This document shows positions 1 to 64,000 of a DNA stretch of 64,000 nucleotides, piece after piece (positions within the stretch are counted from its first letter, which is position 1; each line of letters begins with the position of its first letter). Under the pieces are notes generated by a model. It ran no database searches. It was given only the letters and a program-made list of their open reading frames with translations, and was not told the DNA's origin. A program made the position numbers and the translations under genes. The stretch comes from Nitrospira sp. CR1.2 (GTDB lineage: Bacteria > Nitrospirota > Nitrospiria > Nitrospirales > Nitrospiraceae): contig WIAG01000013.1 of NCBI GenBank assembly GCA_014055495.1, positions 1 to 64,000 on the forward strand, read 5' to 3'.

Positions 1-1135
1 GCTCGTTGACGGCGACATATTGCTCCCAGTCTGAAGTCCGGAACGTCGGCCGCACATGCGCATTGTGGCAGAGCGGCCAGAGCCCCTCGTTGGAGAAGCC
101 ATAATAAAACCCGGACTCCTCATCCGGTGACAGCCAAATCCGGCGAATATCGTACGACGGATGATCCGGCGGCACCCGCACGTGATCCCGACTGTCCACG
201 ACCTCACGGTCGGCCGAGCCGTTGCCGTGGGCGATCCACACCCCCGAACAGGCCCGCATCACCGGTTCAAGGGCGGAGACCAACCCGCTGGCCGGCACCT
301 GCACCTCGATTTTCTGTCCTCGCCTATTGTGGATATAGGGTTGGCGATTGGAGACAATCAAGATTTCGTCGCCCGACAGATGTTCGTGCAGAACGGTCTT
401 GAGGCTGGCGGGGCTCCAGGTGATCTGGCTTTCATCCCGCATCCGGCGGTCGGCCTCCAATTCCCTTACCAACGCTTCTAAATCCTGCGCAACCGGACGC
501 AAGGCCGGCGAATGGGCTCGACCGCGCTCCGCGGGCAAGCCGGTCCGTGCAAGCATGGCTCGAACACTCGCCACCCAACCTCGCCAACTCAGCTCCGCGA
601 CGAGCACGGTCACCGCCGAAATCACTCCGGCCAAGCCGACAAACAGATAAAAAATGTACCACTTCGTATCCGTGCTGCGCTGATGCGCGAAACTCATGTC
701 GTGGACCAGCATCAACCGGCCCAGCGATTTCCCATCGGATTGAATCGTCGCCACAACCACGTGCAGCGGTCCCTGGGCGAAGCCCACCACTTCGGAGGAA
801 CCGGGCGCCAGGTGCGCCAAGCTTTCACAGGACAATTGATCGGGGTAGGTCAGGGTTTGATAGAGCAATCGCTGCTGCGTGTCGCAGAACCCCAGCGCAT
901 AGAGCCGTTCATCCTGAATCACTTTATGGAAATAGGCGAAAATCTTCGTGCGCGAACGCGAGGCGACCAGGTCGGCCAGCGGCACTTCCATCGTACTGGC
1001 CAGCAATTTGGAGCGGCTTTCGAGGTCGCGGGTGAACCACTTCAGCGTAAGGGAGTCGACGAGGGGCACGACGCTATAGGCCACGACGCCCAAGACCAGC
1101 AAAAGCGGAAGGATAAACCGGATGGAGATCCCCAT
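1..1135 (-). CDS. otsA: Trehalose-6-phosphate synthase (GT20) with membrane-anchored N-terminal extension, 3' end outside window
   Basis: Only the N-terminal 378 codons are in the window. The first ~20 residues form a hydrophobic segment (FILPLLLVLGVVAYSVVPL), followed by an extracytoplasmic-looking stretch of ~150 residues and a second hydrophobic segment (WYIFYLFVGLAGVISAVTVL). The GT20 domain begins around residue 260 with LIVSNRQPYIH, then VWIAHGNGSAD and GFYYGFSNEGLWPL, which are typical N-terminal blocks of OtsA enzymes making trehalose 6-phosphate from a nucleotide-glucose and glucose 6-phosphate. The ATG at 1135 is preceded by AGGAG. It is divergent from the GH15 gene, 49 bp away. The membrane sensory-like extension is absent from classical soluble OtsA. 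The glycosyltransferase assignment is firm; the role of the extension is inference. Confidence 0.88.
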   Translation of the reverse strand, partial: MGISIRFILPLLLVLGVVAYSVVPLVDSLTLKWFTRDLESRSKLLASTMEVPLADLVASRSRTKIFAYFHKVIQDERLYALGFCDTQQRLLYQTLTYPDQLSCESLAHLAPGSSEVVGFAQGPLHVVVATIQSDGKSLGRLMLVHDMSFAHQRSTDTKWYIFYLFVGLAGVISAVTVLVAELSWRGWVASVRAMLARTGLPAERGRAHSPALRPVAQDLEALVRELEADRRMRDESQITWSPASLKTVLHEHLSGDEILIVSNRQPYIHNRRGQKIEVQVPASGLVSALEPVMRACSGVWIAHGNGSADREVVDSRDHVRVPPDHPSYDIRRIWLSPDEESGFYYGFSNEGLWPLCHNAHVRPTFRTSDWEQYVAVNE

Positions 1136-1184
1136 GTGTTCTCCTGCAGTTTACTTTGAGGCCGAAATCTCTTATGGTCGAGGC

Positions 1185-2969
1185 ATGTACCCTTACGGAC
1201 TCATCGGCAATTGCCACGTCTCGGCACACATTCATGAAAGCGGGTCTGTCGACTGGCTCTGCCTGCCCAGACCGGACAGTGATCCGGTCTTTGGACGAAT
1301 CCTCGATCCCGAAGGCGGGCACTTTTCCATATCAAGCCCTACCAGCTCCGCTCAAGTCAAGACAACGCAACGCTACCTTCCTAATACAAATATCCTGGTG
1401 ACCGAAGTGTCCACATCCAACGGGGACACCTTCAGGATCACGGACTTCTGCCCGCGCTTCGAGCAGTACGGCCGGGTCTACCGCCCCGCCGCTCTCTTTC
1501 GCATCGTCGAACCGCTGGCCGGCACACCCTCGATTCGCGTGAGCTGTCGCCCGGTGACGGGATGGGGGAAGGAGTATGCCCGCGGCATGCGCGGCAACAG
1601 CCACGTGCGCTACGACATCCGCGGGGAATACCTCCGGCTGCTGACCAACATGCCCCTGACGTATCTCTACGAAGAGCGCCCCTTCGCCTTGACCGAGAAG
1701 ACCTATTTCGCCCTGACCTGGGGCCTGGGCATCGAGGACGACCTCGCCAAGGTCAGCCACGAATTCCTGGATCAGACCACCCGCTACTGGCGGATGTGGG
1801 TGAAGCATTGTTCGATTCCGGTGCTGCACCAGGAAGAGGTGATCCGTTCCGCCCTTGCGCTCAAACTCCACTGCTACGAAGACACCGGCGCCATTCTGGC
1901 TGCCCTGACTACCAGCCTCCCCGAGGAGCCTGGTGGACCCCGGAATTGGGACTATCGCTACTGCTGGTTGCGCGATGCCTATTTTTCGCTCACCGCCTTT
2001 CACAATCTCGGGCACTTCGAGGAAATGGAAGGGTTCCTCAAATTCCTCCTCAACATCGCCTATACGCATGAATATTCCAGAGAACGGCTGGCCCCGGTGT
2101 ACACGCTGAGTCAGGACCTCCCGCTGCCGGAAACCGAACATGCCCATTGGGCCGGCTTCTCGGGCAGCGCCCCCGTGCGCAACCACAATCAAGCCGCCGA
2201 ACACATTCAAAACGACGTATACGGCGAGTTGGTGCTCGCGCTCACGCCGATTTTCAGCGACAACCGCTTTTACGATTTGCGCACAAAAGATCAGGAGCAG
2301 CTCGTGGCGAATCTGGCCCGACTCTGCGATCGCACCATCGCGCAACCGGACGCAGGTTTGTGGGAAATTCGTAACGGTTGGCAAGAACACTCATTTTCGA
2401 ACCTGATGTGCTGGGCCGGGCTCGACCGGGCCCATCGCATGCACAAGGCGGGATTTTTGCCGTCCTTGACCTTCGACCTCGACGCAGCCCGTACGCGCGC
2501 CTCCCAGGCACTCTTGAACGCCACCAAGGACGGCTCGCTCCGCAACGGACCCAAGGACGAGACGTACGATGCCTCGCTGGCGCAAGCGGCGATCCTCGGC
2601 TTTCCCAACCGCGACGTGTGCGAGGCGACCATGCAGAGCATTGCGCAAGCCCTCGCCGTGCAAGCGGGCGGGAAAGAGACCGGCTTCTATTTCCGCTACC
2701 TCCGCCCCGATGATTTCGGCCGGCCGCAATCCAGCTTCGTCATCTGTTCCTTCTGGGTCGTGCAAGGCCTGGCGCGGCTCGGGCGCATGGCGGAGGCGCA
2801 GCAGATCATGGCTCAGGTCCTCACCGGCGCGAATCATCTCGGACTCTTTTCCGAGCACTTCGTCCCGGAGACCCGCACCCAGCTCGGCAATTTTCCCCAA
2901 GCCTACTCCCATGTCGGCCTGATCAACGCCGCTTTCGCCGTCAGTCCACCCTGGACGACGGTCCTCTGA
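1185..2969 (+). CDS. GH15 family glucoamylase/trehalase-like glycoside hydrolase
   Basis: 594 residues starting MYPYGLIGNCHVS. GH15 family blocks are visible: YGLIGNCH and DWLCLPRPDSDPVF at the N-terminus, RNWDYRYCWLRDAYFSLTA in the catalytic (alpha/alpha)6 barrel, GLWEIRNGWQEHSFSNLMCW carrying the probable general acid Glu, and LFSEHFVPETRTQLGNFPQA near the end with the probable general base. Members hydrolyse terminal alpha-glucosidic bonds of glucans or trehalose. The divergent position beside a trehalose-6-phosphate synthase favours a role in trehalose or glycogen turnover, but substrate cannot be read from sequence. The reading frame is open further upstream to 1122, inside the divergent otsA leader; the later start fits the family N-terminus. 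No signal peptide is seen, so it is probably cytoplasmic. Confidence 0.88.
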   Translation: MYPYGLIGNCHVSAHIHESGSVDWLCLPRPDSDPVFGRILDPEGGHFSISSPTSSAQVKTTQRYLPNTNILVTEVSTSNGDTFRITDFCPRFEQYGRVYRPAALFRIVEPLAGTPSIRVSCRPVTGWGKEYARGMRGNSHVRYDIRGEYLRLLTNMPLTYLYEERPFALTEKTYFALTWGLGIEDDLAKVSHEFLDQTTRYWRMWVKHCSIPVLHQEEVIRSALALKLHCYEDTGAILAALTTSLPEEPGGPRNWDYRYCWLRDAYFSLTAFHNLGHFEEMEGFLKFLLNIAYTHEYSRERLAPVYTLSQDLPLPETEHAHWAGFSGSAPVRNHNQAAEHIQNDVYGELVLALTPIFSDNRFYDLRTKDQEQLVANLARLCDRTIAQPDAGLWEIRNGWQEHSFSNLMCWAGLDRAHRMHKAGFLPSLTFDLDAARTRASQALLNATKDGSLRNGPKDETYDASLAQAAILGFPNRDVCEATMQSIAQALAVQAGGKETGFYFRYLRPDDFGRPQSSFVICSFWVVQGLARLGRMAEAQQIMAQVLTGANHLGLFSEHFVPETRTQLGNFPQAYSHVGLINAAFAVSPPWTTVL

Positions 2970-3171
2970 TCGCCCGATCGGCACCATTCCCTCGCCGCAA
3001 AGCGATCCACACCACACATCGAGAATCAGTAGACATTACTGATCCTCGCGCGGCGACGCGGATGATGGATCGTACCGGATACCTGCCACTCTGTGAGGAA
3101 CTCGTGCTTAGGAGGGGAGGCCCACCCCGGAGCCCATGACGCGACTCCGGGGCAAGAGACACAGCGGACCG

Positions 3172-3582
3172 CTACTGGGCGGGAGCCACGACGCGAATCG
3201 TTCCCGGCTCGATCTTCATGCCACCCGGGTCGGCTGATCTCATACGTGCGTTGTAACTAATGACAATCGGCTTACTGAAACACAAGCTGGCACTCTTGCT
3301 TGGCTCTAGCTCCTTCAACTCGCTCACCCCTCCCATCATACCCGAGAAGCCGCGGTCGCAAGACAACATCTCTCCACTCAGGCCGGGAATATCGATGAGC
3401 ACCGGAAGCGTCCGATGATTCACCCAGCGTATTTCGTCACCGACGTGCACGGTCAGATCCGCTGGTTCCAGATTGGCCTCAAATTTCACCTCATGGATGA
3501 CCGCCGTTCTCGATGTCTGCGGCAGCCCTGCGCAACCAGCGACCAGAACTACCCCCGCCATCGCCACCCATATTTTTCGCAT
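3172..3582 (-). CDS. Cupredoxin-like lipoprotein
   Basis: 136 residues. The start ATG at 3582 follows AAGGAGG. The N-terminus MRKIWVAMAGVVLVAGCAG is a lipoprotein signal peptide with Cys as first mature residue. The rest is a single small beta domain: HVGDEIRWVNHRTLPVLIDI resembles the first ligand loop of plastocyanin-like cupredoxins (His after W-V-N), and SLCFSKPIVISYNARM resembles the C-terminal Cys-containing ligand loop, but the usual second His is not obvious. It may have lost a classic type 1 copper site. Function is unknown; probably a periplasmic, membrane-anchored copper or redox protein. It is monocistronic by position. Confidence 0.65.
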   Translation of the reverse strand: MRKIWVAMAGVVLVAGCAGLPQTSRTAVIHEVKFEANLEPADLTVHVGDEIRWVNHRTLPVLIDIPGLSGEMLSCDRGFSGMMGGVSELKELEPSKSASLCFSKPIVISYNARMRSADPGGMKIEPGTIRVVAPAQ

Positions 3583-3751
3583 ATTCAGCCTCCTTCCTGA
3601 AATAGTAGACACAGATTGTTCCGTCGTCCGCTAGCCTGACGAGACGCTCATCAAGCCCAGACTGCGCGAAACCCTTCTTGTCACTATACCAAGCACGGTG
3701 CGCGAGAAGCGAACAGGGGGCGGCATGTTTTCCTACAGCGCCTGAACCACG

Positions 3752-4315
3752 TTACCCGACTCGCGTCACTCGATTCGCGTCGACGTGATGGAACAGTTCG
3801 TCGCGGCCCTTCATTCTCAACTGCGTATCTTCGTTGTAGCTGAAGCTGTCGCGGCTGTGCACGGTCACCGTCAGTTCATATCGCACGGTCTTGAACTCCC
3901 GATCGAGAAACTTGTTCGAGCAAATGCCATACGTATCCGACCCGGCCTCCGCTGAAATCTGAAACGACGTGGCATCCGGTTCTACGGTACCCCCAGCCAG
4001 CACCATGACTCCCCGCGGCACGATGAAACAACGGAGCACCTGTTTCGCCGCCGCATCCCACAGCCAGTAACCGGTCTCCTCGTGAAACGGCGCGTCCTCG
4101 CCCAAGCGCCAGGCCACGGTCGAGTATCGCAAGCCGTACAACTGTTGTTCATGGTTGTTCACGGGGCCGAACGGCTCGAACGTCATCCGCTCGCGGAACT
4201 TATTACGCTCCGTGCCGCGATCATCCGACGGCGCCACATCGTCGCCCTTGTCGCCCTCCCACACGCCCGCCAGTGCAGCCAACGGACCAAGATGCCTGAT
4301 CAGATCGTCACTCAT
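3752..4315 (-). CDS. Nitrobindin/FABP-like heme-binding beta-barrel protein
   Basis: 187 residues with no signal peptide. It starts ALAGVWEGDKGDDVAP, continues with the E-R-M-T-F-E-P block and HEETGYWLWDAAAKQVL, and ends with strand-rich sequence RDSFSYNEDTQLRMKGRDEL. The pattern G-x-W-x-G, then an H-x-E-x-G-Y-W block, then repeated beta strands matches the THAP4-like/nitrobindin family, which forms a 10-stranded barrel that can bind haem in some members. The conserved C-terminal histidine region may be FHHVDANR. Ligand and role are unknown; cytoplasmic. GGAG-like sequence (AGGAGG) precedes the ATG. Confidence 0.65.
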   Translation of the reverse strand: MSDDLIRHLGPLAALAGVWEGDKGDDVAPSDDRGTERNKFRERMTFEPFGPVNNHEQQLYGLRYSTVAWRLGEDAPFHEETGYWLWDAAAKQVLRCFIVPRGVMVLAGGTVEPDATSFQISAEAGSDTYGICSNKFLDREFKTVRYELTVTVHSRDSFSYNEDTQLRMKGRDELFHHVDANRVTRVG

Positions 4316-4455
4316 GTCGCATTCCTCCTTGTGATACTCCGGTGCCCGCGGTCGAACGACCGGCCCGCAGCTGGCTGCTCTTGTAGCAGAAGAGAGGAGG
4401 GGGACTCAAACGAGGGGGGGCCAATGCTCGCCGACATTCAAGCGTCTTCCTGATT

Positions 4456-6399
4456 CTATCCCTGTGCCACCGGCACGTCGGCGACCAGCAAGTCTTTCAA
4501 GCGCCCCAACGCCTCTGCCACGATGCGGCCTTGGGCGTCGATGTTGGCGATGATCTCGACCGGCGTGCGCTGATCGACCACGGTCACCGCATTCGGATTG
4601 ACCGCCTTGAGGTCGAACACCGCCGCATCGATAGCAGCCGCCTGCGATTCAAGATCTCGTGCGGCCTTGTCCTTCTCACGAATCTGAGCCTCCAGCGCCG
4701 CGATCGCCTTCGTACCGGCTTTATTTTTCTTGAGGCGCTTCAGCCGCTCCTTGAGATCCACCACCTCGGCCTTGATCTTGGCCGCCCCATCCAGCAACGG
4801 CTGCATCTCGTCGCGCGCCTTCACGCGGCGGGCGGCGAAGTCCACCGTCCAGGAGTAGCGGCTTTCGCCTTTCGGCGTCCCTCGCTGCGGAAGAAGGCGG
4901 GCATAGCTGGGAAACCGTGTGCCGCTGGATGCCTCGTCAGCCTGCCACTCTGCCACCAGTGAAGCGGGCAGGGCCGCATCGTCCACTATCGTCCCGTTTG
5001 GGACAAAGCCAAAATGCGCCAGCGTCAGCGGCGTCTTCTTGCCCACCTTCACCGGCGAGAGATCGTAGTACCAGATCCGTGTGGTCTTCTTGCCTTTTGT
5101 GAAAAACAACAAATTCGTCTTGACGCCCGCACCAGCCGTGGAAAACACGCCACCAGGCAGGCTGACGATGGCCCAGAGATCGCACTCGTCTACCAGCTTG
5201 CGCTTGGTCTCCACGAAAGCGCTCTCATTGGTGCGAAAGAGCAGCCCTTCGTCCAGCACCATGGCGCAGGTCCCGCCGGGAGCCAGCTCTGCCAAGATAT
5301 CCTGCAGGAACAGCACCTGCGTGGCGCTGGTTTCGAAGGCGAAATTCTTTTGCGCGTCCTTCCCTTCTTTGCCGCCGAAGGGCGGATTGGTCAGGATCAC
5401 GTTGAACTGCCTAGGCGCTTGCTCGAACAGCGCCGCATAGGTGGCCCGCTTCGTCAGCGCGTTGCCGTGCCACAGGTTGGGCCGATCGATGCCGTGTAAG
5501 ACCAGATTGGCCAGCGCGATAGGAAAAACCAGGTTCTCCTTTTCTCGGCCGAAGAAGGTCTCGTGCTTCAACCGGTCAAGATCGGTGCTGGCTGGGCTCT
5601 TGCCCAACTTGCGCGCGATATGCTCGTAGGCGATGGCTAAAAACCCGCCGGTGCCGCAGCAGGGGTCATAGACCGTCTGCCCCAACGACGGGTCCACGGT
5701 ATGAACCATCGCACGGATCACCTCGCGCGGTGTGAAGAACTGGCCACCGTCGGAATTCTTTTCACCCATCTTCAACAGCAGATCTTCGTAGACCTGCGAC
5801 AGGGTGAAGAAGTGCTGGTCGTCCAAGTGGTCGATGCTGATCTCGTCCACCTTGTCGAGAATGTCGCGCAGGTTGGATTCCGAATCCACCCGCACCCGCT
5901 CCACCGCCGTCATGATACGGCCGATGATGCGTTGCTTCGGGGTAGCCCCGCTGCGGGGCAGGTTGGTGCGCGGGTCCACGTCCAGACTATGCAAATGCGG
6001 CAGCAGGTCTTTGTTGATGAAGTCGAACAGCTTGCCGTCCCCCGCCGCGAATAACGCCTGCCGCTTCCAACCAAAGAGTTTGCCTTCCGGCGTCTTTGGA
6101 TGGTTCTGCTTGTTCGCCTCGTTCCTGGGCGGCGGCGCAGCCCAGTCCTGCCAACGGTAGGGGCTCCGCAAGGCTGGCGTGAAGCTTGCGCCCACCGCCT
6201 CGGCTGCTTCCTGATCGCGCGCCTCCTGCGCGTCGAGGATGCGCAGGAACAGAATCCAGGTCAGCTCCGGCACATATTGCAGGGCGCTCGCGCAGTTGGA
6301 ACGGCGCATCACGTCGCAAATGCTCTTGACGAAGGCCGACAGCGATTGCGTGGAGGCGATGGCCTTGGGTGGTTGTGCAGTGCGTTTCCGGCCGGCCAT
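4456..6399 (-). CDS. hsdM: Type I restriction-modification DNA methyltransferase subunit HsdM
   Basis: 647 residues. The N-terminal helical HsdM domain (SLSAFVKSICDVMRRSNCA) is followed by the N6-adenine methyltransferase domain: DGGQFFTPREVIRAMV, the AdoMet motif DPCCGTGGFLAIAYEH, and the catalytic motif IV NPPFGGKEGKD. The C-terminal third has a coiled coil (LKERLKRLKKNKAGTKAI) of the kind that contacts HsdS. Together with HsdS it would methylate adenine in a bipartite target. It is the last gene of a five-gene operon; its ATG lies 2 bp after the stop of the upstream nuclease gene, so translation is probably coupled. Length is normal and no motif is missing. Confidence 0.95.
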   Translation of the reverse strand: MAGRKRTAQPPKAIASTQSLSAFVKSICDVMRRSNCASALQYVPELTWILFLRILDAQEARDQEAAEAVGASFTPALRSPYRWQDWAAPPPRNEANKQNHPKTPEGKLFGWKRQALFAAGDGKLFDFINKDLLPHLHSLDVDPRTNLPRSGATPKQRIIGRIMTAVERVRVDSESNLRDILDKVDEISIDHLDDQHFFTLSQVYEDLLLKMGEKNSDGGQFFTPREVIRAMVHTVDPSLGQTVYDPCCGTGGFLAIAYEHIARKLGKSPASTDLDRLKHETFFGREKENLVFPIALANLVLHGIDRPNLWHGNALTKRATYAALFEQAPRQFNVILTNPPFGGKEGKDAQKNFAFETSATQVLFLQDILAELAPGGTCAMVLDEGLLFRTNESAFVETKRKLVDECDLWAIVSLPGGVFSTAGAGVKTNLLFFTKGKKTTRIWYYDLSPVKVGKKTPLTLAHFGFVPNGTIVDDAALPASLVAEWQADEASSGTRFPSYARLLPQRGTPKGESRYSWTVDFAARRVKARDEMQPLLDGAAKIKAEVVDLKERLKRLKKNKAGTKAIAALEAQIREKDKAARDLESQAAAIDAAVFDLKAVNPNAVTVVDQRTPVEIIANIDAQGRIVAEALGRLKDLLVADVPVAQG

Positions 6400-6401
6400 G
6401 T

Positions 6402-7415
6402 TCAGTCGGTATCCCCATTTTCTGTGTGTGTGTTTTGCAGATAAAACTCATGCAGCTTCGCCCGCAGCAAGGCTTTGTCCGGCAGTTGGGTCTGGTATTC
6501 GGCGATCAGCGCGGGCGAGGTGCTGCGGCTCAGGGCGTATTCGACCACCTCGTCGTCTTTGCTCGCGCACAACAACAGACCGATGGCCGGGCGTTCGTGC
6601 GACTTCTTCACGTCCCGGTCCAGGGCTTCCAGATAGAAATTCAGCTTGCCCAGGTATTCCGGCTCGAAGCGTCCGACTTTCAGTTCGATGGCCACCAGGC
6701 TGTTCAAGCCGCGATGGAAGAACAACAGGTCCAGCGCGAAATCGCGCCCACCGACCTGCACCGGATATTCGCTGCCCACAAAACAGAAATCGCGCCCCAG
6801 CTCGATCAAGAAATCCTTGAGCCGTAAGAGCAGGCCGCGATGCAGGTCGGTTTCGGCATGGCCCTGGGGAAGATCAAGGAACTCGATCAGATAACTGTCC
6901 TTGAAGACGCTGGCCGCTTCCGGGTGCGCGTCTGACAGCACAGCCGACACCTTTGCCGGTGCCAGCACCGTACGCTCGAACAGCGCCGCCTTGCACTGGC
7001 GCTCCAGCTGCCGTTTGCTCCACTTTTCCTGTACCGCCAGACGCACATAGAACGCTTGTTCCTCCGCCCGCTTGCTCTGGTTCAGGATGATGAGGTGATG
7101 CGTCCACGGCAATTGTGTCACCAGTGGTGACACTAATTCATTGCCCGCATAGGCCTCATAGAATTGCCGCATTCTGAACAGGTTTCGGCGGGTAAACCCG
7201 CGCAGTCCCGGTTGCGTCTGGGCCAGATAGCGGGCCAGTTGATCCACCACGCCATCGCCCCATTCCGAGGCGGCGATTTTACGGCTGATGTGTTCGCCGA
7301 TCTGCCAATACAACTCGATCAGCGTGGTATTGACCGCCTGCACGGCACGTTCCCGGGCCGTGGCGATCAGTTGCGCGATGTCGGCAAAATCGGGAGGTTG
7401 CGGCGTGGTGGTCAT
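6402..7415 (-). CDS. DUF1016 (YhcG-like) PDDEXK nuclease domain protein
   Basis: 337 residues. The N-terminal DUF1016 helical domain is clear (LIELYWQIGEHISRKI, GFTRRNLFRMRQFYEAY, LPWTHHLIILNQ). The C-terminal PDDEXK half contains FALDLLFFHRGLNSLVAIEL followed by K, where D and the E-x-K form the expected metal-binding nuclease residues, then FEPEYLGKLNFYLEALD. The ATG at 7415 overlaps the hsdS stop by the four bases ATGA, which decides the start. The family is often embedded in restriction or other defence loci and is proposed to cleave DNA or form part of a nuclease complex. Here it sits between hsdS and hsdM, so a role inside the type I system is likely but not proven. Confidence 0.88.
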   Translation of the reverse strand: MTTTPQPPDFADIAQLIATARERAVQAVNTTLIELYWQIGEHISRKIAASEWGDGVVDQLARYLAQTQPGLRGFTRRNLFRMRQFYEAYAGNELVSPLVTQLPWTHHLIILNQSKRAEEQAFYVRLAVQEKWSKRQLERQCKAALFERTVLAPAKVSAVLSDAHPEAASVFKDSYLIEFLDLPQGHAETDLHRGLLLRLKDFLIELGRDFCFVGSEYPVQVGGRDFALDLLFFHRGLNSLVAIELKVGRFEPEYLGKLNFYLEALDRDVKKSHERPAIGLLLCASKDDEVVEYALSRSTSPALIAEYQTQLPDKALLRAKLHEFYLQNTHTENGDTD

Positions 7416-8608
7416 GACCTCGCACCCACGTTGTTGAAGGTTTGCGAAAGGAGGTGTTGCGGGAGACGTTCGATCTCGGCCAATTGCGCGGTAACCGATT
7501 GGGCCATGTTGTCGGTTTCGTCGAGTTGGGATTTCAAACGAGCAACGATGTGGCATTGGTCGTCCAGCGGTGGCAGTAAAATCGGAATGGATGCGATGAC
7601 GTCTTGAGAGATATTCCGCATCGAGTCGCTGGTTCCAGTGGCGTAGAGCTCAATGTGCTCACGCGCCAACTCTGTGCGCAGCGCGAGTAGCAAATAATCC
7701 TTGTTGGCACGGCTTTCATCCACGACGAGACGCAAAGTTTTGTCCGACAGCAGGCGCATCGGATAGTCGCGTTCGACGAGCACAACAGCCCCAACAAGTT
7801 CGCGCGTATTGGCACGTGAAATGAGCAAGTCACCTTGCTTGACTCGGTGATTTTCGGCAGGCGTGTATTCGCCCTTCAAAGCTTTAGCCTGGTCGGCACG
7901 GAACTGCGACCACGAAACGGCACTGACCTTCAACACGCCAAGTTCGTCGGGACGCGCTAACACCTCTGCGGTCAGGAAGCTCTTGCCTGTCTGGATTTCA
8001 TTCAAGACGCAGCCAAGCGTCAATGGTTCGCAGACCAGTTGATGGAAAGCGGCTTGCAGTAAGCGGCGTTGCAACAGGGCAGCATCTCGCAACTGCGCCC
8101 TCGCCGCCTGGCGCGCGGCGTCCACTTCAGCCAATTGGGCTTTCAGGCGGGCGGCGACGCGGCGTTGTTCGTCAAGGGAGTCAGGGATGGTGACCTCAAG
8201 GCGCAGTAGAGCATCCACGTCGGCTCTGGGCATGCGGGAGCCCGTCTTCTCGGCCATTGCGCCATTAATGACGCGATCGGTGCGAAGCAGGAAAGCGAGG
8301 AAGCTACGATCTACACCAGTAGGCAGTAATGGAATGATCTCTGTAGAGCATCGCCCATCTCGGTCGGGAGTGGCGACCTTGTTTAAGTAGGGGCGCAACT
8401 TACCGTAGAGAATATGCCGCTCATCAAAAGCGAAGGTCGTGCTCTTCCCTTCAGCCGGGTTGCCGTCGTAGTTCAGAATTCGGCCAGTTCCGGCTTCGAT
8501 CTGTTCGAGACCGAGGTACGGCCGCTCAGACTTAGCCGGTGAATCGGGCCCGATAATCTGCCGGTGCGCAACGGCTATATTAGCCAGTCGGATAGTACGC
8601 CAACTCAT
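7412..8608 (-). CDS. hsdS: Type I restriction-modification specificity subunit HsdS
   Basis: 398 residues with the two-fold HsdS plan. Target-recognition domain 1 spans ~1-135, with the helical spacer DEQRRVAARLKAQLAEVDAA after it. Domain 2 follows from ~180 and ends in a second spacer DDQCHIVARLKSQLDETDNM. The repeated L-D-x-Q/E-x-x-I/V-x-x-R-L-K phrase marks both conserved regions. It would direct HsdM and HsdR to a bipartite DNA sequence; the sequence itself cannot be predicted by eye. The ATG overlaps the hsdR stop by ATGA, and its own stop overlaps the next start the same way, indicating translational coupling across three genes. Confidence 0.93.
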   Translation of the reverse strand: MSWRTIRLANIAVAHRQIIGPDSPAKSERPYLGLEQIEAGTGRILNYDGNPAEGKSTTFAFDERHILYGKLRPYLNKVATPDRDGRCSTEIIPLLPTGVDRSFLAFLLRTDRVINGAMAEKTGSRMPRADVDALLRLEVTIPDSLDEQRRVAARLKAQLAEVDAARQAARAQLRDAALLQRRLLQAAFHQLVCEPLTLGCVLNEIQTGKSFLTAEVLARPDELGVLKVSAVSWSQFRADQAKALKGEYTPAENHRVKQGDLLISRANTRELVGAVVLVERDYPMRLLSDKTLRLVVDESRANKDYLLLALRTELAREHIELYATGTSDSMRNISQDVIASIPILLPPLDDQCHIVARLKSQLDETDNMAQSVTAQLAEIERLPQHLLSQTFNNVGARS

Positions 8609-11022
8609 ACCCCAAACAACCTTCCCTTCGCCTCACGCATCACGTCCATCGGTCTGCCTAGCGCGCGCAGCGCATCGAGTCCGCCAGCGAGCCTGATCTC
8701 CGGCACTTCCCACAGGGCCGGAGTTTCCAGCGCATCGGTGCCGCCTGCGGCGAACTGGTGACCCAACCCCTTGAGCACAGTGCCGGCTTGAGGGTCCATG
8801 TCGGCAAACCAGGACTGGTTGCCGCTGATGTACAGATCGCCGCGTTCCGGGCGCTTCAATGCTCGGGCATGGTAGCCGTGGTGGCCGAAAAAGTCGTAGA
8901 GGTCGAAGTCGGTCATCCGGTCGATTTCCCGGATGACCTCCGGGCTAAAATTATCGCTCAACAGATGATCTATGAGGCTCCGCCGCTTCTGGGTTTCAAT
9001 CCAGAGCGTGCGGAACTCGTCGAGGTTGTGCGCTTCCGACAAGACGCGCTGGATCATCTCGCGACGGTAGTCGTCCACGGGAATTGGCAGGTCGCGCCCC
9101 TCGCGGCAGGTGAGAATGAAACGGCCCTGCGGGTACACGATGACGCGCTGCCCGCCGATCTCTCCCACGGCCGGGCCCTCGCCCTCGCCGCCACCACCAG
9201 GTCCTTCACAACCGCCCTTCCCCCCGCCACCAGGTCGCGGCGGCTTCGAGATGAACTCCGCGCCGAACAGGCTGGTGACGCCGGTGTAGTCGTAGAGCCA
9301 GAACTTGTACTTCTGCGTGTCCTCGTGGATGCGCGTGCCGCGGCCGACCATCTGGTAGAACTTGATGGGCGACTGTAGATAACGAAAGAACACCACGGCG
9401 TTCAGACGCTCGATGTCTACCCCGGCTTCCAGCAAATCCACGGTACAGGCGATGAACGCGCGTTCGCTTGATCCGCGCATCGGTTCGATGAGGTCGGCTC
9501 CGTTGTTGGCGCCGCCCATACACTTGAAGGCGTAATGGTCCTTGGGTTCCTGCCCCTTCTCCCGACACCAGCGTACGTAAAAGTTGTTCATGTGCTGCGC
9601 GACGCGGTCGGCGTGGATCTCGCGGGTGCAGAAGATGATGACCTTTTGTTCGGGCCCGCCGTTCTCGCACAGCAGTGTGAACAGGTCAGCGCACATCTTG
9701 GGCGTGCGCAGCTCGATGAACAGCTCGTCGTCGAAGTCCTTGCCGGCATAGGTGTCCTTGGTGAGGTCGGCATCGGTCAAGGGCTTGCCGGTCTTGATGT
9801 CCTTGGCACCGGCGTTGAGTACTTCTTCCTTCGTGAATGTGGCGCTGTCGATGCTGGCCTTCCGCTTCACAATTTCGCAGGCGGCCAGGTAGCCGTCTTC
9901 CTGAGCCTGGATCAACGTGTATTCATAGACCGGCTCGCCGAAGTACTTGCGATTGTTGGCGGTGATGTCCTGGTCTTCCTTGCTGGTCTTGTCCGACTCC
10001 TCCAGTTTACGCGGAGTGGCCGTCAGACCGATATGGATGGCATTGGGGTTGCGCCGCAGCACTTCCGACCAGCGGCCCCAGGCTGAACGATGGCATTCGT
10101 CAATGATGATGACGCTGAAGGCATCCTGGCCGTAGTGCTCGGTGAGGAAGCTGGCGAAACCGTCATCGGTCGGATCGCCGTCGTCCAACCCTAGAGTTTG
10201 ATAGGTGGCAATATGGATGCGGGCGTTCCTGGCCGCGTTCTGACCCCCCTCCGTTTCGACGATACGGGCATTGGCCCCGAATGCCGCGCTGAGCTTGTTG
10301 TAGGCCTGGGTGCGCAGTTCATCTCGATCGCATAAGAACAAGGCGGGTTTCGGTAGCTGCCCGGCCTGCGAGAGGCGCCACAAAAGATTCGTAGCAATGA
10401 TCGTCTTGCCGGCTCCTGTCGCGAGCGTGAGCAGCACACGCGGAGGCTTGCCGGCCTGCCCATCGCGCAGGAGTTTCGTACATGCCGCACGGATGGCCGC
10501 ATCTTGATAATAGCGGCTCTGCGACCAGGCGGGGCTGTCGGCCTGAAACAGCATGGCGGCTTCGGGTCTGGTCAGGTCGATGCCGTTGTCTTTGGCGTAC
10601 CGTGCCGTAAGATCCGGATGCGCGGGAAAGTCGCTGAACTGAAATGGACCGTTGATCAATTTCGTGAAGCGGTCATACTCGCCATACCGGTGGCCGTTGG
10701 TGGCAAAGACGTACTTTACGTTGAAGCGCAGCGTGTCGGCATATCCGCGAGCTTGTTGCATGCCCTTGAGCGGATCGTCGCCCTCCTTTTTCGCCTCCAG
10801 CAGAGCCACCGGCATGGCTTTGGGCATCTCGCCGACCTGAACACACAGCAGGTAGTCCGTGCGCCCAGGCCCCTTACGCCTGCACCCCTTGGAGCCAATC
10901 GGTTCAACGGGTGGTGGAGTGAGCACGGTTTCCAACGTGATGCACTCGCGGCTGACGTAGCCCTTTTCACGCAAGACGGGATCGATGAGGTGGTAGCGGG
11001 TATCCGCCTCGTTCATGCTCAT
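8605..11022 (-). CDS. hsdR: Type I restriction enzyme endonuclease/translocase subunit HsdR (EcoEI-like)
   Basis: 805 residues from the ATG at 11022, which follows GGGAGGGG; an open frame extends upstream but lacks family similarity. The N-terminal nuclease domain shows DYLLCVQVG and VALLEAKKEG (D...E-x-K). The SF2 translocase has LTLATGAGKTIIATNLLWRL (Walker A), IIIDECHRSAWG (motif II), HIGLTATPRK (motif III) and YQMVGRGTRIHED (motif VI). The C-terminal part (REMIQRVLSEAHNLDEFRTL) resembles the EcoEI R C-terminal domain. A Gly-rich linker lies between the helicase and C-terminal parts. It would translocate DNA and cut unmodified foreign DNA with HsdS and HsdM. All key motifs are intact. Confidence 0.95.
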   Translation of the reverse strand: MSMNEADTRYHLIDPVLREKGYVSRECITLETVLTPPPVEPIGSKGCRRKGPGRTDYLLCVQVGEMPKAMPVALLEAKKEGDDPLKGMQQARGYADTLRFNVKYVFATNGHRYGEYDRFTKLINGPFQFSDFPAHPDLTARYAKDNGIDLTRPEAAMLFQADSPAWSQSRYYQDAAIRAACTKLLRDGQAGKPPRVLLTLATGAGKTIIATNLLWRLSQAGQLPKPALFLCDRDELRTQAYNKLSAAFGANARIVETEGGQNAARNARIHIATYQTLGLDDGDPTDDGFASFLTEHYGQDAFSVIIIDECHRSAWGRWSEVLRRNPNAIHIGLTATPRKLEESDKTSKEDQDITANNRKYFGEPVYEYTLIQAQEDGYLAACEIVKRKASIDSATFTKEEVLNAGAKDIKTGKPLTDADLTKDTYAGKDFDDELFIELRTPKMCADLFTLLCENGGPEQKVIIFCTREIHADRVAQHMNNFYVRWCREKGQEPKDHYAFKCMGGANNGADLIEPMRGSSERAFIACTVDLLEAGVDIERLNAVVFFRYLQSPIKFYQMVGRGTRIHEDTQKYKFWLYDYTGVTSLFGAEFISKPPRPGGGGKGGCEGPGGGGEGEGPAVGEIGGQRVIVYPQGRFILTCREGRDLPIPVDDYRREMIQRVLSEAHNLDEFRTLWIETQKRRSLIDHLLSDNFSPEVIREIDRMTDFDLYDFFGHHGYHARALKRPERGDLYISGNQSWFADMDPQAGTVLKGLGHQFAAGGTDALETPALWEVPEIRLAGGLDALRALGRPMDVMREAKGRLFGV

Positions 11023-11191
11023 GCGGCCCCTCCCGGAACCTCGACCGTTGGCTTTTCTGATGCGTCTATCGACCAAGATCCAACGTCTGCGGCCGATAGA
11101 ACACGTTGATTCATGAGGCCTGTACCGGCATATCGCCCAGCCACTATCACCCACCTCTCGTCGATACGGCGCTTGTTGTCCGATAACCTGT

Positions 11192-12829
11192 TCATGACAC
11201 CGCCCAGTAGCGCCGCCAACGTTTGTCACCCTCGTAGCGGACGGCGCCTCGATCAATCAGCTGATCCAACGCGCGCTTGATCTGCTTAGAGTGGATCTCG
11301 GCGCCCACGCGCCGATGGATCTCGCTGACGGCAGATTGCGGGTACCGCTGCAGGTCTTCGAGCACTAGCGCGGCCAATCGATGGGGCTCGATCCGCTTGA
11401 GCGTGGTCGGCCCGGCGAATTCCAGGCCTCGCAGCAAGCCCGGATCGACAAAGTAGCGTGTGGCCTGAGTGCGCCCCGAGCTTTGCACGAGGTGCCAATC
11501 CAGCAGGCGCTTGAGCCAGGGTTGCAGTGCTTCGACCGATGGCAGTTCAAGGGTGGTTGCCAACTCGCGAGCGGTCAGGGCGTCGTGCTGTGCCAGCAAG
11601 CCCAGGGCAATGCGTTCGCGCTGGGTGAGCTGATACGTCAAGTCAGCCTTGGCCATGAAGTCGATGACTTCCGGCTTGAGGATACGGCGGCGCACGGTGA
11701 CTTGAACGCGGTCATGGGTTTCGATGAGCTCCGGCGTCGGGCGGCCTTGCGAGAGCAACACCTCAAAGATCTTGTCGAAGCCACTACCTTCGCGTTCCAT
11801 CAGCTTCAGGTCGTGGAACAGGCGTGCCAGATGCTCGTTGCGACGAACCGTCATGTGCAGCACGTTCTGCGGCGTCACGCCCAGCGGCAGCGGGCCGGGG
11901 TTGACCATTTCCAGCCGGTCTGGGTGCAGATTCAAATAGATGTCACCGCGCTGGGTGTACGGGCGATGCACGAGGGCATTGACCAATAGTTCACGCACCA
12001 CGATTTCATCGAAAGCGGGCACGTTTTGGCGGTACAGGCCGTCGGGCAGTTCATAGCGTTCACGAAAGTCTGGGACCTCCTGCCAAACCGCCTCGATCAG
12101 CTCCATCGGATTGAGCGTGTGATCGTCCCAGACCAGCTTGTTGACCTTTTGACCGTGCTCATCGTACTTGATGAACTGGATCACCGGCGCCGTAGTGAGT
12201 TGGGCACGGTGATGCTGACAACCACAGCAGAGCACGCCCAGGTTGGTGAGGGTCAGCCCTTGTGCGAGCTGATAGTGGTCGAGCAGTTCGTCGTCGGACT
12301 TCTCCTTGACTGAGGCTTTGACGCGGTCGGATGAGCGCAAAGCCTGCAGCAGCTTGTCGCATTTGGCAGCATCGATCTCACCGCGAGGAATCCGCAGGGT
12401 GGTCTGCGTTTCCCACGGCAACGCGGAACGCTCGCTGGCGAGCCGCATCACGTCATCGCCGGTGACGGGCTTGTTCTGATCGGCCACGCGCAGGAAGTAG
12501 CGACCGTCCGTGGTGGAGGCCACCGCCATGGTGCGGGGAATGCGCAACTCAATGTACTGCCCGCCATTCTGGGCGGTGACGACATCCGGCAGCACGGCAA
12601 CATTGACGGTGCGCTCGGCCAACTTGCGTCGAACGGTGTCAGGCAGGTCGGCGGGGATGCGCTGGTCGGCAGGAGGCTGCTCCTGATCATCTTCTATTCC
12701 GAGCAACAGTCGGCCGCCTGTTGCATTGGCAAAGGCGATGCAATCTTTGGCGATTTCGTTCCAGTCCGTCGTCTTACCGGTAACCGCCCGAATGGATTTG
12801 CGGTCGACCTCTTGACCTTCCAGGCTCAA
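11192..12829 (-). CDS. AlbA_2 (Schlafen-type) domain ATP-binding protein heading the restriction operon
   Basis: 545 residues. The N-terminus is an AlbA_2/Schlafen domain (WNEIAKDCIAFANATGGRLL then LGIEDD). A middle GHKL-like region carries EIVVRELLVNALVHRPYTQR and MEREGSGFDKIFEVLLSQGR, typical of the C-terminal part of these putative transcriptional regulators or helicase-annotated proteins. The end is winged-helix-like (SAVSEIHRRVGAEIHSKQIK). The start is a TTG at 12829: an in-frame TGA lies 15 bp upstream, no ATG is available, and GAGGG lies about nine bases before it. It is the first gene of the operon; a 169-bp gap separates it from hsdR. It could regulate the system or act in defence; which is unknown. 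Confidence 0.82.
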   Translation of the reverse strand: MSLEGQEVDRKSIRAVTGKTTDWNEIAKDCIAFANATGGRLLLGIEDDQEQPPADQRIPADLPDTVRRKLAERTVNVAVLPDVVTAQNGGQYIELRIPRTMAVASTTDGRYFLRVADQNKPVTGDDVMRLASERSALPWETQTTLRIPRGEIDAAKCDKLLQALRSSDRVKASVKEKSDDELLDHYQLAQGLTLTNLGVLCCGCQHHRAQLTTAPVIQFIKYDEHGQKVNKLVWDDHTLNPMELIEAVWQEVPDFRERYELPDGLYRQNVPAFDEIVVRELLVNALVHRPYTQRGDIYLNLHPDRLEMVNPGPLPLGVTPQNVLHMTVRRNEHLARLFHDLKLMEREGSGFDKIFEVLLSQGRPTPELIETHDRVQVTVRRRILKPEVIDFMAKADLTYQLTQRERIALGLLAQHDALTARELATTLELPSVEALQPWLKRLLDWHLVQSSGRTQATRYFVDPGLLRGLEFAGPTTLKRIEPHRLAALVLEDLQRYPQSAVSEIHRRVGAEIHSKQIKRALDQLIDRGAVRYEGDKRWRRYWAVS

Positions 12830-13051
12830 ATGAAGCTTCCCTCAATATCAGGTTCATCTTTTCTCTACCCTGGATTCGACACTTCCTCGCAATCAGCTGC
12901 ACGGGGACCTAAATCCGCGCCAGTCTACCAGACAGTCACTCCCGCAGCCAGCGTGTGAATGGCTGAAGAGCCGACATTGCCCATGCATGACAATGGGGTT
13001 AGCGGACGGGCGAACAGCATTGCGGCTGGCACGGGGGCCATCCGGCCCGTG

Positions 13052-14470
13052 TCACGACGGGTCTTGGGCAAGCACGAGCCGTGTTACGAGCGCACGAGTT
13101 CCCACCGCAATCGCCAGCGCAGCGATGATGAGCAGTCCCGCAATGGCGAACGTGACTCGCATCCCGGTCGCGACGGCATCAGGAGGAGCCGTGGTGATAT
13201 CGGGCACCGCCGACGCAAAGGTGAACAGGGCACCCATGACGGAGGCGCCGGTGATCAGCCCGAGGTTACGCGAGAGGTAGAGCAGTCCGGAGGTGACACC
13301 CCGCTGGTCTTGAGGAATGTCCATCATCACCGCCGTGTTGTTGGCCGTCTGGAACAGCGCATACCCGACCGTGATCACCACGATGGGAAGGATGTAGCCG
13401 ACAGTCCCCAATGATGCCGGGAGTGTGAACAGCAATACACATCCGATCGCGATCCCGAGGAGTCCCATGCGGGTCACGCGATCGGCACCGACGTCGTCCA
13501 CCAGACGACCAGCCGGTACCCCAGTCACCGCAGCAAACAGTGGCCCGATCGACAACACCAGGCCCAGCCAGCCCGCGCTGAGACCAAGCGATTGCGAGAG
13601 ATAGAATGGTCCGACCACCAGTGTTGCCATCATCACGGTCGAGATGAGCAGGCTCATGGTGAGGCTCGCGCTCAACGAGGCATTGCGAAACATCGCCAAT
13701 CGGATCAACGGTGACCCAGCCCGTCTCTCGGCGACGATGAAGAGACCGAGGCCGAGCAGAGCCGCAACCAGCAGACCGATGTTGTGTGCGCCGAACTGAC
13801 CTCGTCCAATCGTCATCGCCAGCGCATAGGCCGCGAGCGTGGCGGCCAGCAGCATGGTACCCATCACGTCGAAGCCGGGTTGAATGACCTGCCGCCTATT
13901 CGCATCGACAGGGAGATACCGATGGATGAGCAGAAGCATGATCAGACCCAGCGGCACATTGATAAAAAAAATGGCCTGCCAACCGAATGCGGAGATCAGC
14001 ACGCCGCCGAGGGAAGGGCCAAGGGCGGTGCCGGCCGCAGACATCGTTCCGAGCAGTCCCATCGCGCGACCGACAGCAGCCTTAGGAACCGTCTCACCGA
14101 CAAAGGCCATGGTCAACGCCATCATGATGGCGGCTCCAAGCCCCTGCGCTGCTCGAGCGGCGATGAGAAGCCACAACGTGGGTGCACTTCCGCAGAGGGC
14201 GGAAGCCACGGTAAACAAGAAGACGCCGATCATCAGTAGTCGCCGACGCCCCACCATGTCGCCGAGGCGTCCGACGCTGACCACCATCGTCGTGATCGAC
14301 AGGAGATAGGCGAGCACCACCCATTGCACCTGCTGAAAGGAGGCACCGAATACTTGCGCCAATGTCGGCAAACTCACGTTGGCAATGCTCGTCCCGATCG
14401 AGGACAACAGCACGGACAACGAGAGGGCGGCGAGGATCCATCGAATCGAAGTCGTCTGTTCTTTCTCCAT
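13052..14470 (-). CDS. MFS multidrug exporter, DHA2-type (14 TM)
   Basis: 472 residues, almost entirely hydrophobic with about 14 membrane segments. The MFS loop 2-3 signature is present (GRLGDMVGRRRLLMIG), followed by AARAAQGLGAAIMMALTMAF and GPSLGGVLISAFGWQAIFFI, the pattern of drug:H+ antiporters that often export cations, dyes or antibiotics. The ATG lies 2 bp after the stop of the thiopurine methyltransferase gene, so both are one transcript, opposite to the LysR gene at 15256. Substrate is unknown; the pairing suggests export of a methylated or toxic compound. Inner-membrane protein. Confidence 0.9.
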   Translation of the reverse strand: MEKEQTTSIRWILAALSLSVLLSSIGTSIANVSLPTLAQVFGASFQQVQWVVLAYLLSITTMVVSVGRLGDMVGRRRLLMIGVFLFTVASALCGSAPTLWLLIAARAAQGLGAAIMMALTMAFVGETVPKAAVGRAMGLLGTMSAAGTALGPSLGGVLISAFGWQAIFFINVPLGLIMLLLIHRYLPVDANRRQVIQPGFDVMGTMLLAATLAAYALAMTIGRGQFGAHNIGLLVAALLGLGLFIVAERRAGSPLIRLAMFRNASLSASLTMSLLISTVMMATLVVGPFYLSQSLGLSAGWLGLVLSIGPLFAAVTGVPAGRLVDDVGADRVTRMGLLGIAIGCVLLFTLPASLGTVGYILPIVVITVGYALFQTANNTAVMMDIPQDQRGVTSGLLYLSRNLGLITGASVMGALFTFASAVPDITTAPPDAVATGMRVTFAIAGLLIIAALAIAVGTRALVTRLVLAQDPS

Positions 14471-14472
14471 CG

Positions 14473-15117
14473 CTATGGCCTTCCCGCTCTCAAGACATAC
14501 ACCCGCTCCGTGGCCGGGCAGCGTCCCTTGAGGCCGCCAGGGACATCGAGGTTGGTCAGGATGGAGATGTCATATCGCTTGCTGTAATGCTGCTGGATCT
14601 CTTCGGTCGTGACTGAGAACGGGGGGCCTTCCATCACCTGTTGGTCATACTCAAAGGAAATGAGCAGTTGCGGGGCATGGGCGGTGAGCGTCATGAGGTG
14701 TGTCGCGTATCGAGCACGCATGTCACGCGGCAACGCGACTATGGCCGCTCGATCGTACACTGCATCAACCTGGCCTAGCAGCGTTGGCGTAACATGAAAA
14801 AAATCGCCCACGAAGAGATGGAGCTGCGGGGCATGGTAGTGATCTAAAGCGCCGACCTTCGTGATGCTCGGTGTCACGCCAAGATCCGCGAACAATTGTT
14901 TGATTGCTACAGCGCTCAATTCGGCCCCGGCCACTCGGCAGCCGCGAGACAACAACCACCCGATATCGAGTGTCTTGCCGCAGAGCGGCAGAAAAACACG
15001 ACTCTCTTTCGCCAGCGACAGCTTGTCGAAATACTGCACCAGCAAAGGATTCGCGTCACTCTTATGAAAACCGATTTCATTGCTCGCCCACCGGTCATGC
15101 CAGAACTGTGCGTCCAT
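14473..15117 (-). CDS. tpm: Thiopurine S-methyltransferase
   Basis: 214 residues from the ATG at 15117, preceded by GGAGG; a longer open frame to 15249 lacks family similarity. Canonical bacterial TPMT blocks are visible: MDAQFWHDRWASNEIGFH at the N-terminus, VFLPLCGKTLDIGWLLSRG (AdoMet motif I), VDAVYDRAAIVALPRDMRAR and the C-terminal EGPPFSVT. The enzyme methylates thiols or selenium/tellurium species using AdoMet in the cytoplasm. It is the first gene of a two-gene operon with an MFS exporter and is divergent from a LysR regulator, which suggests induction by a toxic metalloid or thiol compound. Confidence 0.93.
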   Translation of the reverse strand: MDAQFWHDRWASNEIGFHKSDANPLLVQYFDKLSLAKESRVFLPLCGKTLDIGWLLSRGCRVAGAELSAVAIKQLFADLGVTPSITKVGALDHYHAPQLHLFVGDFFHVTPTLLGQVDAVYDRAAIVALPRDMRARYATHLMTLTAHAPQLLISFEYDQQVMEGPPFSVTTEEIQQHYSKRYDISILTNLDVPGGLKGRCPATERVYVLRAGRP

Positions 15118-15255
15118 ACTCTGTGACCTCCATGAAGTGAACCGTACCACGGTGGCCATCTTACGCCGCTCAGCGACCTGGCGGAAGACGCAGCGGTTGC
15201 ATGGTATTCGTGCATCTGACGCCACATCACTCTTGAACCGTGCTATCATCGCGCC

Positions 15256-16191
15256 ATGGCGAGACCGGATCTTAATCTGCTGGTGACGCTTGATGTGTTG
15301 CTATCGGAAGGCAGCGTGGCGCGCGCCGGACAGCGATTGCGACTCAGCCCGTCGGCGATGAGTCGGGCACTCGCTCGATTGCGTGCCACAACCGGCGATC
15401 CGTTGCTGGTCAGAGCCGGTCGCGGGCTCGTGCCGACGCCTCGGGCGCTTGCCCTGCGCGAACGGGTGAGTCAGCTGGTGCAAGACGCCGAGTCGGTGCT
15501 TCGCCCGGCGGAGCGACTCACTCTCACCACGCTCGTCAGAACCTTCACCCTGCGGACCAGCGAAGGATTCGTGGAGAACTTCGGCCCACCGCTGCTGGCC
15601 CGTCTGAGTGAAGAGGCACCGGGTGTGCGGCTGCGCTTCGTGCAGAAGTCACAGAAGGACAGCGCACCGCTGCGTGAAGGCACTGTCGAGTTGGAGACCG
15701 GGGTGGTCGATAAGACGACGGCTCAAGAGTTGCGGGTGCAGGCCCTGTTCGATGACCGATACATCGGTGTCGTGCGATCCGGACATGCGCTGACGAAGGG
15801 CAGGATCACGCCCTCCCGCTACGCCGCCGGGAAACACATCTGTGTCTCGCGGCAGGGACCGGAAAAGGGCCCGGTCGATGACGCCTTAGAAGCGTTCGGA
15901 CTGGAGCGGGAGATGGCCACGATTGTCGGGGGCTTTGCGACAGCGCTCGCGCTGGCTCGCGCCTCTGACCTCATCGCCACCGTTCCTAAGCGGCACACCG
16001 GAATCTTGCGTCGCGGCATGTATAGTTTTGCCCTGCCGATCTCGACGCCGGAGTTCACGGTGTCGTTGCTCTGGCACCCGCGGTTGGATGCTGATCTCGC
16101 GCATCGCTGGTTACGCGGCTGTGTGCAGGAAGTCTGTTCGCAGCACGTCGCCGATTCGCCGGCACCGGGCAACCGGCCGAAGCCCAAGTGA
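15256..16191 (+). CDS. LysR-family transcriptional regulator, divergent from tpm-MFS
   Basis: 311 residues. The N-terminal winged helix-turn-helix is RPDLNLLVTLDVLLSEGSVA then ARAGQRLRLSPSAMSRALAR, followed by GDPLLVRAGRGLVPTPRA, the usual LysR DNA-binding block. The remaining ~220 residues are the two-lobed effector-binding domain, ending in HPRLDADLAHRWLR, similar to NodD/LinR-type members. The gene is transcribed away from tpm and the exporter; the 138-bp intergenic region would hold its operator. It most likely activates those genes in response to an unidentified ligand and represses itself. Effector unknown. Confidence 0.92.
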   Translation: MARPDLNLLVTLDVLLSEGSVARAGQRLRLSPSAMSRALARLRATTGDPLLVRAGRGLVPTPRALALRERVSQLVQDAESVLRPAERLTLTTLVRTFTLRTSEGFVENFGPPLLARLSEEAPGVRLRFVQKSQKDSAPLREGTVELETGVVDKTTAQELRVQALFDDRYIGVVRSGHALTKGRITPSRYAAGKHICVSRQGPEKGPVDDALEAFGLEREMATIVGGFATALALARASDLIATVPKRHTGILRRGMYSFALPISTPEFTVSLLWHPRLDADLAHRWLRGCVQEVCSQHVADSPAPGNRPKPK

Positions 16192-16274
16192 GCACCCGAC
16201 GAGCATCTCAAGCGATTCCATGGCGTAGCCCACATGACCTCACGACTGCTCGCAAGACCAGCAGACCACTGGCA

Positions 16275-17327
16275 TTAATCTGTCAAACACTCCTCTCCAA
16301 CAACATATTTACCGTTGAGCCAATCTAATAGTTCTTGAGAAAATCGATCACTGCTCAAGGCCTGTATGATTTCCTTCTTCTTACCTTCGTCAATCTTATC
16401 AAGTCCCATTTCCAGGAATGCCTTTTGGTCTCTTCTCAACAAGAGTTCCAGCCCATCTCCAGCTAACTTTGCCACCATTCGATGGAAGGATTCTTCAGCA
16501 TTGACTCCGCCGGTCAACGTTTCGACTGAGGACGCAAAAACTATTTCAGAGAGGCTCGGTTGATTCATCAAGTTAAACGCCCAGCCGTTTGAATGTCGAA
16601 AGGCATTGCGAGTTCGACCGTCGAGATGTTTCAACTTTAGAAATTTGCATTGCCTTGGGCCGTCGTTTGCAAAGTAGTTATCCCAAACCAATGGCCTGCG
16701 CTTCAGCACCCTGGCCACCTCATTCAGCTCTTCAACTGAAATTGATTCAGGGAGAACCTTGCGCCCCGTCCAAAAAATTTGAATGTCCTTCGAAAGATTT
16801 CCAATCCGTTCCAAATACCCGTCTGGTCGCTGGCCGAAAATCCTGTCGAGGAGCGGGTCGTGCGAGTAATAAGTCGGACAGAACAGAATAGTTGTGTTCG
16901 TGATATCTCTTACGTACTCAACGATTTCGACCTGCTTGTCCGCCAAGTCGGCGACCCCTCGCATGTCATCGAATAACAAACCAAGAAATCGAATGTTGAG
17001 TTCTTCGAGACTCTCAACTTTATCCCTCAGCAGTGTTTTGGTCTGTTGATTCCACTCTGCGTGAATCTCAAATGGACTGAGCCCCACGCCGAATGCCACT
17101 TCACTCCGATGACAAATTGAGCTCAGACTGTGCATTTCTTTCCACAGTCTATCGGAATGAGTCTGTTTCCAGTTTTTTCGTAAGAACGTATCTCGCTTAG
17201 GAGCATAGAGATAAAAATCGCCCCCGTAGGCAGGAAGGGATTCACAAAATCGATATCGGCTGTTCCATGACCACTCCGGCCCGAAGAAACCTTCAACAAC
17301 TCCAATTCCAAACATGTCGTCGCTCAC
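16275..17327 (-). CDS. GH84-type beta-N-acetylglucosaminidase (O-GlcNAcase-like)
   Basis: 350 residues. The N-terminus FGIGVVEGFFGPEWSW, then YGGDFYLYAPKRDTFLRKNW, matches the GH84 (hyaluronidase/O-GlcNAcase) barrel. FLGLLFDDMRGVADL holds the adjacent Asp-Asp pair that is catalytic in GH84 by substrate-assisted hydrolysis. LVWDNYFANDG and FNLMNQPSLSEI also fit. A GTG at 17327 with AGAGG six bases upstream is the best start; an ATG follows at 17315. The C-terminal ~70 residues are helical and unassigned. No signal peptide is seen, so it would act in the cytoplasm. The gene is clearly AT-richer than its neighbours and lies beside ssrA, suggesting transfer. Family assignment is good; substrate is unknown. 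Confidence 0.8.
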   Translation of the reverse strand: MSDDMFGIGVVEGFFGPEWSWNSRYRFCESLPAYGGDFYLYAPKRDTFLRKNWKQTHSDRLWKEMHSLSSICHRSEVAFGVGLSPFEIHAEWNQQTKTLLRDKVESLEELNIRFLGLLFDDMRGVADLADKQVEIVEYVRDITNTTILFCPTYYSHDPLLDRIFGQRPDGYLERIGNLSKDIQIFWTGRKVLPESISVEELNEVARVLKRRPLVWDNYFANDGPRQCKFLKLKHLDGRTRNAFRHSNGWAFNLMNQPSLSEIVFASSVETLTGGVNAEESFHRMVAKLAGDGLELLLRRDQKAFLEMGLDKIDEGKKKEIIQALSSDRFSQELLDWLNGKYVVGEECLTD

Positions 17328-17735
17328 TGAACACCTCTGTCGGCCAAGCACTCTGTCATCCGTCTTGAGTGTATTTGTGGGATCACATTGTGCATTGAAG
17401 ATGGTCAGATGTCGATGCCGTTCAGCGGCCCCTGCTGCGCGAGGTCTCTACAATAGGCCTCTCAACGCTCAAGACTGCTCAAGACTATCGATGTTCAGAA
17501 TTGGCGGTGGACATCGCAAGCATAGGGAGTCCTTTCAGTCGAATGGAAATATACAGGAGGTGGATCTGTATCCAGAACCGATTGGAGGAAGGGTCAAAGC
17601 GGTCTCGAAAGGCATCTATCCCGTCCCCCGGAACCATTGTCTTGGTTCCAGGGTCGAACGAGCTGCAAATGGCACTCACGTGTGAGGAAGGACCCCCCGC
17701 GCGCATTAAGGCGCGGAATCACGCGAGGTGAGGTT
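17328..17735. other. 408-bp intergenic stretch between GH84 gene and ssrA
   Basis: No convincing gene. Short open frames here have no start context or recognisable product. Two small hairpins are visible: GGAACC...GGTTCC around 17630-17648, and a GC-rich one near 17695-17720 (CGCGC-ATTAAG-GCGCG), which would lie just downstream of the tmRNA 3' end on its strand. Neither is followed by a T run, so a terminator call is weak. No tRNA, integrase remnant or duplicate of the tmRNA 3' end was found. Confidence 0.5.
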
Positions 17736-18086
17736 TGGTGGAGGCGAGGGGAGTTGAACCCCTGTCCGAAGATCGTCGGCACATCGCATCTACATGTGTA
17801 GCCGATTCTTTACGCTTCGCAGCGACCCACGCCTATCGGCCGGCTTAGAATCACCGCTAGCCCAGTATTGTCTCGCCCCCCGCCGCTGAGCACCGGCGCG
17901 GGACCAGTCCGCTGCATCGCGCCATTCCACCCCCGCGGACCTCAGATGGAACGACGTCTCAGCCTAAATTAGGCTGCGAGTGCCAGTTCTTGGTTGGCAG
18001 TTGCGTTTTTCCCGGAATTTTACGAGTTCCCGAGATCTCGACATGCAACGATGGCGTCAATATCCCCGTCGAAACCGGTCGCCCCC
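17736..18086 (-). ncRNA. ssrA: tmRNA (ssrA), tag peptide ATANQELALAA
   Basis: 351 nt. The 5' end GGGGGCGACCGGTTTCGACG is the classic one-piece tmRNA start; its first eight bases pair with TCGCCTCC before A-CCA at the 3' end. The T-arm GGTTCAACTCCCC and the alanine-type acceptor are intact and CCA is encoded. The resume codon GCA is at 18004 and the reading frame gives ATANQELALAA before TAA at 17971-17969, with the stop inside a small hairpin. The RNA rescues stalled ribosomes with SmpB, encoded at 52624. A long palindromic repeat begins 5 bp upstream of the 5' end. Confidence 0.96.
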
Positions 18087-18090
18087 TAAT

Positions 18091-18214
18091 CAGAATGTTG
18101 ATAAAGGCCTCCAGCTTTGTTCTCGCATCGCTCAGCACCTCGACCTACTGACTAGTAGGCCTCGGTCCTTCGCTCGCTGCGGCCTCGCTGAGAGGCCTTT
18201 CTGTGAACATTCTG
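18091..18214. repeat. Palindromic intergenic repeat, copy 1 (upstream of ssrA)
   Basis: 124-bp imperfect inverted repeat. Outer arms are CAGAATGTTGATAAAGGCCT and, on the other side, AGGCCTTTCTGTGAACATTC; the centre is CCTACTGACTAGTAGG. The half TCGCTGCGGCCTCGCTGAG is shared in form with the copies at 45368 and 56729. It sits between the tmRNA 5' end and the stop codon of the HTH-GHKL gene and would fold into one long hairpin. Confidence 0.8.
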
Positions 18215-18242
18215 GAAGACATCCACTGTGTTCTAGATGCTC

Positions 18243-18248
18243 ATCATA
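18243..18248 (-). promoter_or_regulatory. ssrA: Possible -10 box for ssrA upstream of the palindromic repeat
   Basis: TATGAT on the minus strand, 17 bp after a weak TGGCAT. No good -10 is seen in the few bases directly before the mature tmRNA. If this is the promoter, the precursor carries the whole palindromic repeat as a 5' leader that RNase P must remove. Weak, by eye only. Confidence 0.25.
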
Positions 18249-18305
18249 CCGCATGGGTCAAGGGGATGCCAGCACGCGAAGTCAGTTTGACACAGGCCCC
18301 AGCGA

Positions 18306-19352
18306 TCAAATTGGCAATTCTGTCTGTCCTTGATGGGACCGCGCTCTTTGAATCATTTTTGAAACGTCTGGAGTGACATGCACAGGAATGAGTTTTATTG
18401 AGGGATGACCGTTGGCAAATACTCTAAAAATTTCGTCGGCAAATGCTTGGCCAATTTCCGTCACATCTTTGAAGTCGAGATACACCTCCTTACATTTCTC
18501 AAGTCGATTTAAGATACGCTTCGCTTGAGAACGCGAGACCAGATAGTCCCCTTCGTACTTAGCTAACTGAACAGACAGATGCGTCTTACTGAAGCCAAAA
18601 TCATCAAGATCGGCAGTGAATTTATCAAAAACCTCCTTTGTGGTCTTATTGGAATCTAAGTAAAGGACCATCGTAACCCTGGTACCTGGGCCAACCTCCT
18701 CTTCTTTAACATCAAAAAGCCATTCGTCACCTTCTTGGAAACGGCAGAAGGTCAGCTTATCGGAGGCAAGGATAAATTTGTCGAACATGCGAGAAGTAAA
18801 AAAGATACCCTCGCCTGTATGCCTTCTAGGGTCAGTCGTTAACTTTCCCTTTGTGAGCTCCAACAGCGCATGTCTCGGGTCGTCTAGCTGGAATGCCAGC
18901 TGCAGTTTTTTCCAGATTCCAATACCATAGTCTTGGATCACTATTCGGACGACCAAAGCATCCATCGTGATACTGACATCAGCTAACTGCGACTCAGAAT
19001 GGTCGATAACGTTGTTAAACATTTCCGTAAATCCACAATGACAAATCGCGCGTACGTTTCCTCTCTGATCCGCCAAGAGGGATGCAATGGATTCATTCCA
19101 AATTTTATCTTCTTGTGTCTCCCGTCCAATCGGGACACTGATCCGCAACTCTTTCTGAACTACGAGCCTATAGGGATGTTGCAACGAGTCCGTTTTTCGC
19201 ACTACACCGGCTTTCACCAATTCTTTTAAATTTTTGAATACGGCTTGGCGGGTCACACCAAAGGTCTTAGCAATCTCGATCGGAGAGATTTTCCCCAGAT
19301 CATCGACCTTTTCCAATATAAGTCTCCGGATTTCTTTTGTTTTTCTTTGCAT
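18306..19352 (-). CDS. HTH - GHKL ATPase - DUF4325 (STAS-like) fusion protein
   Basis: 348 residues. Residues ~1-60 form a winged HTH (ISPIEIAKTFGVTRQAVFKN). Residues ~95-220 resemble a GHKL/HATPase fold: CGFTEMFNNVIDHSES (N box) and IVIQDYGIGIWKKL (G1 box), with GEGIFFTSRMFD (G2). The C-terminus SRSQAKRILNRLEKCKEVYL then IGQAFADEIFRVFA matches the DUF4325 STAS-like family. No signal peptide; cytoplasmic. It has no recognisable ribosome-binding site, and a promoter ends 5 bp before the ATG. It is AT-richer than most neighbours. The architecture suggests a kinase/anti-sigma-like switch combined with DNA binding; the target is unknown. Confidence 0.75.
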   Translation of the reverse strand: MQRKTKEIRRLILEKVDDLGKISPIEIAKTFGVTRQAVFKNLKELVKAGVVRKTDSLQHPYRLVVQKELRISVPIGRETQEDKIWNESIASLLADQRGNVRAICHCGFTEMFNNVIDHSESQLADVSITMDALVVRIVIQDYGIGIWKKLQLAFQLDDPRHALLELTKGKLTTDPRRHTGEGIFFTSRMFDKFILASDKLTFCRFQEGDEWLFDVKEEEVGPGTRVTMVLYLDSNKTTKEVFDKFTADLDDFGFSKTHLSVQLAKYEGDYLVSRSQAKRILNRLEKCKEVYLDFKDVTEIGQAFADEIFRVFANGHPSIKLIPVHVTPDVSKMIQRARSHQGQTELPI

Positions 19353-19357
19353 GACCA

Positions 19358-19388
19358 ATGTTAACTTTTAATCCCAATATGTCAACTT
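19358..19388 (-). promoter_or_regulatory. Promoter with paired AAGTTGACA-type repeats, possibly giving a leaderless transcript
   Basis: On the minus strand TTGACA (19385-19380), a 16-bp spacer and TAACAT (19363-19358) form a near-consensus promoter whose start point would fall at or within a few bases of the ATG at 19352. The elements AAGTTGACA and AAGTTAACA are direct repeats 21 bp apart, about two helical turns, a plausible autoregulatory operator for the HTH protein they precede. Confidence 0.55.
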
Positions 19389-19408
19389 TTTAACACAGAA
19401 ACGTAAAC

Positions 19409-20386
19409 CTAAAAAGTTGTATCTGTCAACTTCTTAATAGCACTACTTGCCAGATTGTTCCTCCGCTCTACCGGATACTTTCGCTCCCGCCAGGCGTCGA
19501 GGCCGCCCTCCAGCGGGCGCACACGATGGATACCCTTCTTTTTCAACAGGAACGCTGTCCTGGCGCTGGACACTTCATTGGGGCAGGTGCAGTAGAGCAC
19601 GATGTCGCGGTCGCGCGGGATTTCATGATGGCGATGTTCGATCTCTTCCAACGCGAAATTGATGGCGCCGGGAATGCTGTCCGGATCGAGCTGAACCGAC
19701 AGGGGATGCCGCACATCCACCACACTGATCGCCTCGCCTGCGTCCAGTCGCTGCTTGAGTTCCTCCACGGAGATCTTCGACATGCGTAGATGCCTCAAGA
19801 ACTTCTGCCGGTGATAAAACTTATTGCCGATGAATCCCGCCAGCCCGACGACCAACAACATGAGCAGCAACCCGCCGCCCTGGTCGAACAGGCCGACGAG
19901 TTGTTCGAGTTGATTACTGAAGAGGGCCCCGACTCCCGCACTCACCCCGGCCCAGATGAGGGTGCCGGCCACGTCGTACAGGATAAACGTGAGCGCACTC
20001 ATGCCGACGATCCCGGCCAGCGGGGGCGCCACGGTACTGAAGCCAGGGATAAACTTCGCCAGCAGCAGCGCGCGGGGACCGTTCCGATGAAACAGATTCT
20101 CCGTGTCCCGCACGCAAGAGTCCGGTTCCAGCGACAGCCGGCAAAGGAAGCCGAGTACCTTTCCTCCCTTGAACCGCCCCAGGTAGTACCAGGCGACATC
20201 CGGCGGCAATGACGCGGCCACCGGCACGAGGAGCGCCGCAGCCACCGACATTTTCCCGGCCCCCACGAGGGCCCCGGCAGCAATCAGCAGGGGAATGGCC
20301 GGAATGGGAAAGCCGATCTGCTCGGCCAAGATCACCCAGAAGAGCACCCCCGCCCCATGGTCGGCCAGGAATTGAAAGGTGGACAC
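19409..20386 (-). CDS. DedA-family membrane protein fused to a C-terminal rhodanese domain
   Basis: 325 residues. The GTG start at 20386 follows GAGGGGGG; the longer frame overlaps the upstream gene. Residues 1-200 are a DedA/SNARE-associated membrane domain (AEQIGFPIPAIPLLIAAGAL, LLAKFIPGFSTVAPPLAG). A basic linker leads to a rhodanese domain (SVVDVRHPLSVQLDPDSIPG) with the active-site Cys in DIVLYCTCPNEVSSARTA. DedA proteins act in membrane lipid flipping and envelope stress; the rhodanese part handles sulfane sulfur. The rhodanese faces the cytoplasm by prediction. The gene is 17 bp after the BT1-type transporter gene, suggesting co-transcription. What links the two domains is unknown. Confidence 0.88.
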   Translation of the reverse strand: MSTFQFLADHGAGVLFWVILAEQIGFPIPAIPLLIAAGALVGAGKMSVAAALLVPVAASLPPDVAWYYLGRFKGGKVLGFLCRLSLEPDSCVRDTENLFHRNGPRALLLAKFIPGFSTVAPPLAGIVGMSALTFILYDVAGTLIWAGVSAGVGALFSNQLEQLVGLFDQGGGLLLMLLVVGLAGFIGNKFYHRQKFLRHLRMSKISVEELKQRLDAGEAISVVDVRHPLSVQLDPDSIPGAINFALEEIEHRHHEIPRDRDIVLYCTCPNEVSSARTAFLLKKKGIHRVRPLEGGLDAWRERKYPVERRNNLASSAIKKLTDTTF

Positions 20387-20402
20387 CGTTCCCCCCTCTT
20401 GG

Positions 20403-22025
20403 TCAGGCGCTCCGGAATCGCGAGAAGCGGGTGAACAGGATCGCCGCGAAGGGCAACGCCAGACCAAGCAGGGTCTGGACGATCAACAACATGCCCAACT
20501 GACTATAGTCATCGGGTGACTGAATCGCGTTGGTGACCGGATCGCGTACCTCCCGGGTCACCGCGAACCACTCGTTGAGATATTTCGTCCCGAGTTGGCT
20601 GAGCGACAAGGCGAGATTCGTGAACGAGGCCATCACGGCAAAATACGTGGCTTTGAGATTGGCCGGCGCAGAGTTCGCAATCCAGGCCAGCATGGGAATC
20701 ATGGAGATCTGGCCCAGGGGCGATTCGAGCGCCGTATTCACCAAGGCGATAAACCGCGCATCGACCAGGCCGCCGGTCAACGCCGCCGTCCACTCGTGAA
20801 GCCCGTAATACATGCTGACGATGGGAAGCCCCAGCACAAAGGCCGCCACCGTGAGGAAGCCCACCACATAGGCGATAGACCGTTCAGCCATGAACCGGCG
20901 AAAGAGAAACATGCCCCCCAGCGTCAAGGCGCTGCCGATCAGCGACAAGACCGACAGAAACTGCTGGTCGAACTTGAGCTGGTCGATCATCCACCAGGTC
21001 GCACCTTCACCGGGTCCCGGCACCGCACGAAATACGAATACGACCAGGGCAGTGCCCACGAGCACATGTCTGGCCTGAGGTTCCAGTTCACGGGTTAAAC
21101 GCACCATCAGTACCGTCACGATGGCCATGGAGCCGGCAAAGACGATTTCTTCGCTGTACGGGAAGTCCGCCACGCCGACCGTCAGGGTAAACAACACGAA
21201 GGCCAGGCTCCCGCCAAGAATCCACCAATTGGGTTTGGCCGGCTCCGCAGGCCGGTCCAACAGCGCCGCAATCTGGCCCGGCGTCAGCCCTTGGCTGAGG
21301 TACCGATGTGTCGCGCGCACGCGCAGGATCGAGGCGGTGATCACGCCGAGGACCGACACAGCCGGAATCGTCAACGCGAGCAGATATACCTGTTGATAGA
21401 TCTCCGCAACCTTGTCCTTCGGCAGGTTCTCGACACCCGTAAACAGATACAGATTGATCAGGGAGACCAGGATGCCGCCGCCGATGATCGCCACACGCCC
21501 GAGCGTCTGCATCGTGGTATGCATGAGTTTCAGCGTGCCTTCATCGATCGGGTGCCCCCGTTCGTCCACCCGCGGAACCGCCTCGACGGTCATGGCGTCG
21601 GCCACCGTGTCTTGAATCACGTAGCCGATCGGCGCCAACAACACGCTGAGCACGTACCAGACCTCCGCCGGCATCACCGCCACCATCGCCTCACGATGCC
21701 CGATCAGCCCGACCATGATCAACAGACTCGCCGCAATCACCCCGGCCCCAACATAGACGAGCAGACTTTTCCATCGCCAGAGCAGGTCGACCAGATGCCC
21801 GAACGGCATTTTTAGCGCCCAAGGAATACCGGCCCAGAACCCCAGCGCAGCTAGAAAAGCCGCTGAGAGGCCAAGATAGTCTTTCACGAAGAAGGTGCCC
21901 ACGATGCCCGTGAGCCCGGAAATGCCGGCGGCCATGTAGACCATGAGCGGCGGGAGGTAGGACAGTTGGAAGTCGCGCACGAGTTCCAGAATATTGCGAT
22001 CGATCCAATCAGAGAGCGCACGCAT
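20403..22025 (-). CDS. BT1/MFS-type membrane transporter
   Basis: 540 residues from the ATG at 22025; GGAGG lies 12 bases upstream. About 12-14 membrane segments. The N-terminal block FQLSYLPPLMVYMAAGISGL, then FWAGIPWALKMPFGHLVDL, resembles the folate/biopterin transporter (BT1) branch of the MFS, but the substrate in bacteria is generally not established. It has a cytoplasmic loop with TPGQIAALLDRPAEPAKPN in the middle. It precedes the DedA-rhodanese gene by 17 bp in the same orientation. A GC-rich hairpin lies just upstream of its start. Inner-membrane carrier; function unknown. Confidence 0.7.
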   Translation of the reverse strand: MRALSDWIDRNILELVRDFQLSYLPPLMVYMAAGISGLTGIVGTFFVKDYLGLSAAFLAALGFWAGIPWALKMPFGHLVDLLWRWKSLLVYVGAGVIAASLLIMVGLIGHREAMVAVMPAEVWYVLSVLLAPIGYVIQDTVADAMTVEAVPRVDERGHPIDEGTLKLMHTTMQTLGRVAIIGGGILVSLINLYLFTGVENLPKDKVAEIYQQVYLLALTIPAVSVLGVITASILRVRATHRYLSQGLTPGQIAALLDRPAEPAKPNWWILGGSLAFVLFTLTVGVADFPYSEEIVFAGSMAIVTVLMVRLTRELEPQARHVLVGTALVVFVFRAVPGPGEGATWWMIDQLKFDQQFLSVLSLIGSALTLGGMFLFRRFMAERSIAYVVGFLTVAAFVLGLPIVSMYYGLHEWTAALTGGLVDARFIALVNTALESPLGQISMIPMLAWIANSAPANLKATYFAVMASFTNLALSLSQLGTKYLNEWFAVTREVRDPVTNAIQSPDDYSQLGMLLIVQTLLGLALPFAAILFTRFSRFRSA

Positions 22026-22050
22026 ACGGACCCGGTTCCTCCATTGCCAC

Positions 22051-22079
22051 AAGGGCCGGGGCACGGGCCCCAGCCCTTT
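22051..22079 (-). terminator. GC-rich hairpin between cytochrome c peroxidase and BT1 transporter genes
   Basis: A 12-bp stem with one mismatch (AAGGGC-x-GGGGC paired with GCCCC-x-GCCCTT) and a 4-base loop. It lies downstream of the peroxidase stop and 26 bp before the next ATG. There is no T run, so it may attenuate or protect mRNA ends rather than terminate. Confidence 0.4.
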
Positions 22080-22120
22080 CACCGATTCAGCAAGATGCGG
22101 GTGAGACCTTTGAGCACCCC

Positions 22121-23194
22121 CTACTTGGGAAACTCCGTGGGAGCGGTGACATGCTGCCACCCCTCGCCGTTCAAGGATCGCAAGAAGGCTACCACATCCC
22201 GCTTCTCTTCTGCAGTGAGCGCTAACGGAATCAGCGTGTTGTCGAGATGGGGATTCTTGATGCCTCCCTGATTGTAGAAGTCGACGACCTCCTCCAGCGT
22301 GCCGAACCGTCCGTCGTGCATGTACGGAGCCGTGCGCGAGATCTCCCGCAAGGTCGGCGTCTTGAACGCCCCGATGTCCTCCGGATTCTTGGTCACCATG
22401 TACCGGCCCAGGTCCACGGTGTTCGTATCCCAACCGATCCCCAGGTTGTGGAATTGTTCATCGGAGAAATTGAACCCCGAATGGCAGCGTGTGCAGCGGG
22501 CTTTGCCGCGGAATAGCTCCAGACCTCGTTTGGCGGAGTCGCTCAGGGCTTGCTCCTCTCCACCGAAGTCGAACCGATCCGCAGGACTATTGCCCGAGAT
22601 CAGCGTCCGTTGAAAACTGGCGATCGCCTTGCCGATGTTCTGCTCCGTAATCTCGCCGTGGAACACCTCTTGGAAAAGCCCGCGGTACCCGCTGATCGAT
22701 TTCATCTTCGCGATCATCTCATCGTAGTCCAGAAAGCCATGTTCGACCGGATTGATGAATGGCCCGGTCGATTGCTCTTCCAGTGTCTGAGCGCGCCCAT
22801 CCCAAAACTGCGCCTTGCTATATACGCGGTTGATGGCTGTCGGAGCGCTTCGGCCCCCTTGCAGCCGATTGATTCCCATCGACACGGCTTGTCCGTCGGT
22901 GAACGCCAGGCCCGGCATGTGGCAGTTCGCACACGCGACGGTATTCGTCTTGGATAGCCGCTTGTCGAAAAAGAGCCAACGCCCCAATTCGATCTTCTTC
23001 GCCGTCTGTGGATTGTCCGCCGGAATGTAACCGGCGGGATTCTCCAGGCCCAACGGAATCTCCTGCCTGACAGGCACCGATCCCGATTGAGCCCCAGACG
23101 GCTCACCCATGACTCTCGTGGCCGCCAGACCGAATGTCACGACCATCACCCCTGCCGCAACGCCCGCGACCCATCGCATCCTTGTCTTCCGCAT
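22121..23194 (-). CDS. Di-haem cytochrome c peroxidase (CcpA/MauG family), secreted
   Basis: 357 residues with an N-terminal signal sequence (VAGVAAGVMVVTFGLAATRV). Two haem c motifs are visible: ACANCHMPG after residue ~90 and RCTRCHSGF around residue 235. Family blocks include GRWLFFDKRLSKTNTVACAN, FKTPTLREISRTAPYMHDGR and VVDFYNQGG. It reduces H2O2 in the periplasm with electrons from a c-type cytochrome or cupredoxin. GGAGG precedes the ATG. It is downstream of a small lipoprotein gene and divergent from oxyR, which fits peroxide control. Length is normal. Confidence 0.93.
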   Translation of the reverse strand: MRKTRMRWVAGVAAGVMVVTFGLAATRVMGEPSGAQSGSVPVRQEIPLGLENPAGYIPADNPQTAKKIELGRWLFFDKRLSKTNTVACANCHMPGLAFTDGQAVSMGINRLQGGRSAPTAINRVYSKAQFWDGRAQTLEEQSTGPFINPVEHGFLDYDEMIAKMKSISGYRGLFQEVFHGEITEQNIGKAIASFQRTLISGNSPADRFDFGGEEQALSDSAKRGLELFRGKARCTRCHSGFNFSDEQFHNLGIGWDTNTVDLGRYMVTKNPEDIGAFKTPTLREISRTAPYMHDGRFGTLEEVVDFYNQGGIKNPHLDNTLIPLALTAEEKRDVVAFLRSLNGEGWQHVTAPTEFPK

Positions 23195-23239
23195 GGCTCC
23201 TCCTTTTCTCCTTCCTTCGTGAAGCTCGGCACTGGGGGA

Positions 23240-23446
23240 TCAACGAAACATCAACGTTGAGCCGGGCCGATCCTGGCGCTCGACATGCTGTTCCATTTTC
23301 TGGACGAATTCCTCGTTCGACGAAGATGCTTGCGACATCTGCGCTCCAGCGACGGCCCCGGGAGTAGACGGCTTCCCTTGCGTCGCACATCCCTGCATCA
23401 TGACCACAACAACCATCAGACTGAACGCCATGACACCCTGTCGCAT
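23240..23446 (-). CDS. Small lipoprotein upstream of the cytochrome c peroxidase
   Basis: 68 residues from the ATG at 23446, which follows AGGAGG six bases away. MRQGVMAFSLMVVVVMMQGC is a type II signal peptide with a lipobox-like MQGC. The mature part is short, polar and Ser/Gln-rich, ending VERQDRPGSTLMFR. No family recognised. Position between oxyR and the peroxidase gene suggests co-expression under peroxide stress; a structural or partner role at the membrane is possible but unsupported. Confidence 0.65.
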   Translation of the reverse strand: MRQGVMAFSLMVVVVMMQGCATQGKPSTPGAVAGAQMSQASSSNEEFVQKMEQHVERQDRPGSTLMFR

Positions 23447-23511
23447 GACCCACCTCCTTGTTGCATCCTGTTCGATCACGACTTCATGGTGGGACGATAC
23501 CGGTTGCCGAA

Positions 23512-23530
23512 CTATCAGTCCAATTGATAG
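23512..23530. promoter_or_regulatory. OxyR-like operator between oxyR and the peroxidase genes
   Basis: Perfect dyad CTATCA-N7-TGATAG, 48 bp upstream of the oxyR ATG and 65 bp from the lipoprotein ATG. The CTAT...ATAG arms match half-sites of the known OxyR recognition pattern. Location in the divergent promoter region fits control of both sides. Confidence 0.6.
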
Positions 23531-23578
23531 TGTATGGACTGACGATTAGATATATTAATCAGTCGAGGAGTTCCGCCA

Positions 23579-24493
23579 ATGACCTTGACCGAGCTGCAGT
23601 ACATCGTCGCCCTCGCACAGGAACGGCATTTCGGGCGTGCGGCCGAGCGAAGTTTCGTGACGCAACCGGCGCTGAGTCTGGCCATCAAGAAGCTGGAAGA
23701 AGAATTGGACGTGGCGATCTTTGAGCGGCGCAAGCATCAGGTGGTGCTGACACCGCTGGGGGAACAGATCGTCCACCAAGCCCAGCTGGTGCTGGAGGAG
23801 GTGGATCACATCAAGCTCCTCGCCGCCCAAGGGAAAAATCAGTTGGTGGGTGCCTTACGGCTCGGCGCCATCGCGACGGTCGGCCCGTACCTGCTGCCGG
23901 ATCTCGTGCCGCTCCTGCACAAGCGCGCGCCGGAGATGCCGCTGGAGATCGAGGAGAACCTCACGGTCAATCTGACGGCCATGCTGAAGAGCGGAAAGCT
24001 CGACGTCATCATGATCGCCTTGCCGTTTGAAGAGCCCGGGATATTGGTGAGTGCGCTGTACGACGAATCGTTTAAGGCTGTCGTGCCGTCGGACCATCGA
24101 CTCGCAAAAAAGGGAACCATCGATCCCTCGGCCATGACCGGCGAACGCGTCCTGTTGCCGCATGCCGGTCATTGCTTCAGACATCAGGTGCTGGAGGCCT
24201 GCCCGGAACTCAGCCGATCGGACTCCGAGGGCTTGCAGGGAAATTCGCTGGAGACGATTCGTCAGATGGTGGCCTCCGGCCTCGGCATTACCGTCATGCC
24301 CTCCAGCGCCGTCACCAGCAGACACCTGAACAAACGGCTGACTGTATTGGAGTTTACGAAACCGGTGCCCGAGCGCCGCATTGCCCTGGCCTGGCGCAAA
24401 GGATTTGCCAGACCGGCCGTCATCAGCGTGATTCAGGAAGCGGTGAGACTATTAAAGATTGCGGGATTGGAGCCGATCTCCGCAGCAACATGA
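23579..24493 (+). CDS. oxyR: Peroxide-sensing LysR regulator OxyR
   Basis: 304 residues. The N-terminal HTH is MTLTELQYIVALAQERHFGR, then AAERSFVTQPALSLAIKKLE. The redox segment GHCFRHQVLEAC keeps the two cysteines with eight residues between them, as in E. coli OxyR Cys199 and Cys208 (GHC-LRDQAMGF-C). This supports disulfide-based H2O2 sensing and not only generic LysR function. GAGGAG precedes the ATG. It is divergent from the lipoprotein-peroxidase genes and has a CTATCA/TGATAG dyad in between. Cytoplasmic activator of peroxide defence. Confidence 0.92.
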   Translation: MTLTELQYIVALAQERHFGRAAERSFVTQPALSLAIKKLEEELDVAIFERRKHQVVLTPLGEQIVHQAQLVLEEVDHIKLLAAQGKNQLVGALRLGAIATVGPYLLPDLVPLLHKRAPEMPLEIEENLTVNLTAMLKSGKLDVIMIALPFEEPGILVSALYDESFKAVVPSDHRLAKKGTIDPSAMTGERVLLPHAGHCFRHQVLEACPELSRSDSEGLQGNSLETIRQMVASGLGITVMPSSAVTSRHLNKRLTVLEFTKPVPERRIALAWRKGFARPAVISVIQEAVRLLKIAGLEPISAAT

Positions 24494-24517
24494 CCGGCAG
24501 CATGAAGGGGGAACGCC

Positions 24518-24871
24518 ATGGCGGACTCGCCGAGCATCAGCGTGCATGTGCTCGATCAATCGCAAGGGCGGCCAGCTGAGGGAATCCCGGTGACGTTGGA
24601 GATTCGAGGGTTAACCAGTCTCTGGAAGCAACTTGGACAGGAACGAACTGATCCGGACGGCCGCAGCACGAACCTTCATCCCGCTGGCCTCCGCATGCAG
24701 ACCGGCACCTATCGTCTCACCTTTGACGTGGCTGGCTATTTTCGCGCGAGACACCTAGCAAGTTTCTTCCCCGAGGTGCACGTGGTGTTTACGGTGCAAG
24801 ACGTGACGCAGCACTACCACATCCCGCTGTTACTCAGTCCCTTCGGCTATAGCGTCTATCGCGGCAGTTGA
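24518..24871 (+). CDS. 5-hydroxyisourate hydrolase-like (transthyretin-family) protein
   Basis: 117 residues. The family signatures are intact: SVHVLDQSQGRPAEGIPV at the N-terminus, TDPDGRS in the middle and YHIPLLLSPFGYSVYRGS at the C-terminus, including the catalytic His (HVLD), Arg and the terminal Y-R-G-S. The enzyme opens 5-hydroxyisourate in purine catabolism as a tetramer. No uricase or OHCU decarboxylase is nearby, so the in vivo substrate is open. It follows oxyR by 24 bp with its own AAGGGGGA site and may be co-transcribed. Cytoplasmic, no signal peptide. Confidence 0.9.
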   Translation: MADSPSISVHVLDQSQGRPAEGIPVTLEIRGLTSLWKQLGQERTDPDGRSTNLHPAGLRMQTGTYRLTFDVAGYFRARHLASFFPEVHVVFTVQDVTQHYHIPLLLSPFGYSVYRGS

Positions 24872-24890
24872 GCACAATACCCGAGTCCAC

Positions 24891-25574
24891 CTACTCGTGG
24901 GCTCCCGCAGCCAGCAGCAGGTCCGCGATCACCCGATACCCCTTCTGCCTGGCGTGGCGGAGCGGTGTCACACCATCGTGGTCGGCGAGATTCGGATTCG
25001 CCCCACCGGCCAGCAACAGTCGAATGATTTCTTGATGCGTCGTCCCGCCGTCGCTCAACAGAATCGCTTCCAACAGGGCCGTCCACCCCAATCGGTTGAC
25101 GTGGTTCACATCGATCGTCGTCTTCAAGAGCTCCCGCACCACTTCGACATGGCCCCGCTCGCAGGCCGGAATGAGCGCCGTCCCGCCGAATCGGTTGTAG
25201 ACGGTGAAATCGGGGCTCGCGGCCAAGGCGAGTTTCAGAATGTCCAGGTAACCGCTGGCGCCGGCCAGGAGCAGCGGGCTGTTCTGTACCCTGTCCTGCG
25301 CATTGACGTCGGCTCCGGCTTGGATGAGCAACCCGGCGGTTTCCACGTGATTCTGATAGGTCGCCGCCATCAAGGCGGTACGCCCTCGTCCGTCACGCGC
25401 ACGGAGGTCGGCCCCCTCTGCCACGAACTGCCGGACCAGCGCGACATCATTCCCTTCCGCCGCCCTGATCAACGCCTGGTCACGGTCCCCGGCCACCGGC
25501 TCCGCATCCGCCGCGCCGATGCTGCAAAGGCACAGGCCAAGGACGCACGAGAGCGTGAGCAAGTGGAGCGTCAT
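24891..25574 (-). CDS. Secreted ankyrin-repeat protein
   Basis: 227 residues starting at the ATG at 25574, which overlaps the upstream stop by ATGA. A signal peptide (MTLHLLTLSCVLGLCLCSIG, cleaved near ADAEP) is followed by about five to six ankyrin repeats, for example GRTALMAATYQNHVETAGLL, GGTALIPACERGHVEVVREL and GVTPLRHARQKGYRVIADLL. Probably periplasmic and protein-binding. In other bacteria such proteins accompany catalases or peroxidases; here it is the last gene of a run from SDR through ferredoxin-MBL. Partner unknown. Confidence 0.88.
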   Translation of the reverse strand: MTLHLLTLSCVLGLCLCSIGAADAEPVAGDRDQALIRAAEGNDVALVRQFVAEGADLRARDGRGRTALMAATYQNHVETAGLLIQAGADVNAQDRVQNSPLLLAGASGYLDILKLALAASPDFTVYNRFGGTALIPACERGHVEVVRELLKTTIDVNHVNRLGWTALLEAILLSDGGTTHQEIIRLLLAGGANPNLADHDGVTPLRHARQKGYRVIADLLLAAGAHE

Positions 25575-26446
25575 GTGCGAACCCCCTGCCTGCGAAGGAG
25601 CAGATCCTCGACGGCCGCCCGCATCTCCTGTTGCGGCAAGTTGACCCGCCCCCCATGGCCGGCCAGGACCCATTCGAACGGATGTCGGGAGAGCCGCTCG
25701 CAGGACCGAAGGAGTGCATCGGCATTCCATACCAACTGCCTGGGTGTTTCCAGCCGCCTTGTCTCCGGCTCCCACCACAGATGATCCCCCGTGAACAAAA
25801 ACCGGTCGCGATACAAGAGGCAGAGGCTCCCTTCGGTGTGCCCGGGCACCGGAATGATGCGAAACTCCGGCCGATATACAATCTCGTCCACGCCTTCAAT
25901 GATGTCCTCCGCTTCGGACATGGCATGGGCATCAGCCCGGTGAATGATGCGAGTCGCGCCGAAGCGGCGCGCATACCGTGCGGCATCGGCCACATCATCC
26001 TCGTGCGTCAAAAAAATGTACGATAGGCCGCCCAGGCGCTCGAAAGCATCCACCAGGTGCTTCAGATACCGCGGCGAATCGATCAACCAGTTCCCATCCG
26101 GATGCCGTATGAAAAAGCTGTTGGCCCCGAACGACTGTTCCGAATTGAATCCGCAGTAGTACACCGGTTCCTCAATGGGGAGGGGAAAGTCGGTCCGAGC
26201 GCGATCCAGCGCTTCCTTGTCTCCCTGGGCGACGCCGATCGCCCCGGTCGGGCAGGCGAGGAGGGCATGGTAAGCCGCCCGAATCTCGCAGGTCGTGACG
26301 GGCTGACGGGTCACGACCGAATAGTCTCCGACCTCCGCGAAACTGGCCGGAGCGAGTTGGCGGCAGGCATCGCAGTTGATGCACCGGACATCAACATAGA
26401 AGTTGCCATCGACATTGCCGATCAATCGTTGTGCGGGATGTGCCAT
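25571..26446 (-). CDS. Ferredoxin - metallo-beta-lactamase fold fusion hydrolase
   Basis: 291 residues. Residues ~15-70 are a ferredoxin-like domain: VRCINCDACRQLAP and a later Cys in HALLACPTGAIG give a four-Cys set consistent with one 4Fe-4S cluster. The rest is a metallo-beta-lactamase fold: FLTHEDDVADAARYA replaces the usual H-x-H-x-D-H, followed by PVPGHTEGS, FTGDHLWW and AGHGGRVN. The changed first metal motif suggests one metal or altered chemistry. Such fusions occur in plants and cyanobacteria. Co-oriented with the glycosylase upstream and translationally coupled to the ankyrin gene downstream. Substrate unknown. Confidence 0.85.
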   Translation of the reverse strand: MAHPAQRLIGNVDGNFYVDVRCINCDACRQLAPASFAEVGDYSVVTRQPVTTCEIRAAYHALLACPTGAIGVAQGDKEALDRARTDFPLPIEEPVYYCGFNSEQSFGANSFFIRHPDGNWLIDSPRYLKHLVDAFERLGGLSYIFLTHEDDVADAARYARRFGATRIIHRADAHAMSEAEDIIEGVDEIVYRPEFRIIPVPGHTEGSLCLLYRDRFLFTGDHLWWEPETRRLETPRQLVWNADALLRSCERLSRHPFEWVLAGHGGRVNLPQQEMRAAVEDLLLRRQGVRT

Positions 26447-26522
26447 ACCCTGGTTCGCGTCTCCTTACTGAGTGTACCGAGGAACAGATTCACGTGGCGA
26501 TCATCCTACTCCAGCTACATTT

Positions 26523-27164
26523 TCACAGAGCCGGAGGGACCCGTCGCTTCGCCACATCCACCGCACGCCAGAGATACCAGGCGGCGGCGGTCCTGTAGGG
26601 TCGCCACCGTTCTCCGTATTGCCTCACGTCTTTCGGCGTCGGCATGCTCGATAGTCCGTAGGCAAGTCGAAATCCGTTGCGCACCCCGAAGTCGTCCACA
26701 GGCAGGACGTCAGGCCGCCCGAGCTGGAAGATGAGTAACATTTCGACGGTCCACCGTCCGACGCCACGCACGGCGATCAGCCGCTCGATAATCGCCTCGT
26801 CATCCAGCCGTTGGATCGCGGCGGCAGTCGGCACAGTCCCATCAAGCGCCTTGGCCGCCAGATCCTGTAGCGCAGCAATCTTGGCGCGGGAAAACCCCGC
26901 CTCTCGAATCGCCTTGGCCGAAACTGCCAGCACATCGGCCGGCCACGGAAACCTGCGACCCGGAAACAAGGCCATGAACCGCTTGAGAATACTCTCCGCC
27001 GCCTTCTCATGCAGTTGCTGATAGGCGATGGCGCGAACCAACGACTCAAAGGGCGAACGCCTGGCCCGGGTCAGAATCGCATAGGGCCCGACCTCCCCGA
27101 TGACACGCTTCATCACCGGATCGATCCTGCACAGGTGGGCGACCGCTGGTGACTGCCTGCCCAT
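26523..27164 (-). CDS. DNA-3-methyladenine glycosylase II-like HhH-GPD protein
   Basis: 213 residues. The helix-hairpin-helix is LIAVRGVGRWTVEMLLIFQL and the catalytic Asp region is DVLPVDDFGVRNGFRLAYGL, as in AlkA-type glycosylases. PFESLVRAIAYQQLHEKAAE is the conserved N-terminal helix. It lacks the N-terminal TATA-like domain of E. coli AlkA, as is usual for compact members. It removes alkylated bases from DNA. Its ATG lies 8 bp after the RidA stop, so it is probably in the SDR-RidA transcript. Confidence 0.92.
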   Translation of the reverse strand: MGRQSPAVAHLCRIDPVMKRVIGEVGPYAILTRARRSPFESLVRAIAYQQLHEKAAESILKRFMALFPGRRFPWPADVLAVSAKAIREAGFSRAKIAALQDLAAKALDGTVPTAAAIQRLDDEAIIERLIAVRGVGRWTVEMLLIFQLGRPDVLPVDDFGVRNGFRLAYGLSSMPTPKDVRQYGERWRPYRTAAAWYLWRAVDVAKRRVPPAL

Positions 27165-27172
27165 CCGGCCGA

Positions 27173-27556
27173 TCAGGACACGATCGCGTCGGCTTCGATT
27201 TCAATGAGCATATCCGGATCGATCAACCGCTTCACTTCCACCATCGTGGTCGCCGGCCTGACCGAGCCAAAAACTTCCCCGTGCGCCCGGCCGACTTCCT
27301 GCCACTGATCGATATTGGCCATATAGATTCGCGTCCGGACCACATCGGCGATCGACGCACCGGCCTCCATGAGCGCCGCCTCGATCGTCTTCAGCGCCTG
27401 AATCGTCTGTGCATAGGGATCGCCCTTGCCGACCAGCCCGGTCGACGTCATCGCGGTCGTACCGGAGACCTGCACCGATTGGCCGACGCGCACCGCGCGC
27501 GAATAACCGATTTTTGCTTCCCACGGGCCCCCTGTCGACACATTGCGTCTGCTCAT
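27173..27556 (-). CDS. RidA/YjgF-family protein
   Basis: 127 residues. Family features are VSGTTAMTSTGLVGKGDPYA, then QTIQALKTIEAALMEAGASI, and RPATTMVEVKRLIDPDMLIE with the conserved Arg that contacts the imine substrate carboxylate. RidA enzymes hydrolyse reactive enamine/imine intermediates; several related subfamilies differ in substrate. AGGAGG-type sequence precedes the ATG. It lies 18 bp after the SDR stop and before the glycosylase, in one transcription unit. Cytoplasmic trimer by family knowledge. Confidence 0.92.
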   Translation of the reverse strand: MSRRNVSTGGPWEAKIGYSRAVRVGQSVQVSGTTAMTSTGLVGKGDPYAQTIQALKTIEAALMEAGASIADVVRTRIYMANIDQWQEVGRAHGEVFGSVRPATTMVEVKRLIDPDMLIEIEADAIVS

Positions 27557-27574
27557 GATTCCTCCTGAATGGCC

Positions 27575-28306
27575 TCACATCACAATGCCGCCGCCGGCCT
27601 GAATCGTTTGTCCCGTCAGCCACCGCGCATCTTCACTCACCAGAAACGCCACCACATCGGCGATATCCGAGGGCAACCCAAGGCGCCGGATCGGCGAGCC
27701 CTGGAGCCCGATCTGCCGGTACTGGTCGGTCAGGACTCCGGTATCGGTAATGCCCGGCGAGACGGCGTTGACGGTAATCCCTCGCGGGGCCAGCTCCTGG
27801 GCGATGCCCTTGGTCAATTGCTCCAACGCCCGCTTACTGCCCAGATACGCACTGGCCCCTTGAAAATGCAACTCCGTGCCCGCGGTGGTGATGTTCACGA
27901 TGCGCCCATATTCCGGGAGTACCTTGGCGGCTTCCTGCATCGCAAAGTAGGGCCCCTTGGCATGCAGACCGATCAGCGCGTCGAACTCCGCTTCGGTCGT
28001 CTCCAGGAAGGATTTCGGGGAGAACTTCCCGGCATTGTTCACCAGAATATCCAGCCGGCCGAATCGCGCGACGGTGTCCGTAATGACCCGTCGTGCCTCA
28101 TCCGCGCGGCTCATGTCGGCTTGGATCATCCACGCCGTGCCGCCTTGCTCCTGGATCCCAGCGACCACTGCACCAGCCTGTTGGGCGCGAGTCCGGTAAT
28201 GGACCACGACGGCAGCTCCGTCCTTGGCCAGCCTCAGGGCAATGGCTTTCCCAATACCGCTGGAAGACCCGGTGACGATCGCGACCTTGCCGTTCAGCGA
28301 ACCCAT
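27575..28306 (-). CDS. Short-chain dehydrogenase/reductase
   Basis: 243 residues from the ATG at 28306. The nucleotide-binding motif is VAIVTGSSSGIGKAIALRLA and the NNAG motif is ILVNNAGKFSPKSFLE. The catalytic Tyr and Lys are in GASAYLGSKRALEQL, with the Ser replaced by a Thr-rich strand (VNITTAGTEL). C-terminal GLPSDIADVVAFLVSEDARW and GGGIVM are typical of FabG-like members. VHYRTR after strand 2 suggests NADP(H). Substrate unknown. First gene of a run with RidA and glycosylase; divergent from a methyltransferase. Confidence 0.92.
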   Translation of the reverse strand: MGSLNGKVAIVTGSSSGIGKAIALRLAKDGAAVVVHYRTRAQQAGAVVAGIQEQGGTAWMIQADMSRADEARRVITDTVARFGRLDILVNNAGKFSPKSFLETTEAEFDALIGLHAKGPYFAMQEAAKVLPEYGRIVNITTAGTELHFQGASAYLGSKRALEQLTKGIAQELAPRGITVNAVSPGITDTGVLTDQYRQIGLQGSPIRRLGLPSDIADVVAFLVSEDARWLTGQTIQAGGGIVM

Positions 28307-28410
28307 CCTCGACACCTCTGTTCCCGTCGCACCCTCAGCACACCGTGCCGGAAGCGATGCACCGTTGGCCGGCACTCGCCTCCGTCCAATCGATCTGCTA
28401 CTGTCCACCC

Positions 28411-29094
28411 ATGAGTATTCGCTTGGATCAGACCGTGCCGTTCGGCCGCTCGCTTGGCGAATACGAGCTGATGTTTTGGTTGAGCGCGACCGACCGTCAG
28501 CGCCGGATTCTGGACTGCGCCGCCGGGCCCGCCAGTTTCAATGCGGAGCTCACCGCAGCCGGCGGCACGGCGTGCTCGTTCGACCCACTGTATCAATTCA
28601 CCGGAGCCGAGATCCAACGGCAATTCTTTTCTACCCTGGATCACGTCATTGCGCAGGTGCGGGCGACTCCCGAGAATTGGGTATGGCGCTCCCATCGCAA
28701 CCCCGACAAACTCCGGCGACACCGGATCGGTGTCATGGAGCGATTTCTCGTGGATTACCGGACAGGGCAGGGCGCAGGCCGGTATGTCTGTGGCGCGTTG
28801 CCGACCTTGCCCTTCGAGCCCGATCAGTTCGACCTCGCACTCTCGTCCCACTTTCTGTTTTTGTACTCGGACCACTTCTCCCAGGCGTTCCACCTGCAGT
28901 CGATTCGCGCACTGGCCCGGGTGGCTCACGAGGTGCGGATCTTCCCATTGATCGCGCTGCGGGCCGAGCGGTCGCAACACCTTGACCCGGTCCATGACCA
29001 GCTGCAACGAGATGGGTACCGCGTCTCGATTGAACCGGTGGAGTACGAGCTACAACGCGGGGGCCATGATATGCTGCGCGTCTGTCGACCGTAA
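28411..29094 (+). CDS. SAM-dependent methyltransferase-like protein
   Basis: 227 residues from ATG 28411 (MSIRLDQTVPFGRSLGEYEL). The AdoMet-binding region is ILDCAAGPASFNAELTAAGG, then a D-P block (SFDPLYQFTG) as motif II and PFEPDQFDLALSSHFLFLYS as motif IV. HEVRIFPLIALR and the final strands complete a class I Rossmann fold. Target not predicted. The gene is divergent from the SDR gene; the 104 bp between would hold both promoters. Similar proteins are annotated only as methyltransferases. Confidence 0.75.
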   Translation: MSIRLDQTVPFGRSLGEYELMFWLSATDRQRRILDCAAGPASFNAELTAAGGTACSFDPLYQFTGAEIQRQFFSTLDHVIAQVRATPENWVWRSHRNPDKLRRHRIGVMERFLVDYRTGQGAGRYVCGALPTLPFEPDQFDLALSSHFLFLYSDHFSQAFHLQSIRALARVAHEVRIFPLIALRAERSQHLDPVHDQLQRDGYRVSIEPVEYELQRGGHDMLRVCRP

Positions 29095-29109
29095 CCCGAC
29101 TGAATCGCC

Positions 29110-29715
29110 TCAGTCGCCTTGCCAATCCGGGGGCACGTTCCAGCGCCCGACCGCAACGATCTCCTTCGCGGACTTCCGCTCCCGCGGCGCCAGTTCTCGT
29201 TGACGGAGCCGCTCATCCAATATCGCCGGATCAGCGGGATATCCGACTGCTATCATGGCCACCGGTTCGAACCCCGCGGGAATCCCAAGCTCAGCGCGCG
29301 CCTTGTCCACATCAAACCCCGCCATCTGATGGGCAATCAAACCAAGCGCCGTCGCCTGCAGTGAGAGACTGAGGGCGGCCATACCGGTGTCGTGCCAGGC
29401 ATGCCGGTTGGGTGTGCCCTCGTCCTCAAAATTCAGTCGTGCGACCGAGAGCATCAGAACCGGGGCGCGAAACGCCCACTTTTTGTTGCCTTCCTTGAGA
29501 CAGGCAAAGAGTCGGTCGTACGCTGACGGATCCGCCTTCGTTCCGAGGATGAAATGCCAGGGCTGTTCGTTATTCGACGACGGAGCCCAACGCGCCGCCT
29601 CGAATAGGCTCCGCAACGTGTCCGCTTCCACCATGTGCTCAGAAAAGGCTCGCGGGCTCCATCGGCGCCGGAGCAATTCGTGAATGGGGAATTGTGTTTC
29701 GGCCGGCTTTTCCAT
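29110..29715 (-). CDS. Nitroreductase family FMN oxidoreductase
   Basis: 201 residues. The N-terminal R-R-W-S-P-R-A-F block binds FMN phosphate, followed by LFEAARWAPSSNNEQPWHFI, a hallmark of the family; AWHDTGMAALSLSLQATALG and the C-terminal GYPADPAILDERLRQRE also fit. It would reduce nitro compounds, quinones or similar with NAD(P)H as a homodimer. AAGGAG precedes the ATG. It lies between the methyltransferase end (convergent) and the OsmC gene, separated from the latter by an inverted-repeat element. Confidence 0.92.
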   Translation of the reverse strand: MEKPAETQFPIHELLRRRWSPRAFSEHMVEADTLRSLFEAARWAPSSNNEQPWHFILGTKADPSAYDRLFACLKEGNKKWAFRAPVLMLSVARLNFEDEGTPNRHAWHDTGMAALSLSLQATALGLIAHQMAGFDVDKARAELGIPAGFEPVAMIAVGYPADPAILDERLRQRELAPRERKSAKEIVAVGRWNVPPDWQGD

Positions 29716-29763
29716 TGGTGTCTCCTTACTGCGCAGACCGCGTGCGGCTCGACTCGGGAGCGA

Positions 29764-29892
29764 TTAGCCCGCATTATTCATGACGCTTCGTCGCGAAACC
29801 ACCACGTCACGTGGGGAGCCCGCCGGCCGAAGGCCTGTCGTAACAGTGAATCGGCGATTGCAGCAGCAGTGCTCATGAATCATGTGGGCTAG
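29764..29892. mobile_element. Short CTAG-flanked inverted-repeat element, 121-bp deleted copy
   Basis: Core 29768-29888 with terminal repeats CCCGCATTATTCATGA at one end and CCCACATGATTCATGA at the other, flanked by TTAG and CTAG. Read on the minus strand its interior (CTGCTGCAATCGCCGAT, GTTTCGCGACGAAGCG) matches both ends of the 188-bp copy at 44883, so this copy lacks about 67 bp of the centre. No coding capacity. Its right flank CTAG supplies the TAG stop of the OsmC gene. Confidence 0.8.
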
Positions 29893-30314
29893 GCCTCCAG
29901 CTCGGCCTCCATCGTCATCGCGGTATTGAGCAAGCGGGAAATCGGGCATCCGGTCTTGGCAGCCATGGTGGCTTTTTCCCACGCAGCGGCATCTGCCTTG
30001 GGCACGTGGCCCTTCACCTCTAAATGAATGCCGGTGACCGTCCAGCCCGCGTCCAGTTTTTCCATCGTGACCGTCGCAGTCGTGGCGAGCCGGTCGGCGA
30101 CCAGATTCGCTGCGCCCAATTGCGCGGAGAGCGCCATCGTGAAGCAGCCGGCATGAGCCGCCGCGATCAGTTCTTCAGGATTGGTTCCGTTGCCGTTCTC
30201 AAAGCGCGTCGAAAAAGAATAGGGGGTCTGAGACAGGACCCCACTTTGTGTGGAGACCGTCCCCTTGCCGGTTTTCAGATCGCCGTTCCATTGTGCCGAA
30301 GCGTGACGTTTCAT
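29889..30314 (-). CDS. OsmC-family peroxiredoxin
   Basis: 141 residues from the ATG at 30314, which follows AGGAGG. MKRHASAQWNGDLKTGKGTV is the OsmC N-terminus. The two redox cysteines are in AHAGCFTMALSAQLG and KTGCPISRLL, with the expected HAGC motif. OsmC proteins reduce organic hydroperoxides. The stop codon TAG belongs to the CTAG flank of the inverted-repeat element. The protein length is about that of the family, so the insertion did little damage, perhaps trimming a few residues. Cytoplasmic dimer by family knowledge. Confidence 0.93.
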   Translation of the reverse strand: MKRHASAQWNGDLKTGKGTVSTQSGVLSQTPYSFSTRFENGNGTNPEELIAAAHAGCFTMALSAQLGAANLVADRLATTATVTMEKLDAGWTVTGIHLEVKGHVPKADAAAWEKATMAAKTGCPISRLLNTAMTMEAELEA

Positions 30315-30363
30315 GTGATCCTCCTGTTGCGCATCGTTGATGACACTGGCCTGGTCGATCCAG

Positions 30364-32751
30364 CTACCGCTTCGATTCCTGCCACCCGCCCCAGCCGGGT
30401 CCGACCCAATGGGCGACATAACGATGGTTGGACGTGATCCTGTGCACGAACCCCTGACTCAACTCAATGGTCATTGGCTCACCGCTGCGGAAATCGATGG
30501 TCACCTGTCCCGGCATGCGCTCGATCGTCACCAAAATGCGCCGACCTCTCCATTGCAGGGGGAACGACAACCGATCCCAGGTCGATGGAAGGTGCGGGTC
30601 GACGACAAGCCCATCCTCGCGAAGCCTGATGCCCCCCATCCCAAATACGGCGGCCTGCCAGAGCCCCCCGAGGGTGGCGATATGAACGCCCCCGGCCGAC
30701 TTGCCCCCGTGAGGCGCAAGGTCGATCGCCGCGGCGTCGTGAAAGTACCGTGCGGCCAGATCGGCCTCGCCGAGCCGCGCGCTCACCAAGGCATGGAGGG
30801 CGGGACTTAAGGAACTGCCATGTGCGGTACGCGGCTCATAATAACGAACGTTCGCCTCATGGACGGCAACGGGGAACCGTTCCCAAAAGAGGGCGCTCAG
30901 CGCGACCACGTCCGCCTGTTTGACGACTTGAGCGCGCTGCGTCCTCTCGCGTCCGATCGTCACGTCGATGGGAACCGACATTGGGCGGTATGCCTGGAGG
31001 TCGAGTTCCTCCAGATCAAAAAAGCCGGCAAATTGCTCGAACAGATTGGTCTCACGATCGAACCCCGTGACCATGAGCGCCGCGGTTCGACGCCAGGAAT
31101 CCGGTTCATCGGGCGCGAGGCGCAGGCGCTCCCTGATCACAGGCCAGACATGCGGATGGAGAGAGCGAAGCCAGTCCACCGTGTCCGCAGCCCGCTCAAG
31201 GTTCCATTGCGCCATGACATTGGTGTAGGCATTGTCGTCCACGGACTCATGGTATTCATCCGGGCCGATGACCATTCGAATGTGGTACCGCCCGTCTGGT
31301 TCCACCCGCCCACGAGTGGCCCAGAATCGCGCGGTTTCGATGAGGATGTCTGCGCCGGCCTCAAGAAAAAACTTCTCATCTGCCGTGGCCTGCCAATATT
31401 GCCAGACCGCATAGGCGATATCCGCGCTGATATGGTGCTCCTGGATCCCCGTGAGCACCTGAACCATCCGGCCGTCCGGGGTGCGGACCGTCTCCGGCGT
31501 GACATCCACTCCCGTATCGGCAGACTCCCATGCGTACAGAGCTCCCTCATACCCCCATCGCCGCGCCCGGTCGCAGGCAGCCGGAAGCGTATGGAAACGA
31601 TACGACAACAGGGCCCCCGCCGCCTGAGGATCGGTGAAGGTATAAAAGGGCAACAGATAGATTTCCGTGTCCCAGAAGACGTGCCCCTTGTAGGTAGGGC
31701 CCGTGAGCGCCCTGGCTCCGATCGACACGTGCTCATCCTGTGGATTCACGGCACTCTGAAGATGGTAGGCGGCGAAGCGGAGCGCGCGCTGTGCCGTCTC
31801 ATCGCCGACCACCTCGACTTCGCTCGCGCGCCACCGGTCCTCCCACGCCTGGGCGTGTCGAAGCAGGTTCGCGCCCAACCCCGTCTCGACGGCGCGGCGA
31901 CCATGGTCGGTGGCTGCAGAGACCGGATCCCGGACCTCTCGAGACGAATAGACAACGACCGAGCGATCGAACCGAGCTGCCGTGCCCCGTTTGGCCCGCC
32001 ATACCCACTGCTCGGCGCACGCTTCGCCCGAGCCGTTCCACGCACTCTCCAGCCCCTTCTCATGCTGCAGCCGGCTGTGAGAGGCCATGGCGATCGTCGT
32101 TCCTCTGTCCGTCTTCCCTTGGAAGAAGGCTGCATCGCCCTTCAGCTCGGAAGACCAGTGGATCGCCGACTGAGGATTGCTCGGCTCGGATTCGATCGTG
32201 ATATCTCCTTCATAGTTTTCCGGCGTGATCGTGACGGACTGGAGCAGGAGGTGTCGATCGTGAAGACACACGGCGCGCGCATAGGTGAGTGTCGTGACTC
32301 GGCCCCGGTCATCCTGGTGTCGCCAGTATCGAAACAGCACCCCGTGCTGCAGGTCGAGGATGCGTCGGTGATCCAGCGTGGTTCCGGTATCCAGCGACAG
32401 TGGAACCCCTTCTACCTGTATGCGAAGATGCGTCCATTCGGGAAGCTCTGCGAGTTGTAGGGTGCCGCCAGTCCCCTCGGTTCCCGCAAACACCCCGGCC
32501 AGATACGTCACCGGAGAGGACGCGCTCGCACGTTCGGCGAGCGAACCCCGCGTTCCCACATACCCATTGGCCAGGGTGAAGATGGACTCGATCCCGGATT
32601 CGCGTCCAGGGTCGAATCCTGCTTCGACCAGGGTCCAGTTTGGATCACTGGCGAACGGTGGGCTGGCCGACAAGAACGGCGCTGCCGTTTTGGCCCCTTC
32701 TTCGCCCTGATCCGGGACGGACGAGATCCCTTTGTCGTGAGGTTTCCACAT
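30364..32751 (-). CDS. GH65 family disaccharide phosphorylase or hydrolase
   Basis: 795 residues. Family blocks: WTLVEAGFDPGRESGIESIF with YVGTRGSLAE at the N-terminus, KGHVFWDTEIYLLPFYTFTD in the barrel, IGPDEYHESVDDNAYTNVMA holding the general acid Glu, and RTAHGSSLSPALHALVSARL for the phosphate site. The intact H-G-S-S favours phosphorolysis (trehalose, maltose or kojibiose) and not hydrolysis. The product, beta-glucose 1-phosphate, would suit the divergent beta-phosphoglucomutase-like gene at 32854. About 30 kb away are OtsA and GH15, so trehalose is a reasonable but unproved substrate. Cytoplasmic. Confidence 0.9.
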   Translation of the reverse strand: MWKPHDKGISSVPDQGEEGAKTAAPFLSASPPFASDPNWTLVEAGFDPGRESGIESIFTLANGYVGTRGSLAERASASSPVTYLAGVFAGTEGTGGTLQLAELPEWTHLRIQVEGVPLSLDTGTTLDHRRILDLQHGVLFRYWRHQDDRGRVTTLTYARAVCLHDRHLLLQSVTITPENYEGDITIESEPSNPQSAIHWSSELKGDAAFFQGKTDRGTTIAMASHSRLQHEKGLESAWNGSGEACAEQWVWRAKRGTAARFDRSVVVYSSREVRDPVSAATDHGRRAVETGLGANLLRHAQAWEDRWRASEVEVVGDETAQRALRFAAYHLQSAVNPQDEHVSIGARALTGPTYKGHVFWDTEIYLLPFYTFTDPQAAGALLSYRFHTLPAACDRARRWGYEGALYAWESADTGVDVTPETVRTPDGRMVQVLTGIQEHHISADIAYAVWQYWQATADEKFFLEAGADILIETARFWATRGRVEPDGRYHIRMVIGPDEYHESVDDNAYTNVMAQWNLERAADTVDWLRSLHPHVWPVIRERLRLAPDEPDSWRRTAALMVTGFDRETNLFEQFAGFFDLEELDLQAYRPMSVPIDVTIGRERTQRAQVVKQADVVALSALFWERFPVAVHEANVRYYEPRTAHGSSLSPALHALVSARLGEADLAARYFHDAAAIDLAPHGGKSAGGVHIATLGGLWQAAVFGMGGIRLREDGLVVDPHLPSTWDRLSFPLQWRGRRILVTIERMPGQVTIDFRSGEPMTIELSQGFVHRITSNHRYVAHWVGPGWGGWQESKR

Positions 32752-32853
32752 CGTGATGTTCCTTCACATCTTCGAAGGGCGGAATGGTAGCATGCAGACA
32801 CGACCAGGTATTCCGCATGCCCACCCACAGACCGATACGCAGGGAGTTTGAGG

Positions 32854-33630
32854 ATGACACAAGGCGCAATCGGAGGACAACCTTTCACTCCGCCGTCCAT
32901 CGATCCGACCAGGTTCGAAGCGGTGCTCTTCGATCTCGACGGAGTCCTCACCAAAACCGCCGTCGTGCATGCCACCGCCTGGAAACGATTGTTCGACGAA
33001 TACCTGCAAGCGAGAGCCCTGCGCGATCACGCACCTTTTCAGCCCTTCGATATCCTGCTCGACTATCAACGATACGTCGACGGCAAACTTCGGTACGACG
33101 GGGTGCGGGCCTTCCTCGAATCTCGCCGCATCGTCCTGCCCAATGGCACGGCGCACGACGGCCCTGAACAGGAAACCGTCCAGGGGCTCGGGAACAAGAA
33201 GGACGGATACTTCCAAGCGCATCTCGCACAACATGGCATCGAGCTCTACAACGACGCAGTGCGATTTCTCCGGAACATACGCGCACAGGGCATACGAACC
33301 GCGGTCGTCTCAGCCAGCAAGCACACGGCGGCCGTGCTGCGAAAGACCGGCCTCGCGGATTCCTTTGAAACTCGGGTGGACGGCATCGAAAGCGAACGGC
33401 TCCACCTTGCAGGCAAGCCGGCCCCGGATGGTTTTCTCGAAGCGGCCCGGCGACTGCACGTCGAGCCACTGCGAGCTATCGTCGTCGAAGACGCCGTCGC
33501 GGGCGTGCAGGCGGGACGGAACGGTGGATTCGGACTGGTCATCGGCGTCGATCGGACCGGCCATGCGGAGGACCTCATCCGGAACGGAGCGCATCTCGTG
33601 ACGGCGGACCTGACGGAACTCTGTAGATAA
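32854..33630 (+). CDS. Beta-phosphoglucomutase-like HAD hydrolase
   Basis: 258 residues. HAD motif I is AVLFDLDGVLTKTAVVHATA (nucleophile Asp plus the second Asp), motif II falls in AVVSASKHTAAVL, and motif IV is IVVEDAVAGVQAGRNGGFGL. The cap domain is of the type that follows D-G-V-L-T, and the NKKDGYFQAH region resembles the beta-PGM cap. Together with the divergent GH65 gene it would turn beta-glucose 1-phosphate into glucose 6-phosphate. An upstream TTG start two codons earlier is possible. Function by context; a general phosphatase cannot be excluded. Confidence 0.87.
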   Translation: MTQGAIGGQPFTPPSIDPTRFEAVLFDLDGVLTKTAVVHATAWKRLFDEYLQARALRDHAPFQPFDILLDYQRYVDGKLRYDGVRAFLESRRIVLPNGTAHDGPEQETVQGLGNKKDGYFQAHLAQHGIELYNDAVRFLRNIRAQGIRTAVVSASKHTAAVLRKTGLADSFETRVDGIESERLHLAGKPAPDGFLEAARRLHVEPLRAIVVEDAVAGVQAGRNGGFGLVIGVDRTGHAEDLIRNGAHLVTADLTELCR

Positions 33631-33738
33631 CGTGTTCCAGACGCCTCATCCCACCACATCGCTGGTTCCGGCGCAGCCTCCCGCAAGGGGCGTGGAGGCC
33701 GAAACCTCCCCGCTCAGCTTACTACGCTACCTGTTCCC

Positions 33739-34035
33739 TCAGTACTCGAAGGCGACGCGGTAGAGCGCGGGAATCATTTCAACCCCCAGCTGCCCGAGCT
33801 TGGCCTTCATCGGCGTGACGCTCTGCTCGTACGCTTTCCAGTACAGGTCTTCGTTCTCCCAGATGGCAACGTTGATATAGTTAAACCGGCTCTCCGGCTT
33901 GAGGCTCTTATGGAATTTGCCGCTGAGAAATCCTTCTTGCTTCGTGATGTGCTCTTTGACGTCCTGCCACCATCGCACGAATTCCGCTTCTTTGGCGGCG
34001 GGGACGGAAAACACGTTGATCAATGTCATCAGCAT
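33739..34035 (-). CDS. Antibiotic biosynthesis monooxygenase (ABM)-domain protein
   Basis: 98 residues from the ATG at 34035, preceded by GGAGG. MLMTLINVFSVPAAKEAEFV and FVRWWQDVKEHITKQEGFLS match small dimeric alpha-beta barrel ABM-like proteins, as do SRFNYINVAIWENEDLYWKA and the terminal V-E-M-I-P-A-L-Y strand. Such proteins range from quinol monooxygenases to haem-degrading enzymes and often have no known activity. Not coupled to a neighbour; 128 bp separate it from the next gene downstream on the same strand. Confidence 0.82.
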   Translation of the reverse strand: MLMTLINVFSVPAAKEAEFVRWWQDVKEHITKQEGFLSGKFHKSLKPESRFNYINVAIWENEDLYWKAYEQSVTPMKAKLGQLGVEMIPALYRVAFEY

Positions 34036-34163
34036 GGTGCACCTCCGCGAGTATGTGCGCTTGACCAATTTCAGGGACATGCCTGACACTGGTTGAGACG
34101 CGGGGGATGATCGCAACCCACCTGGGGTCTGGCGGGAGCAGCCACCCGCCAGGCCCATTCAGG

Positions 34164-35081
34164 TTACTGCGCCTTCCGCAGGTCAATCACGGTTCCTTCT
34201 TCGTTCAACTCGACCACGATGTGGGACCCTTCCGCGATCGGCTTGGTCTTCACTTCCATCCGCTCCAATGGAAATTCTTTCACGCCTTCCGGCGTCGCCA
34301 GCTTGATCACACTCTTCGTCGTTCCCGCATAGATCAATTTGCCGAAGATCAGCCGGTGACTGCCGGCCTTGTGCTTGTCTTTTCCGTGATGGTCGATGAC
34401 CATCCCCTCTTCATTGATCCAGAGCGACACTTCATCGCCGACTGCCGCATCGGCTGGAGCGGTGTTCGCGCTGATCGTGTATTGTCCGGCCGGCGTCTTC
34501 ACATAGATCAAGCCAGACTGAATCTTGGTCACCGTCCCATTCGCCTGAATGACATAGCCCGGCTTCGTGCGCGGATGCTCGTCGAAGTTCATCTCCACCG
34601 TAAAGCGATTGATGTCGATCATCTTCCCGGCTTCGTTCAATTCGACCGTCACCGGCGCCCCTTCTTCTAACGTCGATAACTTGGACCGGCCGGTTTGCAC
34701 ATCGATGGCCTTCTCGCCCTCCGGGGTCCACACTTTGATTTCTTTCCTATCCTTCGACGTATAGGCCAAGTTGCCCGTCACAAAGCGATGGCTATGCGCC
34801 TTGTCTCCCTTCCGGTGGACATCGATTACGGCGTTGTTTTCATTGACCTGCATTTCGACTTCTTCTCCCACCTCAAGATTCTTGGGCGTGAGCGTCGAGG
34901 CGATTTTCATCGTCCCCCACGGGGTCTTCACGGTGGTGATGCCTGATTGCACGCTCGACACCACGCCGCTGACCTTCATGTGCGTCGCACTCTTGACCCC
35001 GCTTTCGGCGGCAAGCCCGTAGGGTACTGACATCGACAAGCTGAGAACCATTGAGCTGAGCATCACCATTGTGCGTGTCAT
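34164..35081 (-). CDS. Secreted protein with two or more duplicated beta-strand modules
   Basis: 305 residues from the ATG at 35081 (AAGGAG seven bases upstream), with a signal peptide ending near PYGLAAES. Two halves repeat: GVVSSVQSGITTVKTPWGTM (~residue 40) and GTVTKIQSGLIYVKTPAGQY (~residue 180), each followed by P-K-N-L-E-V-G-E-E-V/P-A-D-A-A-V-G-D-E-V and E-N-N-A-V-I-D/E-E-G-M-V-I-D-H-H. Further E-L-N-E-A-G-K-M-I-D and E-L-N-E-E-G-T-V-I-D repeats show four related units in all. The family is unrecognised. It is probably a periplasmic beta-domain protein, perhaps binding metal through its Asp/His-rich turns, but this is conjecture. It lies 13 bp after the STAS gene. Confidence 0.75.
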   Translation of the reverse strand: MTRTMVMLSSMVLSLSMSVPYGLAAESGVKSATHMKVSGVVSSVQSGITTVKTPWGTMKIASTLTPKNLEVGEEVEMQVNENNAVIDVHRKGDKAHSHRFVTGNLAYTSKDRKEIKVWTPEGEKAIDVQTGRSKLSTLEEGAPVTVELNEAGKMIDINRFTVEMNFDEHPRTKPGYVIQANGTVTKIQSGLIYVKTPAGQYTISANTAPADAAVGDEVSLWINEEGMVIDHHGKDKHKAGSHRLIFGKLIYAGTTKSVIKLATPEGVKEFPLERMEVKTKPIAEGSHIVVELNEEGTVIDLRKAQ

Positions 35082-35094
35082 CGTATGACTCCTT

Positions 35095-35382
35095 TCATCC
35101 ATGCTTATGAACACCTGTCTTCTCTAAACTCTGCACGATGGCCCTCGTCATGCAGCCCGAGGCGAGAATCGAAACCCCCTCACGGGTCATCTGTGACAGA
35201 AGCCTCGTGCCCGCTTCATCAATGAAGCTCACCTCCCGGAGGTCGACCCGGCATTGCGCCGGATCGTCGAAGTCCGCCATCAGCCAGCATTGCCGGAGCT
35301 CCTGGACCCAGAGACCGACCAGACGCCCGGAGAGCGTGAAGGTGATCCCTGGATGTTCATTCGACACCGTAATTTTCAGCAT
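35095..35382 (-). CDS. STAS-domain protein (anti-sigma antagonist-like)
   Basis: 95 residues from the ATG at 35382. TVSNEHPGITFTLSGRLVGL and VDLREVSFIDEAGTRLLSQM match the STAS fold of anti-sigma factor antagonists; the phosphorylation site equivalent is the Glu-Ala-Gly turn (D-E-A-G) rather than D-S-S-G, so the classic Ser may be missing. It may therefore be an unphosphorylated or non-canonical STAS protein. It overlaps no neighbour and precedes the repeated secreted protein by 13 bp in the same direction. Role unknown. Confidence 0.8.
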   Translation of the reverse strand: MLKITVSNEHPGITFTLSGRLVGLWVQELRQCWLMADFDDPAQCRVDLREVSFIDEAGTRLLSQMTREGVSILASGCMTRAIVQSLEKTGVHKHG

Positions 35383-35422
35383 GGTCGTACCAGCCTCCGC
35401 GTGACGCGAATTAGACTGCGCC

Positions 35423-35929
35423 TTACAAGGTCCGGAACGCATACTTCTGGTCGCGTGCTTCCGAGGGCTGACTCTTCGCCGGCTCACCCAGCCATTTGGC
35501 GATCAGCCCATCCAGCGACCACTTGCCGCCACCCACCACCAACAGCGCCAGGCTCATCGCGATCACGAGGAGGTGATATTCAAAGCCTTCACCTTGCTGC
35601 TGGCCGAACCAGTTCATAAAGAAGCCCTGCGGCAAGTGCACCGTCACGATCGCGCCGAGCATGATGACGATGAAGCTCGCCGCCGTGAACCGCGTGAGCA
35701 GGCCTGCGATCAATCCAAGACTGCCGATGGATTCACCGATGATGACTAGAAACGCAACCAGCCAGGGCAGCCCCATCTTTTGCGTGAAAAATCCCATCGT
35801 GCCATCGAAGCCAAACCCTCCGTACCAGCCCAACAATTTCTGCGCGCCATGAGCGAAGATCACGCCGCCCAACGCCACTCGCAAGATCAACCCGGCCCAG
35901 GACTCATCTGTTTTGAACAACGCCTGCAT
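35423..35929 (-). CDS. DoxX-family membrane protein
   Basis: 168 residues with four membrane segments: AGLILRVALGGVIFAHGAQK (with the conserved GAQKLLG-W-Y block), LVAFLVIIGESIGSLGLIAG, TAASFIVIMLGAIVTVHLPQ and YHLLVIAMSLALLVVGGGKW. DoxX-like proteins work in the inner membrane, some in thiosulfate:quinone oxidoreductase or oxidative-stress complexes. The ATG at 35929 follows GGAGG. Located 40 bp upstream of the STAS gene on the same strand. Substrate or partner is unknown. Confidence 0.9.
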   Translation of the reverse strand: MQALFKTDESWAGLILRVALGGVIFAHGAQKLLGWYGGFGFDGTMGFFTQKMGLPWLVAFLVIIGESIGSLGLIAGLLTRFTAASFIVIMLGAIVTVHLPQGFFMNWFGQQQGEGFEYHLLVIAMSLALLVVGGGKWSLDGLIAKWLGEPAKSQPSEARDQKYAFRTL

Positions 35930-36189
35930 GCTGCACCTCCAGTTAGAATTGATGACCGATCCGTTATACGTACGGTATGGCAAGGGTCGTTCCCGTGCAT
36001 CGCGATGCCAGCGACACGTGCTAACACATTGACGATAGGGTGAATTTCGAATATGCGCCCTGGTGAGCCCTGCTGTGCGGGGCTGAAGTGACGAAGGAGC
36101 GAGGACGACCCATCGTCAGGTGACGAAGGTCATCGTCACGAGATGACGGGACGTGGTGGGTGAGCGTCAGCGAGCACGGTGATGGCTGC

Positions 36190-37344
36190 TCATTGAAATT
36201 GCCGACGAAATCGCCACATGCCGAAGCCGAACAATGTTCCGCCCAACAGGAGCATGGCACCGACCGACTTCCACAGCACATTCAGGCCTGCGCCCTTCAG
36301 CATCACGCCATAGGTGATGTCGATGTAGTAGCGCAGGGGTGAGAACGTCATGACCGCCTGCACCCACGTCGGCATGGACTCATACGGTGACGTAATGCCA
36401 GACAACAAGAGCATCGGACCCACGACGAAGAGTGTCATCATGCCCACCTGGGCCTGGTTCTTCGCGAGTGTCGCTGCCACCAGCCCGAATCCGGCGGTGG
36501 TGAACACATGTAAGGCGGTCAGAAGAAAAAAGAGTCCGGTCGACCCCTTCATCGGCACATGAAACACGGGATGCAGTACGCCGTACAGCGCGAGACTGAG
36601 CGCGAGGAGGATGACTCCGGACATCGCGAGCACTTTGGCAAACATGATCTGGAAGGGAGACAGCGGCGACACCAGCAACTGTTCGACCGTGCCCCGCTCC
36701 TTCTCACGCACCAGCGCAGCCGCCGGCAACAACACGGCAAAGATGGTCGTCATGCGGAGGACATGGGCGATGGACTGGAACCATCGTTCATCTTGGGTGG
36801 GATTGAACCAGACGCGATGGGCGCTGGTCACCATCGGCAAGCTCGCCTTCGCACCGGAAAGACCAGCAGCGGCCAGGCCCCTCTCGGCACCGAAGAGGCT
36901 GGCGATTCGCACGGTATAGGCGGCTGCCGAAAGTCCTTGAGGGGCGTTGGTGGTGTCGACGAGCAGCTGGACCGCCGTTCGCTCCCCACTCATCAGCGCC
37001 TCGTGAAATCGGGGAGGAATCTCCAACAGCAGCATCGCGCGGCCCGCATCCAAGTGTCTGAGTCCCTCGCGCGGATCGCGGATCGCGCCGACGAAGGCGA
37101 AGTACGGGGGCTGAAACCGGTGGATCAGCTCCCGGGACGAAGGACTGTGATCCGCATCATGCACCAGCAATTCCGCGTTGGTGAGCTGCATCGTGATCCC
37201 GGCGCCGCTGACGAGGACCGAGAGGGAAAACGAATAGAGCAAGAACAACAATAGCGGTAGGTCGCGCGTCAGTTGCAACAGTTCTTTCCACGTCAGTGCC
37301 GCGAGCCGTCGCCCCCACGTGGTTGCCTGCTGGCGAGCCGTCAT
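36190..37344 (-). CDS. ABC-2 type permease subunit B of an exporter (YbhR/YhhJ-like)
   Basis: 384 residues. An N-terminal membrane helix (LPLLLFLLYSFSLSVLVSGA) is followed by a periplasmic domain and five helices at the C-terminus, with PAAALVREKERGTVEQLLVS, the conserved coupling-loop block of ABC-2 permeases. Start ATG 37344. It follows the other permease by 10 bp in a six-gene run with Spy-like, HlyD-like and ATPase genes. Probably half of the inner-membrane channel exporting a drug, lipid or metal complex. Substrate unknown. Confidence 0.9.
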   Translation of the reverse strand: MTARQQATTWGRRLAALTWKELLQLTRDLPLLLFLLYSFSLSVLVSGAGITMQLTNAELLVHDADHSPSSRELIHRFQPPYFAFVGAIRDPREGLRHLDAGRAMLLLEIPPRFHEALMSGERTAVQLLVDTTNAPQGLSAAAYTVRIASLFGAERGLAAAGLSGAKASLPMVTSAHRVWFNPTQDERWFQSIAHVLRMTTIFAVLLPAAALVREKERGTVEQLLVSPLSPFQIMFAKVLAMSGVILLALSLALYGVLHPVFHVPMKGSTGLFFLLTALHVFTTAGFGLVAATLAKNQAQVGMMTLFVVGPMLLLSGITSPYESMPTWVQAVMTFSPLRYYIDITYGVMLKGAGLNVLWKSVGAMLLLGGTLFGFGMWRFRRQFQ

Positions 37345-37354
37345 GCTCCATCCC

Positions 37355-38485
37355 TCATGCCCTGGGCCTCTTGGTAAAGAGCCGATAGGTGACGCCGCTG
37401 ATGGCGGCGGCAAACATCCCCAGCGCCAGCAGGTCGAACCACAACACGTCGGCACCGACGCCCTTCAAAAAGCTCCCTCGTACGATGTTGGTGTAGTACA
37501 TGGCAGGGTATAGATGGGCCTGGACCTTCGCACCGCGCGTCAATGAGGCGATGGGGACCAGGAGCCCGGAAAACAGGATGGTCGGAATCATCGCCACGAT
37601 CATGGTGATGATCAACGCCGCCATTTGCGTCTGCACCAGCAAAGAAATCAGCAGGCCGATGCCTGTCGTACAGAACACGAACAACACCGACGCGGAAAAA
37701 AACAGGAGGAAGTTTCCCTTAAACGGCACCTGGAACAGGCCGACGGCCATCACCCATAACACACAGACGTTCACGAGAGAAATGACGATATAGGGCAGCA
37801 GCTTTCCGGTAAGGAATTCGGCACGGCTCACGGTGGAGCTGTAGATATTGTAGATCGACCCGGTTTCTTTTTCCCGCACGACCCCGAGCGCCGTCAGCAG
37901 GGGAGACGCGAGCATCAACGTAAACATAACCAGCGCCGGCACCATGGACCAGGTGCTGCGTACCTCCTCGTTGAACAGGTATCGCACCTCGACGCTCAGT
38001 GGACGAACCAGCACGGCGGCCTGGTCGCCGGTGAGACCACGGGCTGCCCGCAGGTATTCGACCAAGCGATCCTCAGTAAACGCCTGGTTGATGGCGATGA
38101 CATACCCTTTGGCGATATCCGTATGGAGAGGGAAGGTTCCGTCGAGCAACGTCTGCACGGCGACCGGTTCGCCTGCGGCCAATTGTTCTTGGAACCGCTC
38201 GGGAACGATGATGGCCGTTCGGATCTTCGTGTCGGTCAACAGGCGATCCAGGGCGCGCTCTTCATCAGCGTAGCCTTGAAACGAAAAGTAGCGCGACTGG
38301 ATAAACCGCTGGAGATAATCCCGGCTCAGCTCGCTGTGATCCCGATCCAAAACCGCGAACGGAATGTCCTCCACATCCAGGTTCAACCCGTATCCGAACA
38401 CCACGAGCCACAGAGCCGGCAGGAGAAAGGCCAGCAGCAGGAACAGCCGGTCTCTGGTGGTCTCCTTCCATTCCTTAAGCGCCAC
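37355..38485 (-). CDS. ABC-2 type permease subunit A of an exporter (YbhS-like)
   Basis: 376 residues with the same plan as its neighbour: helix near residue 15-35 (LLAFLLPALWLVVFGYGLNL), periplasmic region with DRLLTDTKIRTAIIVPERFQ, and five C-terminal helices with ALGVVREKETGSIYNIYSST. The annotated GTG start at 38485 has no good ribosome-binding site, and the frame continues upstream as L-N-L-Q-R-I-S-A before the GTG, a common N-terminus of this family, so the true start may be a nearby CTG or similar non-ATG codon. It would pair with the second permease and the double ATPase. Confidence 0.88.
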   Translation of the reverse strand: MALKEWKETTRDRLFLLLAFLLPALWLVVFGYGLNLDVEDIPFAVLDRDHSELSRDYLQRFIQSRYFSFQGYADEERALDRLLTDTKIRTAIIVPERFQEQLAAGEPVAVQTLLDGTFPLHTDIAKGYVIAINQAFTEDRLVEYLRAARGLTGDQAAVLVRPLSVEVRYLFNEEVRSTWSMVPALVMFTLMLASPLLTALGVVREKETGSIYNIYSSTVSRAEFLTGKLLPYIVISLVNVCVLWVMAVGLFQVPFKGNFLLFFSASVLFVFCTTGIGLLISLLVQTQMAALIITMIVAMIPTILFSGLLVPIASLTRGAKVQAHLYPAMYYTNIVRGSFLKGVGADVLWFDLLALGMFAAAISGVTYRLFTKRPRA

Positions 38486-38505
38486 GGCGCTGATGCGTTG
38501 CAGAT

Positions 38506-40485
38506 TCAGACCTGCCCCTCCTTCTGCGCCGCCCGTTCCAGCGCCATGACCCGCGACACAAACACGTCTTCCAAACTGAGCATGCGCAACCGTACCGCCC
38601 CGACGGAGAAGCCGACGCGCGCCAACACCTCCCGGAGACGCGCCTCGTCACGGGAGGGGTTGCGTGAGAGCACATGAATCTTCGTACCGAAGAGCGCCGC
38701 CCCGGAGAATCCGGCTGCCACCATCTGCGCGAGCGCGGCCCCCGGCCTCTCCACGGCAATCTCCAGCAATTGCCCGACTTCCTGCTCCACCTTGATTTTG
38801 AGATCCGCCGGAGTCCCCTCGGCCACGATACGCCCGGCATACATGAGGGCCAGCCGGTCACAGTGTTCCGCTTCGCTGAGGTAATGTGTGGTGATGAGGA
38901 TCGCGACGCCTTCCTCGCGAGCCAACCTGGACAACAACTCCCAGAACCGCCGCCGGCCGATGGGGTCCACGCCGGATGTCGGTTCATCCAAGAATAGGAC
39001 GCGCGGGCTGTGGACGAGGGCACACCCCAGCGCCAGACGTTGCCGCACTCCCATGGGAAGGCGCCCCGTCCGCTCGTGCACATACTCGCTGAGGCCCGCC
39101 ATCGCCACGATCCATTCCATCCGTTGCTGCGACTGCCGGCGAGCCAAGCCGTAGATACCGGCAAATAGTCGAATGTTCTCCAGCACGGTCAGGTCGAGAT
39201 AGAGAGAGAAGGCTTGAGACATGTAGCCGATGCGTTCCTTGATCGCCCCGCCTGCCGTCCGCATATCCTCACCGGCTACACGCCCCTCTCCACCCGTCGG
39301 AGGCACAATCCCGGTCAGCATCTTGATGACGGTCGTTTTGCCTGCGCCGTTCGCCCCCAACAGGCCGAAAATTTCACCTTGCTGCACATCAAAACTGACC
39401 CGGTCCACGGCGCGAAACGAATTAAAATCACGAACCAGTTCCCTAGCCTGAACGGCCAGTCCGTCAAACTGTGAGATGGTCGCCGAGTGGGCAGCCTGAC
39501 TCGAGCGTCCCGACACCCCCGCCTGCCCATCCTGCTCTTTCAACAGAAGCGCCACGACGACATCTTCCAGCTCCGGTTCATTCGTGTGGAGGTGCTCCAG
39601 CGGCAAATCGCCCAACACCTCGCGGATTTCTGCTTCGGCGGCGCCCGCGTCCCGCTCCAGCGTGAACAGGTGCACCGAGGGACCCAGGGATTCCACCTGA
39701 GCATAGCGGCGCTTTAACCGGGCCACCGCTTCCAATTGCGGAGTCGACTCGAAGGTGACGACCAGGCCCGGGACCAGCGCCGTGACTTCTGCCGGAGTGC
39801 CCGACGCCAGCACCCGGCCATGGGACAGAAATGAGAGCCGGTGAAAGCGGGCCGCTTCGTCCATGTAGGCGGTCGAAACGATCGCGGTCATACCGTTGAC
39901 TGACTGCCATTCGGCAAGAATGGCCCAGAAGTCGCGCCGCGAGACCGGATCGACGCCGGTCGTCGGCTCGTCGAGAATGGCGAGCTCCGGCTCGTGAATC
40001 AACGTGCAGATCAGGCCGAGCTTTTGCTTCATGCCACCCGAGAGCTGTTTCATCAGCCGGCCACGAAAATGATCCAAACGTGTGATGGCAAGCAACCGTC
40101 CCTTGCGCTCACGGAGTTCCGCCTCGGGAACCAGCCGGAGTTTGGCAAAAAAGTCGATGTTCTCTTCGACGGAGAGTTCAGGGTAGAGATTGAGCCCCAG
40201 CCCCTGAGGAAGAAATCCGATACGCGGCTTCACCTGCTCCGCCGCCCGCTCGGAATCCACGACGGTCCCGAACACTTCCGCAGACCCGCCTTCGTACTGC
40301 AAGACTCCGGCGAGCGCCTTCATCACGCTGCTCTTCCCCGCGCCATCGGGCCCGATGAGGCCGTAGATCTCCCCTCGGTGCACGGTGAAGTCGAGGCCGT
40401 CGACCGCGAGGTGCTGCTTGTACCGCTTGACGAGGCCGGAGACCCGCACGACCAAGTCCGGTGACGATACGGTGAGGCTCGTCAT
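38506..40485 (-). CDS. Double-ATPase ABC transporter subunit (YbhF-like)
   Basis: 659 residues with two ABC domains. Domain 1: Walker A GPDGAGKSS (Asp in place of the usual Asn), signature MKQLSGGMKQKLGL, Walker B LAILDEPTTGVDPVSRRDFW. Domain 2, from ~345: Walker A GANGAGKTTV, signature-like LPMGVRQRLALGCAL, Walker B VLFLDEPTSGVDPIGRRRFW. The second signature (P-M-G-V-R-Q) is divergent from L-S-G-G-Q, as in some YbhF-type proteins. The ATG overlaps the HlyD stop by ATGA. It powers export through the two permeases. Confidence 0.93.
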   Translation of the reverse strand: MTSLTVSSPDLVVRVSGLVKRYKQHLAVDGLDFTVHRGEIYGLIGPDGAGKSSVMKALAGVLQYEGGSAEVFGTVVDSERAAEQVKPRIGFLPQGLGLNLYPELSVEENIDFFAKLRLVPEAELRERKGRLLAITRLDHFRGRLMKQLSGGMKQKLGLICTLIHEPELAILDEPTTGVDPVSRRDFWAILAEWQSVNGMTAIVSTAYMDEAARFHRLSFLSHGRVLASGTPAEVTALVPGLVVTFESTPQLEAVARLKRRYAQVESLGPSVHLFTLERDAGAAEAEIREVLGDLPLEHLHTNEPELEDVVVALLLKEQDGQAGVSGRSSQAAHSATISQFDGLAVQARELVRDFNSFRAVDRVSFDVQQGEIFGLLGANGAGKTTVIKMLTGIVPPTGGEGRVAGEDMRTAGGAIKERIGYMSQAFSLYLDLTVLENIRLFAGIYGLARRQSQQRMEWIVAMAGLSEYVHERTGRLPMGVRQRLALGCALVHSPRVLFLDEPTSGVDPIGRRRFWELLSRLAREEGVAILITTHYLSEAEHCDRLALMYAGRIVAEGTPADLKIKVEQEVGQLLEIAVERPGAALAQMVAAGFSGAALFGTKIHVLSRNPSRDEARLREVLARVGFSVGAVRLRMLSLEDVFVSRVMALERAAQKEGQV

Positions 40486-41585
40486 CGGGGCTTCGACCAG
40501 GCGACGTCGTCCTTCCAGCGGATCACCGCATCCGCCGGAAGACCCGGTGTCAGTCGATGATTCGGATTCGCCGTGAGATAGAGCCGGACGGCGTAGATCA
40601 GCTTGACGCGTTCGTCGGGTGTTTGAACTTCTTTGGGAGTGAATTCCGCTTTCGAGGCAATGTATCGGACCGTCGCCTCGAAGGGTTCGTCGGGAAAGGC
40701 ATCCGTGTGGATGCGGGCGGGCAGGTCGAGGCGGACCCTGCCGACTTGGCGCTCCGGGACATAGACCTGCACATAGAGGCGATCGAGGTCCACCAGTTCG
40801 AGCAGGGGCGCGCCGGTCGCCACGACTTCGCCGACGTCCACCATGCGCGTCGTCACCGTGCCGTTCGTCGGAGCCACAATCGTGAGCTCGTCGAGCACGC
40901 TGCGGGCTTCCGCGAGCACCGCATCCGCTTGGTCACGCTGCCGTTCAAGCGCCGCGACCTCGGCTTCCTTCGATCGAATTCGCTCCCGCCCCAATTCGGC
41001 CTGGGCGAGTTCCTTCCCGGCTTGATCGAAGGCGGCCCGCGCCACCGCAATGTCCGTGACCGCGACCTTCCAGCGCGCATCCGCCTGATCCACATGCTGC
41101 TGCGACACGGCCTGCTCGGGAAGCAGGGAGCGCACACGCTCGGCGTCGCGGCGGGCTTCATATTCGACGGCGTTGGCTTTTCGGATGAGGGCGCGCGCGC
41201 TGGCGACTTTGGCGTCCGCCGCTTCGATGCTGAGAGGCACTTCGAGATTGAGTACCGCGAGTGCCGTATGGGCCGCCTCCACCTGCGACATCAAGCTCTC
41301 GAGGAATCGCGAGGCTTGGACGACTTTCGCCTTCGTCTGGGCATCGTCAAGCCGTATCAGCACCGTGCCGTTGACGACCTCAGCCCCTTCGCGCGCCGCC
41401 AGGTCTACGACTCGCCCTGGGAACTTGCTGGCCACGGTGACATGGTCGCCTTCGATCCGTCCATTGGCCTGAATCAGCCCCTCCGGAAGGCCGTCCTGCC
41501 ACACCAGCCGATCGAGGATCACGTATCCGGCGATCAGCACCGATGCGAGGACGGCCGCGGCAATAGTCGAGGTCCGAAGGCTCAC
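40482..41585 (-). CDS. HlyD-family membrane fusion protein (YbhG-like)
   Basis: 367 residues, GTG start at 41585. A single N-terminal membrane segment (IAAAVLASVLIAGYVILDRL) is followed by the lipoyl/barrel-sandwich half GRIEGDHVTVASKFPGRVVD, a long coiled coil (~120-240, ELAQAELGRERIRSKEAEVA), the second lipoyl half IVAPTNGTVTTRMVDVGEVV and a beta-barrel domain. It would link the inner-membrane ABC exporter to an outer-membrane channel. It lies 3 bp downstream of the Spy-like gene and is coupled to the ATPase gene. Confidence 0.93.
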   Translation of the reverse strand: MSLRTSTIAAAVLASVLIAGYVILDRLVWQDGLPEGLIQANGRIEGDHVTVASKFPGRVVDLAAREGAEVVNGTVLIRLDDAQTKAKVVQASRFLESLMSQVEAAHTALAVLNLEVPLSIEAADAKVASARALIRKANAVEYEARRDAERVRSLLPEQAVSQQHVDQADARWKVAVTDIAVARAAFDQAGKELAQAELGRERIRSKEAEVAALERQRDQADAVLAEARSVLDELTIVAPTNGTVTTRMVDVGEVVATGAPLLELVDLDRLYVQVYVPERQVGRVRLDLPARIHTDAFPDEPFEATVRYIASKAEFTPKEVQTPDERVKLIYAVRLYLTANPNHRLTPGLPADAVIRWKDDVAWSKPR

Positions 41586-41588
41586 GAA

Positions 41589-42029
41589 TCAGTGGTCTCC
41601 GTAGCGCTCCATCCACTTGCGAAGGTGTTCCACGGCTTCCGCCTTTTGTTCGGGCCGCAGGGTCGCATGCCATTCCGCCAGCTTGGGCAACACACGCTGC
41701 ATCAGGCGGGTCTGTCCCGCCTGGTGCTGCTCAAACAAACGAGCCAGTTTGGCCTGATCCAGCCGGTCGCTCTGGACCTGAGCGATGACCTCTTCCATGG
41801 TCGCCTTGCGCTCCTTCTCCGACTCCACGCGGACGGCCATCGCTTCGTCCTTCACGGCGGCCAGCTTGGCCTTCTGCTGATCGTCGAGGTCCAAGTGTTT
41901 GGCGATCTTCCCCGTCATCCAGTCGGCTCGCTCCGTCGGCGTATGGTGTCGGTGACACCCGGCACCCACCAGCGCCCCGGCAATGACCAACGCCCCGATC
42001 GCCACCCTGACCGTGCTCTGCATCTTCAT
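41589..42029 (-). CDS. Spy/CpxP-like periplasmic lipoprotein heading the exporter operon
   Basis: 146 residues from the ATG at 42029 (AAGGAGGG upstream). MKMQSTVRVAIGALVIAGAL and VGAGC form a lipoprotein signal. The mature part begins with a His-rich start (CHRHH) and is otherwise helical and charged: LDLDDQQKAKLAAVKDEAMA, ERKATMEEVIAQVQSDRLDQ and HATLRPEQKAEAVEHLRKWM, which is the layout of Spy/CpxP/CnrX-like proteins that sense or chaperone misfolded proteins or metals. First of six genes; the His cluster and its place suggest a metal or envelope-stress sensor of the exporter. Confidence 0.75.
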   Translation of the reverse strand: MKMQSTVRVAIGALVIAGALVGAGCHRHHTPTERADWMTGKIAKHLDLDDQQKAKLAAVKDEAMAVRVESEKERKATMEEVIAQVQSDRLDQAKLARLFEQHQAGQTRLMQRVLPKLAEWHATLRPEQKAEAVEHLRKWMERYGDH

Positions 42030-42123
42030 GCTGCCCTCCTTGGTGAATACTGTGAGATTCGCAGGACACTCTCCCTTCACATTGAATCAGGAATCGAGAC
42101 CACACGGTAGGGGCACCGGACGA

Positions 42124-44205
42124 TTATTCTCTCGGGCGCGAGAGACCGAGCTTCTTGAGTTTGGACGTGAGTGTGGTGCGCTTCAAGCCCAAGCGAGCCG
42201 CCGCTCCCTCCTGGCCGCCGATCGTCCACTTCGTCTCTCGCAGGACACGAAGAATCTGCTCGCGTTCCGCCTCCTGCAAGGTAGGGGACGCCGCCGCGCG
42301 CTCCGGTTCCGCCAGCCTCAGTTCCTGCAGCGGCACGTGCAATTGCGTCCCCTGGGTCAGAATGACGGCCCGCTCGACCAGATTCTCCAATTCTCGAATG
42401 TTGCCGGGCCAGTGATACCGGGACAGGGCTTCCAGGGTCGGAGCGGGGATCGACTCGATGTGTTTCTTCATGCGCGCGTCATAGTGCTGCGCGAAATACC
42501 GCACAAGCATGGGGATGTCCTCGCGACGCTCGCGGAGCGGCGGCAACGTGAGGGGAAACACGTTCAACCGGTAATAGAGGTCGCCGCGAAATCGGTGCTC
42601 GTCCACCAGCGTCGCCAGATCGCGATTCGTCGCAGCGATCAGTCGGATATCCACGTGGACGGTGCGTGTACTGCCGAGCCGTTCGAATTCTTGTTCTTGC
42701 AATACACGGAGGAGCTTGGACTGTAACTCCAGCGGAATCTCCCCCACCTCGTCCAAAAAGATTGTCCCGCCATGGGCCAATTCGAACCGGCCGACCTTTT
42801 GAACGATGGCCCCGGTGAAGGCGCCCCGTTCATGACCGAACAACTCGCTCTCCAGCAGCCCGGTGGGAATTGCGGCGCAATTGAGTTTGATGAACGTGCG
42901 GGTGTGCCGCCCGCTCAAGCGATGAATCGCCCTGGCAATCAGTTCCTTCCCGGTTCCGGTTTCACCCAGGATCAGCACCGTCGCGTCGGTCGGCGCCACG
43001 ATTTCGACTTGTCCCAAGACCTGTTTCAACGCGCGGCTCTCGCCGATGATATCGTCGAAGCCATGCTCCACTCGGATTTCCTCTTCCAGATATAACTTTT
43101 CCTCGGTCAACCGATCTTTGAGCGTGTGGATCTCCTGATACGCCAAGGCATTGTCGACGGCCAGCGCGATCTGCCCGGCCACTTGGCTCAAGAATTCCAC
43201 ATCCTGCTCGCCGAACGCATGCTCTTGATGACTCGCCAGATTCAGACACCCGATGACGCGATCGCGCGACAAGAGCGGCAAGGAACACATGGACTGGAAG
43301 CCTTTTGTGACCAGGAGCTGAGGCACGGCGTGCGCAAACGCCTTCAGATCCAGCCGATTGTTGGCGACCGCGGGACGCCTCCGCTCCAGCGCCAGGCCGG
43401 CCAGAGAACCGGCAACATCGGACAGCGCCCCTTCGGTCAACGCGCCCTGGTTTTCAGGAAAATCCAAGGCATGGAGGCGGACGTGGCCGTTCTGGCCGTC
43501 GCACAGAATCAGGCTGGCGTATTCCTGCGGCACCATCTCGCGCAGACAGAGGCTCACCGCCTTGAAGACCTCGCGCAGATCCAGTGTGGACGCGATCGTA
43601 TTCGTCATGCGCAGCAACAGGCCGAAACGATCCCGCTGCCGTTCGACGTCGCGCCGGGAGGCCTCCGCTGCCTCACGATTGAGCACATTCTCCACCGCCA
43701 CCGCCACTTGGCGCCCGATCTGTTGCATCAATTCCACATCGGCCACGTCGTATGCGTGCCGATCCAGGCTCGAAAACTCCAAAGACCCCAATCGTCTGGC
43801 CGGGGAGGTCAGCGGCACCAGGCAACAGGATTGCACGCCGTCTTCCCGCATCAACCTGATCATGCCAGGCCAGCGCCGTTCCGTGGACAGATCGCTCAGC
43901 AACAGCGGCTGCTGAGTCTCCCACACCAGGCCCGCCGGCGTGTCGGCCGGATCGCCTTCATGGCCGCCGACGATGTCCGCGGGGACATTCGCACGCAGCG
44001 CATGGAGACGCATGACACCGCGCCGAGGATCGTGCAGTGAGAGTCCGACGAAGTTCACGGGCACGACCGACGGCAACAAGCGCGCGAGATCCTGCACCAG
44101 TGCCGACAAGTCGGAGTGGTTGGCAATCGCCTCCGCCACGCGCAACAACGCACGATACCGGTCGAGGCTGGAAGACACCGACTCTGTTGATGGTTCGTGG
44201 CTCAT
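42124..44205 (-). CDS. Sigma-54-dependent activator with two GAF domains
   Basis: 693 residues. Two GAF-like domains occupy ~1-190 and ~200-360. The AAA+ domain starts at ~390 with FDDIIGESRALKQVLGQVEI, Walker A GETGTGKELIARAIHR, the sigma-54 contact GAFTGA in ELFGHERGAFTGAIVQKVGR, Walker B GGTIFLDEVGEIPLELQSKL and the R-finger region. The C-terminal Fis-type HTH is GQEGAAARLGLKRTTLTSKL. It resembles FhlA/NorR-type regulators. It lies 95 bp upstream of the exporter operon on the same strand, so it probably activates it with RpoN, but no clear -24/-12 box is seen in that gap. Confidence 0.92.
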   Translation of the reverse strand: MSHEPSTESVSSSLDRYRALLRVAEAIANHSDLSALVQDLARLLPSVVPVNFVGLSLHDPRRGVMRLHALRANVPADIVGGHEGDPADTPAGLVWETQQPLLLSDLSTERRWPGMIRLMREDGVQSCCLVPLTSPARRLGSLEFSSLDRHAYDVADVELMQQIGRQVAVAVENVLNREAAEASRRDVERQRDRFGLLLRMTNTIASTLDLREVFKAVSLCLREMVPQEYASLILCDGQNGHVRLHALDFPENQGALTEGALSDVAGSLAGLALERRRPAVANNRLDLKAFAHAVPQLLVTKGFQSMCSLPLLSRDRVIGCLNLASHQEHAFGEQDVEFLSQVAGQIALAVDNALAYQEIHTLKDRLTEEKLYLEEEIRVEHGFDDIIGESRALKQVLGQVEIVAPTDATVLILGETGTGKELIARAIHRLSGRHTRTFIKLNCAAIPTGLLESELFGHERGAFTGAIVQKVGRFELAHGGTIFLDEVGEIPLELQSKLLRVLQEQEFERLGSTRTVHVDIRLIAATNRDLATLVDEHRFRGDLYYRLNVFPLTLPPLRERREDIPMLVRYFAQHYDARMKKHIESIPAPTLEALSRYHWPGNIRELENLVERAVILTQGTQLHVPLQELRLAEPERAAASPTLQEAEREQILRVLRETKWTIGGQEGAAARLGLKRTTLTSKLKKLGLSRPRE

Positions 44206-44316
44206 GTTGGCCTAGTATGCCTTGAGCTCCGATCGCGCGCAACGTCGCCCGTTTGCCCCGCTTCGACATTTCCTACCCCGTCACGTATACTGCCTCTCCG
44301 GAGTGGAGATCCTTCC

Positions 44317-44712
44317 ATGAACAGCGCGACGATCGTGCAGTTTCTGCGGGAGCACATTCCCGACCTCGTGGCCATCTACCAGTTCGGCTCAGAGGTCCGA
44401 GGCGATGCGACCCCGGACAGCGACATCGACCTCGCCATCCTTGCCAAGCAGCCGCTTCCGGGGGAGCGGCTTTTCGAATTCGCTCAAGAACTCGCCGCAC
44501 GGCTTGGTCGAGATGTGGACCTGCTCGATCTCAAGCGAGCCTCCACGGTCATGCGCGCGCAAGTCATTGCCACCGGCCGCGTCCTCGACAGCACAGAGGA
44601 CGCCGCTCGGGTCGAGTTCGAAATGTACGCCTACTCCGATTACGCACGGCTGAACGAAGAACGGCGGGAGTTACTCCACGACATCAAGACTCGCGGACTC
44701 GTGTATGGCTGA
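44317..44712 (+). CDS. mntA: MntA-like minimal nucleotidyltransferase (antitoxin of a HEPN/MNT pair)
   Basis: 131 residues from the ATG at 44317 (GGAG upstream). The polymerase-beta-type motif GSEVRGDATPDSDIDLAIL contains G-S-x-x-x-G and D-x-D, the nucleotidyltransferase active site, followed by ELAARLGRDVDLLDL with the third acidic residue. MntA antitoxins AMPylate HepT toxins. It overlaps the next gene by 8 bp in the same direction, the usual arrangement of HepT-MntA systems. Intact. The partner gene is broken by an inverted-repeat element, so the pair is probably inactive. Confidence 0.9.
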   Translation: MNSATIVQFLREHIPDLVAIYQFGSEVRGDATPDSDIDLAILAKQPLPGERLFEFAQELAARLGRDVDLLDLKRASTVMRAQVIATGRVLDSTEDAARVEFEMYAYSDYARLNEERRELLHDIKTRGLVYG

Positions 44713-45310
44713 CGATGTGATTGTGAACAAGGCGGGGAGCATCGAACGATGCCTGCGCCGCATCACCGAAGAATATGGAGGGGACCGACGCAACCTGTTC
44801 GACAATCAAACCAAGCAGGATGCGATCGTGCTCAATCTGCAGCGTGCCTGCGAGACCGCCATTGATCTCGCCATGTATCTAGCCCGCATTATTCATGAGC
44901 CCTTCTGCTGCAATCGCCGATCCGCTGTTCCGACAACCCTGCGGTCGGCGGGCTCGCCCCTCGGGTCCTCGATGTACTGCACGAGTACGCCTCGGGCCCT
45001 CACGGCTCCGCGCGCCGGTCTCACGACGCGGCTCGGCGATTTCGCGACGAACCGTCATGAATAATGCGGGCTAGTCAGACGTAAAGGGTTGGGACTTCCG
45101 CAGGAAAATAGGGAGGCGTTTGGCTTATTAGAGAAAGCAGGACTACTCCCGGCCGAGTCGGCGAGCCGGCTCCAGCGAATGGTCGGCTTCCGCAACGTCG
45201 CCGTTCATGACTACACCAGCCTGAACCTGGAGATTCTCCAGACGATCATCACCACTCACCTCGACGATTTTCGCCGCTTCTCGTCCAGTATCGTCAAGAG
45301 CTGCGCGTAA
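44705..45310 (+). pseudogene. hepT: HepT-like HEPN toxin, interrupted by inverted-repeat element
   Basis: The 5' part gives MADDVIVNKAGSIERCLRRI, then AIDLAMYL. The 3' part, after the element, gives VRRKGLGLPQENREAFGLLE and RMVGFRNVAVHDYTSLNLEI, with the HEPN R-x-x-x-x-H ribonuclease motif. Removing 192 bp (188-bp element plus one CTAG) rejoins AMYL-VRRKGLG in frame, an intact gene of about 137 residues. The inserted DNA stays in frame but ends it with TAA at 45062-45064 in the right terminal repeat. A partial N-terminal protein could be made; a toxin with the motif could not unless the stop is read through. Confidence 0.88.
44879..45074. mobile_element. 188-bp CTAG-flanked inverted-repeat (MITE-like) element inside hepT
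   Basis: Core 44883-45070 with perfect 16-bp terminal repeats CCCGCATTATTCATGA, flanked on both sides by CTAG, the likely 4-bp target duplication. The interior is an imperfect palindrome centred near 44990 (GTACTGCACGAGTAC) and has no gene. The uninterrupted hepT sequence across the site proves insertion. A 121-bp relative lies at 29768. Confidence 0.9.
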
Positions 45311-45702
45311 GGACCTCCGGCAGAGTTGGGCGCGTCGGGAATGGCGCAGCAACGCATACTCTCTAGTAGGATGCGGAAAAAGTCCGCCAGCGGCGTGCGC
45401 GCAAGACACGGCCGCCTCACCGGCTCGGCGGCGTTCACAAGCGTGCCGCGCGTTATTCCGCGCGGCGTGAACCTCAGCGGCTCACCGTACCGCAAGAGTA
45501 CGATTCGTCCCTTCGCTTACTGCGGCCTTGCTGGACGGCCTTTTTGCGCATCCTGCAGCGTGTCATGACACGGGACGGCACCTGGAGTCCAGCGTGCGCG
45601 ATCATGCAACAAGTGAGTGTTTCCGCAACCGGCTCACCATCCTTCGAGCCGTCATTCCTGTCACTCGGCTCGTTCGCATCAGCCGGCATCGCCCCTCACC
45701 GG
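45311..45702. other. 392-bp intergenic stretch between hepT and the FNR-like gene
   Basis: No gene recognised. Nearly half is the palindromic repeat at 45368-45554. The rest (45555-45702), downstream of the ten-gene redox operon, contains no clear T-tailed terminator or RNA gene. Confidence 0.5.
45368..45554. repeat. Palindromic intergenic repeat, copy 2 (long form)
   Basis: 187 bp with outer arms AGGATGCGGAAAAAGTCCGC and GGACGGCCTTTTTGCGCATC in inverted orientation. The right half CTGCGGCCTTGCTGGACGGC matches copies 1 and 3. It has extra inner sequence with its own strong hairpin (GTTCAC...CCGCGCG-TTATT-CCGCGCGG...GTGAAC-like, around 45435-45475). Confidence 0.75.
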
Positions 45703-46443
45703 TCAGTAGCCTGCAAATTTTTCCGTGCGAATATCGCTGTCTTCGATGCGGGCCTCTTTCAGCATGGTCCGCAAGGCGCCGACCATGCCGGGAGGGCCGA
45801 CCACGTAGTAGATCGGCTTCTCCACATTCACGAGATGTTTGGAGAGCAGCGCCGCATTGATGAATCCTGTCTCGCCCTGCCAGGGCCGGGACGATGTCGC
45901 GGGTTCGGTCATGGTGCCCACGAAGCGATAGTGAGGATTCTTGTCCTGCAAGGCCTGCAGCTCGTCCAGGAACGGCGCATCCTCCGGTCGCCGGTTGGAG
46001 TAGAACAGCACCATGGGGTGCGGCGACCGCTGCATCGCCGCCTGCACCACCATGCTGCGGAAGGGCGTGATCCCGATCCCACCTGCCAGAAAGACGGCAG
46101 ACCGGGTCTGGTCGGCATGCAGCACCAATTTTCCGAAGGGCCCTTCGATCCTGACGGTTGAGCCGAGCGGTATCCGCTGCAGCTCGCGCTTGAAGGCGGT
46201 ATCACGGAGCCGAGTGGCGACCATCAGCGTCGACTCCTGCGGCGCGCTCGCAATGGAAAAGGCCCTGGTATTGCCCGCCGCATCGGTCTCTGAGGGCTGA
46301 GGCAGCGTGAGGTCGACAAACTGACCCGGCGTGAAGGCAAACTGCGGCGGCTTCTCGAAGTAGAACGCCATCGTCCCTTCCGCCACCAGCCGCCGCTCCA
46401 TCAGTGTGATCGAATACCCACTCTCGCCCGCCACCTCACCCAT
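45703..46443 (-). CDS. FNR-like FAD/NAD(P)H oxidoreductase
   Basis: 246 residues. The FAD-binding barrel has FTPGQFVDLTLPQP and NTRAFSIASAPQE (R-x-F-S). The NAD(P) domain has VFLAGGIGITPFRSMVVQA and YYVVGPPGMVGALRTMLKEA, with ED-x-x-T-E-K-F-A-G-Y at the end, as in ferredoxin reductase-like oxidoreductases. No Cys cluster is present, so it needs a partner acceptor, possibly the CDGSH or Rieske proteins of the same operon. Last gene of a ten-gene run; 48 bp separate it from the CDGSH gene. Cytoplasmic. Confidence 0.9.
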   Translation of the reverse strand: MGEVAGESGYSITLMERRLVAEGTMAFYFEKPPQFAFTPGQFVDLTLPQPSETDAAGNTRAFSIASAPQESTLMVATRLRDTAFKRELQRIPLGSTVRIEGPFGKLVLHADQTRSAVFLAGGIGITPFRSMVVQAAMQRSPHPMVLFYSNRRPEDAPFLDELQALQDKNPHYRFVGTMTEPATSSRPWQGETGFINAALLSKHLVNVEKPIYYVVGPPGMVGALRTMLKEARIEDSDIRTEKFAGY

Positions 46444-46491
46444 GATTCACCTCTCGTGTCACGCGCCGCATGCCGATGGTCAACCAGGAAC

Positions 46492-46728
46492 TCAGAGCGA
46501 CTTATGCGAGCCGTCGCAGAACGGCGGTTTCTTCGTGTGCTTGCACTGGCACAAGGCTACGGTTTTCTTTTCGGTCGTCGTGAACTCCATGGGTGTGAAA
46601 CTGGTCCCCTTGTGAGACCCATCACAAAACGGTTGCTTCTTCGAGCGCCCGCACCGGCACCAATAGTACGTGCCGGCTTCCAACTCCAACACCGCCGGCT
46701 GCTTCGCTGCAATGATTGGTTCTTCCAT
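46492..46728 (-). CDS. Dual CDGSH iron-sulfur domain protein
   Basis: 78 residues. Two CDGSH modules lie side by side: YYWCRCGRSKKQPFCDGSHK and LCQCKHTKKPPFCDGSHKSL. Each has the C-x-C-...-C-D-G-S-H pattern that holds a redox-active [2Fe-2S] cluster with three Cys and one His. It resembles mitoNEET-type electron or cluster carriers. GGAG-like sequence (AGGAGA) precedes the ATG. It lies in the ten-gene redox operon, between a VOC gene and the FNR-like gene, so electron exchange with the latter is plausible. Confidence 0.95.
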   Translation of the reverse strand: MEEPIIAAKQPAVLELEAGTYYWCRCGRSKKQPFCDGSHKGTSFTPMEFTTTEKKTVALCQCKHTKKPPFCDGSHKSL

Positions 46729-46749
46729 GAGCGTCTCTCCTTTGTTGAG

Positions 46750-47196
46750 TTATAAATGCAACGGCTTGATCGGTGACACGACAGCCGCAGGGTTGCGCTT
46801 CCACGTCGCCTCATCGGCGTCTACATAGACCTCGACTTCGTTGCCGTCCGGATCGCGAAGGTAGAGGCTTTGGCTCACGGTATGGTCGCTCATCCCGTCG
46901 ATGACGACGCCGGCCCCTTCCAGCTCCTGTTTTGCCGCCCGGAGTTCGTCCAGACTATCGCCGACTTTAATGCCGATATGGTACAGCCCCCGCCGCCGGC
47001 CTTGCGGAGGGCCCGGCGCCTCACCCACCTGAATCAGCAACAGCTCATGGTGCGTGCGACCGGACGTTAGTGCCGCAGCAGCGCCGTTGAAAATACGCCC
47101 CACTTCCTGAAAGCCCAGGAGGTCGCGATAGAACCCCAGTGAGCGCTGCAGATCCTTCACATAAAACACGACATGGCCGAGGTAGTGTGCCTTCAT
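46750..47196 (-). CDS. VOC-family (glyoxalase/dioxygenase-like) metal enzyme
   Basis: 148 residues. Paired beta-alpha-beta-beta-beta modules: LGHVVFYVKDLQRSLGFYRD (with the first metal His), HHELLLIQVGE, YHIGIKVGDSLDELRAAK with a second His, and DPDGNEVEVYVD with the Glu ligand. This is the metal set of ring-cleaving dioxygenases and glyoxalases. Substrate unknown. It is 21 bp upstream of the CDGSH gene and 115 bp downstream of the 47312 gene, within the redox operon. Confidence 0.88.
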   Translation of the reverse strand: MKAHYLGHVVFYVKDLQRSLGFYRDLLGFQEVGRIFNGAAAALTSGRTHHELLLIQVGEAPGPPQGRRRGLYHIGIKVGDSLDELRAAKQELEGAGVVIDGMSDHTVSQSLYLRDPDGNEVEVYVDADEATWKRNPAAVVSPIKPLHL

Positions 47197-47311
47197 GATT
47201 GCCTTTCCTCGTTCGTGACGCGTCGCCCATCTCTCGTCATCACATGACGGTGATTTTCTTCTTCACACGCTGCACGTTTCACACGATGATGTCCCTAGGA
47301 TCGGGCGGCGG

Positions 47312-47737
47312 CTATCGGAGCAAGGCCCTGACCGCCGCATGCGCCAGCACCACATCCGGTTCGCGCTGCAACGCATCGTAATAATGCCTGCCGAATCCAT
47401 CGCCCTCTTCCGACGGCGTTAACATGGTCCGTATGGAGTCGAGGGTCATGGTCATCTCCGTCCGATCCCCCATCTCCTCTTGCTCCGACAATTCATCGAT
47501 CTTGACCATCAATTGCGACAAGGGCCGCAGCCAGGCGAACCATGCGTCGCCCAACACGAGCTGAAAGAATGCGCCGTTCGTCTCGATGCGCCCATGCACC
47601 CGCTCATAGGAGACCCGTTCGCTGTCGAGCAGAGCCTTGTGCAGGCGCAACAAGGACCGCGACAGATTGCCCAGATGCGTGCGCATGTGATCCTGACCTG
47701 ACATCATCTCGTCTCCTTGCAAAGCCATCCCGCTCAT
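47312..47737 (-). CDS. Conserved hypothetical protein in redox operon
   Basis: 141 residues if started at 47737 (ATGA overlap with the upstream stop) or 131 from the ATG at 47707, which follows AGGAGACGAG and is the better ribosome site. Mostly helical: HLGNLSRSLLRLHKALLDSE, ETNGAFFQLVLGDAWFAWLR and LSQLMVKIDELSEQEEMGDR. No cysteine or metal motif and no signal peptide. I do not recognise the family. Co-transcription with the Rieske-flavodoxin gene suggests a role in the same pathway, perhaps as a partner protein. Confidence 0.7.
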   Translation of the reverse strand: MSGMALQGDEMMSGQDHMRTHLGNLSRSLLRLHKALLDSERVSYERVHGRIETNGAFFQLVLGDAWFAWLRPLSQLMVKIDELSEQEEMGDRTEMTMTLDSIRTMLTPSEEGDGFGRHYYDALQREPDVVLAHAAVRALLR

Positions 47738-48840
47738 CCGGTCGGCTCACTATCCAGTTGATGCGCCTTCCGGCCGCCACGGGTCAGTGGCGGCGCGGCC
47801 AGCCGTCCCTCGACCATCAACTGCGCCATCTCCACGGCTCGCGTGACGAGCGCCTGAGCCCCTTCGCGCAGTTCCCGGCTGTTCTGCACCTCGCTGTTGT
47901 TTCGCTCCATGTCCTCCGCACTCCATCCGCGCGAATGGGCAATAAAGGGAAACTGCGGAAACTGGCACCCGACCTCGGCAAAAAAGGTCATCAGTTGTCC
48001 CGCGACGCCCTGCACGTTGTCCTGCCCACCCATGATGATGAACGCAGCCACCTTGTTCTTGAGCAAATGCCGGTTCGCGACCGTCTCCTGGTTCTGAATG
48101 CAATTCATGCGTTCGACCATTTTGTAGTACAGACTGCTGGCGCCGCCCCATCTGATCGGAGTGGAGACCAGAATCACATCCGCCCAATGCACGACCCCCT
48201 CGTACACCTGATCCATCTGGTCGGCCGGATCCATCTGCGTGATGGAACAGGGCCAGGTGCAGGCTTCCGCCGCCTTGGAATAGAATCCTTCACAAGGTCT
48301 GAACGACAGATCGCGCAGCTTGATGAGCCGCGTGTCGGCGTGGAGCTGCTCGCGCGCGTGCCCCAAGGCCACTTCGAGGAGCGCGTCGGACGCGCTGTAC
48401 CGCGGCTGGTCGACCGTCATCGCCGTGGTGGCGAGACCCAACACGCGAATCGGACCGTCTCCGCGAACGATCGGACGTGCCAGTGGATGGGGTGTCTTTG
48501 GCAGCTTCTTCCGCTTGGTGGCGGACGTGAGGTCGACATACACGCGTCCCCCATCGATCATCAGCGAATAGCTGGACACGCAGTCCCCCTCATACCCCGG
48601 TTCACCCTTCCCCGTGTCGCGGTGAAACTTCCAGTAGTGCCAGGGGCACACGACATACTCGCCGTCGAGCCGCCCCTGTCCCAACGGCCCGCCGATATGA
48701 TTGCAGACGCCGGAGATGGCCGCGAACCGGCCGTCACGATAACTCAGGGCGAGTGTGGTCTTGCCGCAGACGACTTCCTGCAGCGGCTTCTGCTTCAGCT
48801 CGTCGACCCCGCCGACCTCAATCCAGTTAGCATCCGGCAC
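47734..48840 (-). CDS. Rieske ferredoxin - FMN reductase (flavodoxin-like) fusion
   Basis: 368 residues. Residues 1-105 are a Rieske ferredoxin domain: SGVCNHIGGPLGQGRLDGEY then CPWHYWKFHRDTGKGEP, giving C-x-H and C-x-x-H for a [2Fe-2S] cluster. A basic linker leads to an NADPH-dependent FMN reductase domain (~130-345) with RVLGLATTAMTVD, LVSTPIRWGGASSLYYKMVE and IMGGQDNVQGVAGQLMTFFA. An additional Cys-rich segment CEGFYSKAAEACTWPC is present. Such a fusion would move electrons between flavin and 2Fe-2S within one chain. It sits in the ten-gene redox operon. Substrate unknown. Confidence 0.88.
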   Translation of the reverse strand: MPDANWIEVGGVDELKQKPLQEVVCGKTTLALSYRDGRFAAISGVCNHIGGPLGQGRLDGEYVVCPWHYWKFHRDTGKGEPGYEGDCVSSYSLMIDGGRVYVDLTSATKRKKLPKTPHPLARPIVRGDGPIRVLGLATTAMTVDQPRYSASDALLEVALGHAREQLHADTRLIKLRDLSFRPCEGFYSKAAEACTWPCSITQMDPADQMDQVYEGVVHWADVILVSTPIRWGGASSLYYKMVERMNCIQNQETVANRHLLKNKVAAFIIMGGQDNVQGVAGQLMTFFAEVGCQFPQFPFIAHSRGWSAEDMERNNSEVQNSRELREGAQALVTRAVEMAQLMVEGRLAAPPLTRGGRKAHQLDSEPTG

Positions 48841-48877
48841 GGGAACGTCCTCTCACATCAAGCACACACGACTGACA

Positions 48878-49336
48878 CTACAAACGTTTCTCTTCCAGAT
48901 CGTACACATCGAAGTAGGTATACACCGGGCGATGCGTCGGTACGTATTTCGGGATGTACTCTTCCATATAGGCCTGCACCGACGGTGCCATCTCGGACAG
49001 GCGCAGGTCCCGCATCTTGTTGTTCCATTCGATGATCGCCTGTCGGTCTTGCACCTTACTCTGGGACTTGAGCCACGTACCGAGCTCCTGGTCCGTCGCG
49101 CCGCTTGCCACGACCTCTTTGAACTGATCAGGAGTGATCCCCGTGTAAGCGAACAATAGACCCGCCAAGGAGCAGGGCCAGTAGTTGTATTCTCCGTTGA
49201 TGCCAAGCAGAAACGCCCGGCATTTATCCGCGCAGCGGGCAGCGATCACATATCCGCCGAGCATTTCCCTCGGGCTGCGAGGATAGGTCTTGGTGAGGTC
49301 CTTCGCCAATTTTCGGACCTGTTTCACAGCAGTCAT
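48878..49336 (-). CDS. DUF5069-family protein
   Basis: 152 residues. YPRSPREMLGGYVIAARCAD and KCRAFLLGINGEYNYWPCSL match the DUF5069 consensus (R-S-P...L-G-G-Y and the G-E-Y turn), then TGITPDQFKEVVASGATDQE. No signal peptide. The family has no established function and is often found in stress or aromatic-compound gene clusters. The ATG overlaps the VOC stop by ATGA and the next gene follows by 37 bp, so it belongs to the redox operon. Confidence 0.8.
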   Translation of the reverse strand: MTAVKQVRKLAKDLTKTYPRSPREMLGGYVIAARCADKCRAFLLGINGEYNYWPCSLAGLLFAYTGITPDQFKEVVASGATDQELGTWLKSQSKVQDRQAIIEWNNKMRDLRLSEMAPSVQAYMEEYIPKYVPTHRPVYTYFDVYDLEEKRL

Positions 49337-49779
49337 GTGGTCGCTCCTTTTCCTGATCTCCTGCGCGAAGGCTTGGAGAAGGTGATACCCGCCTTTTGCA
49401 CCTCTTGATAGGGGAGGAGCCAGACCAGCGACTCGTCCGACAGATCTCCTACCTGAATGCGATTCCCCCAGGGGTCGCGGAAATCACATCGGAAGTGCGG
49501 TTCCAGCTTCAATTTGTATTTCTTGGTGAGTGTTCGACGCACCTCTTTGATCTGTTCCGCATCACGAACCATCAACCCGAAATGCTTCACGCGGTCCGGC
49601 TGCAACTCCTCGACTTCAAAAATCGCCATGAATTGATGCTCGCCGAGCTTGCACCAGGCCGCGCCTTCGCCGCCGCGCAACATTTCGAGCCCGAACACAT
49701 CCGAATAAAACTTCACCGCCTCCTTGGCGTCGGTCACTTCGATCACGATGTGGTTGCATCCGTAAACGTGCACCGCCAT
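49333..49779 (-). CDS. VOC-family protein (glyoxalase/bleomycin-resistance fold)
   Basis: 148 residues. YGCNHIVIEVTDAKEAVKFY and DVFGLEMLRGGEGAAWCKLG form the first module; VKHFGLMVRDAEQIKEVRRT and DFRDPWGNRIQVGD form the second. The ligands expected for metal are H (NHIV), H (KHFG) and probably Q (RIQV) in place of Glu, so metal binding may be weaker than in its operon mate at 46750. A C-terminal basic tail (SRRRSGKG) is unusual. It is coupled to the DUF5069 gene and lies 12 bp after the DsbA-like gene. Confidence 0.86.
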   Translation of the reverse strand: MAVHVYGCNHIVIEVTDAKEAVKFYSDVFGLEMLRGGEGAAWCKLGEHQFMAIFEVEELQPDRVKHFGLMVRDAEQIKEVRRTLTKKYKLKLEPHFRCDFRDPWGNRIQVGDLSDESLVWLLPYQEVQKAGITFSKPSRRRSGKGATT

Positions 49780-49791
49780 AGTCGTTGCTCC

Positions 49792-50433
49792 TCACGCACT
49801 CGCCTGGTTGATCGCGGCGGCAAACGTCTCAACCGGCTGCGCGCCAGAGACTGTGGTCTTTCCGTTCAAGACGAAATAGGGAACGCCTCTGATCCCCAAT
49901 TGCCGTCCGCGGGCCTCCTCCTGTCGCACGCCCTCCGCCCCGTCGTTCGACTCCAGGAACCGACCGACCGCAGCCCCGTCCAATCCAGCCCCTGCGGCCA
50001 GCGAGATCAGCTGCTCGGCCTCACCCACATTGACGCCCTCAGTGAAGTAGCCGTGAAACAAGGCCTCGACCAACGCGTCTTGCCGACCCTGTTGTTGGGC
50101 GAACCACACAAGCCGGTGCGCATCGAACGTGTTCGGGGTGCGCGTAATTCGACCGAACGCGAACTCAATGCCTGCACTCACCCCGGCAACGGTGATGCGA
50201 TCGTGGATCGCTTGCACCTCGCCCTGCCCGCCGAACTTCGTCTCAAGATACACACGGCGATCCATACCGGCTTTGGGCATGGTCGGGTTCAGCTGGAACG
50301 GGCGCCAGAAGACACGGGCGCGTGCTTGCGCCTGCACCGATTCGAGCGCCTGCTCCAGCCGCCGCTTCCCGATGTAACACCAGGGGCAGACCACGTCCGA
50401 ATAGATGTCGATGGTGAGCGATGTCTCGCTCAC
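49792..50433 (-). CDS. DsbA-family thiol oxidoreductase (FrnE-like)
   Basis: 213 residues. The redox motif is in YSDVVCPWCYIGKRRLEQAL (C-P-W-C), followed by a helical insertion with VWFAQQQGRQDALVEALFHG and ending GVPYFVLNGKTTVSGAQPVE, the cis-Pro loop of thioredoxin folds. No signal peptide, so it acts in the cytoplasm like FrnE. Such proteins isomerise or reduce disulfides in stress or polyketide pathways. The ATG overlaps the pirin stop by ATGA. Part of the ten-gene redox operon. Confidence 0.93.
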   Translation of the reverse strand: MSETSLTIDIYSDVVCPWCYIGKRRLEQALESVQAQARARVFWRPFQLNPTMPKAGMDRRVYLETKFGGQGEVQAIHDRITVAGVSAGIEFAFGRITRTPNTFDAHRLVWFAQQQGRQDALVEALFHGYFTEGVNVGEAEQLISLAAGAGLDGAAVGRFLESNDGAEGVRQEEARGRQLGIRGVPYFVLNGKTTVSGAQPVETFAAAINQASA

Positions 50434-51314
50434 GACAAATGGCCCATCTTTCCGGCTTGGTAATCGTGCACCGCCTGAATGATCTCTTCTCGCGTGTTCA
50501 TCACAAACGGGCCGTATCGCGCAATCGGCTCTTCAATCGGTTCTCCGCTCATCACGAGCAGGGTGGTGTCCTGCTTGGCCTCAAGCGTCACCCGCTCGCC
50601 GCGCTTCCCGAGGAGTGCGAGTTCCACGTCGCCCACGGCCTGCGCACCGCTCACCATCACCTGTCCGCGCAGCACAAAAAACGACGAATTGAACCCGTCG
50701 GGCAATGCCAGTTCGACCTGGTGTCCCGCCATCAGCCGCACATCATACAGATGAACCGGGCTGAACGTCTTGGCAGGACCGGTCACGCCGCGAAAGGTAC
50801 CGGCGATGACCCGAAGCCGGCCGGCCTCTCCTCCGAGATCCACCACCGGGATGTCTTCCTTCACCAGCGTCTGGTACCGGGGGCTCGCCATTTTGAAGGC
50901 CTTCGGCAAATTCACCCACAGCTGAATCCCTTCCAGCAAGCCACCCTGTCTCGCAAACTCCTTTTCGTGCAGTTCCTCGTGCACAACCCCGGATGCGGCC
51001 GTCATCCACTGCACATCACCGGGCCCGATGACACCGCCGCTGCCCGTCGAATCGCGATGCGCCACCTTTCCGTGGTACATGATCGTCACCGTTTCGAACC
51101 CGCGATGCGGATGTTCTCCCACGCCGCGCTGTCCGTCGCTGGGCGGAACCTGGTCGGGCCCCATATAGTCGAGCATCAAGAACGGAGACAGCTGTTCGTC
51201 GACGCCGGCGCCCGGGATCATATTGCGCACCGGAAATCCGTCACCGACCATATGATGAGAGCCCGGCCGATAAACACCGACCAGTTCCTTGGTTGCGATT
51301 GTCTCTGTCTGCAT
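50430..51314 (-). CDS. Pirin-family protein (quercetinase-like)
   Basis: 294 residues. The N-terminal cupin holds the metal set: GEHPHRGFETVTIMYHGKVA, with His-x-His, and later His and Glu in TAASGVVHEELHE. The C-terminal cupin is degenerate, as in other pirins. SHHMVGDGFPVRNMIPGAGV at the N-terminus and ARYGPFVMNTREEIIQAVHD at the C-terminus are family hallmarks. Pirins can oxidise quercetin or act as redox-responsive regulators. GGAGG precedes the ATG. It is the second gene of the operon, 14 bp after the quinone-reductase-like gene. Confidence 0.94.
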   Translation of the reverse strand: MQTETIATKELVGVYRPGSHHMVGDGFPVRNMIPGAGVDEQLSPFLMLDYMGPDQVPPSDGQRGVGEHPHRGFETVTIMYHGKVAHRDSTGSGGVIGPGDVQWMTAASGVVHEELHEKEFARQGGLLEGIQLWVNLPKAFKMASPRYQTLVKEDIPVVDLGGEAGRLRVIAGTFRGVTGPAKTFSPVHLYDVRLMAGHQVELALPDGFNSSFFVLRGQVMVSGAQAVGDVELALLGKRGERVTLEAKQDTTLLVMSGEPIEEPIARYGPFVMNTREEIIQAVHDYQAGKMGHLS

Positions 51315-51328
51315 CTCGGCCTCCTTTC

Positions 51329-52186
51329 TTACGCCAGCCTTCGCGCGGCCTCGGCGAGAGATATGGTTCCGCGCACCACTGTCGAGGGAAACTCATACCC
51401 GATCGTGCCCTTGGAGAATGAGGCGTACATCTCTTCAAACCGTTTCGCCGCCTCGTCGGAAAAACCGAATGAGGTCATGGTCGGCACGACGGCGCTCAGC
51501 GGCGCGGCCTGCGCGGCGACCTTGCGCCCGAGGATCCGGCCGAATTCCATCGCCACCTGTTCCGGACTGTACTCCTCCGGGCCGGCAAGTTCCACAATCA
51601 CCTGCCCCGATCCCCCGGCCATCAATCGCTCCGCCGCCACCCGCCCGATGTCGCCGGTCGAGATCATCGGGATCTTGGCCTGAGGGGGAATGAAGGTGGG
51701 GAGCACCCCCTGTTCTCTGGCCATGCCGAGACCGGCCGCCCAATTCTCCATGAAATAGCACGGACGCAGCACCGTCAGGTGGCGGGCCACCGCCCGCAAC
51801 TGCTGCTCGCCGTACCGCACGGCGCGGATCGGGCCGGTGCCCTCCGGAATCTGCGCGCCGACAGACGACAGGAACACGACATGGGCCACACCGCCGGCCT
51901 TCAGCGCTTCCGCCGCCTGATCGACTCGTCTCCGCTGTTCTTCAAGCCAGGCTGAGGCGCCATAATTCGGCGGAACCAGCAGATACAGACCCGCAGCGCC
52001 TTGCACGGCTCGCGTCATGGCGGGTACATCATCCAGCGAAGCCACAGCCACCTCCGCCCCCTTGGTGCGCCATACCGCGCCTTGCTCAGCCGATCGCACC
52101 ACCACCCGTACCGGCTGCTTGCGAGCCAGCAAGGTCTCTGCCACAACCTTTCCCGTCTGTCCGGTTACTCCCAGTATGACAAACAT
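51329..52186 (-). CDS. NmrA-type NAD(P)H-binding protein, probable quinone reductase
   Basis: 285 residues from the ATG at 52186 (AAGGAG eight bases upstream). MFVILGVTGQTGKVVAETLL is the Rossmann motif G-x-x-G-x-x-G and VRVVVRSAEQGAVWRTKGAE the second strand, as in QorB/NmrA-type proteins. FLSSVGAQIPEGTGPIRAVR and VLRPCYFMENWAAGLG follow, with no catalytic Y-x-x-x-K. The family reduces quinones or acts as redox sensors. First gene of the ten-gene redox operon, behind the promoter at 52300-52330. Cytoplasmic. Confidence 0.85.
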   Translation of the reverse strand: MFVILGVTGQTGKVVAETLLARKQPVRVVVRSAEQGAVWRTKGAEVAVASLDDVPAMTRAVQGAAGLYLLVPPNYGASAWLEEQRRRVDQAAEALKAGGVAHVVFLSSVGAQIPEGTGPIRAVRYGEQQLRAVARHLTVLRPCYFMENWAAGLGMAREQGVLPTFIPPQAKIPMISTGDIGRVAAERLMAGGSGQVIVELAGPEEYSPEQVAMEFGRILGRKVAAQAAPLSAVVPTMTSFGFSDEAAKRFEEMYASFSKGTIGYEFPSTVVRGTISLAEAARRLA

Positions 52187-52623
52187 TGCTCCCGCTCCTT
52201 TCCCCTGTCGGCCAAGTCGGTCCTCCACGATCGTGCCCGGTGCCCCGGCCTCCGTCACCAGTAAGGCCCCTGCCGGCAAGGCCGTTTCGCACCAGCCCCA
52301 GTATAATAGTTCTAGTTAGAACAAAGTCAACCCCCTGCCCGTGATCGACCATCGCCGGATGGTTCTGGGTCCGGTGACGCTCGACTGGTGGCACACCCAG
52401 CCGGGCTCTACGCACCGGTACAGCCTCTCCTTATGGAGCGCACGAACAGGAGGAGGTAGGTAGTGACCCAGACCGTCACAGCGGCGAGAGAATTGGTGCC
52501 GAGCACGCGCGCTCACGAAGAGAGGTAGCTTGAGTCTGCCTGCCTACCGACAGGCAGCGACAGAGGGAGAGAGAGTTCAGGGTGACGAATCGCGGTGAAG
52601 CCGCCAGACAGCGGGACGTGGCG
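52187..52623. other. 437-bp intergenic stretch with repressor-type promoter
   Basis: Holds the promoter described at 52299-52330 and otherwise no gene that I can support. Short frames and a GGAGGAGG run near 52450 give no recognisable product, and the sequence CTGCCTGCCTACCGACAGGC near 52538 is a small hairpin (GCCTG...CAGGC). No tRNA or regulator gene is seen, so the regulator of the operator must be elsewhere. Confidence 0.5.
52299..52330 (-). promoter_or_regulatory. Repressor-type promoter with a dyad operator for the ten-gene redox operon
   Basis: On the minus strand TTGACT (52330-52325) is a -35-like box; TATTATACT follows 16-19 bp later as -10. Between them lies the near-perfect dyad GTTCTAACTAGAAC (52322-52309). 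A symmetric site inside the spacer is typical of a MarR-, HxlR- or TetR-type repressor. About 110 bp separate it from the first gene. Confidence 0.6.
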
Positions 52624-53103
52624 TTATTTGCGGCTCTTGATCGCCCGCTCCACCTCGCGCCCCGCTTCACGCGCCTTGATGGATTCGCGACGATCGTACT
52701 GTTTCTTTCCCTTGGCCAACGCCAGTTCCACCTTGGCATGGCCACGCGTCGAAAAGTAGATACGCAACGGCACGAGGGTGAGACCCTTCAGCTGAGTCTT
52801 GCCGATCAGCTTATTGATCTCCTTACGATGCAGGAGCAGCTTCCGCTTGCGAAGCGGATCATGGTTCATGAGGTTGCCGTGCGAGTAGGGACTGATGTGG
52901 CATTGATTCAGATACACCTCGCCGTCATCGACCGAGGCGTAACTGTCCTGCAGGTTTACCCGCCCTTCTCGCAGGGACTTGACCTCCGTCCCCCGCAAGA
53001 TGACGCCCGCCTCGAACTTCTCCTCGATAAAATAGTCGTGATAGGCCTTCCGGTTGGTGGCCACCACCTTGAATTGATCGTCTTGACCCTGTGTCTTCGT
53101 CAT
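52624..53103 (-). CDS. smpB: SsrA-binding protein SmpB
   Basis: 159 residues. [20 protein letters not shown] then [20 protein letters not shown] is the canonical SmpB N-terminus; [20 protein letters not shown] and [20 protein letters not shown] follow. The basic tail [20 protein letters not shown] is present. It binds tmRNA (ssrA at 17736) and brings it to stalled ribosomes. Divergent from the DciA gene. The ssrA gene is 35 kb away, not adjacent. Normal length. Confidence 0.97.
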
Positions 53104-53155
53104 CGTGTTTCACCGGCGACTGTTCCCGCCAGGCGCATTTTGTTATGATGCCCTC

Positions 53156-53656
53156 ATGCGAGGACAGAGCAGGCTCGATTCATTCGGTACGATTTTGGCC
53201 GGGGTCGCTCACCGGCTGGGGCTGGAGAGCAAACTCTTCGAGGCCCGCCTGCGACGCCACTGGCCTGAGATCGTGGGCGAGCCCATTGCCACGCACACAC
53301 GCCCCGACCAAGTCCGGTTCAAGAAACTCTACATCCTCGTACACAACTCGGTCTGGCTGCAACAACTCACCTTCCTCAAACCCGAGCTGTTGGACAAGAT
53401 CAACTCGATGGCCGGGGAGAAGTTGGTGACGGAACTCGTGCTACGCATCGGAGACCTGTCGGTGGACCGCGCCTCGCAGCCGCCGGCTTCCGTCCTCGAC
53501 GCCGGGCCACCCAAACCGAGTGCCGAACTGCTTCGAGAAGCGACCGCCCATACACAAGGCATTCAGGATCAGGCTCTCCGCGAACAGCTGGCGACGGTCA
53601 TAGCGCAGGCGTTGGCGATGACGCCGCCGGGAGACTCTTCCCGACCGGCCCCTTGA
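53156..53656 (+). CDS. dciA: DciA/DUF721-family helicase-loader protein
   Basis: 166 residues from ATG 53156. The DUF721 domain is the first ~95 residues: LFEARLRRHWPEIVGEPIAT and KKLYILVHNSVWLQQLTFLK, ending ELLDKINSMAGEKLVTELVL. The C-terminus is Pro/Ala-rich and unstructured. DciA loads the replicative helicase DnaB in bacteria lacking DnaC, and the location near gyrA, gyrB, dnaN and dnaA fits. Its last ~59 bp overlap, tail to tail, with the membrane-anchored protein gene on the other strand. Confidence 0.85.
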   Translation: MRGQSRLDSFGTILAGVAHRLGLESKLFEARLRRHWPEIVGEPIATHTRPDQVRFKKLYILVHNSVWLQQLTFLKPELLDKINSMAGEKLVTELVLRIGDLSVDRASQPPASVLDAGPPKPSAELLREATAHTQGIQDQALREQLATVIAQALAMTPPGDSSRPAP

Positions 53657-54215
53657 AGAGTTGGCGAGAATAGGCGGCACTCGCGGCATTGTCCTTCCCT
53701 TTCTGAACCGGACCGATGCGGCCTTCCTCTTCCTGCTCGTCCAGCTTGTAGTAGCCGCGCACGGACCCCTCGAACCCATCCTGCACTGCCGGGTCTTCGC
53801 CCGTGACGTACCGATGCACCATCTCCGGATCGGTCCACCCCTCGTCGGTGAAGACGTAAATCGCAATCCGTTGATAGCGCCCTTTTGGATCATCCGCGGT
53901 GGTCGGCTGGATTTTCATGGGACCGAAATTCCTGCTCTCTGCACCGACCTTGCGGAACCGTTCGAGTAACGTTTCGATCTCGGTGTCGCTGGTCCAGGAC
54001 GGCACGTGGACCGCCACGACAGAACCTTCCTGGGAGCCGATGCTGTAGGGAGGGATGGAACGGTCAGGCCGGCTGAGAAACATGCCGCCCCAGATCAACG
54101 CAAAGGAGCAGAAGAGCACCCCAAGCGCCAGCTTAACCACCGTGTCCAACGGACGCTTGGCAGGGGAGGCGGCGGAAGATCCGGCCGGCGACGGAGTCTG
54201 ATGGTTCATACCCAT
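53598..54215 (-). CDS. Membrane-anchored hypothetical protein
   Basis: 205 residues (203 if the second ATG at 54209 is used). A short cytoplasmic Ser/Ala/Pro-rich N-terminus is followed by one membrane segment, VVKLALGVLFCSFALIWGGM, and a periplasmic region with TSDTEIETLLERFRKVGAES and RYQRIAIYVFTDEGWTDPEM. The tail KGKDNAASAAYSRQLFKGPV is polar. I do not recognise the family. It follows gyrA on the same strand by 41 bp and overlaps the 3' end of dciA. Function unknown. Confidence 0.7.
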   Translation of the reverse strand: MGMNHQTPSPAGSSAASPAKRPLDTVVKLALGVLFCSFALIWGGMFLSRPDRSIPPYSIGSQEGSVVAVHVPSWTSDTEIETLLERFRKVGAESRNFGPMKIQPTTADDPKGRYQRIAIYVFTDEGWTDPEMVHRYVTGEDPAVQDGFEGSVRGYYKLDEQEEEGRIGPVQKGKDNAASAAYSRQLFKGPVGKSLPAASSPTPAL

Positions 54216-54256
54216 GGTGAGCGGGGCCGCCAGGCCGCAGGCGGCTCGCGGCGTGA

Positions 54257-56716
54257 CTACTCGCCCTCGTCGGACACCCCTTCTTCGCGCTCGACGAGTC
54301 GTACGACTGCGACCACTCGATCCTCATCACCATCCATATCAAGCAGACGAACGCCCTGAGTATTGCGCCCGATTTCACGAATGTCGTCGACCTTACAACG
54401 TAACACTTTCCCTTGGGCGGCCATCACCATAATTTCATCTTCGCCGCGCACCTGAAGGAATCCGATCGCAAATCCGTTCCGCTCCGTGGTTTTGACGCTG
54501 ATGATCCCCTTGCCGCCACGCCCCTGCACTCGATACTCGTTCACGGGCGTCCGTTTGCCGTATCCACCCTCGGTGACGGTCAGAATCGCGGTCGTCGAGT
54601 CCGGCGTGATGGTCTCCATGCCGATGACCTCATCGCCGGGCTCCAACGTGATCCCGCGCACCCCGTGAGCCGTCCGTCCCATGGCGCGCACATCTTCTTC
54701 CTTGAATCGAATGGTAATGCCCTGCTTCGTGCCCAACAGAATTTCGCGTTGCCCGTCTGTGAGGTCCACCCCGATCAATTTATCACCCTGATCAAGCGAC
54801 AAAGCAATGATGCCCCCCTGACGTGGATTGCTGTAGGCCGACAATTCCGTTTTCTTGATCACACCCTGTTTCGTGCCCATGATCACGAAACGATCGGCAC
54901 AGAATTCTTTGACCGGCAACGTCGCCGTGACCTTCTCGTCTTTCGACAGCGCCAGCAGATTGACCAGGGCCTTGCCCTTCGCAGCCCGGCTGGCTTCGGG
55001 AATTTCATGCACCTTGAGCCAATAGACTTTTCCCGCATCGGTGAAGAAGAGCAGGGAATCGTGGGTGGAGGCCGTGAAGAGGGTTTCGACAAAATCCTCT
55101 TCCTTGATACCCATGGCGATCTTGCCCTTGCCGCCGCGGCGCTGCGCCCGATAGAGCGTGACCGCGTTGCGTTTGATGTAGCCGGCATGGGAAATCGTCA
55201 CAACGACTTCTTCCTCGGCGATCAGGTCCTCGAGCGTCAGTTCGGCCTCTTCCTTGACGATCTTCGTGCGCCGTTCGTCCTGATACTTCTCCTTGATCTC
55301 GATCAGTTCGTCCTGAATGATCTTCCGCACCAACGCCTCGCTGCCGAGGACCGAACGCAGATACTCGATGGTCTTCAACACTTCGCGATACTCTTCCACG
55401 AGCTTGTCGCGCTCGAGCTGGGTGAGCCGCTGCAGCCGCATTTCCAGGATGGCGTTGGCTTGAATCTCCGACAACCGGAACTGTTGCATCAGACCCGTCC
55501 GCGCCACGTCCGGCGATTGCGACCGGCGGATCAACGCGATCACGGCGTCCAGATTGTCGAGCGCGATCTTGAGTCCTTCGAGGATATGCGCGCGCTCCTC
55601 CGCCTTGCGCAAATCGTAGGCCGTGCGCCGCACGACCACCTCGCGACGATGCTCGACGAAGGCTTCCAGAATCCGCTTCAGGTTGAGCACTTCCGGCCGG
55701 TTGTTCACGAGCGCCAGCATATTCACGCCGAAGGTCGTCTGTAACTGACTGTGCTTGTACAAGTTGTTCAGCACCACGAGCGGAATCTCGTTTCGCTTCA
55801 ACTCGATCACGACCCGGACTCCTTCACGGTCGGATTCGTCGCGAATATCGGAGATGCCGGTCACGCGGTCTTCCTGCGCCAAATCGGCGATCTTCTCGAT
55901 CAGCTTCGACTTGTTCACCTGATAGGGAATTTCGGTGATGATGAGGCGCTCGCGATCGGTGCGTTCGTCCGTTTCGATGGCCACCTTGGCCCGCACCGTC
56001 AGGAGCCCGCGACCTGTCTCATAGGCGTCCTTGATGCCGGACGTGCCGTAGATGAAGCCGGCCGTCGGGAAGTCGGGCCCGGGAATCTTTTTCATCAGTT
56101 GCGCGATGGTGACGTCGGGGTTCTCCAGCAACAGCAGTAACCCCTCGATGACTTCACCCAGGTTGTGCGTCGGAATGTTGGTCGCATACCCGACGGCGAT
56201 TCCGCCCGCGCCGTTCACCAGCAGATTGGGCACTCGGGAAGGCAGCACCAGCGGCTCGACTCGCGATTCGTCGTAGTTGGGCCCGAAGTCGACCGTTTCC
56301 TTTTCGATATCCGCCAGCAACTCTTCGGCCAGCTTCGTCAACCGGGCTTCGGTATACCGCATGGCTGCCGCCGCGTCGCCGTCCATCGAGCCGTAGTTGC
56401 CCTGGCCGTCGACCAGCATATAGCGCATGTTGAAATTCTGGGCCATGCGCACGAGCGTGTCGTAAATCGCGGAGTCGCCGTGGGGATGGTAGTTACCCAT
56501 GATTTCTCCCACGATCTTGGCCGACTTTCGGTACGGCCGGTTCGAGGCGAGCCCCATCTCGTTCATGCCGTGCAGAATGCGACGATGCACCGGCTTCAAT
56601 CCGTCCCGGACATCCGGCAGCGCGCGGCCGACGATCACACTCATCGCGTAATCGAGGTACGACGAGCGCATCTCATCTTCAATCGCAATCTGGCCTAAAC
56701 GTTCATCTGGCGGCAT
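54257..56716 (-). CDS. gyrA: DNA gyrase subunit A
   Basis: 819 residues. The catalytic tyrosine is in AAMRYTEARL; the quinolone-region sequence NYHPHGDSAIYDTLVRMAQN keeps the susceptible Ser and Asp. N-terminal EDEMRSSYLDYAMSVIVGRA and DVRDGLKPVHRRILHGMNEM are canonical. The C-terminal beta-pinwheel has several blades and the GyrA box QRRGGKG. With GyrB it introduces negative supercoils. It lies downstream of gyrB, separated by the palindromic repeat copy 3. Normal length, no odd features. Confidence 0.97.
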   Translation of the reverse strand: MPPDERLGQIAIEDEMRSSYLDYAMSVIVGRALPDVRDGLKPVHRRILHGMNEMGLASNRPYRKSAKIVGEIMGNYHPHGDSAIYDTLVRMAQNFNMRYMLVDGQGNYGSMDGDAAAAMRYTEARLTKLAEELLADIEKETVDFGPNYDESRVEPLVLPSRVPNLLVNGAGGIAVGYATNIPTHNLGEVIEGLLLLLENPDVTIAQLMKKIPGPDFPTAGFIYGTSGIKDAYETGRGLLTVRAKVAIETDERTDRERLIITEIPYQVNKSKLIEKIADLAQEDRVTGISDIRDESDREGVRVVIELKRNEIPLVVLNNLYKHSQLQTTFGVNMLALVNNRPEVLNLKRILEAFVEHRREVVVRRTAYDLRKAEERAHILEGLKIALDNLDAVIALIRRSQSPDVARTGLMQQFRLSEIQANAILEMRLQRLTQLERDKLVEEYREVLKTIEYLRSVLGSEALVRKIIQDELIEIKEKYQDERRTKIVKEEAELTLEDLIAEEEVVVTISHAGYIKRNAVTLYRAQRRGGKGKIAMGIKEEDFVETLFTASTHDSLLFFTDAGKVYWLKVHEIPEASRAAKGKALVNLLALSKDEKVTATLPVKEFCADRFVIMGTKQGVIKKTELSAYSNPRQGGIIALSLDQGDKLIGVDLTDGQREILLGTKQGITIRFKEEDVRAMGRTAHGVRGITLEPGDEVIGMETITPDSTTAILTVTEGGYGKRTPVNEYRVQGRGGKGIISVKTTERNGFAIGFLQVRGEDEIMVMAAQGKVLRCKVDDIREIGRNTQGVRLLDMDGDEDRVVAVVRLVEREEGVSDEGE

Positions 56717-56728
56717 CTACCCTCCACC

Positions 56729-56848
56729 GAATGCTGAAAATGGTCCCCGGCTTCGTTCTCGGCTCGAGAAGTCCTCAACGTACCCCAGAGGGTACGCCTC
56801 CGGTCCTCTCTCGCCTGCGGCCTTGCCGGAGAGCCATTTTGAGCATCC
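56729..56848. repeat. Palindromic intergenic repeat, copy 3 (between gyrB and gyrA)
   Basis: 120-bp inverted repeat. Outer arms GAATGCTGAAAATGGTCCCC and GAGAGCCATTTTGAGCATCC are inverted; the centre is CGTACCCCAGAGGGTACG, a perfect hairpin. The half TCGCCTGCGGCCTTGCCGGA is shared with copies 1 and 2. It lies in the 172-bp gap of a normally co-transcribed pair and starts 13 bp from the gyrA ATG. Confidence 0.85.
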
Positions 56849-56888
56849 GCCGAATCAACAAAAAATTCTTCGTTTCCCAGCGGATTTC

Positions 56889-59363
<2,475 letters not shown>

Positions 59364-59456
59364 TCAGCTCCTTGGTCGATATTTTCAGTCTTCAGCGATC
59401 AGCTCACAGCACAGGGCGGCCTGCTGATCACTGCGCGCTGACCGCTCATCGCTCGC

Positions 59457-60587
59457 TCAGATCTTGATCGGCATCACGACGCATCTGAAGCCGGGACTCT
59501 CGGGCTCCTGAATCAAACAGGGGCTCAAGGCCGAATCCATTTGCAACGACACCGATTCTCCATCCATAACGCTCAGGGCGTCCAAGAGGTAGCGGGCGTT
59601 GAAGCCGGTGTGGAGCACTTCCCCTTCATACCGCGCCGCCAGTTCTTCGGTCGCTTCTCCATAGTCCGGATTGCTGGAGAACAAGGTCATGCCGCCCGGG
59701 GCAAACGAGAGTTTCACGGCATTGGCCTTATCCTTCGACAGCACCGACACTCGGCGCAGGGCACTTTCCAGCAAACCTCGATTGACCACAATGCGCCTGC
59801 CGCTCTCCTTCGGTACGACCTGCTGATAATTCGGATAGTTCCCTTCCATGAGGCGGGAGGTGAGCAGCAGCCCGCTTTTCCGGAAAATCATGAGGTTCTT
59901 GGTGAACCCGATCAACGGCTCTTCGTCACCGCCTTCTTCGAGGAGACGCCGCATCTCGTGAGCCGCTTTCTTAGGGATGATCGCCTTGATGTCCTGCGCC
60001 AACGGCTTTGCGTTCGCGCTGCCGACTTCGCGCTCCGCGACCGCCAACCGGTGGCCGTCGGTGCCGACCAGGCGCAACAGCGTGGTCTTCTTATCGGTCG
60101 TCGTGAGGCTGACGAGCAGGCCGTTTAGAATGTACCGCGCGTCATTGTCCCCGGCTGCAAAGAGCGTCTTGCGGATCAATTCCAGCAATCCCGCCCCGGC
60201 CAGTGGCGTCAACCCCTCGCGCTCGATGGACGGCAATGCCGGATAGTCGCTGCTGGGGAGGCCGACGACCTTAAACTGGCTCTTGCCGGACTGGATCGTA
60301 GTCCAATTGTTGTCCCCGGAGGTCAGTTCGATCTCGCCGCTCGGCAACTCCTTAATGATCTCGTACAACTTGCGCGCGGAAATCGTCACGCCCCCGGCTT
60401 CCAACACGGACGCTTTATAGAGCCCGCGCATGCCGAGCTCCAAGTCGGTCGCCACGATTTCCGCGCCGTCGTGTTTGGCTTCCAACAGAATATTCGAGAG
60501 GATGGGCATGGTGTTCCGCTTTTCGACGACACCCTGCACCCGCTGCAGGCCCGTCAAGAGTTCCTCTCGTCCAATGCGTACCTTCAT
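59457..60587 (-). CDS. dnaN: DNA polymerase III beta sliding clamp
   Basis: 376 residues, typical for DnaN. Three repeated clamp domains with KVRIGREELLTGLQRVQGVV at the start, MPILSNILLEAKHDGAEIVA, and the C-terminal S-P-C-L-I-Q-E-P and FRCVVMPIKI, which is the conserved end M-P-x-R/K-x. A good ribosome-binding site (GGGAG) precedes the ATG. It lies 25 bp after dnaA in the same direction. The protein forms the ring that tethers DNA polymerase III. No anomalies seen. Confidence 0.97.
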   Translation of the reverse strand: MKVRIGREELLTGLQRVQGVVEKRNTMPILSNILLEAKHDGAEIVATDLELGMRGLYKASVLEAGGVTISARKLYEIIKELPSGEIELTSGDNNWTTIQSGKSQFKVVGLPSSDYPALPSIEREGLTPLAGAGLLELIRKTLFAAGDNDARYILNGLLVSLTTTDKKTTLLRLVGTDGHRLAVAEREVGSANAKPLAQDIKAIIPKKAAHEMRRLLEEGGDEEPLIGFTKNLMIFRKSGLLLTSRLMEGNYPNYQQVVPKESGRRIVVNRGLLESALRRVSVLSKDKANAVKLSFAPGGMTLFSSNPDYGEATEELAARYEGEVLHTGFNARYLLDALSVMDGESVSLQMDSALSPCLIQEPESPGFRCVVMPIKI

Positions 60588-60612
60588 GGTCGATCTCCCT
60601 CAGAGCGCGCGT

Positions 60613-61962
60613 TCACGCCCTCAAAATCTGTTCTTTGAGGCCTTCCAGCGTAGTGTGCAAGGCGCTGTCGGCTTCTTTCGCCTTACTGATCTGCCGGCAG
60701 GCGTGAATGATCGTGGTGTGGTCCTTCCCACCGAACTGGCGGCCGATCTCGGGAAATGACGCGTCGGTCAGTTCCCGGCAGAGGTACATGGCGATCTGAC
60801 GGGGATGGACCAGGGTTTTGCTTCGCCGGCGGGACTTCAGGTCGGCAATCTTCACGTGGTACTTCGACCCCACCGCTTCCTGAATATCTTCGATCGAGAC
60901 AATCTTCTTTTTGTCGCCGATGAGATCACGCAAGACATTCTTGGCCATCTCCAGCGTGATCGCTTGGCCCGTGAGCGAGGAGTAGGCGCCGACCCGCACG
61001 AGTGACCCCTCCAGTTCACGGATGTTGTTCTTCATCGTCGTGGCGAGAAAGTGAATCACCTCTTCGGGCAGCGCGATGCGTTCATCCTCGGATTTCTTGC
61101 GCAAGATCGCGATCCGTGTCTCGACATCCGGTGGCTGCAGATCTGCAATGAGCCCCCATTCGAACCGGGAACGGAGCCGCTCTTCGATGTCAGGCATGTC
61201 CTTCGGAAAACGGTCGCTCGACAAGACGATCTGCTTCCTGGCCTCGTAGAGCGTGTTGAAGGTGTGAAAAAATTCTTCCTGCGTACGTTCCTTCCCCGCC
61301 AAGAACTGAATATCGTCGATCATGAGCATGTCGACGTTGCGGTAGCGTTTGCGCAGGTCGATCATTTTGTCGTACCGGATTGAATTGATGACTTCGTTTG
61401 TAAACTGTTCCGTGGTCAGGTAAGCGATACGCAAGTCGCTCCGCTCGGCCAAATAGTTGCCGATCGCATTCAACAGATGTGTCTTGCCCAATCCCACCCC
61501 GCCATAGAGGAACAACGGGTTGTAGGCCTTGGCCGGCTGTTCCGCCACCGCCATGCAGGCCGCATGGGCGAATTGGTTCCCGGCCCCGACAACGAAACTT
61601 TTAAACGTGTACTTCGGATTGAGTTGAATACCTCGCTTCGATCGGGACGCCACGAAGCCCCGTCCACCCGCATCGAGTGAGGACGCCTCTTGCTGGGCAG
61701 ACGAGGGTGAGGGTGTCTGCTTGTGATTGATTACAAAAGAGACGTCCAGACGGCCACCACCCTGCGCCGCTGACACCGCCTCCGCCAACAGGTCGTGATA
61801 GTGCTCGCCAAGCCATTCGCCGAAAAACTTATTCGGCACGGCAAGGTAGGCAGTCGTGTCCTCAACACGATCGAGGACTACAGGTGTGAACCAAGTCTCA
61901 TAGACCTGCTTCGGCACCTTCTCCTGAATATAGACAAGCGCGTCATCCCACATCTGATTCAT
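60613..61962 (-). CDS. dnaA: Chromosomal replication initiator DnaA
   Basis: 449 residues. Domain I is [20 protein letters not shown]; a variable linker (~90-110) follows. Domain III holds Walker [17 protein letters not shown], Walker [21 protein letters not shown] and the sensor/arginine-finger region [20 protein letters not shown]. Domain IV has the DNA-binding loop [20 protein letters not shown] with the D-H-T motif. No strong ribosome-binding site precedes the ATG at 61962. DnaA boxes lie just upstream and support location beside oriC. Confidence 0.97.
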
Positions 61963-62310
61963 CTTAGTATTTCAAGAGTTTATAAATGTTCACAGGCTTA
62001 TCAACAGGTGTGGACAATGTCGCGGGACGCCAGTGTTTTCCTGATTCCGTCAGGTGCCTCTCTGCCCGGTTCTTGTGGACATCTCACTCCCGCTCAACCC
62101 GTCGGCAGATCTCCTACACAGTCCCCCTCACCTTATCCCACAAGGCCCCCTGCCTTATACACCATCTCATCAACATGGGCTAGGTTCTTCCATCGCCAAC
62201 AATCACGCACCTCTCCTCGTCCATCCACAGAACCCACAAGACCTACTCCTACTCCGGCGGCTACGGATTCTCTCTTTCTACAGAAGATAGATAAGAGAAG
62301 AGTCGTGAGG
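61963..62310. other. Probable origin region (oriC side A) between dnaA and DsrEFH-like genes
   Basis: 348 bp without a gene. DnaA-box-like 9-mers are TTATCAACA (61998-62006), TGTGGACAA (62009-62017, inverted) and TGTGGACAT (62074-62082, inverted), each one mismatch or so from TTATCCACA. An AT-rich stretch (TTCAAGAGTTTATAAATG) lies at 61971-61988. Adjacent dnaA supports an origin. A perfect box is at 63256, beyond the next three genes. Confidence 0.6.
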
Positions 62311-62583
62311 TCATAACACAATGGTCGTCTCATGCTCCGCAATCAAGGCCACGAGGTCGCGATACGAAATGACGGATGTCGAAGCGGGAGTACCCGGCGC
62401 GACCGATTCCGATGAGAGCACATAGACAGGACCGGGAAACGCCGGTGCCGAACCCACGGCCTGTTCGAGAAGAACCAGGGATGCGGGACCGGCCGCGTGA
62501 GCGTCCCCCGTGGAAGGCAACAGCGACTGGTTTGGATCCTGAAGCGGTTGTCGCATCAAATAGAGAGTCTTACGAGCGGTCAT
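62311..62583 (-). CDS. DsrH/TusB-like small protein
   Basis: 90 residues. It has the small Rossmann-like fold layout of the DsrE/F/H group: an N-terminal strand LYLMRQPLQDPNQSLL, a central segment ASLVLLEQAVGSAPAFPGPV and a strand VYVLSSESVAPG, then VISYRDLVALIAEHETTIVL. The final S-Y-R-D-L-V-x-L-I-x-E-H matches the C-terminus of DsrH/TusB. The usual DsrH cysteine is missing, so sulfur transfer is doubtful. It is the third gene of a three-gene set, 14 bp after the middle one. Assignment rests mainly on context. Confidence 0.6.
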   Translation of the reverse strand: MTARKTLYLMRQPLQDPNQSLLPSTGDAHAAGPASLVLLEQAVGSAPAFPGPVYVLSSESVAPGTPASTSVISYRDLVALIAEHETTIVL

Positions 62584-62597
62584 CTCATCCCACCTGA

Positions 62598-62954
62598 CTA
62601 AAAGACCAAGATGCGATCGGCCGCCGTCATGGCTTGGCGCGCCGATTCCACGGTCCCGTCCGTGACGGCAAAGCCCTCCTGCAGCGCCGGTCGTGGCCCT
62701 GCCGCATGCACCAGGAGAAAGGGAATACGGAGGTGCTCGAATGAGGGGAGGTATTTTTCGAGGATGTCGATGTCGACAATCTCGTCCGTGTCCTCGGCGA
62801 GGAGTAGAACAGCCGGCCCTACGAGTACGACGGTCATGGGATTTTCCCCGGCAGCCAAACCCAAGGCGATGCGAAGTGCCTCAACCGGCACGGCGGAGGT
62901 GCGCGGGTCTTGGCGAATGATCAACACGATGGAAGCAGTGGCGGCCACAGTCAT
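62598..62954 (-). CDS. DsrF/TusC-like protein
   Basis: 118 residues from the ATG at 62954. TASIVLIIRQDPRTSAVPVE and ALRIALGLAAGENPMTVVLV, then GPAVLLLAEDTDEIVDIDIL and IPFLLVHAAGPRPALQEGFA, fit the DsrE/F-like fold (strand, R-x-x-P helix, A-L-G-L-A-A). No cysteine is seen. It lies 16 bp after the DsrE-like gene and 14 bp before the DsrH-like one. The set resembles DsrEFH/TusBCD sulfur-relay proteins; biochemical role here unknown. Confidence 0.65.
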   Translation of the reverse strand: MTVAATASIVLIIRQDPRTSAVPVEALRIALGLAAGENPMTVVLVGPAVLLLAEDTDEIVDIDILEKYLPSFEHLRIPFLLVHAAGPRPALQEGFAVTDGTVESARQAMTAADRILVF

Positions 62955-62970
62955 GTCCTTAGGGGCGTTG

Positions 62971-63291
62971 TCAGGTGAAGGCCAGGAAACGGTCGCAGCC
63001 GTTGACGATATTAGACAGCACCACCAAACCACAGAGGGAGATCCTGGAATCCAGCTGGTCCGTGGAGACTCCGTGTTGCTGACAGCCGTAGGCACAGACG
63101 AACAACTTCATACCGCGCCCGACCAGGTCGGTATAGCGGGGGTCTCGAAGGTTCTTCACCCCCTCATCGATGCAATAGAGATATACATCATGGCCTTGGG
63201 TGATGGCTTCGGATGACAACCGGGCGACCGTCTCCACGCTGGGGTGGGACGGGGGTGTGGATAAGAGGATCCCGACCTTCTTGGTGCTCAT
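62971..63291 (-). CDS. DsrE-like sulfur-relay protein
   Basis: 106 residues. VGILLSTPPSHPSVETVARL, then GHDVYLYCIDEGVKNLRDPR, and LFVCAYGCQQHGVSTDQLDS carry the DsrE fold with two cysteines, C-A-Y-G-C, near the DsrE/TusD active-site Cys. It ends ISLCGLVVLSNIVNGCDRFL. First of three short co-directional genes. A perfect DnaA box, TGTGGATAA on the plus strand, falls in its 5' end at 63256. DsrE-type proteins pass sulfur in persulfide form; no dsr or tus partner enzymes are in view. Confidence 0.75.
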   Translation of the reverse strand: MSTKKVGILLSTPPSHPSVETVARLSSEAITQGHDVYLYCIDEGVKNLRDPRYTDLVGRGMKLFVCAYGCQQHGVSTDQLDSRISLCGLVVLSNIVNGCDRFLAFT

Positions 63292-63360
63292 ACCACTTCG
63301 TCTGTGGAAAAAGTTTAGTAGTGCTTAATAATCAATAGTTTATATGTACAAAAGTGCAAG
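63256..63360. promoter_or_regulatory. DnaA box cluster and AT-rich stretch (possible second part of a bipartite oriC)
   Basis: Perfect TGTGGATAA at 63256-63264, near-perfect TGTGGAAAA at 63303-63311, then an AT-rich run 63310-63355 (AATAATCAATAGTTTATATG). This is the most AT-rich DNA in the region and lies between dsrE-like and hisS. It could be a DNA-unwinding element or simply the promoter of the DsrEFH-like genes. Confidence 0.5.
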
Positions 63361-63388
63361 CGGAGCGTACGAATTTTAAGCAGGAAAG

Positions 63389-64000
63389 TCAACTAGAAAA
63401 AGGGGTGGATATGCTGGTGAGGAGTCGGCTCTGCAGGGAGGAAACCAGGTCTCGAATAGGGAGATCCTCCTGTGCTTTCGTCTGCATATTCCGGAGGATA
63501 GCGATCCCCTTGTCGATTTCGTCGTCGCCAAGGAGGATCGTATAAAGAGCCCCGAGACGGTCCGCTTGGCGCAAATGGGCTTTCAGTGACGTGGAGCGGA
63601 AATCCATATCTGCGGAAACCCCGGCCCGGCGCAGTTCGTCAAGGAGCGGGAATCCCGCATCCGTGCCTTTTGTGCCGAAGGCGGCCACATATACACGCGG
63701 CAGGGTAGGGAACACGACGGCCTCCGGCAACATCAGGGCGATCCGCTCAAGGCCCACGGCAAACCCGACTGCCGGGACAGCCGCACCACCGAGTTGTTCG
63801 ACCAGGCCGTCATATCGCCCACCGGCGCCGACGGCATTCTGCGCGCCTAAATGCGAACACGTGACCTCGAACGCCGTCAGGCAATAATAATCGAGACCAC
63901 GAACGAGACGAGGGTTCAGGTGAAAAGGAATGCCGACAGCCTGCAGGCCGGCCGTGACCCGTTCAAAGTGATCGCGCGCCGCTTCTGAAAGGGAATCGGC
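63389..64000 (-). CDS. hisS: Histidyl-tRNA synthetase, C-terminal part (5' end outside window)
   Basis: 204 codons in the window. NPRLVRGLDYYCLTAFEVTC is the hallmark histidine A/B motif of HisRS. GAGGRYDGLVEQLGGAAVPA and VGFAVGLERIALMLPE (motif 3 Arg) follow, then the C-terminal anticodon-binding domain (RVYVAAFGTKGTDAGFPLLD, LKAHLRQADRLGALYTILLG). The stop is at 63389 and the downstream DsrE-like gene starts 97 bp later in the same direction. Normal C-terminus. Confidence 0.95.
   Translation of the reverse strand, partial: ADSLSEAARDHFERVTAGLQAVGIPFHLNPRLVRGLDYYCLTAFEVTCSHLGAQNAVGAGGRYDGLVEQLGGAAVPAVGFAVGLERIALMLPEAVVFPTLPRVYVAAFGTKGTDAGFPLLDELRRAGVSADMDFRSTSLKAHLRQADRLGALYTILLGDDEIDKGIAILRNMQTKAQEDLPIRDLVSSLQSRLLTSISTPFSS

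Follow-up and report, generated by a model that had tools for sequence, protein, structure and literature searches.

A winged-helix, GHKL and DUF4325 protein of Nitrospira and the phased repeat array, its likely operator, at its own promoter

In Nitrospira sp. CR1.2, a gene lying between ssrA and a VTT-rhodanese gene encodes a protein, P0001, with a winged-helix (wHTH) head, a GHKL ATP-binding domain and a DUF4325 tail, and is preceded by a row of phased repeats that covers its own promoter region. The candidate operator accompanies the gene across orthologues and is almost restricted to it in the genomes searched, as expected of an autoregulator. We consider it probable that P0001 binds this array cooperatively, most likely as a repressor, and that it is released through an ATP- and signal-dependent change in its GHKL and STAS-like domains. 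Throughout the text, the window is the whole stretch of 64,000 nucleotides that was analyzed.

Results and discussion

P0001 joins a winged helix to a SpoIIAB/RsbW-like domain and a possible STAS fold

The gene occupies positions 18306 to 19352 of the window and encodes 348 amino acids. Its strand, not given in the preliminary description, is the minus strand, with the ATG at 19352 and the stop codon ending at 18306; close orthologues start at the identical position or at most two codons from it. The N-terminus matches MarR_2 and MarR above the Pfam cut-offs, with the best MarR and wHTH stretches lying within residues 8 to 56. DUF4325 (PF14213) is found at residues 276 to 330 (52.7 bits, curated cut-off 23) and HATPase_c_2 at residues 106 to 195 with 20.5 bits, which is below its curated cut-off of 27.4. 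We compared an AlphaFold2 model of the protein (mean pLDDT 78) by Foldseek and VIA-align. Residues 64 to 235, approximately, match SpoIIAB, RsbW and UsfX with Z scores of 12 to 13, and residues 252 to 341 match RsbS with a Z score of 7.4, in a range that the tool calls middling; the pLDDT over residues 251 to 348 runs from 44 to 85. The Pfam domains and the matches of the model bear out the three-part architecture first proposed, namely a helix-turn-helix, a histidine-kinase-like ATPase and a STAS-like tail. A sequence search of the PDB with P0001 returned wHTH and GHKL matches, and no STAS protein was recognized among the best 60 of 115.

The ATP-site boxes E110xxxN114, D141xG143xG145 and H178xGEG, and with them residues E110, N113, N114, D141, G143, G145, H178 and G180-G182, are invariant in all 20 aligned members of the family. 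The E-x-x-x-N box resembles that of SpoIIAB. By its fold and its ATP-site boxes, the modeled domain belongs to the GHKL domains of the SpoIIAB-RsbW kind, and it may have serine kinase activity on a STAS partner. The tail may adopt a STAS fold, and within it S273-R274-S275 and G301-Q302-x-F304 are invariant in the same 20 members. The canonical phospho-acceptor serine of STAS proteins is absent from it: at the place where we presume it to lie, from the motifs of SpoIIAA and RsbS, 20 out of 20 members read G-Q-[AG]-F. It is therefore unlikely that P0001 phosphorylates its own tail. The earlier idea of a one-protein switch is still plausible, but the tail lacks this serine.

P0001 thus resembles SpoIIAB and RsbW with their partners SpoIIAA, RsbV and RsbS in its GHKL fold and in the possible STAS fold of its tail. 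It differs from them in that these parts follow a wHTH within a single polypeptide, as well as in the missing serine. With MarR-like autorepressors it shares the wHTH head and the pattern of self-control, whereas it carries a GHKL-STAS body instead of the MarR dimer domain and faces direct repeats (spaced by 21 to 22 bp, and by 23 and 11 bp in the subfamily B described below) instead of one palindrome. Direct repeats are unusual for a MarR-like dimer.

Four phased repeats precede the gene and recur across its family

Four repeats with a GTTNAC core, spaced by 22, 22 and 21 bp, lie on the minus strand upstream of P0001. Repeat 1 (core GTTGAC, AAGTTGACA; 19425 to 19430) falls within the 3' end of the upstream open reading frame and holds the -35 box of a promoter candidate that is conserved among orthologues; repeat 2 (core GTTTAC; 19403 to 19408) overlaps the -10 box of the same candidate. 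Repeat 3 (core GTTGAC, AAGTTGACA; 19381 to 19386, whole element 19388 to 19380) and repeat 4 (core GTTAAC, AAGTTAACA; 19360 to 19365, whole element 19367 to 19359) hold the -35 and overlap the -10, respectively, of the promoter proposed in the preliminary description. The pair AAGTTGACA/AAGTTAACA, 21 bp apart over both boxes of that promoter, had been reported exactly; the array to which it belongs has four repeats, two of which had been missed. Since the spacing is 21 to 22 bp, the four sites would share one face of the helix.

The pattern AAGTTNACN{11,16}AAGTTNAC has a single match in the 4.06 Mb genome, at the P0001 promoter, and none in the reversed control. With the looser pattern GTTNACN{13,17}GTTNAC we obtained 17 matches in the genome and 21 in the reversed control, which is the chance level for single pairs; three of the 17 are overlapping pairs at the P0001 promoter, that is, the four consecutive repeats. 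Our search for a regulon in this genome therefore returned no second array and single pairs only at the chance level, and single sites may still occur.

The same four repeats in the same register precede five further orthologues (L002, L003, L011, L012 and L023; 68 to 84% identical). When the upstream regions of the six are aligned, nearly all invariant columns fall within the four cores and their flanks, and the DNA between them mostly differs. Two of the orthologues, L003 and L023, depart from the core at repeat 4, with GTTTGC and GTTTCC, respectively.

To cover the family more widely, we used 54 homologues from Nitrospirota, other bacterial MAGs and IMG/VR contigs. Before counting we dropped L010 (on a contig shared with L003), L021 and L022 (remnants), L039-L041 (fragments or weak matches), L079 and L080 (DUF4325 only), and L073 and L078 (upstream region too short), and we left out the window's own cluster (L001, L003 and L011), which gave 28 usable clusters at 75% identity. 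In the 120 nt upstream of these clusters we counted 53 TTKACR on the coding strand and six on the other, with means of 5.7 and 5.4 and maxima of 12 and 13 in 500 shuffles. Phased pairs, defined as TTKACR spaced by 10 to 12 or 20 to 24 bp, are found upstream of 17 of the 28 clusters (shuffle mean 0.08, maximum 2) and of none of 309 control ORFs taken from the same loci, a set in which many ORFs may be spurious; with the TTKAC core the count is 19 of 28. The spacing itself is strikingly regular. Among 40 consecutive TTKAC spacings, taken from 29 clusters including that of the window, 21 are exactly 22 bp, 30 lie between 21 and 23 bp, and 37 are at most 1 bp from 11, 22, 33 or 44 bp, the remaining three being 6, 9 and 16 bp. 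Clusters of subfamily B show the spacings of 23 and 11 bp. Phased TTKACR pairs were not found upstream of L009, L023, L024, L029, L060, L069, L071, L072, L074, L076 and L077; the TTKAC core adds a pair in L023 and L074, and allowing TTAAC adds L024. For L069, L071 and L076, 99 to 108 of the 120 nt tested fall in an open in-frame extension, so that these are weak negatives in which the true promoter was possibly missed. The array recurs before homologues in other genomes and phyla, and its conservation upstream of orthologues supports the self-control that had been proposed from the window.

The array is also nearly confined to the gene. In 20 Nitrospirota genomes selected for holding it (15 with subfamily B and five with subfamily A), 22 out of 23 matches to the array patterns lie at the gene's own promoter. 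These are 15 of the 16 matches of the subfamily B pattern, the other one being in G210, and all seven matches of the subfamily A pattern; both controls gave zero. Because the arrays of its relatives sit almost only at their own promoters in the genomes searched, P0001 has the appearance of a switch made of one gene and acting mainly on itself. The family is patchy, with matches in 32 of 395 Nitrospirota genomes (an even draw from a larger group, with fragments and weak matches included). The genome of CR1.2 has one DUF4325 (PF14213) match, and plasmid and phage collections gave no match at an E-value of 1e-5.

The gene lies in a variable slot beside ssrA

Downstream of P0001, the next gene is ssrA (tmRNA; 17736 to 18086, minus strand), which runs in the same direction. 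Upstream lies a gene coding for a VTT domain and a rhodanese (19409 to 20467, minus strand). In Nitrospira the slot between these two borders contains one of two distant DUF4325 subfamilies (approximately 35% identical and in opposite orientations), remnants, or neither. We searched 29 genomes of the genus. An intact homologue is present in 11 of them (three of subfamily A and eight of subfamily B), always upstream of ssrA, and the remnants in two others have the same position; in G008 the neighboring copy of ssrA is partial. Subfamily A has the same direction as ssrA and subfamily B the opposite one. Among the 16 genomes that do not have the gene, seven have a VTT gene upstream of ssrA within a stretch of at most 1.5 kb, the closest at 97 bp; four have no VTT in the stretch fetched, which is very short in two of them, and a further five could not be judged. 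The slot therefore appears to have gained, lost and swapped its gene repeatedly. Outside the genus, L032 is the only one of the loci examined for tmRNA that has one in view.

Several further features deserve mention in their own right. The window contains a multi-copy repeat upstream of ssrA (18091 to 18203), of which the genome has 17 other, partial matches (70 to 89% identity). The block at 18236 to 18272, also upstream of ssrA, was considered as an interspersed repeat and rejected, since no second copy occurs in the genome even with three mismatches allowed; a similar form is found upstream of ssrA in other Nitrospira, and it is possibly the ssrA promoter region. The protein encoded at 16275 to 17351 matches beta-N-acetylglucosaminidase (PF07555) well above the cut-off, which is unexpected in Nitrospira. 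G008, a single-contig genome, has two partial ssrA matches far apart (C1:1571332-1571617 and C1:2752181-2752361).

We found no recurrent partner of the gene. A downstream ORF is visible in 30 clusters, and in eight of these a same-strand ORF lies at most 100 bp away, with no product shared beyond near-identical loci, in a scan of crude ORF calls of at least 80 amino acids that misses smaller genes. PADLOC, run on eight neighbors in the window, detected a type I restriction-modification locus that is 7 to 14 kb away and hence not adjacent. This locus (4456 to 11256) comprises the M, S and R genes and, between M and S, a gene of the PDC-S02 type. The neighbors of homologues elsewhere are mixed and include, in two sets of 10 hand-picked proteins, phage integrase, recombinase, PIN, HTH_3, PDDEXK_1, RecG-like, RexB-like and PDC-S12 proteins. 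Elsewhere, homologues adjoin a RexB-like gene and a candidate defense gene of the PDC-S12 kind (L005:2047-2517 and L006:209-907).

Likeness to CapK/CapS is partial

The closest known systems are CapK/CapS and VapK/VapS, which a recent report describes as kinase and STAS proteins that respond to DNA damage (EMBO J 2026, PMC13373217). According to this report, control takes place through two proteins after DNA damage, with activation by single-stranded DNA or DNA damage; CapS represses its own promoter, and an immune operon is adjacent to 348 of 443 capKS loci (PMC13373217). P0001 could then be the one-polypeptide counterpart, a fused kinase, STAS and wHTH triggered by DNA damage and directed at a partner or at its own promoter. 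Both have HTH, STAS (or STAS-like) and GHKL parts and a resemblance to anti-sigma kinases, and P0001 probably shares the self-control of the promoter. However, two proteins there stand against one chain here, and the domain order is HTH-STAS-GHKL and STAS-wHTH there and wHTH-GHKL-STAS here. The CapK/CapS operator consists of TTAA palindromes instead of phased direct repeats, and CapS has the phospho-serine whose position is replaced in the P0001 family. Moreover, the gene that follows P0001 is ssrA rather than a STAS-wHTH gene such as capS, and no immune operon adjoins it. For its domain order, its operator, the replaced serine and the lack of an adjoining immune operon we did not file P0001 as CapK or CapS, and we regard a direct counterpart as rather unlikely.

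The conserved promoter candidate coincides with repeats 1 and 2

The promoter TTGACA-16-TAACAT of the preliminary description, which had taken it to imply a likely leaderless translation, lies at 19358 to 19385 of the minus strand (-35 at 19385 to 19380, -10 at 19363 to 19358). This sequence, which corresponds to repeats 3 and 4, does end exactly 5 bp before the ATG, and in a consensus scan it is the sole sigma-70-like match within 19300 to 19520 (10/12; shuffles mean 0.3). The ribosome site is, as stated, not visible: none of the Shine-Dalgarno-like words in the list searched occurs in the 25 nt before the start in five of six orthologues, window included. In this reading, transcription would start at the ATG from a leaderless promoter that P0001 itself occludes. 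We scanned the 110 nt upstream of the six orthologues, window included, for promoters with a spacer of 16 to 18 bp and a score of at least 8/12. TTGAC[AG]-17/18-TACNNT was found at repeats 1 and 2 in six out of six (scores of 9, 10, 8, 8, 10 and 10 out of 12) and is the best or joint best match in the five orthologues other than the window. The version in the window, TTGACA-18-TACGTT (19400 to 19429, minus strand), scores 9/12 and fell under the threshold that the consensus scan applied. In contrast, a pair at repeats 3 and 4 was found in two of the six: in the window, where it is the best match, and in L002 (TTTACA-17-TACAGT, 9/12, ending 6 nt before the L002 start). No such pair of at least 8/12 was found in L003, L011, L012 and L023. 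Leaderless translation is therefore doubtful, and we consider a promoter that starts transcription at the ATG unlikely. Given its presence in all six orthologues, we place the conserved promoter at repeats 1 and 2, from which a start would leave a leader of approximately 40 nt holding repeats 3 and 4. Both promoters may work in the window, where the downstream one scores one better.

The same binding could in principle activate the gene, alone or in addition to repressing it, with positive feedback and a bistable switch as the outcome and with repeats 1 and 2 as promoter sites and repeats 3 and 4 as tuning sites. Sites on one helix face fit either sign, and four of them permit graded effects. 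However, in all six orthologues the likely -35 and -10 boxes fall on repeats 1 and 2, and repeats 3 and 4 lie downstream, which is the usual place for repression, while activators usually bind upstream of the -35 box. We therefore hold self-activation to be quite improbable and retain repression as the probable sign.

The recognition helix co-occurs with the array

At least two TTKACR repeats are found in 16 of the 17 clusters with an [ST]RQ[AT] recognition helix and in two of the 11 with another or no wHTH (P-value 7e-5, Fisher test), a label that was picked after the data had been viewed. The same division holds for phased pairs, with 15/17 versus 2/11 clusters for TTKACR, 17/17 versus 2/11 for TTKAC and 17/17 versus 3/11 for TTDAC. 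L072, which has no wHTH, and L009, with a HipA_C-like head, have no array, whereas L004 and L066 have arrays and no [ST]RQ[AT] helix, as does L024 if TTAAC is allowed. In L009 (3626 to 4630, from a Desantisbacteria MAG) the HipA_C-like N-terminal part is in frame with GHKL-DUF4325, in either a real fusion or an assembly error. On a tree of the other domains the association between helix and array is not significant (two of three independent contrasts agree in most pairings, median P-value 0.5), and with three such contrasts the test is unable to reach significance.

These data suggest that P0001 likely binds its own array. Part of the array signal could be promoter signal, since TTGACA/TTTACA resembles a -35 box, and the phasing of 11 and 22 bp is hard to explain in this way. 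That another regulator binds the repeats, or that these are only multiple -35 boxes, in either case unrelated to P0001, would agree with this resemblance, with the overlap of the window's array with two possible promoters and with the result on the tree, but it is very improbable because the array tracks the gene family across phyla, hardly occurs at other places in the genomes that were searched and has a phasing unexpected for stacked -35 boxes.

Conclusions

From the composition of the protein and the arrangement of its putative operator, we infer the following course of events. The N-terminal winged helix, through its [ST]RQ[AT] recognition helix, would bind the row of TT(G/T)AC cores that covers its own promoter, probably cooperatively, and would repress its own transcription. 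Upon ATP and a signal, perhaps DNA damage by analogy with CapK, the SpoIIAB/RsbW-like and STAS-like domains would most likely alter the self-association of the protein, which would then leave the promoter and let its own level rise. A wider interpretation, which we put forward only tentatively, is that of a stand-alone and probably horizontally spread one-gene switch, in which a repressor is joined to an anti-sigma-type ATPase and STAS module and has its own promoter as the only arrayed target. A signal would then cause a burst of protein that acts on a partner, perhaps after DNA damage, and the family would be a fused, self-only branch of control of the CapK/CapS type.

Pfam lists no function for DUF4325, and the name is found in 2 of 5.39 million papers searched, both times as a table entry; among the titles listed, no paper on the wHTH-GHKL-DUF4325 architecture was recognized. 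The phased operator makes both self-binding and its dependence on ATP testable with one DNA of approximately 100 bp and one protein. If self-binding is true, P0001 would be a one-polypeptide version of the control by kinase, STAS protein and repressor, of a kind recently shown to switch immune operons, and one would have to ask why its regulation hardly extends beyond its own gene.
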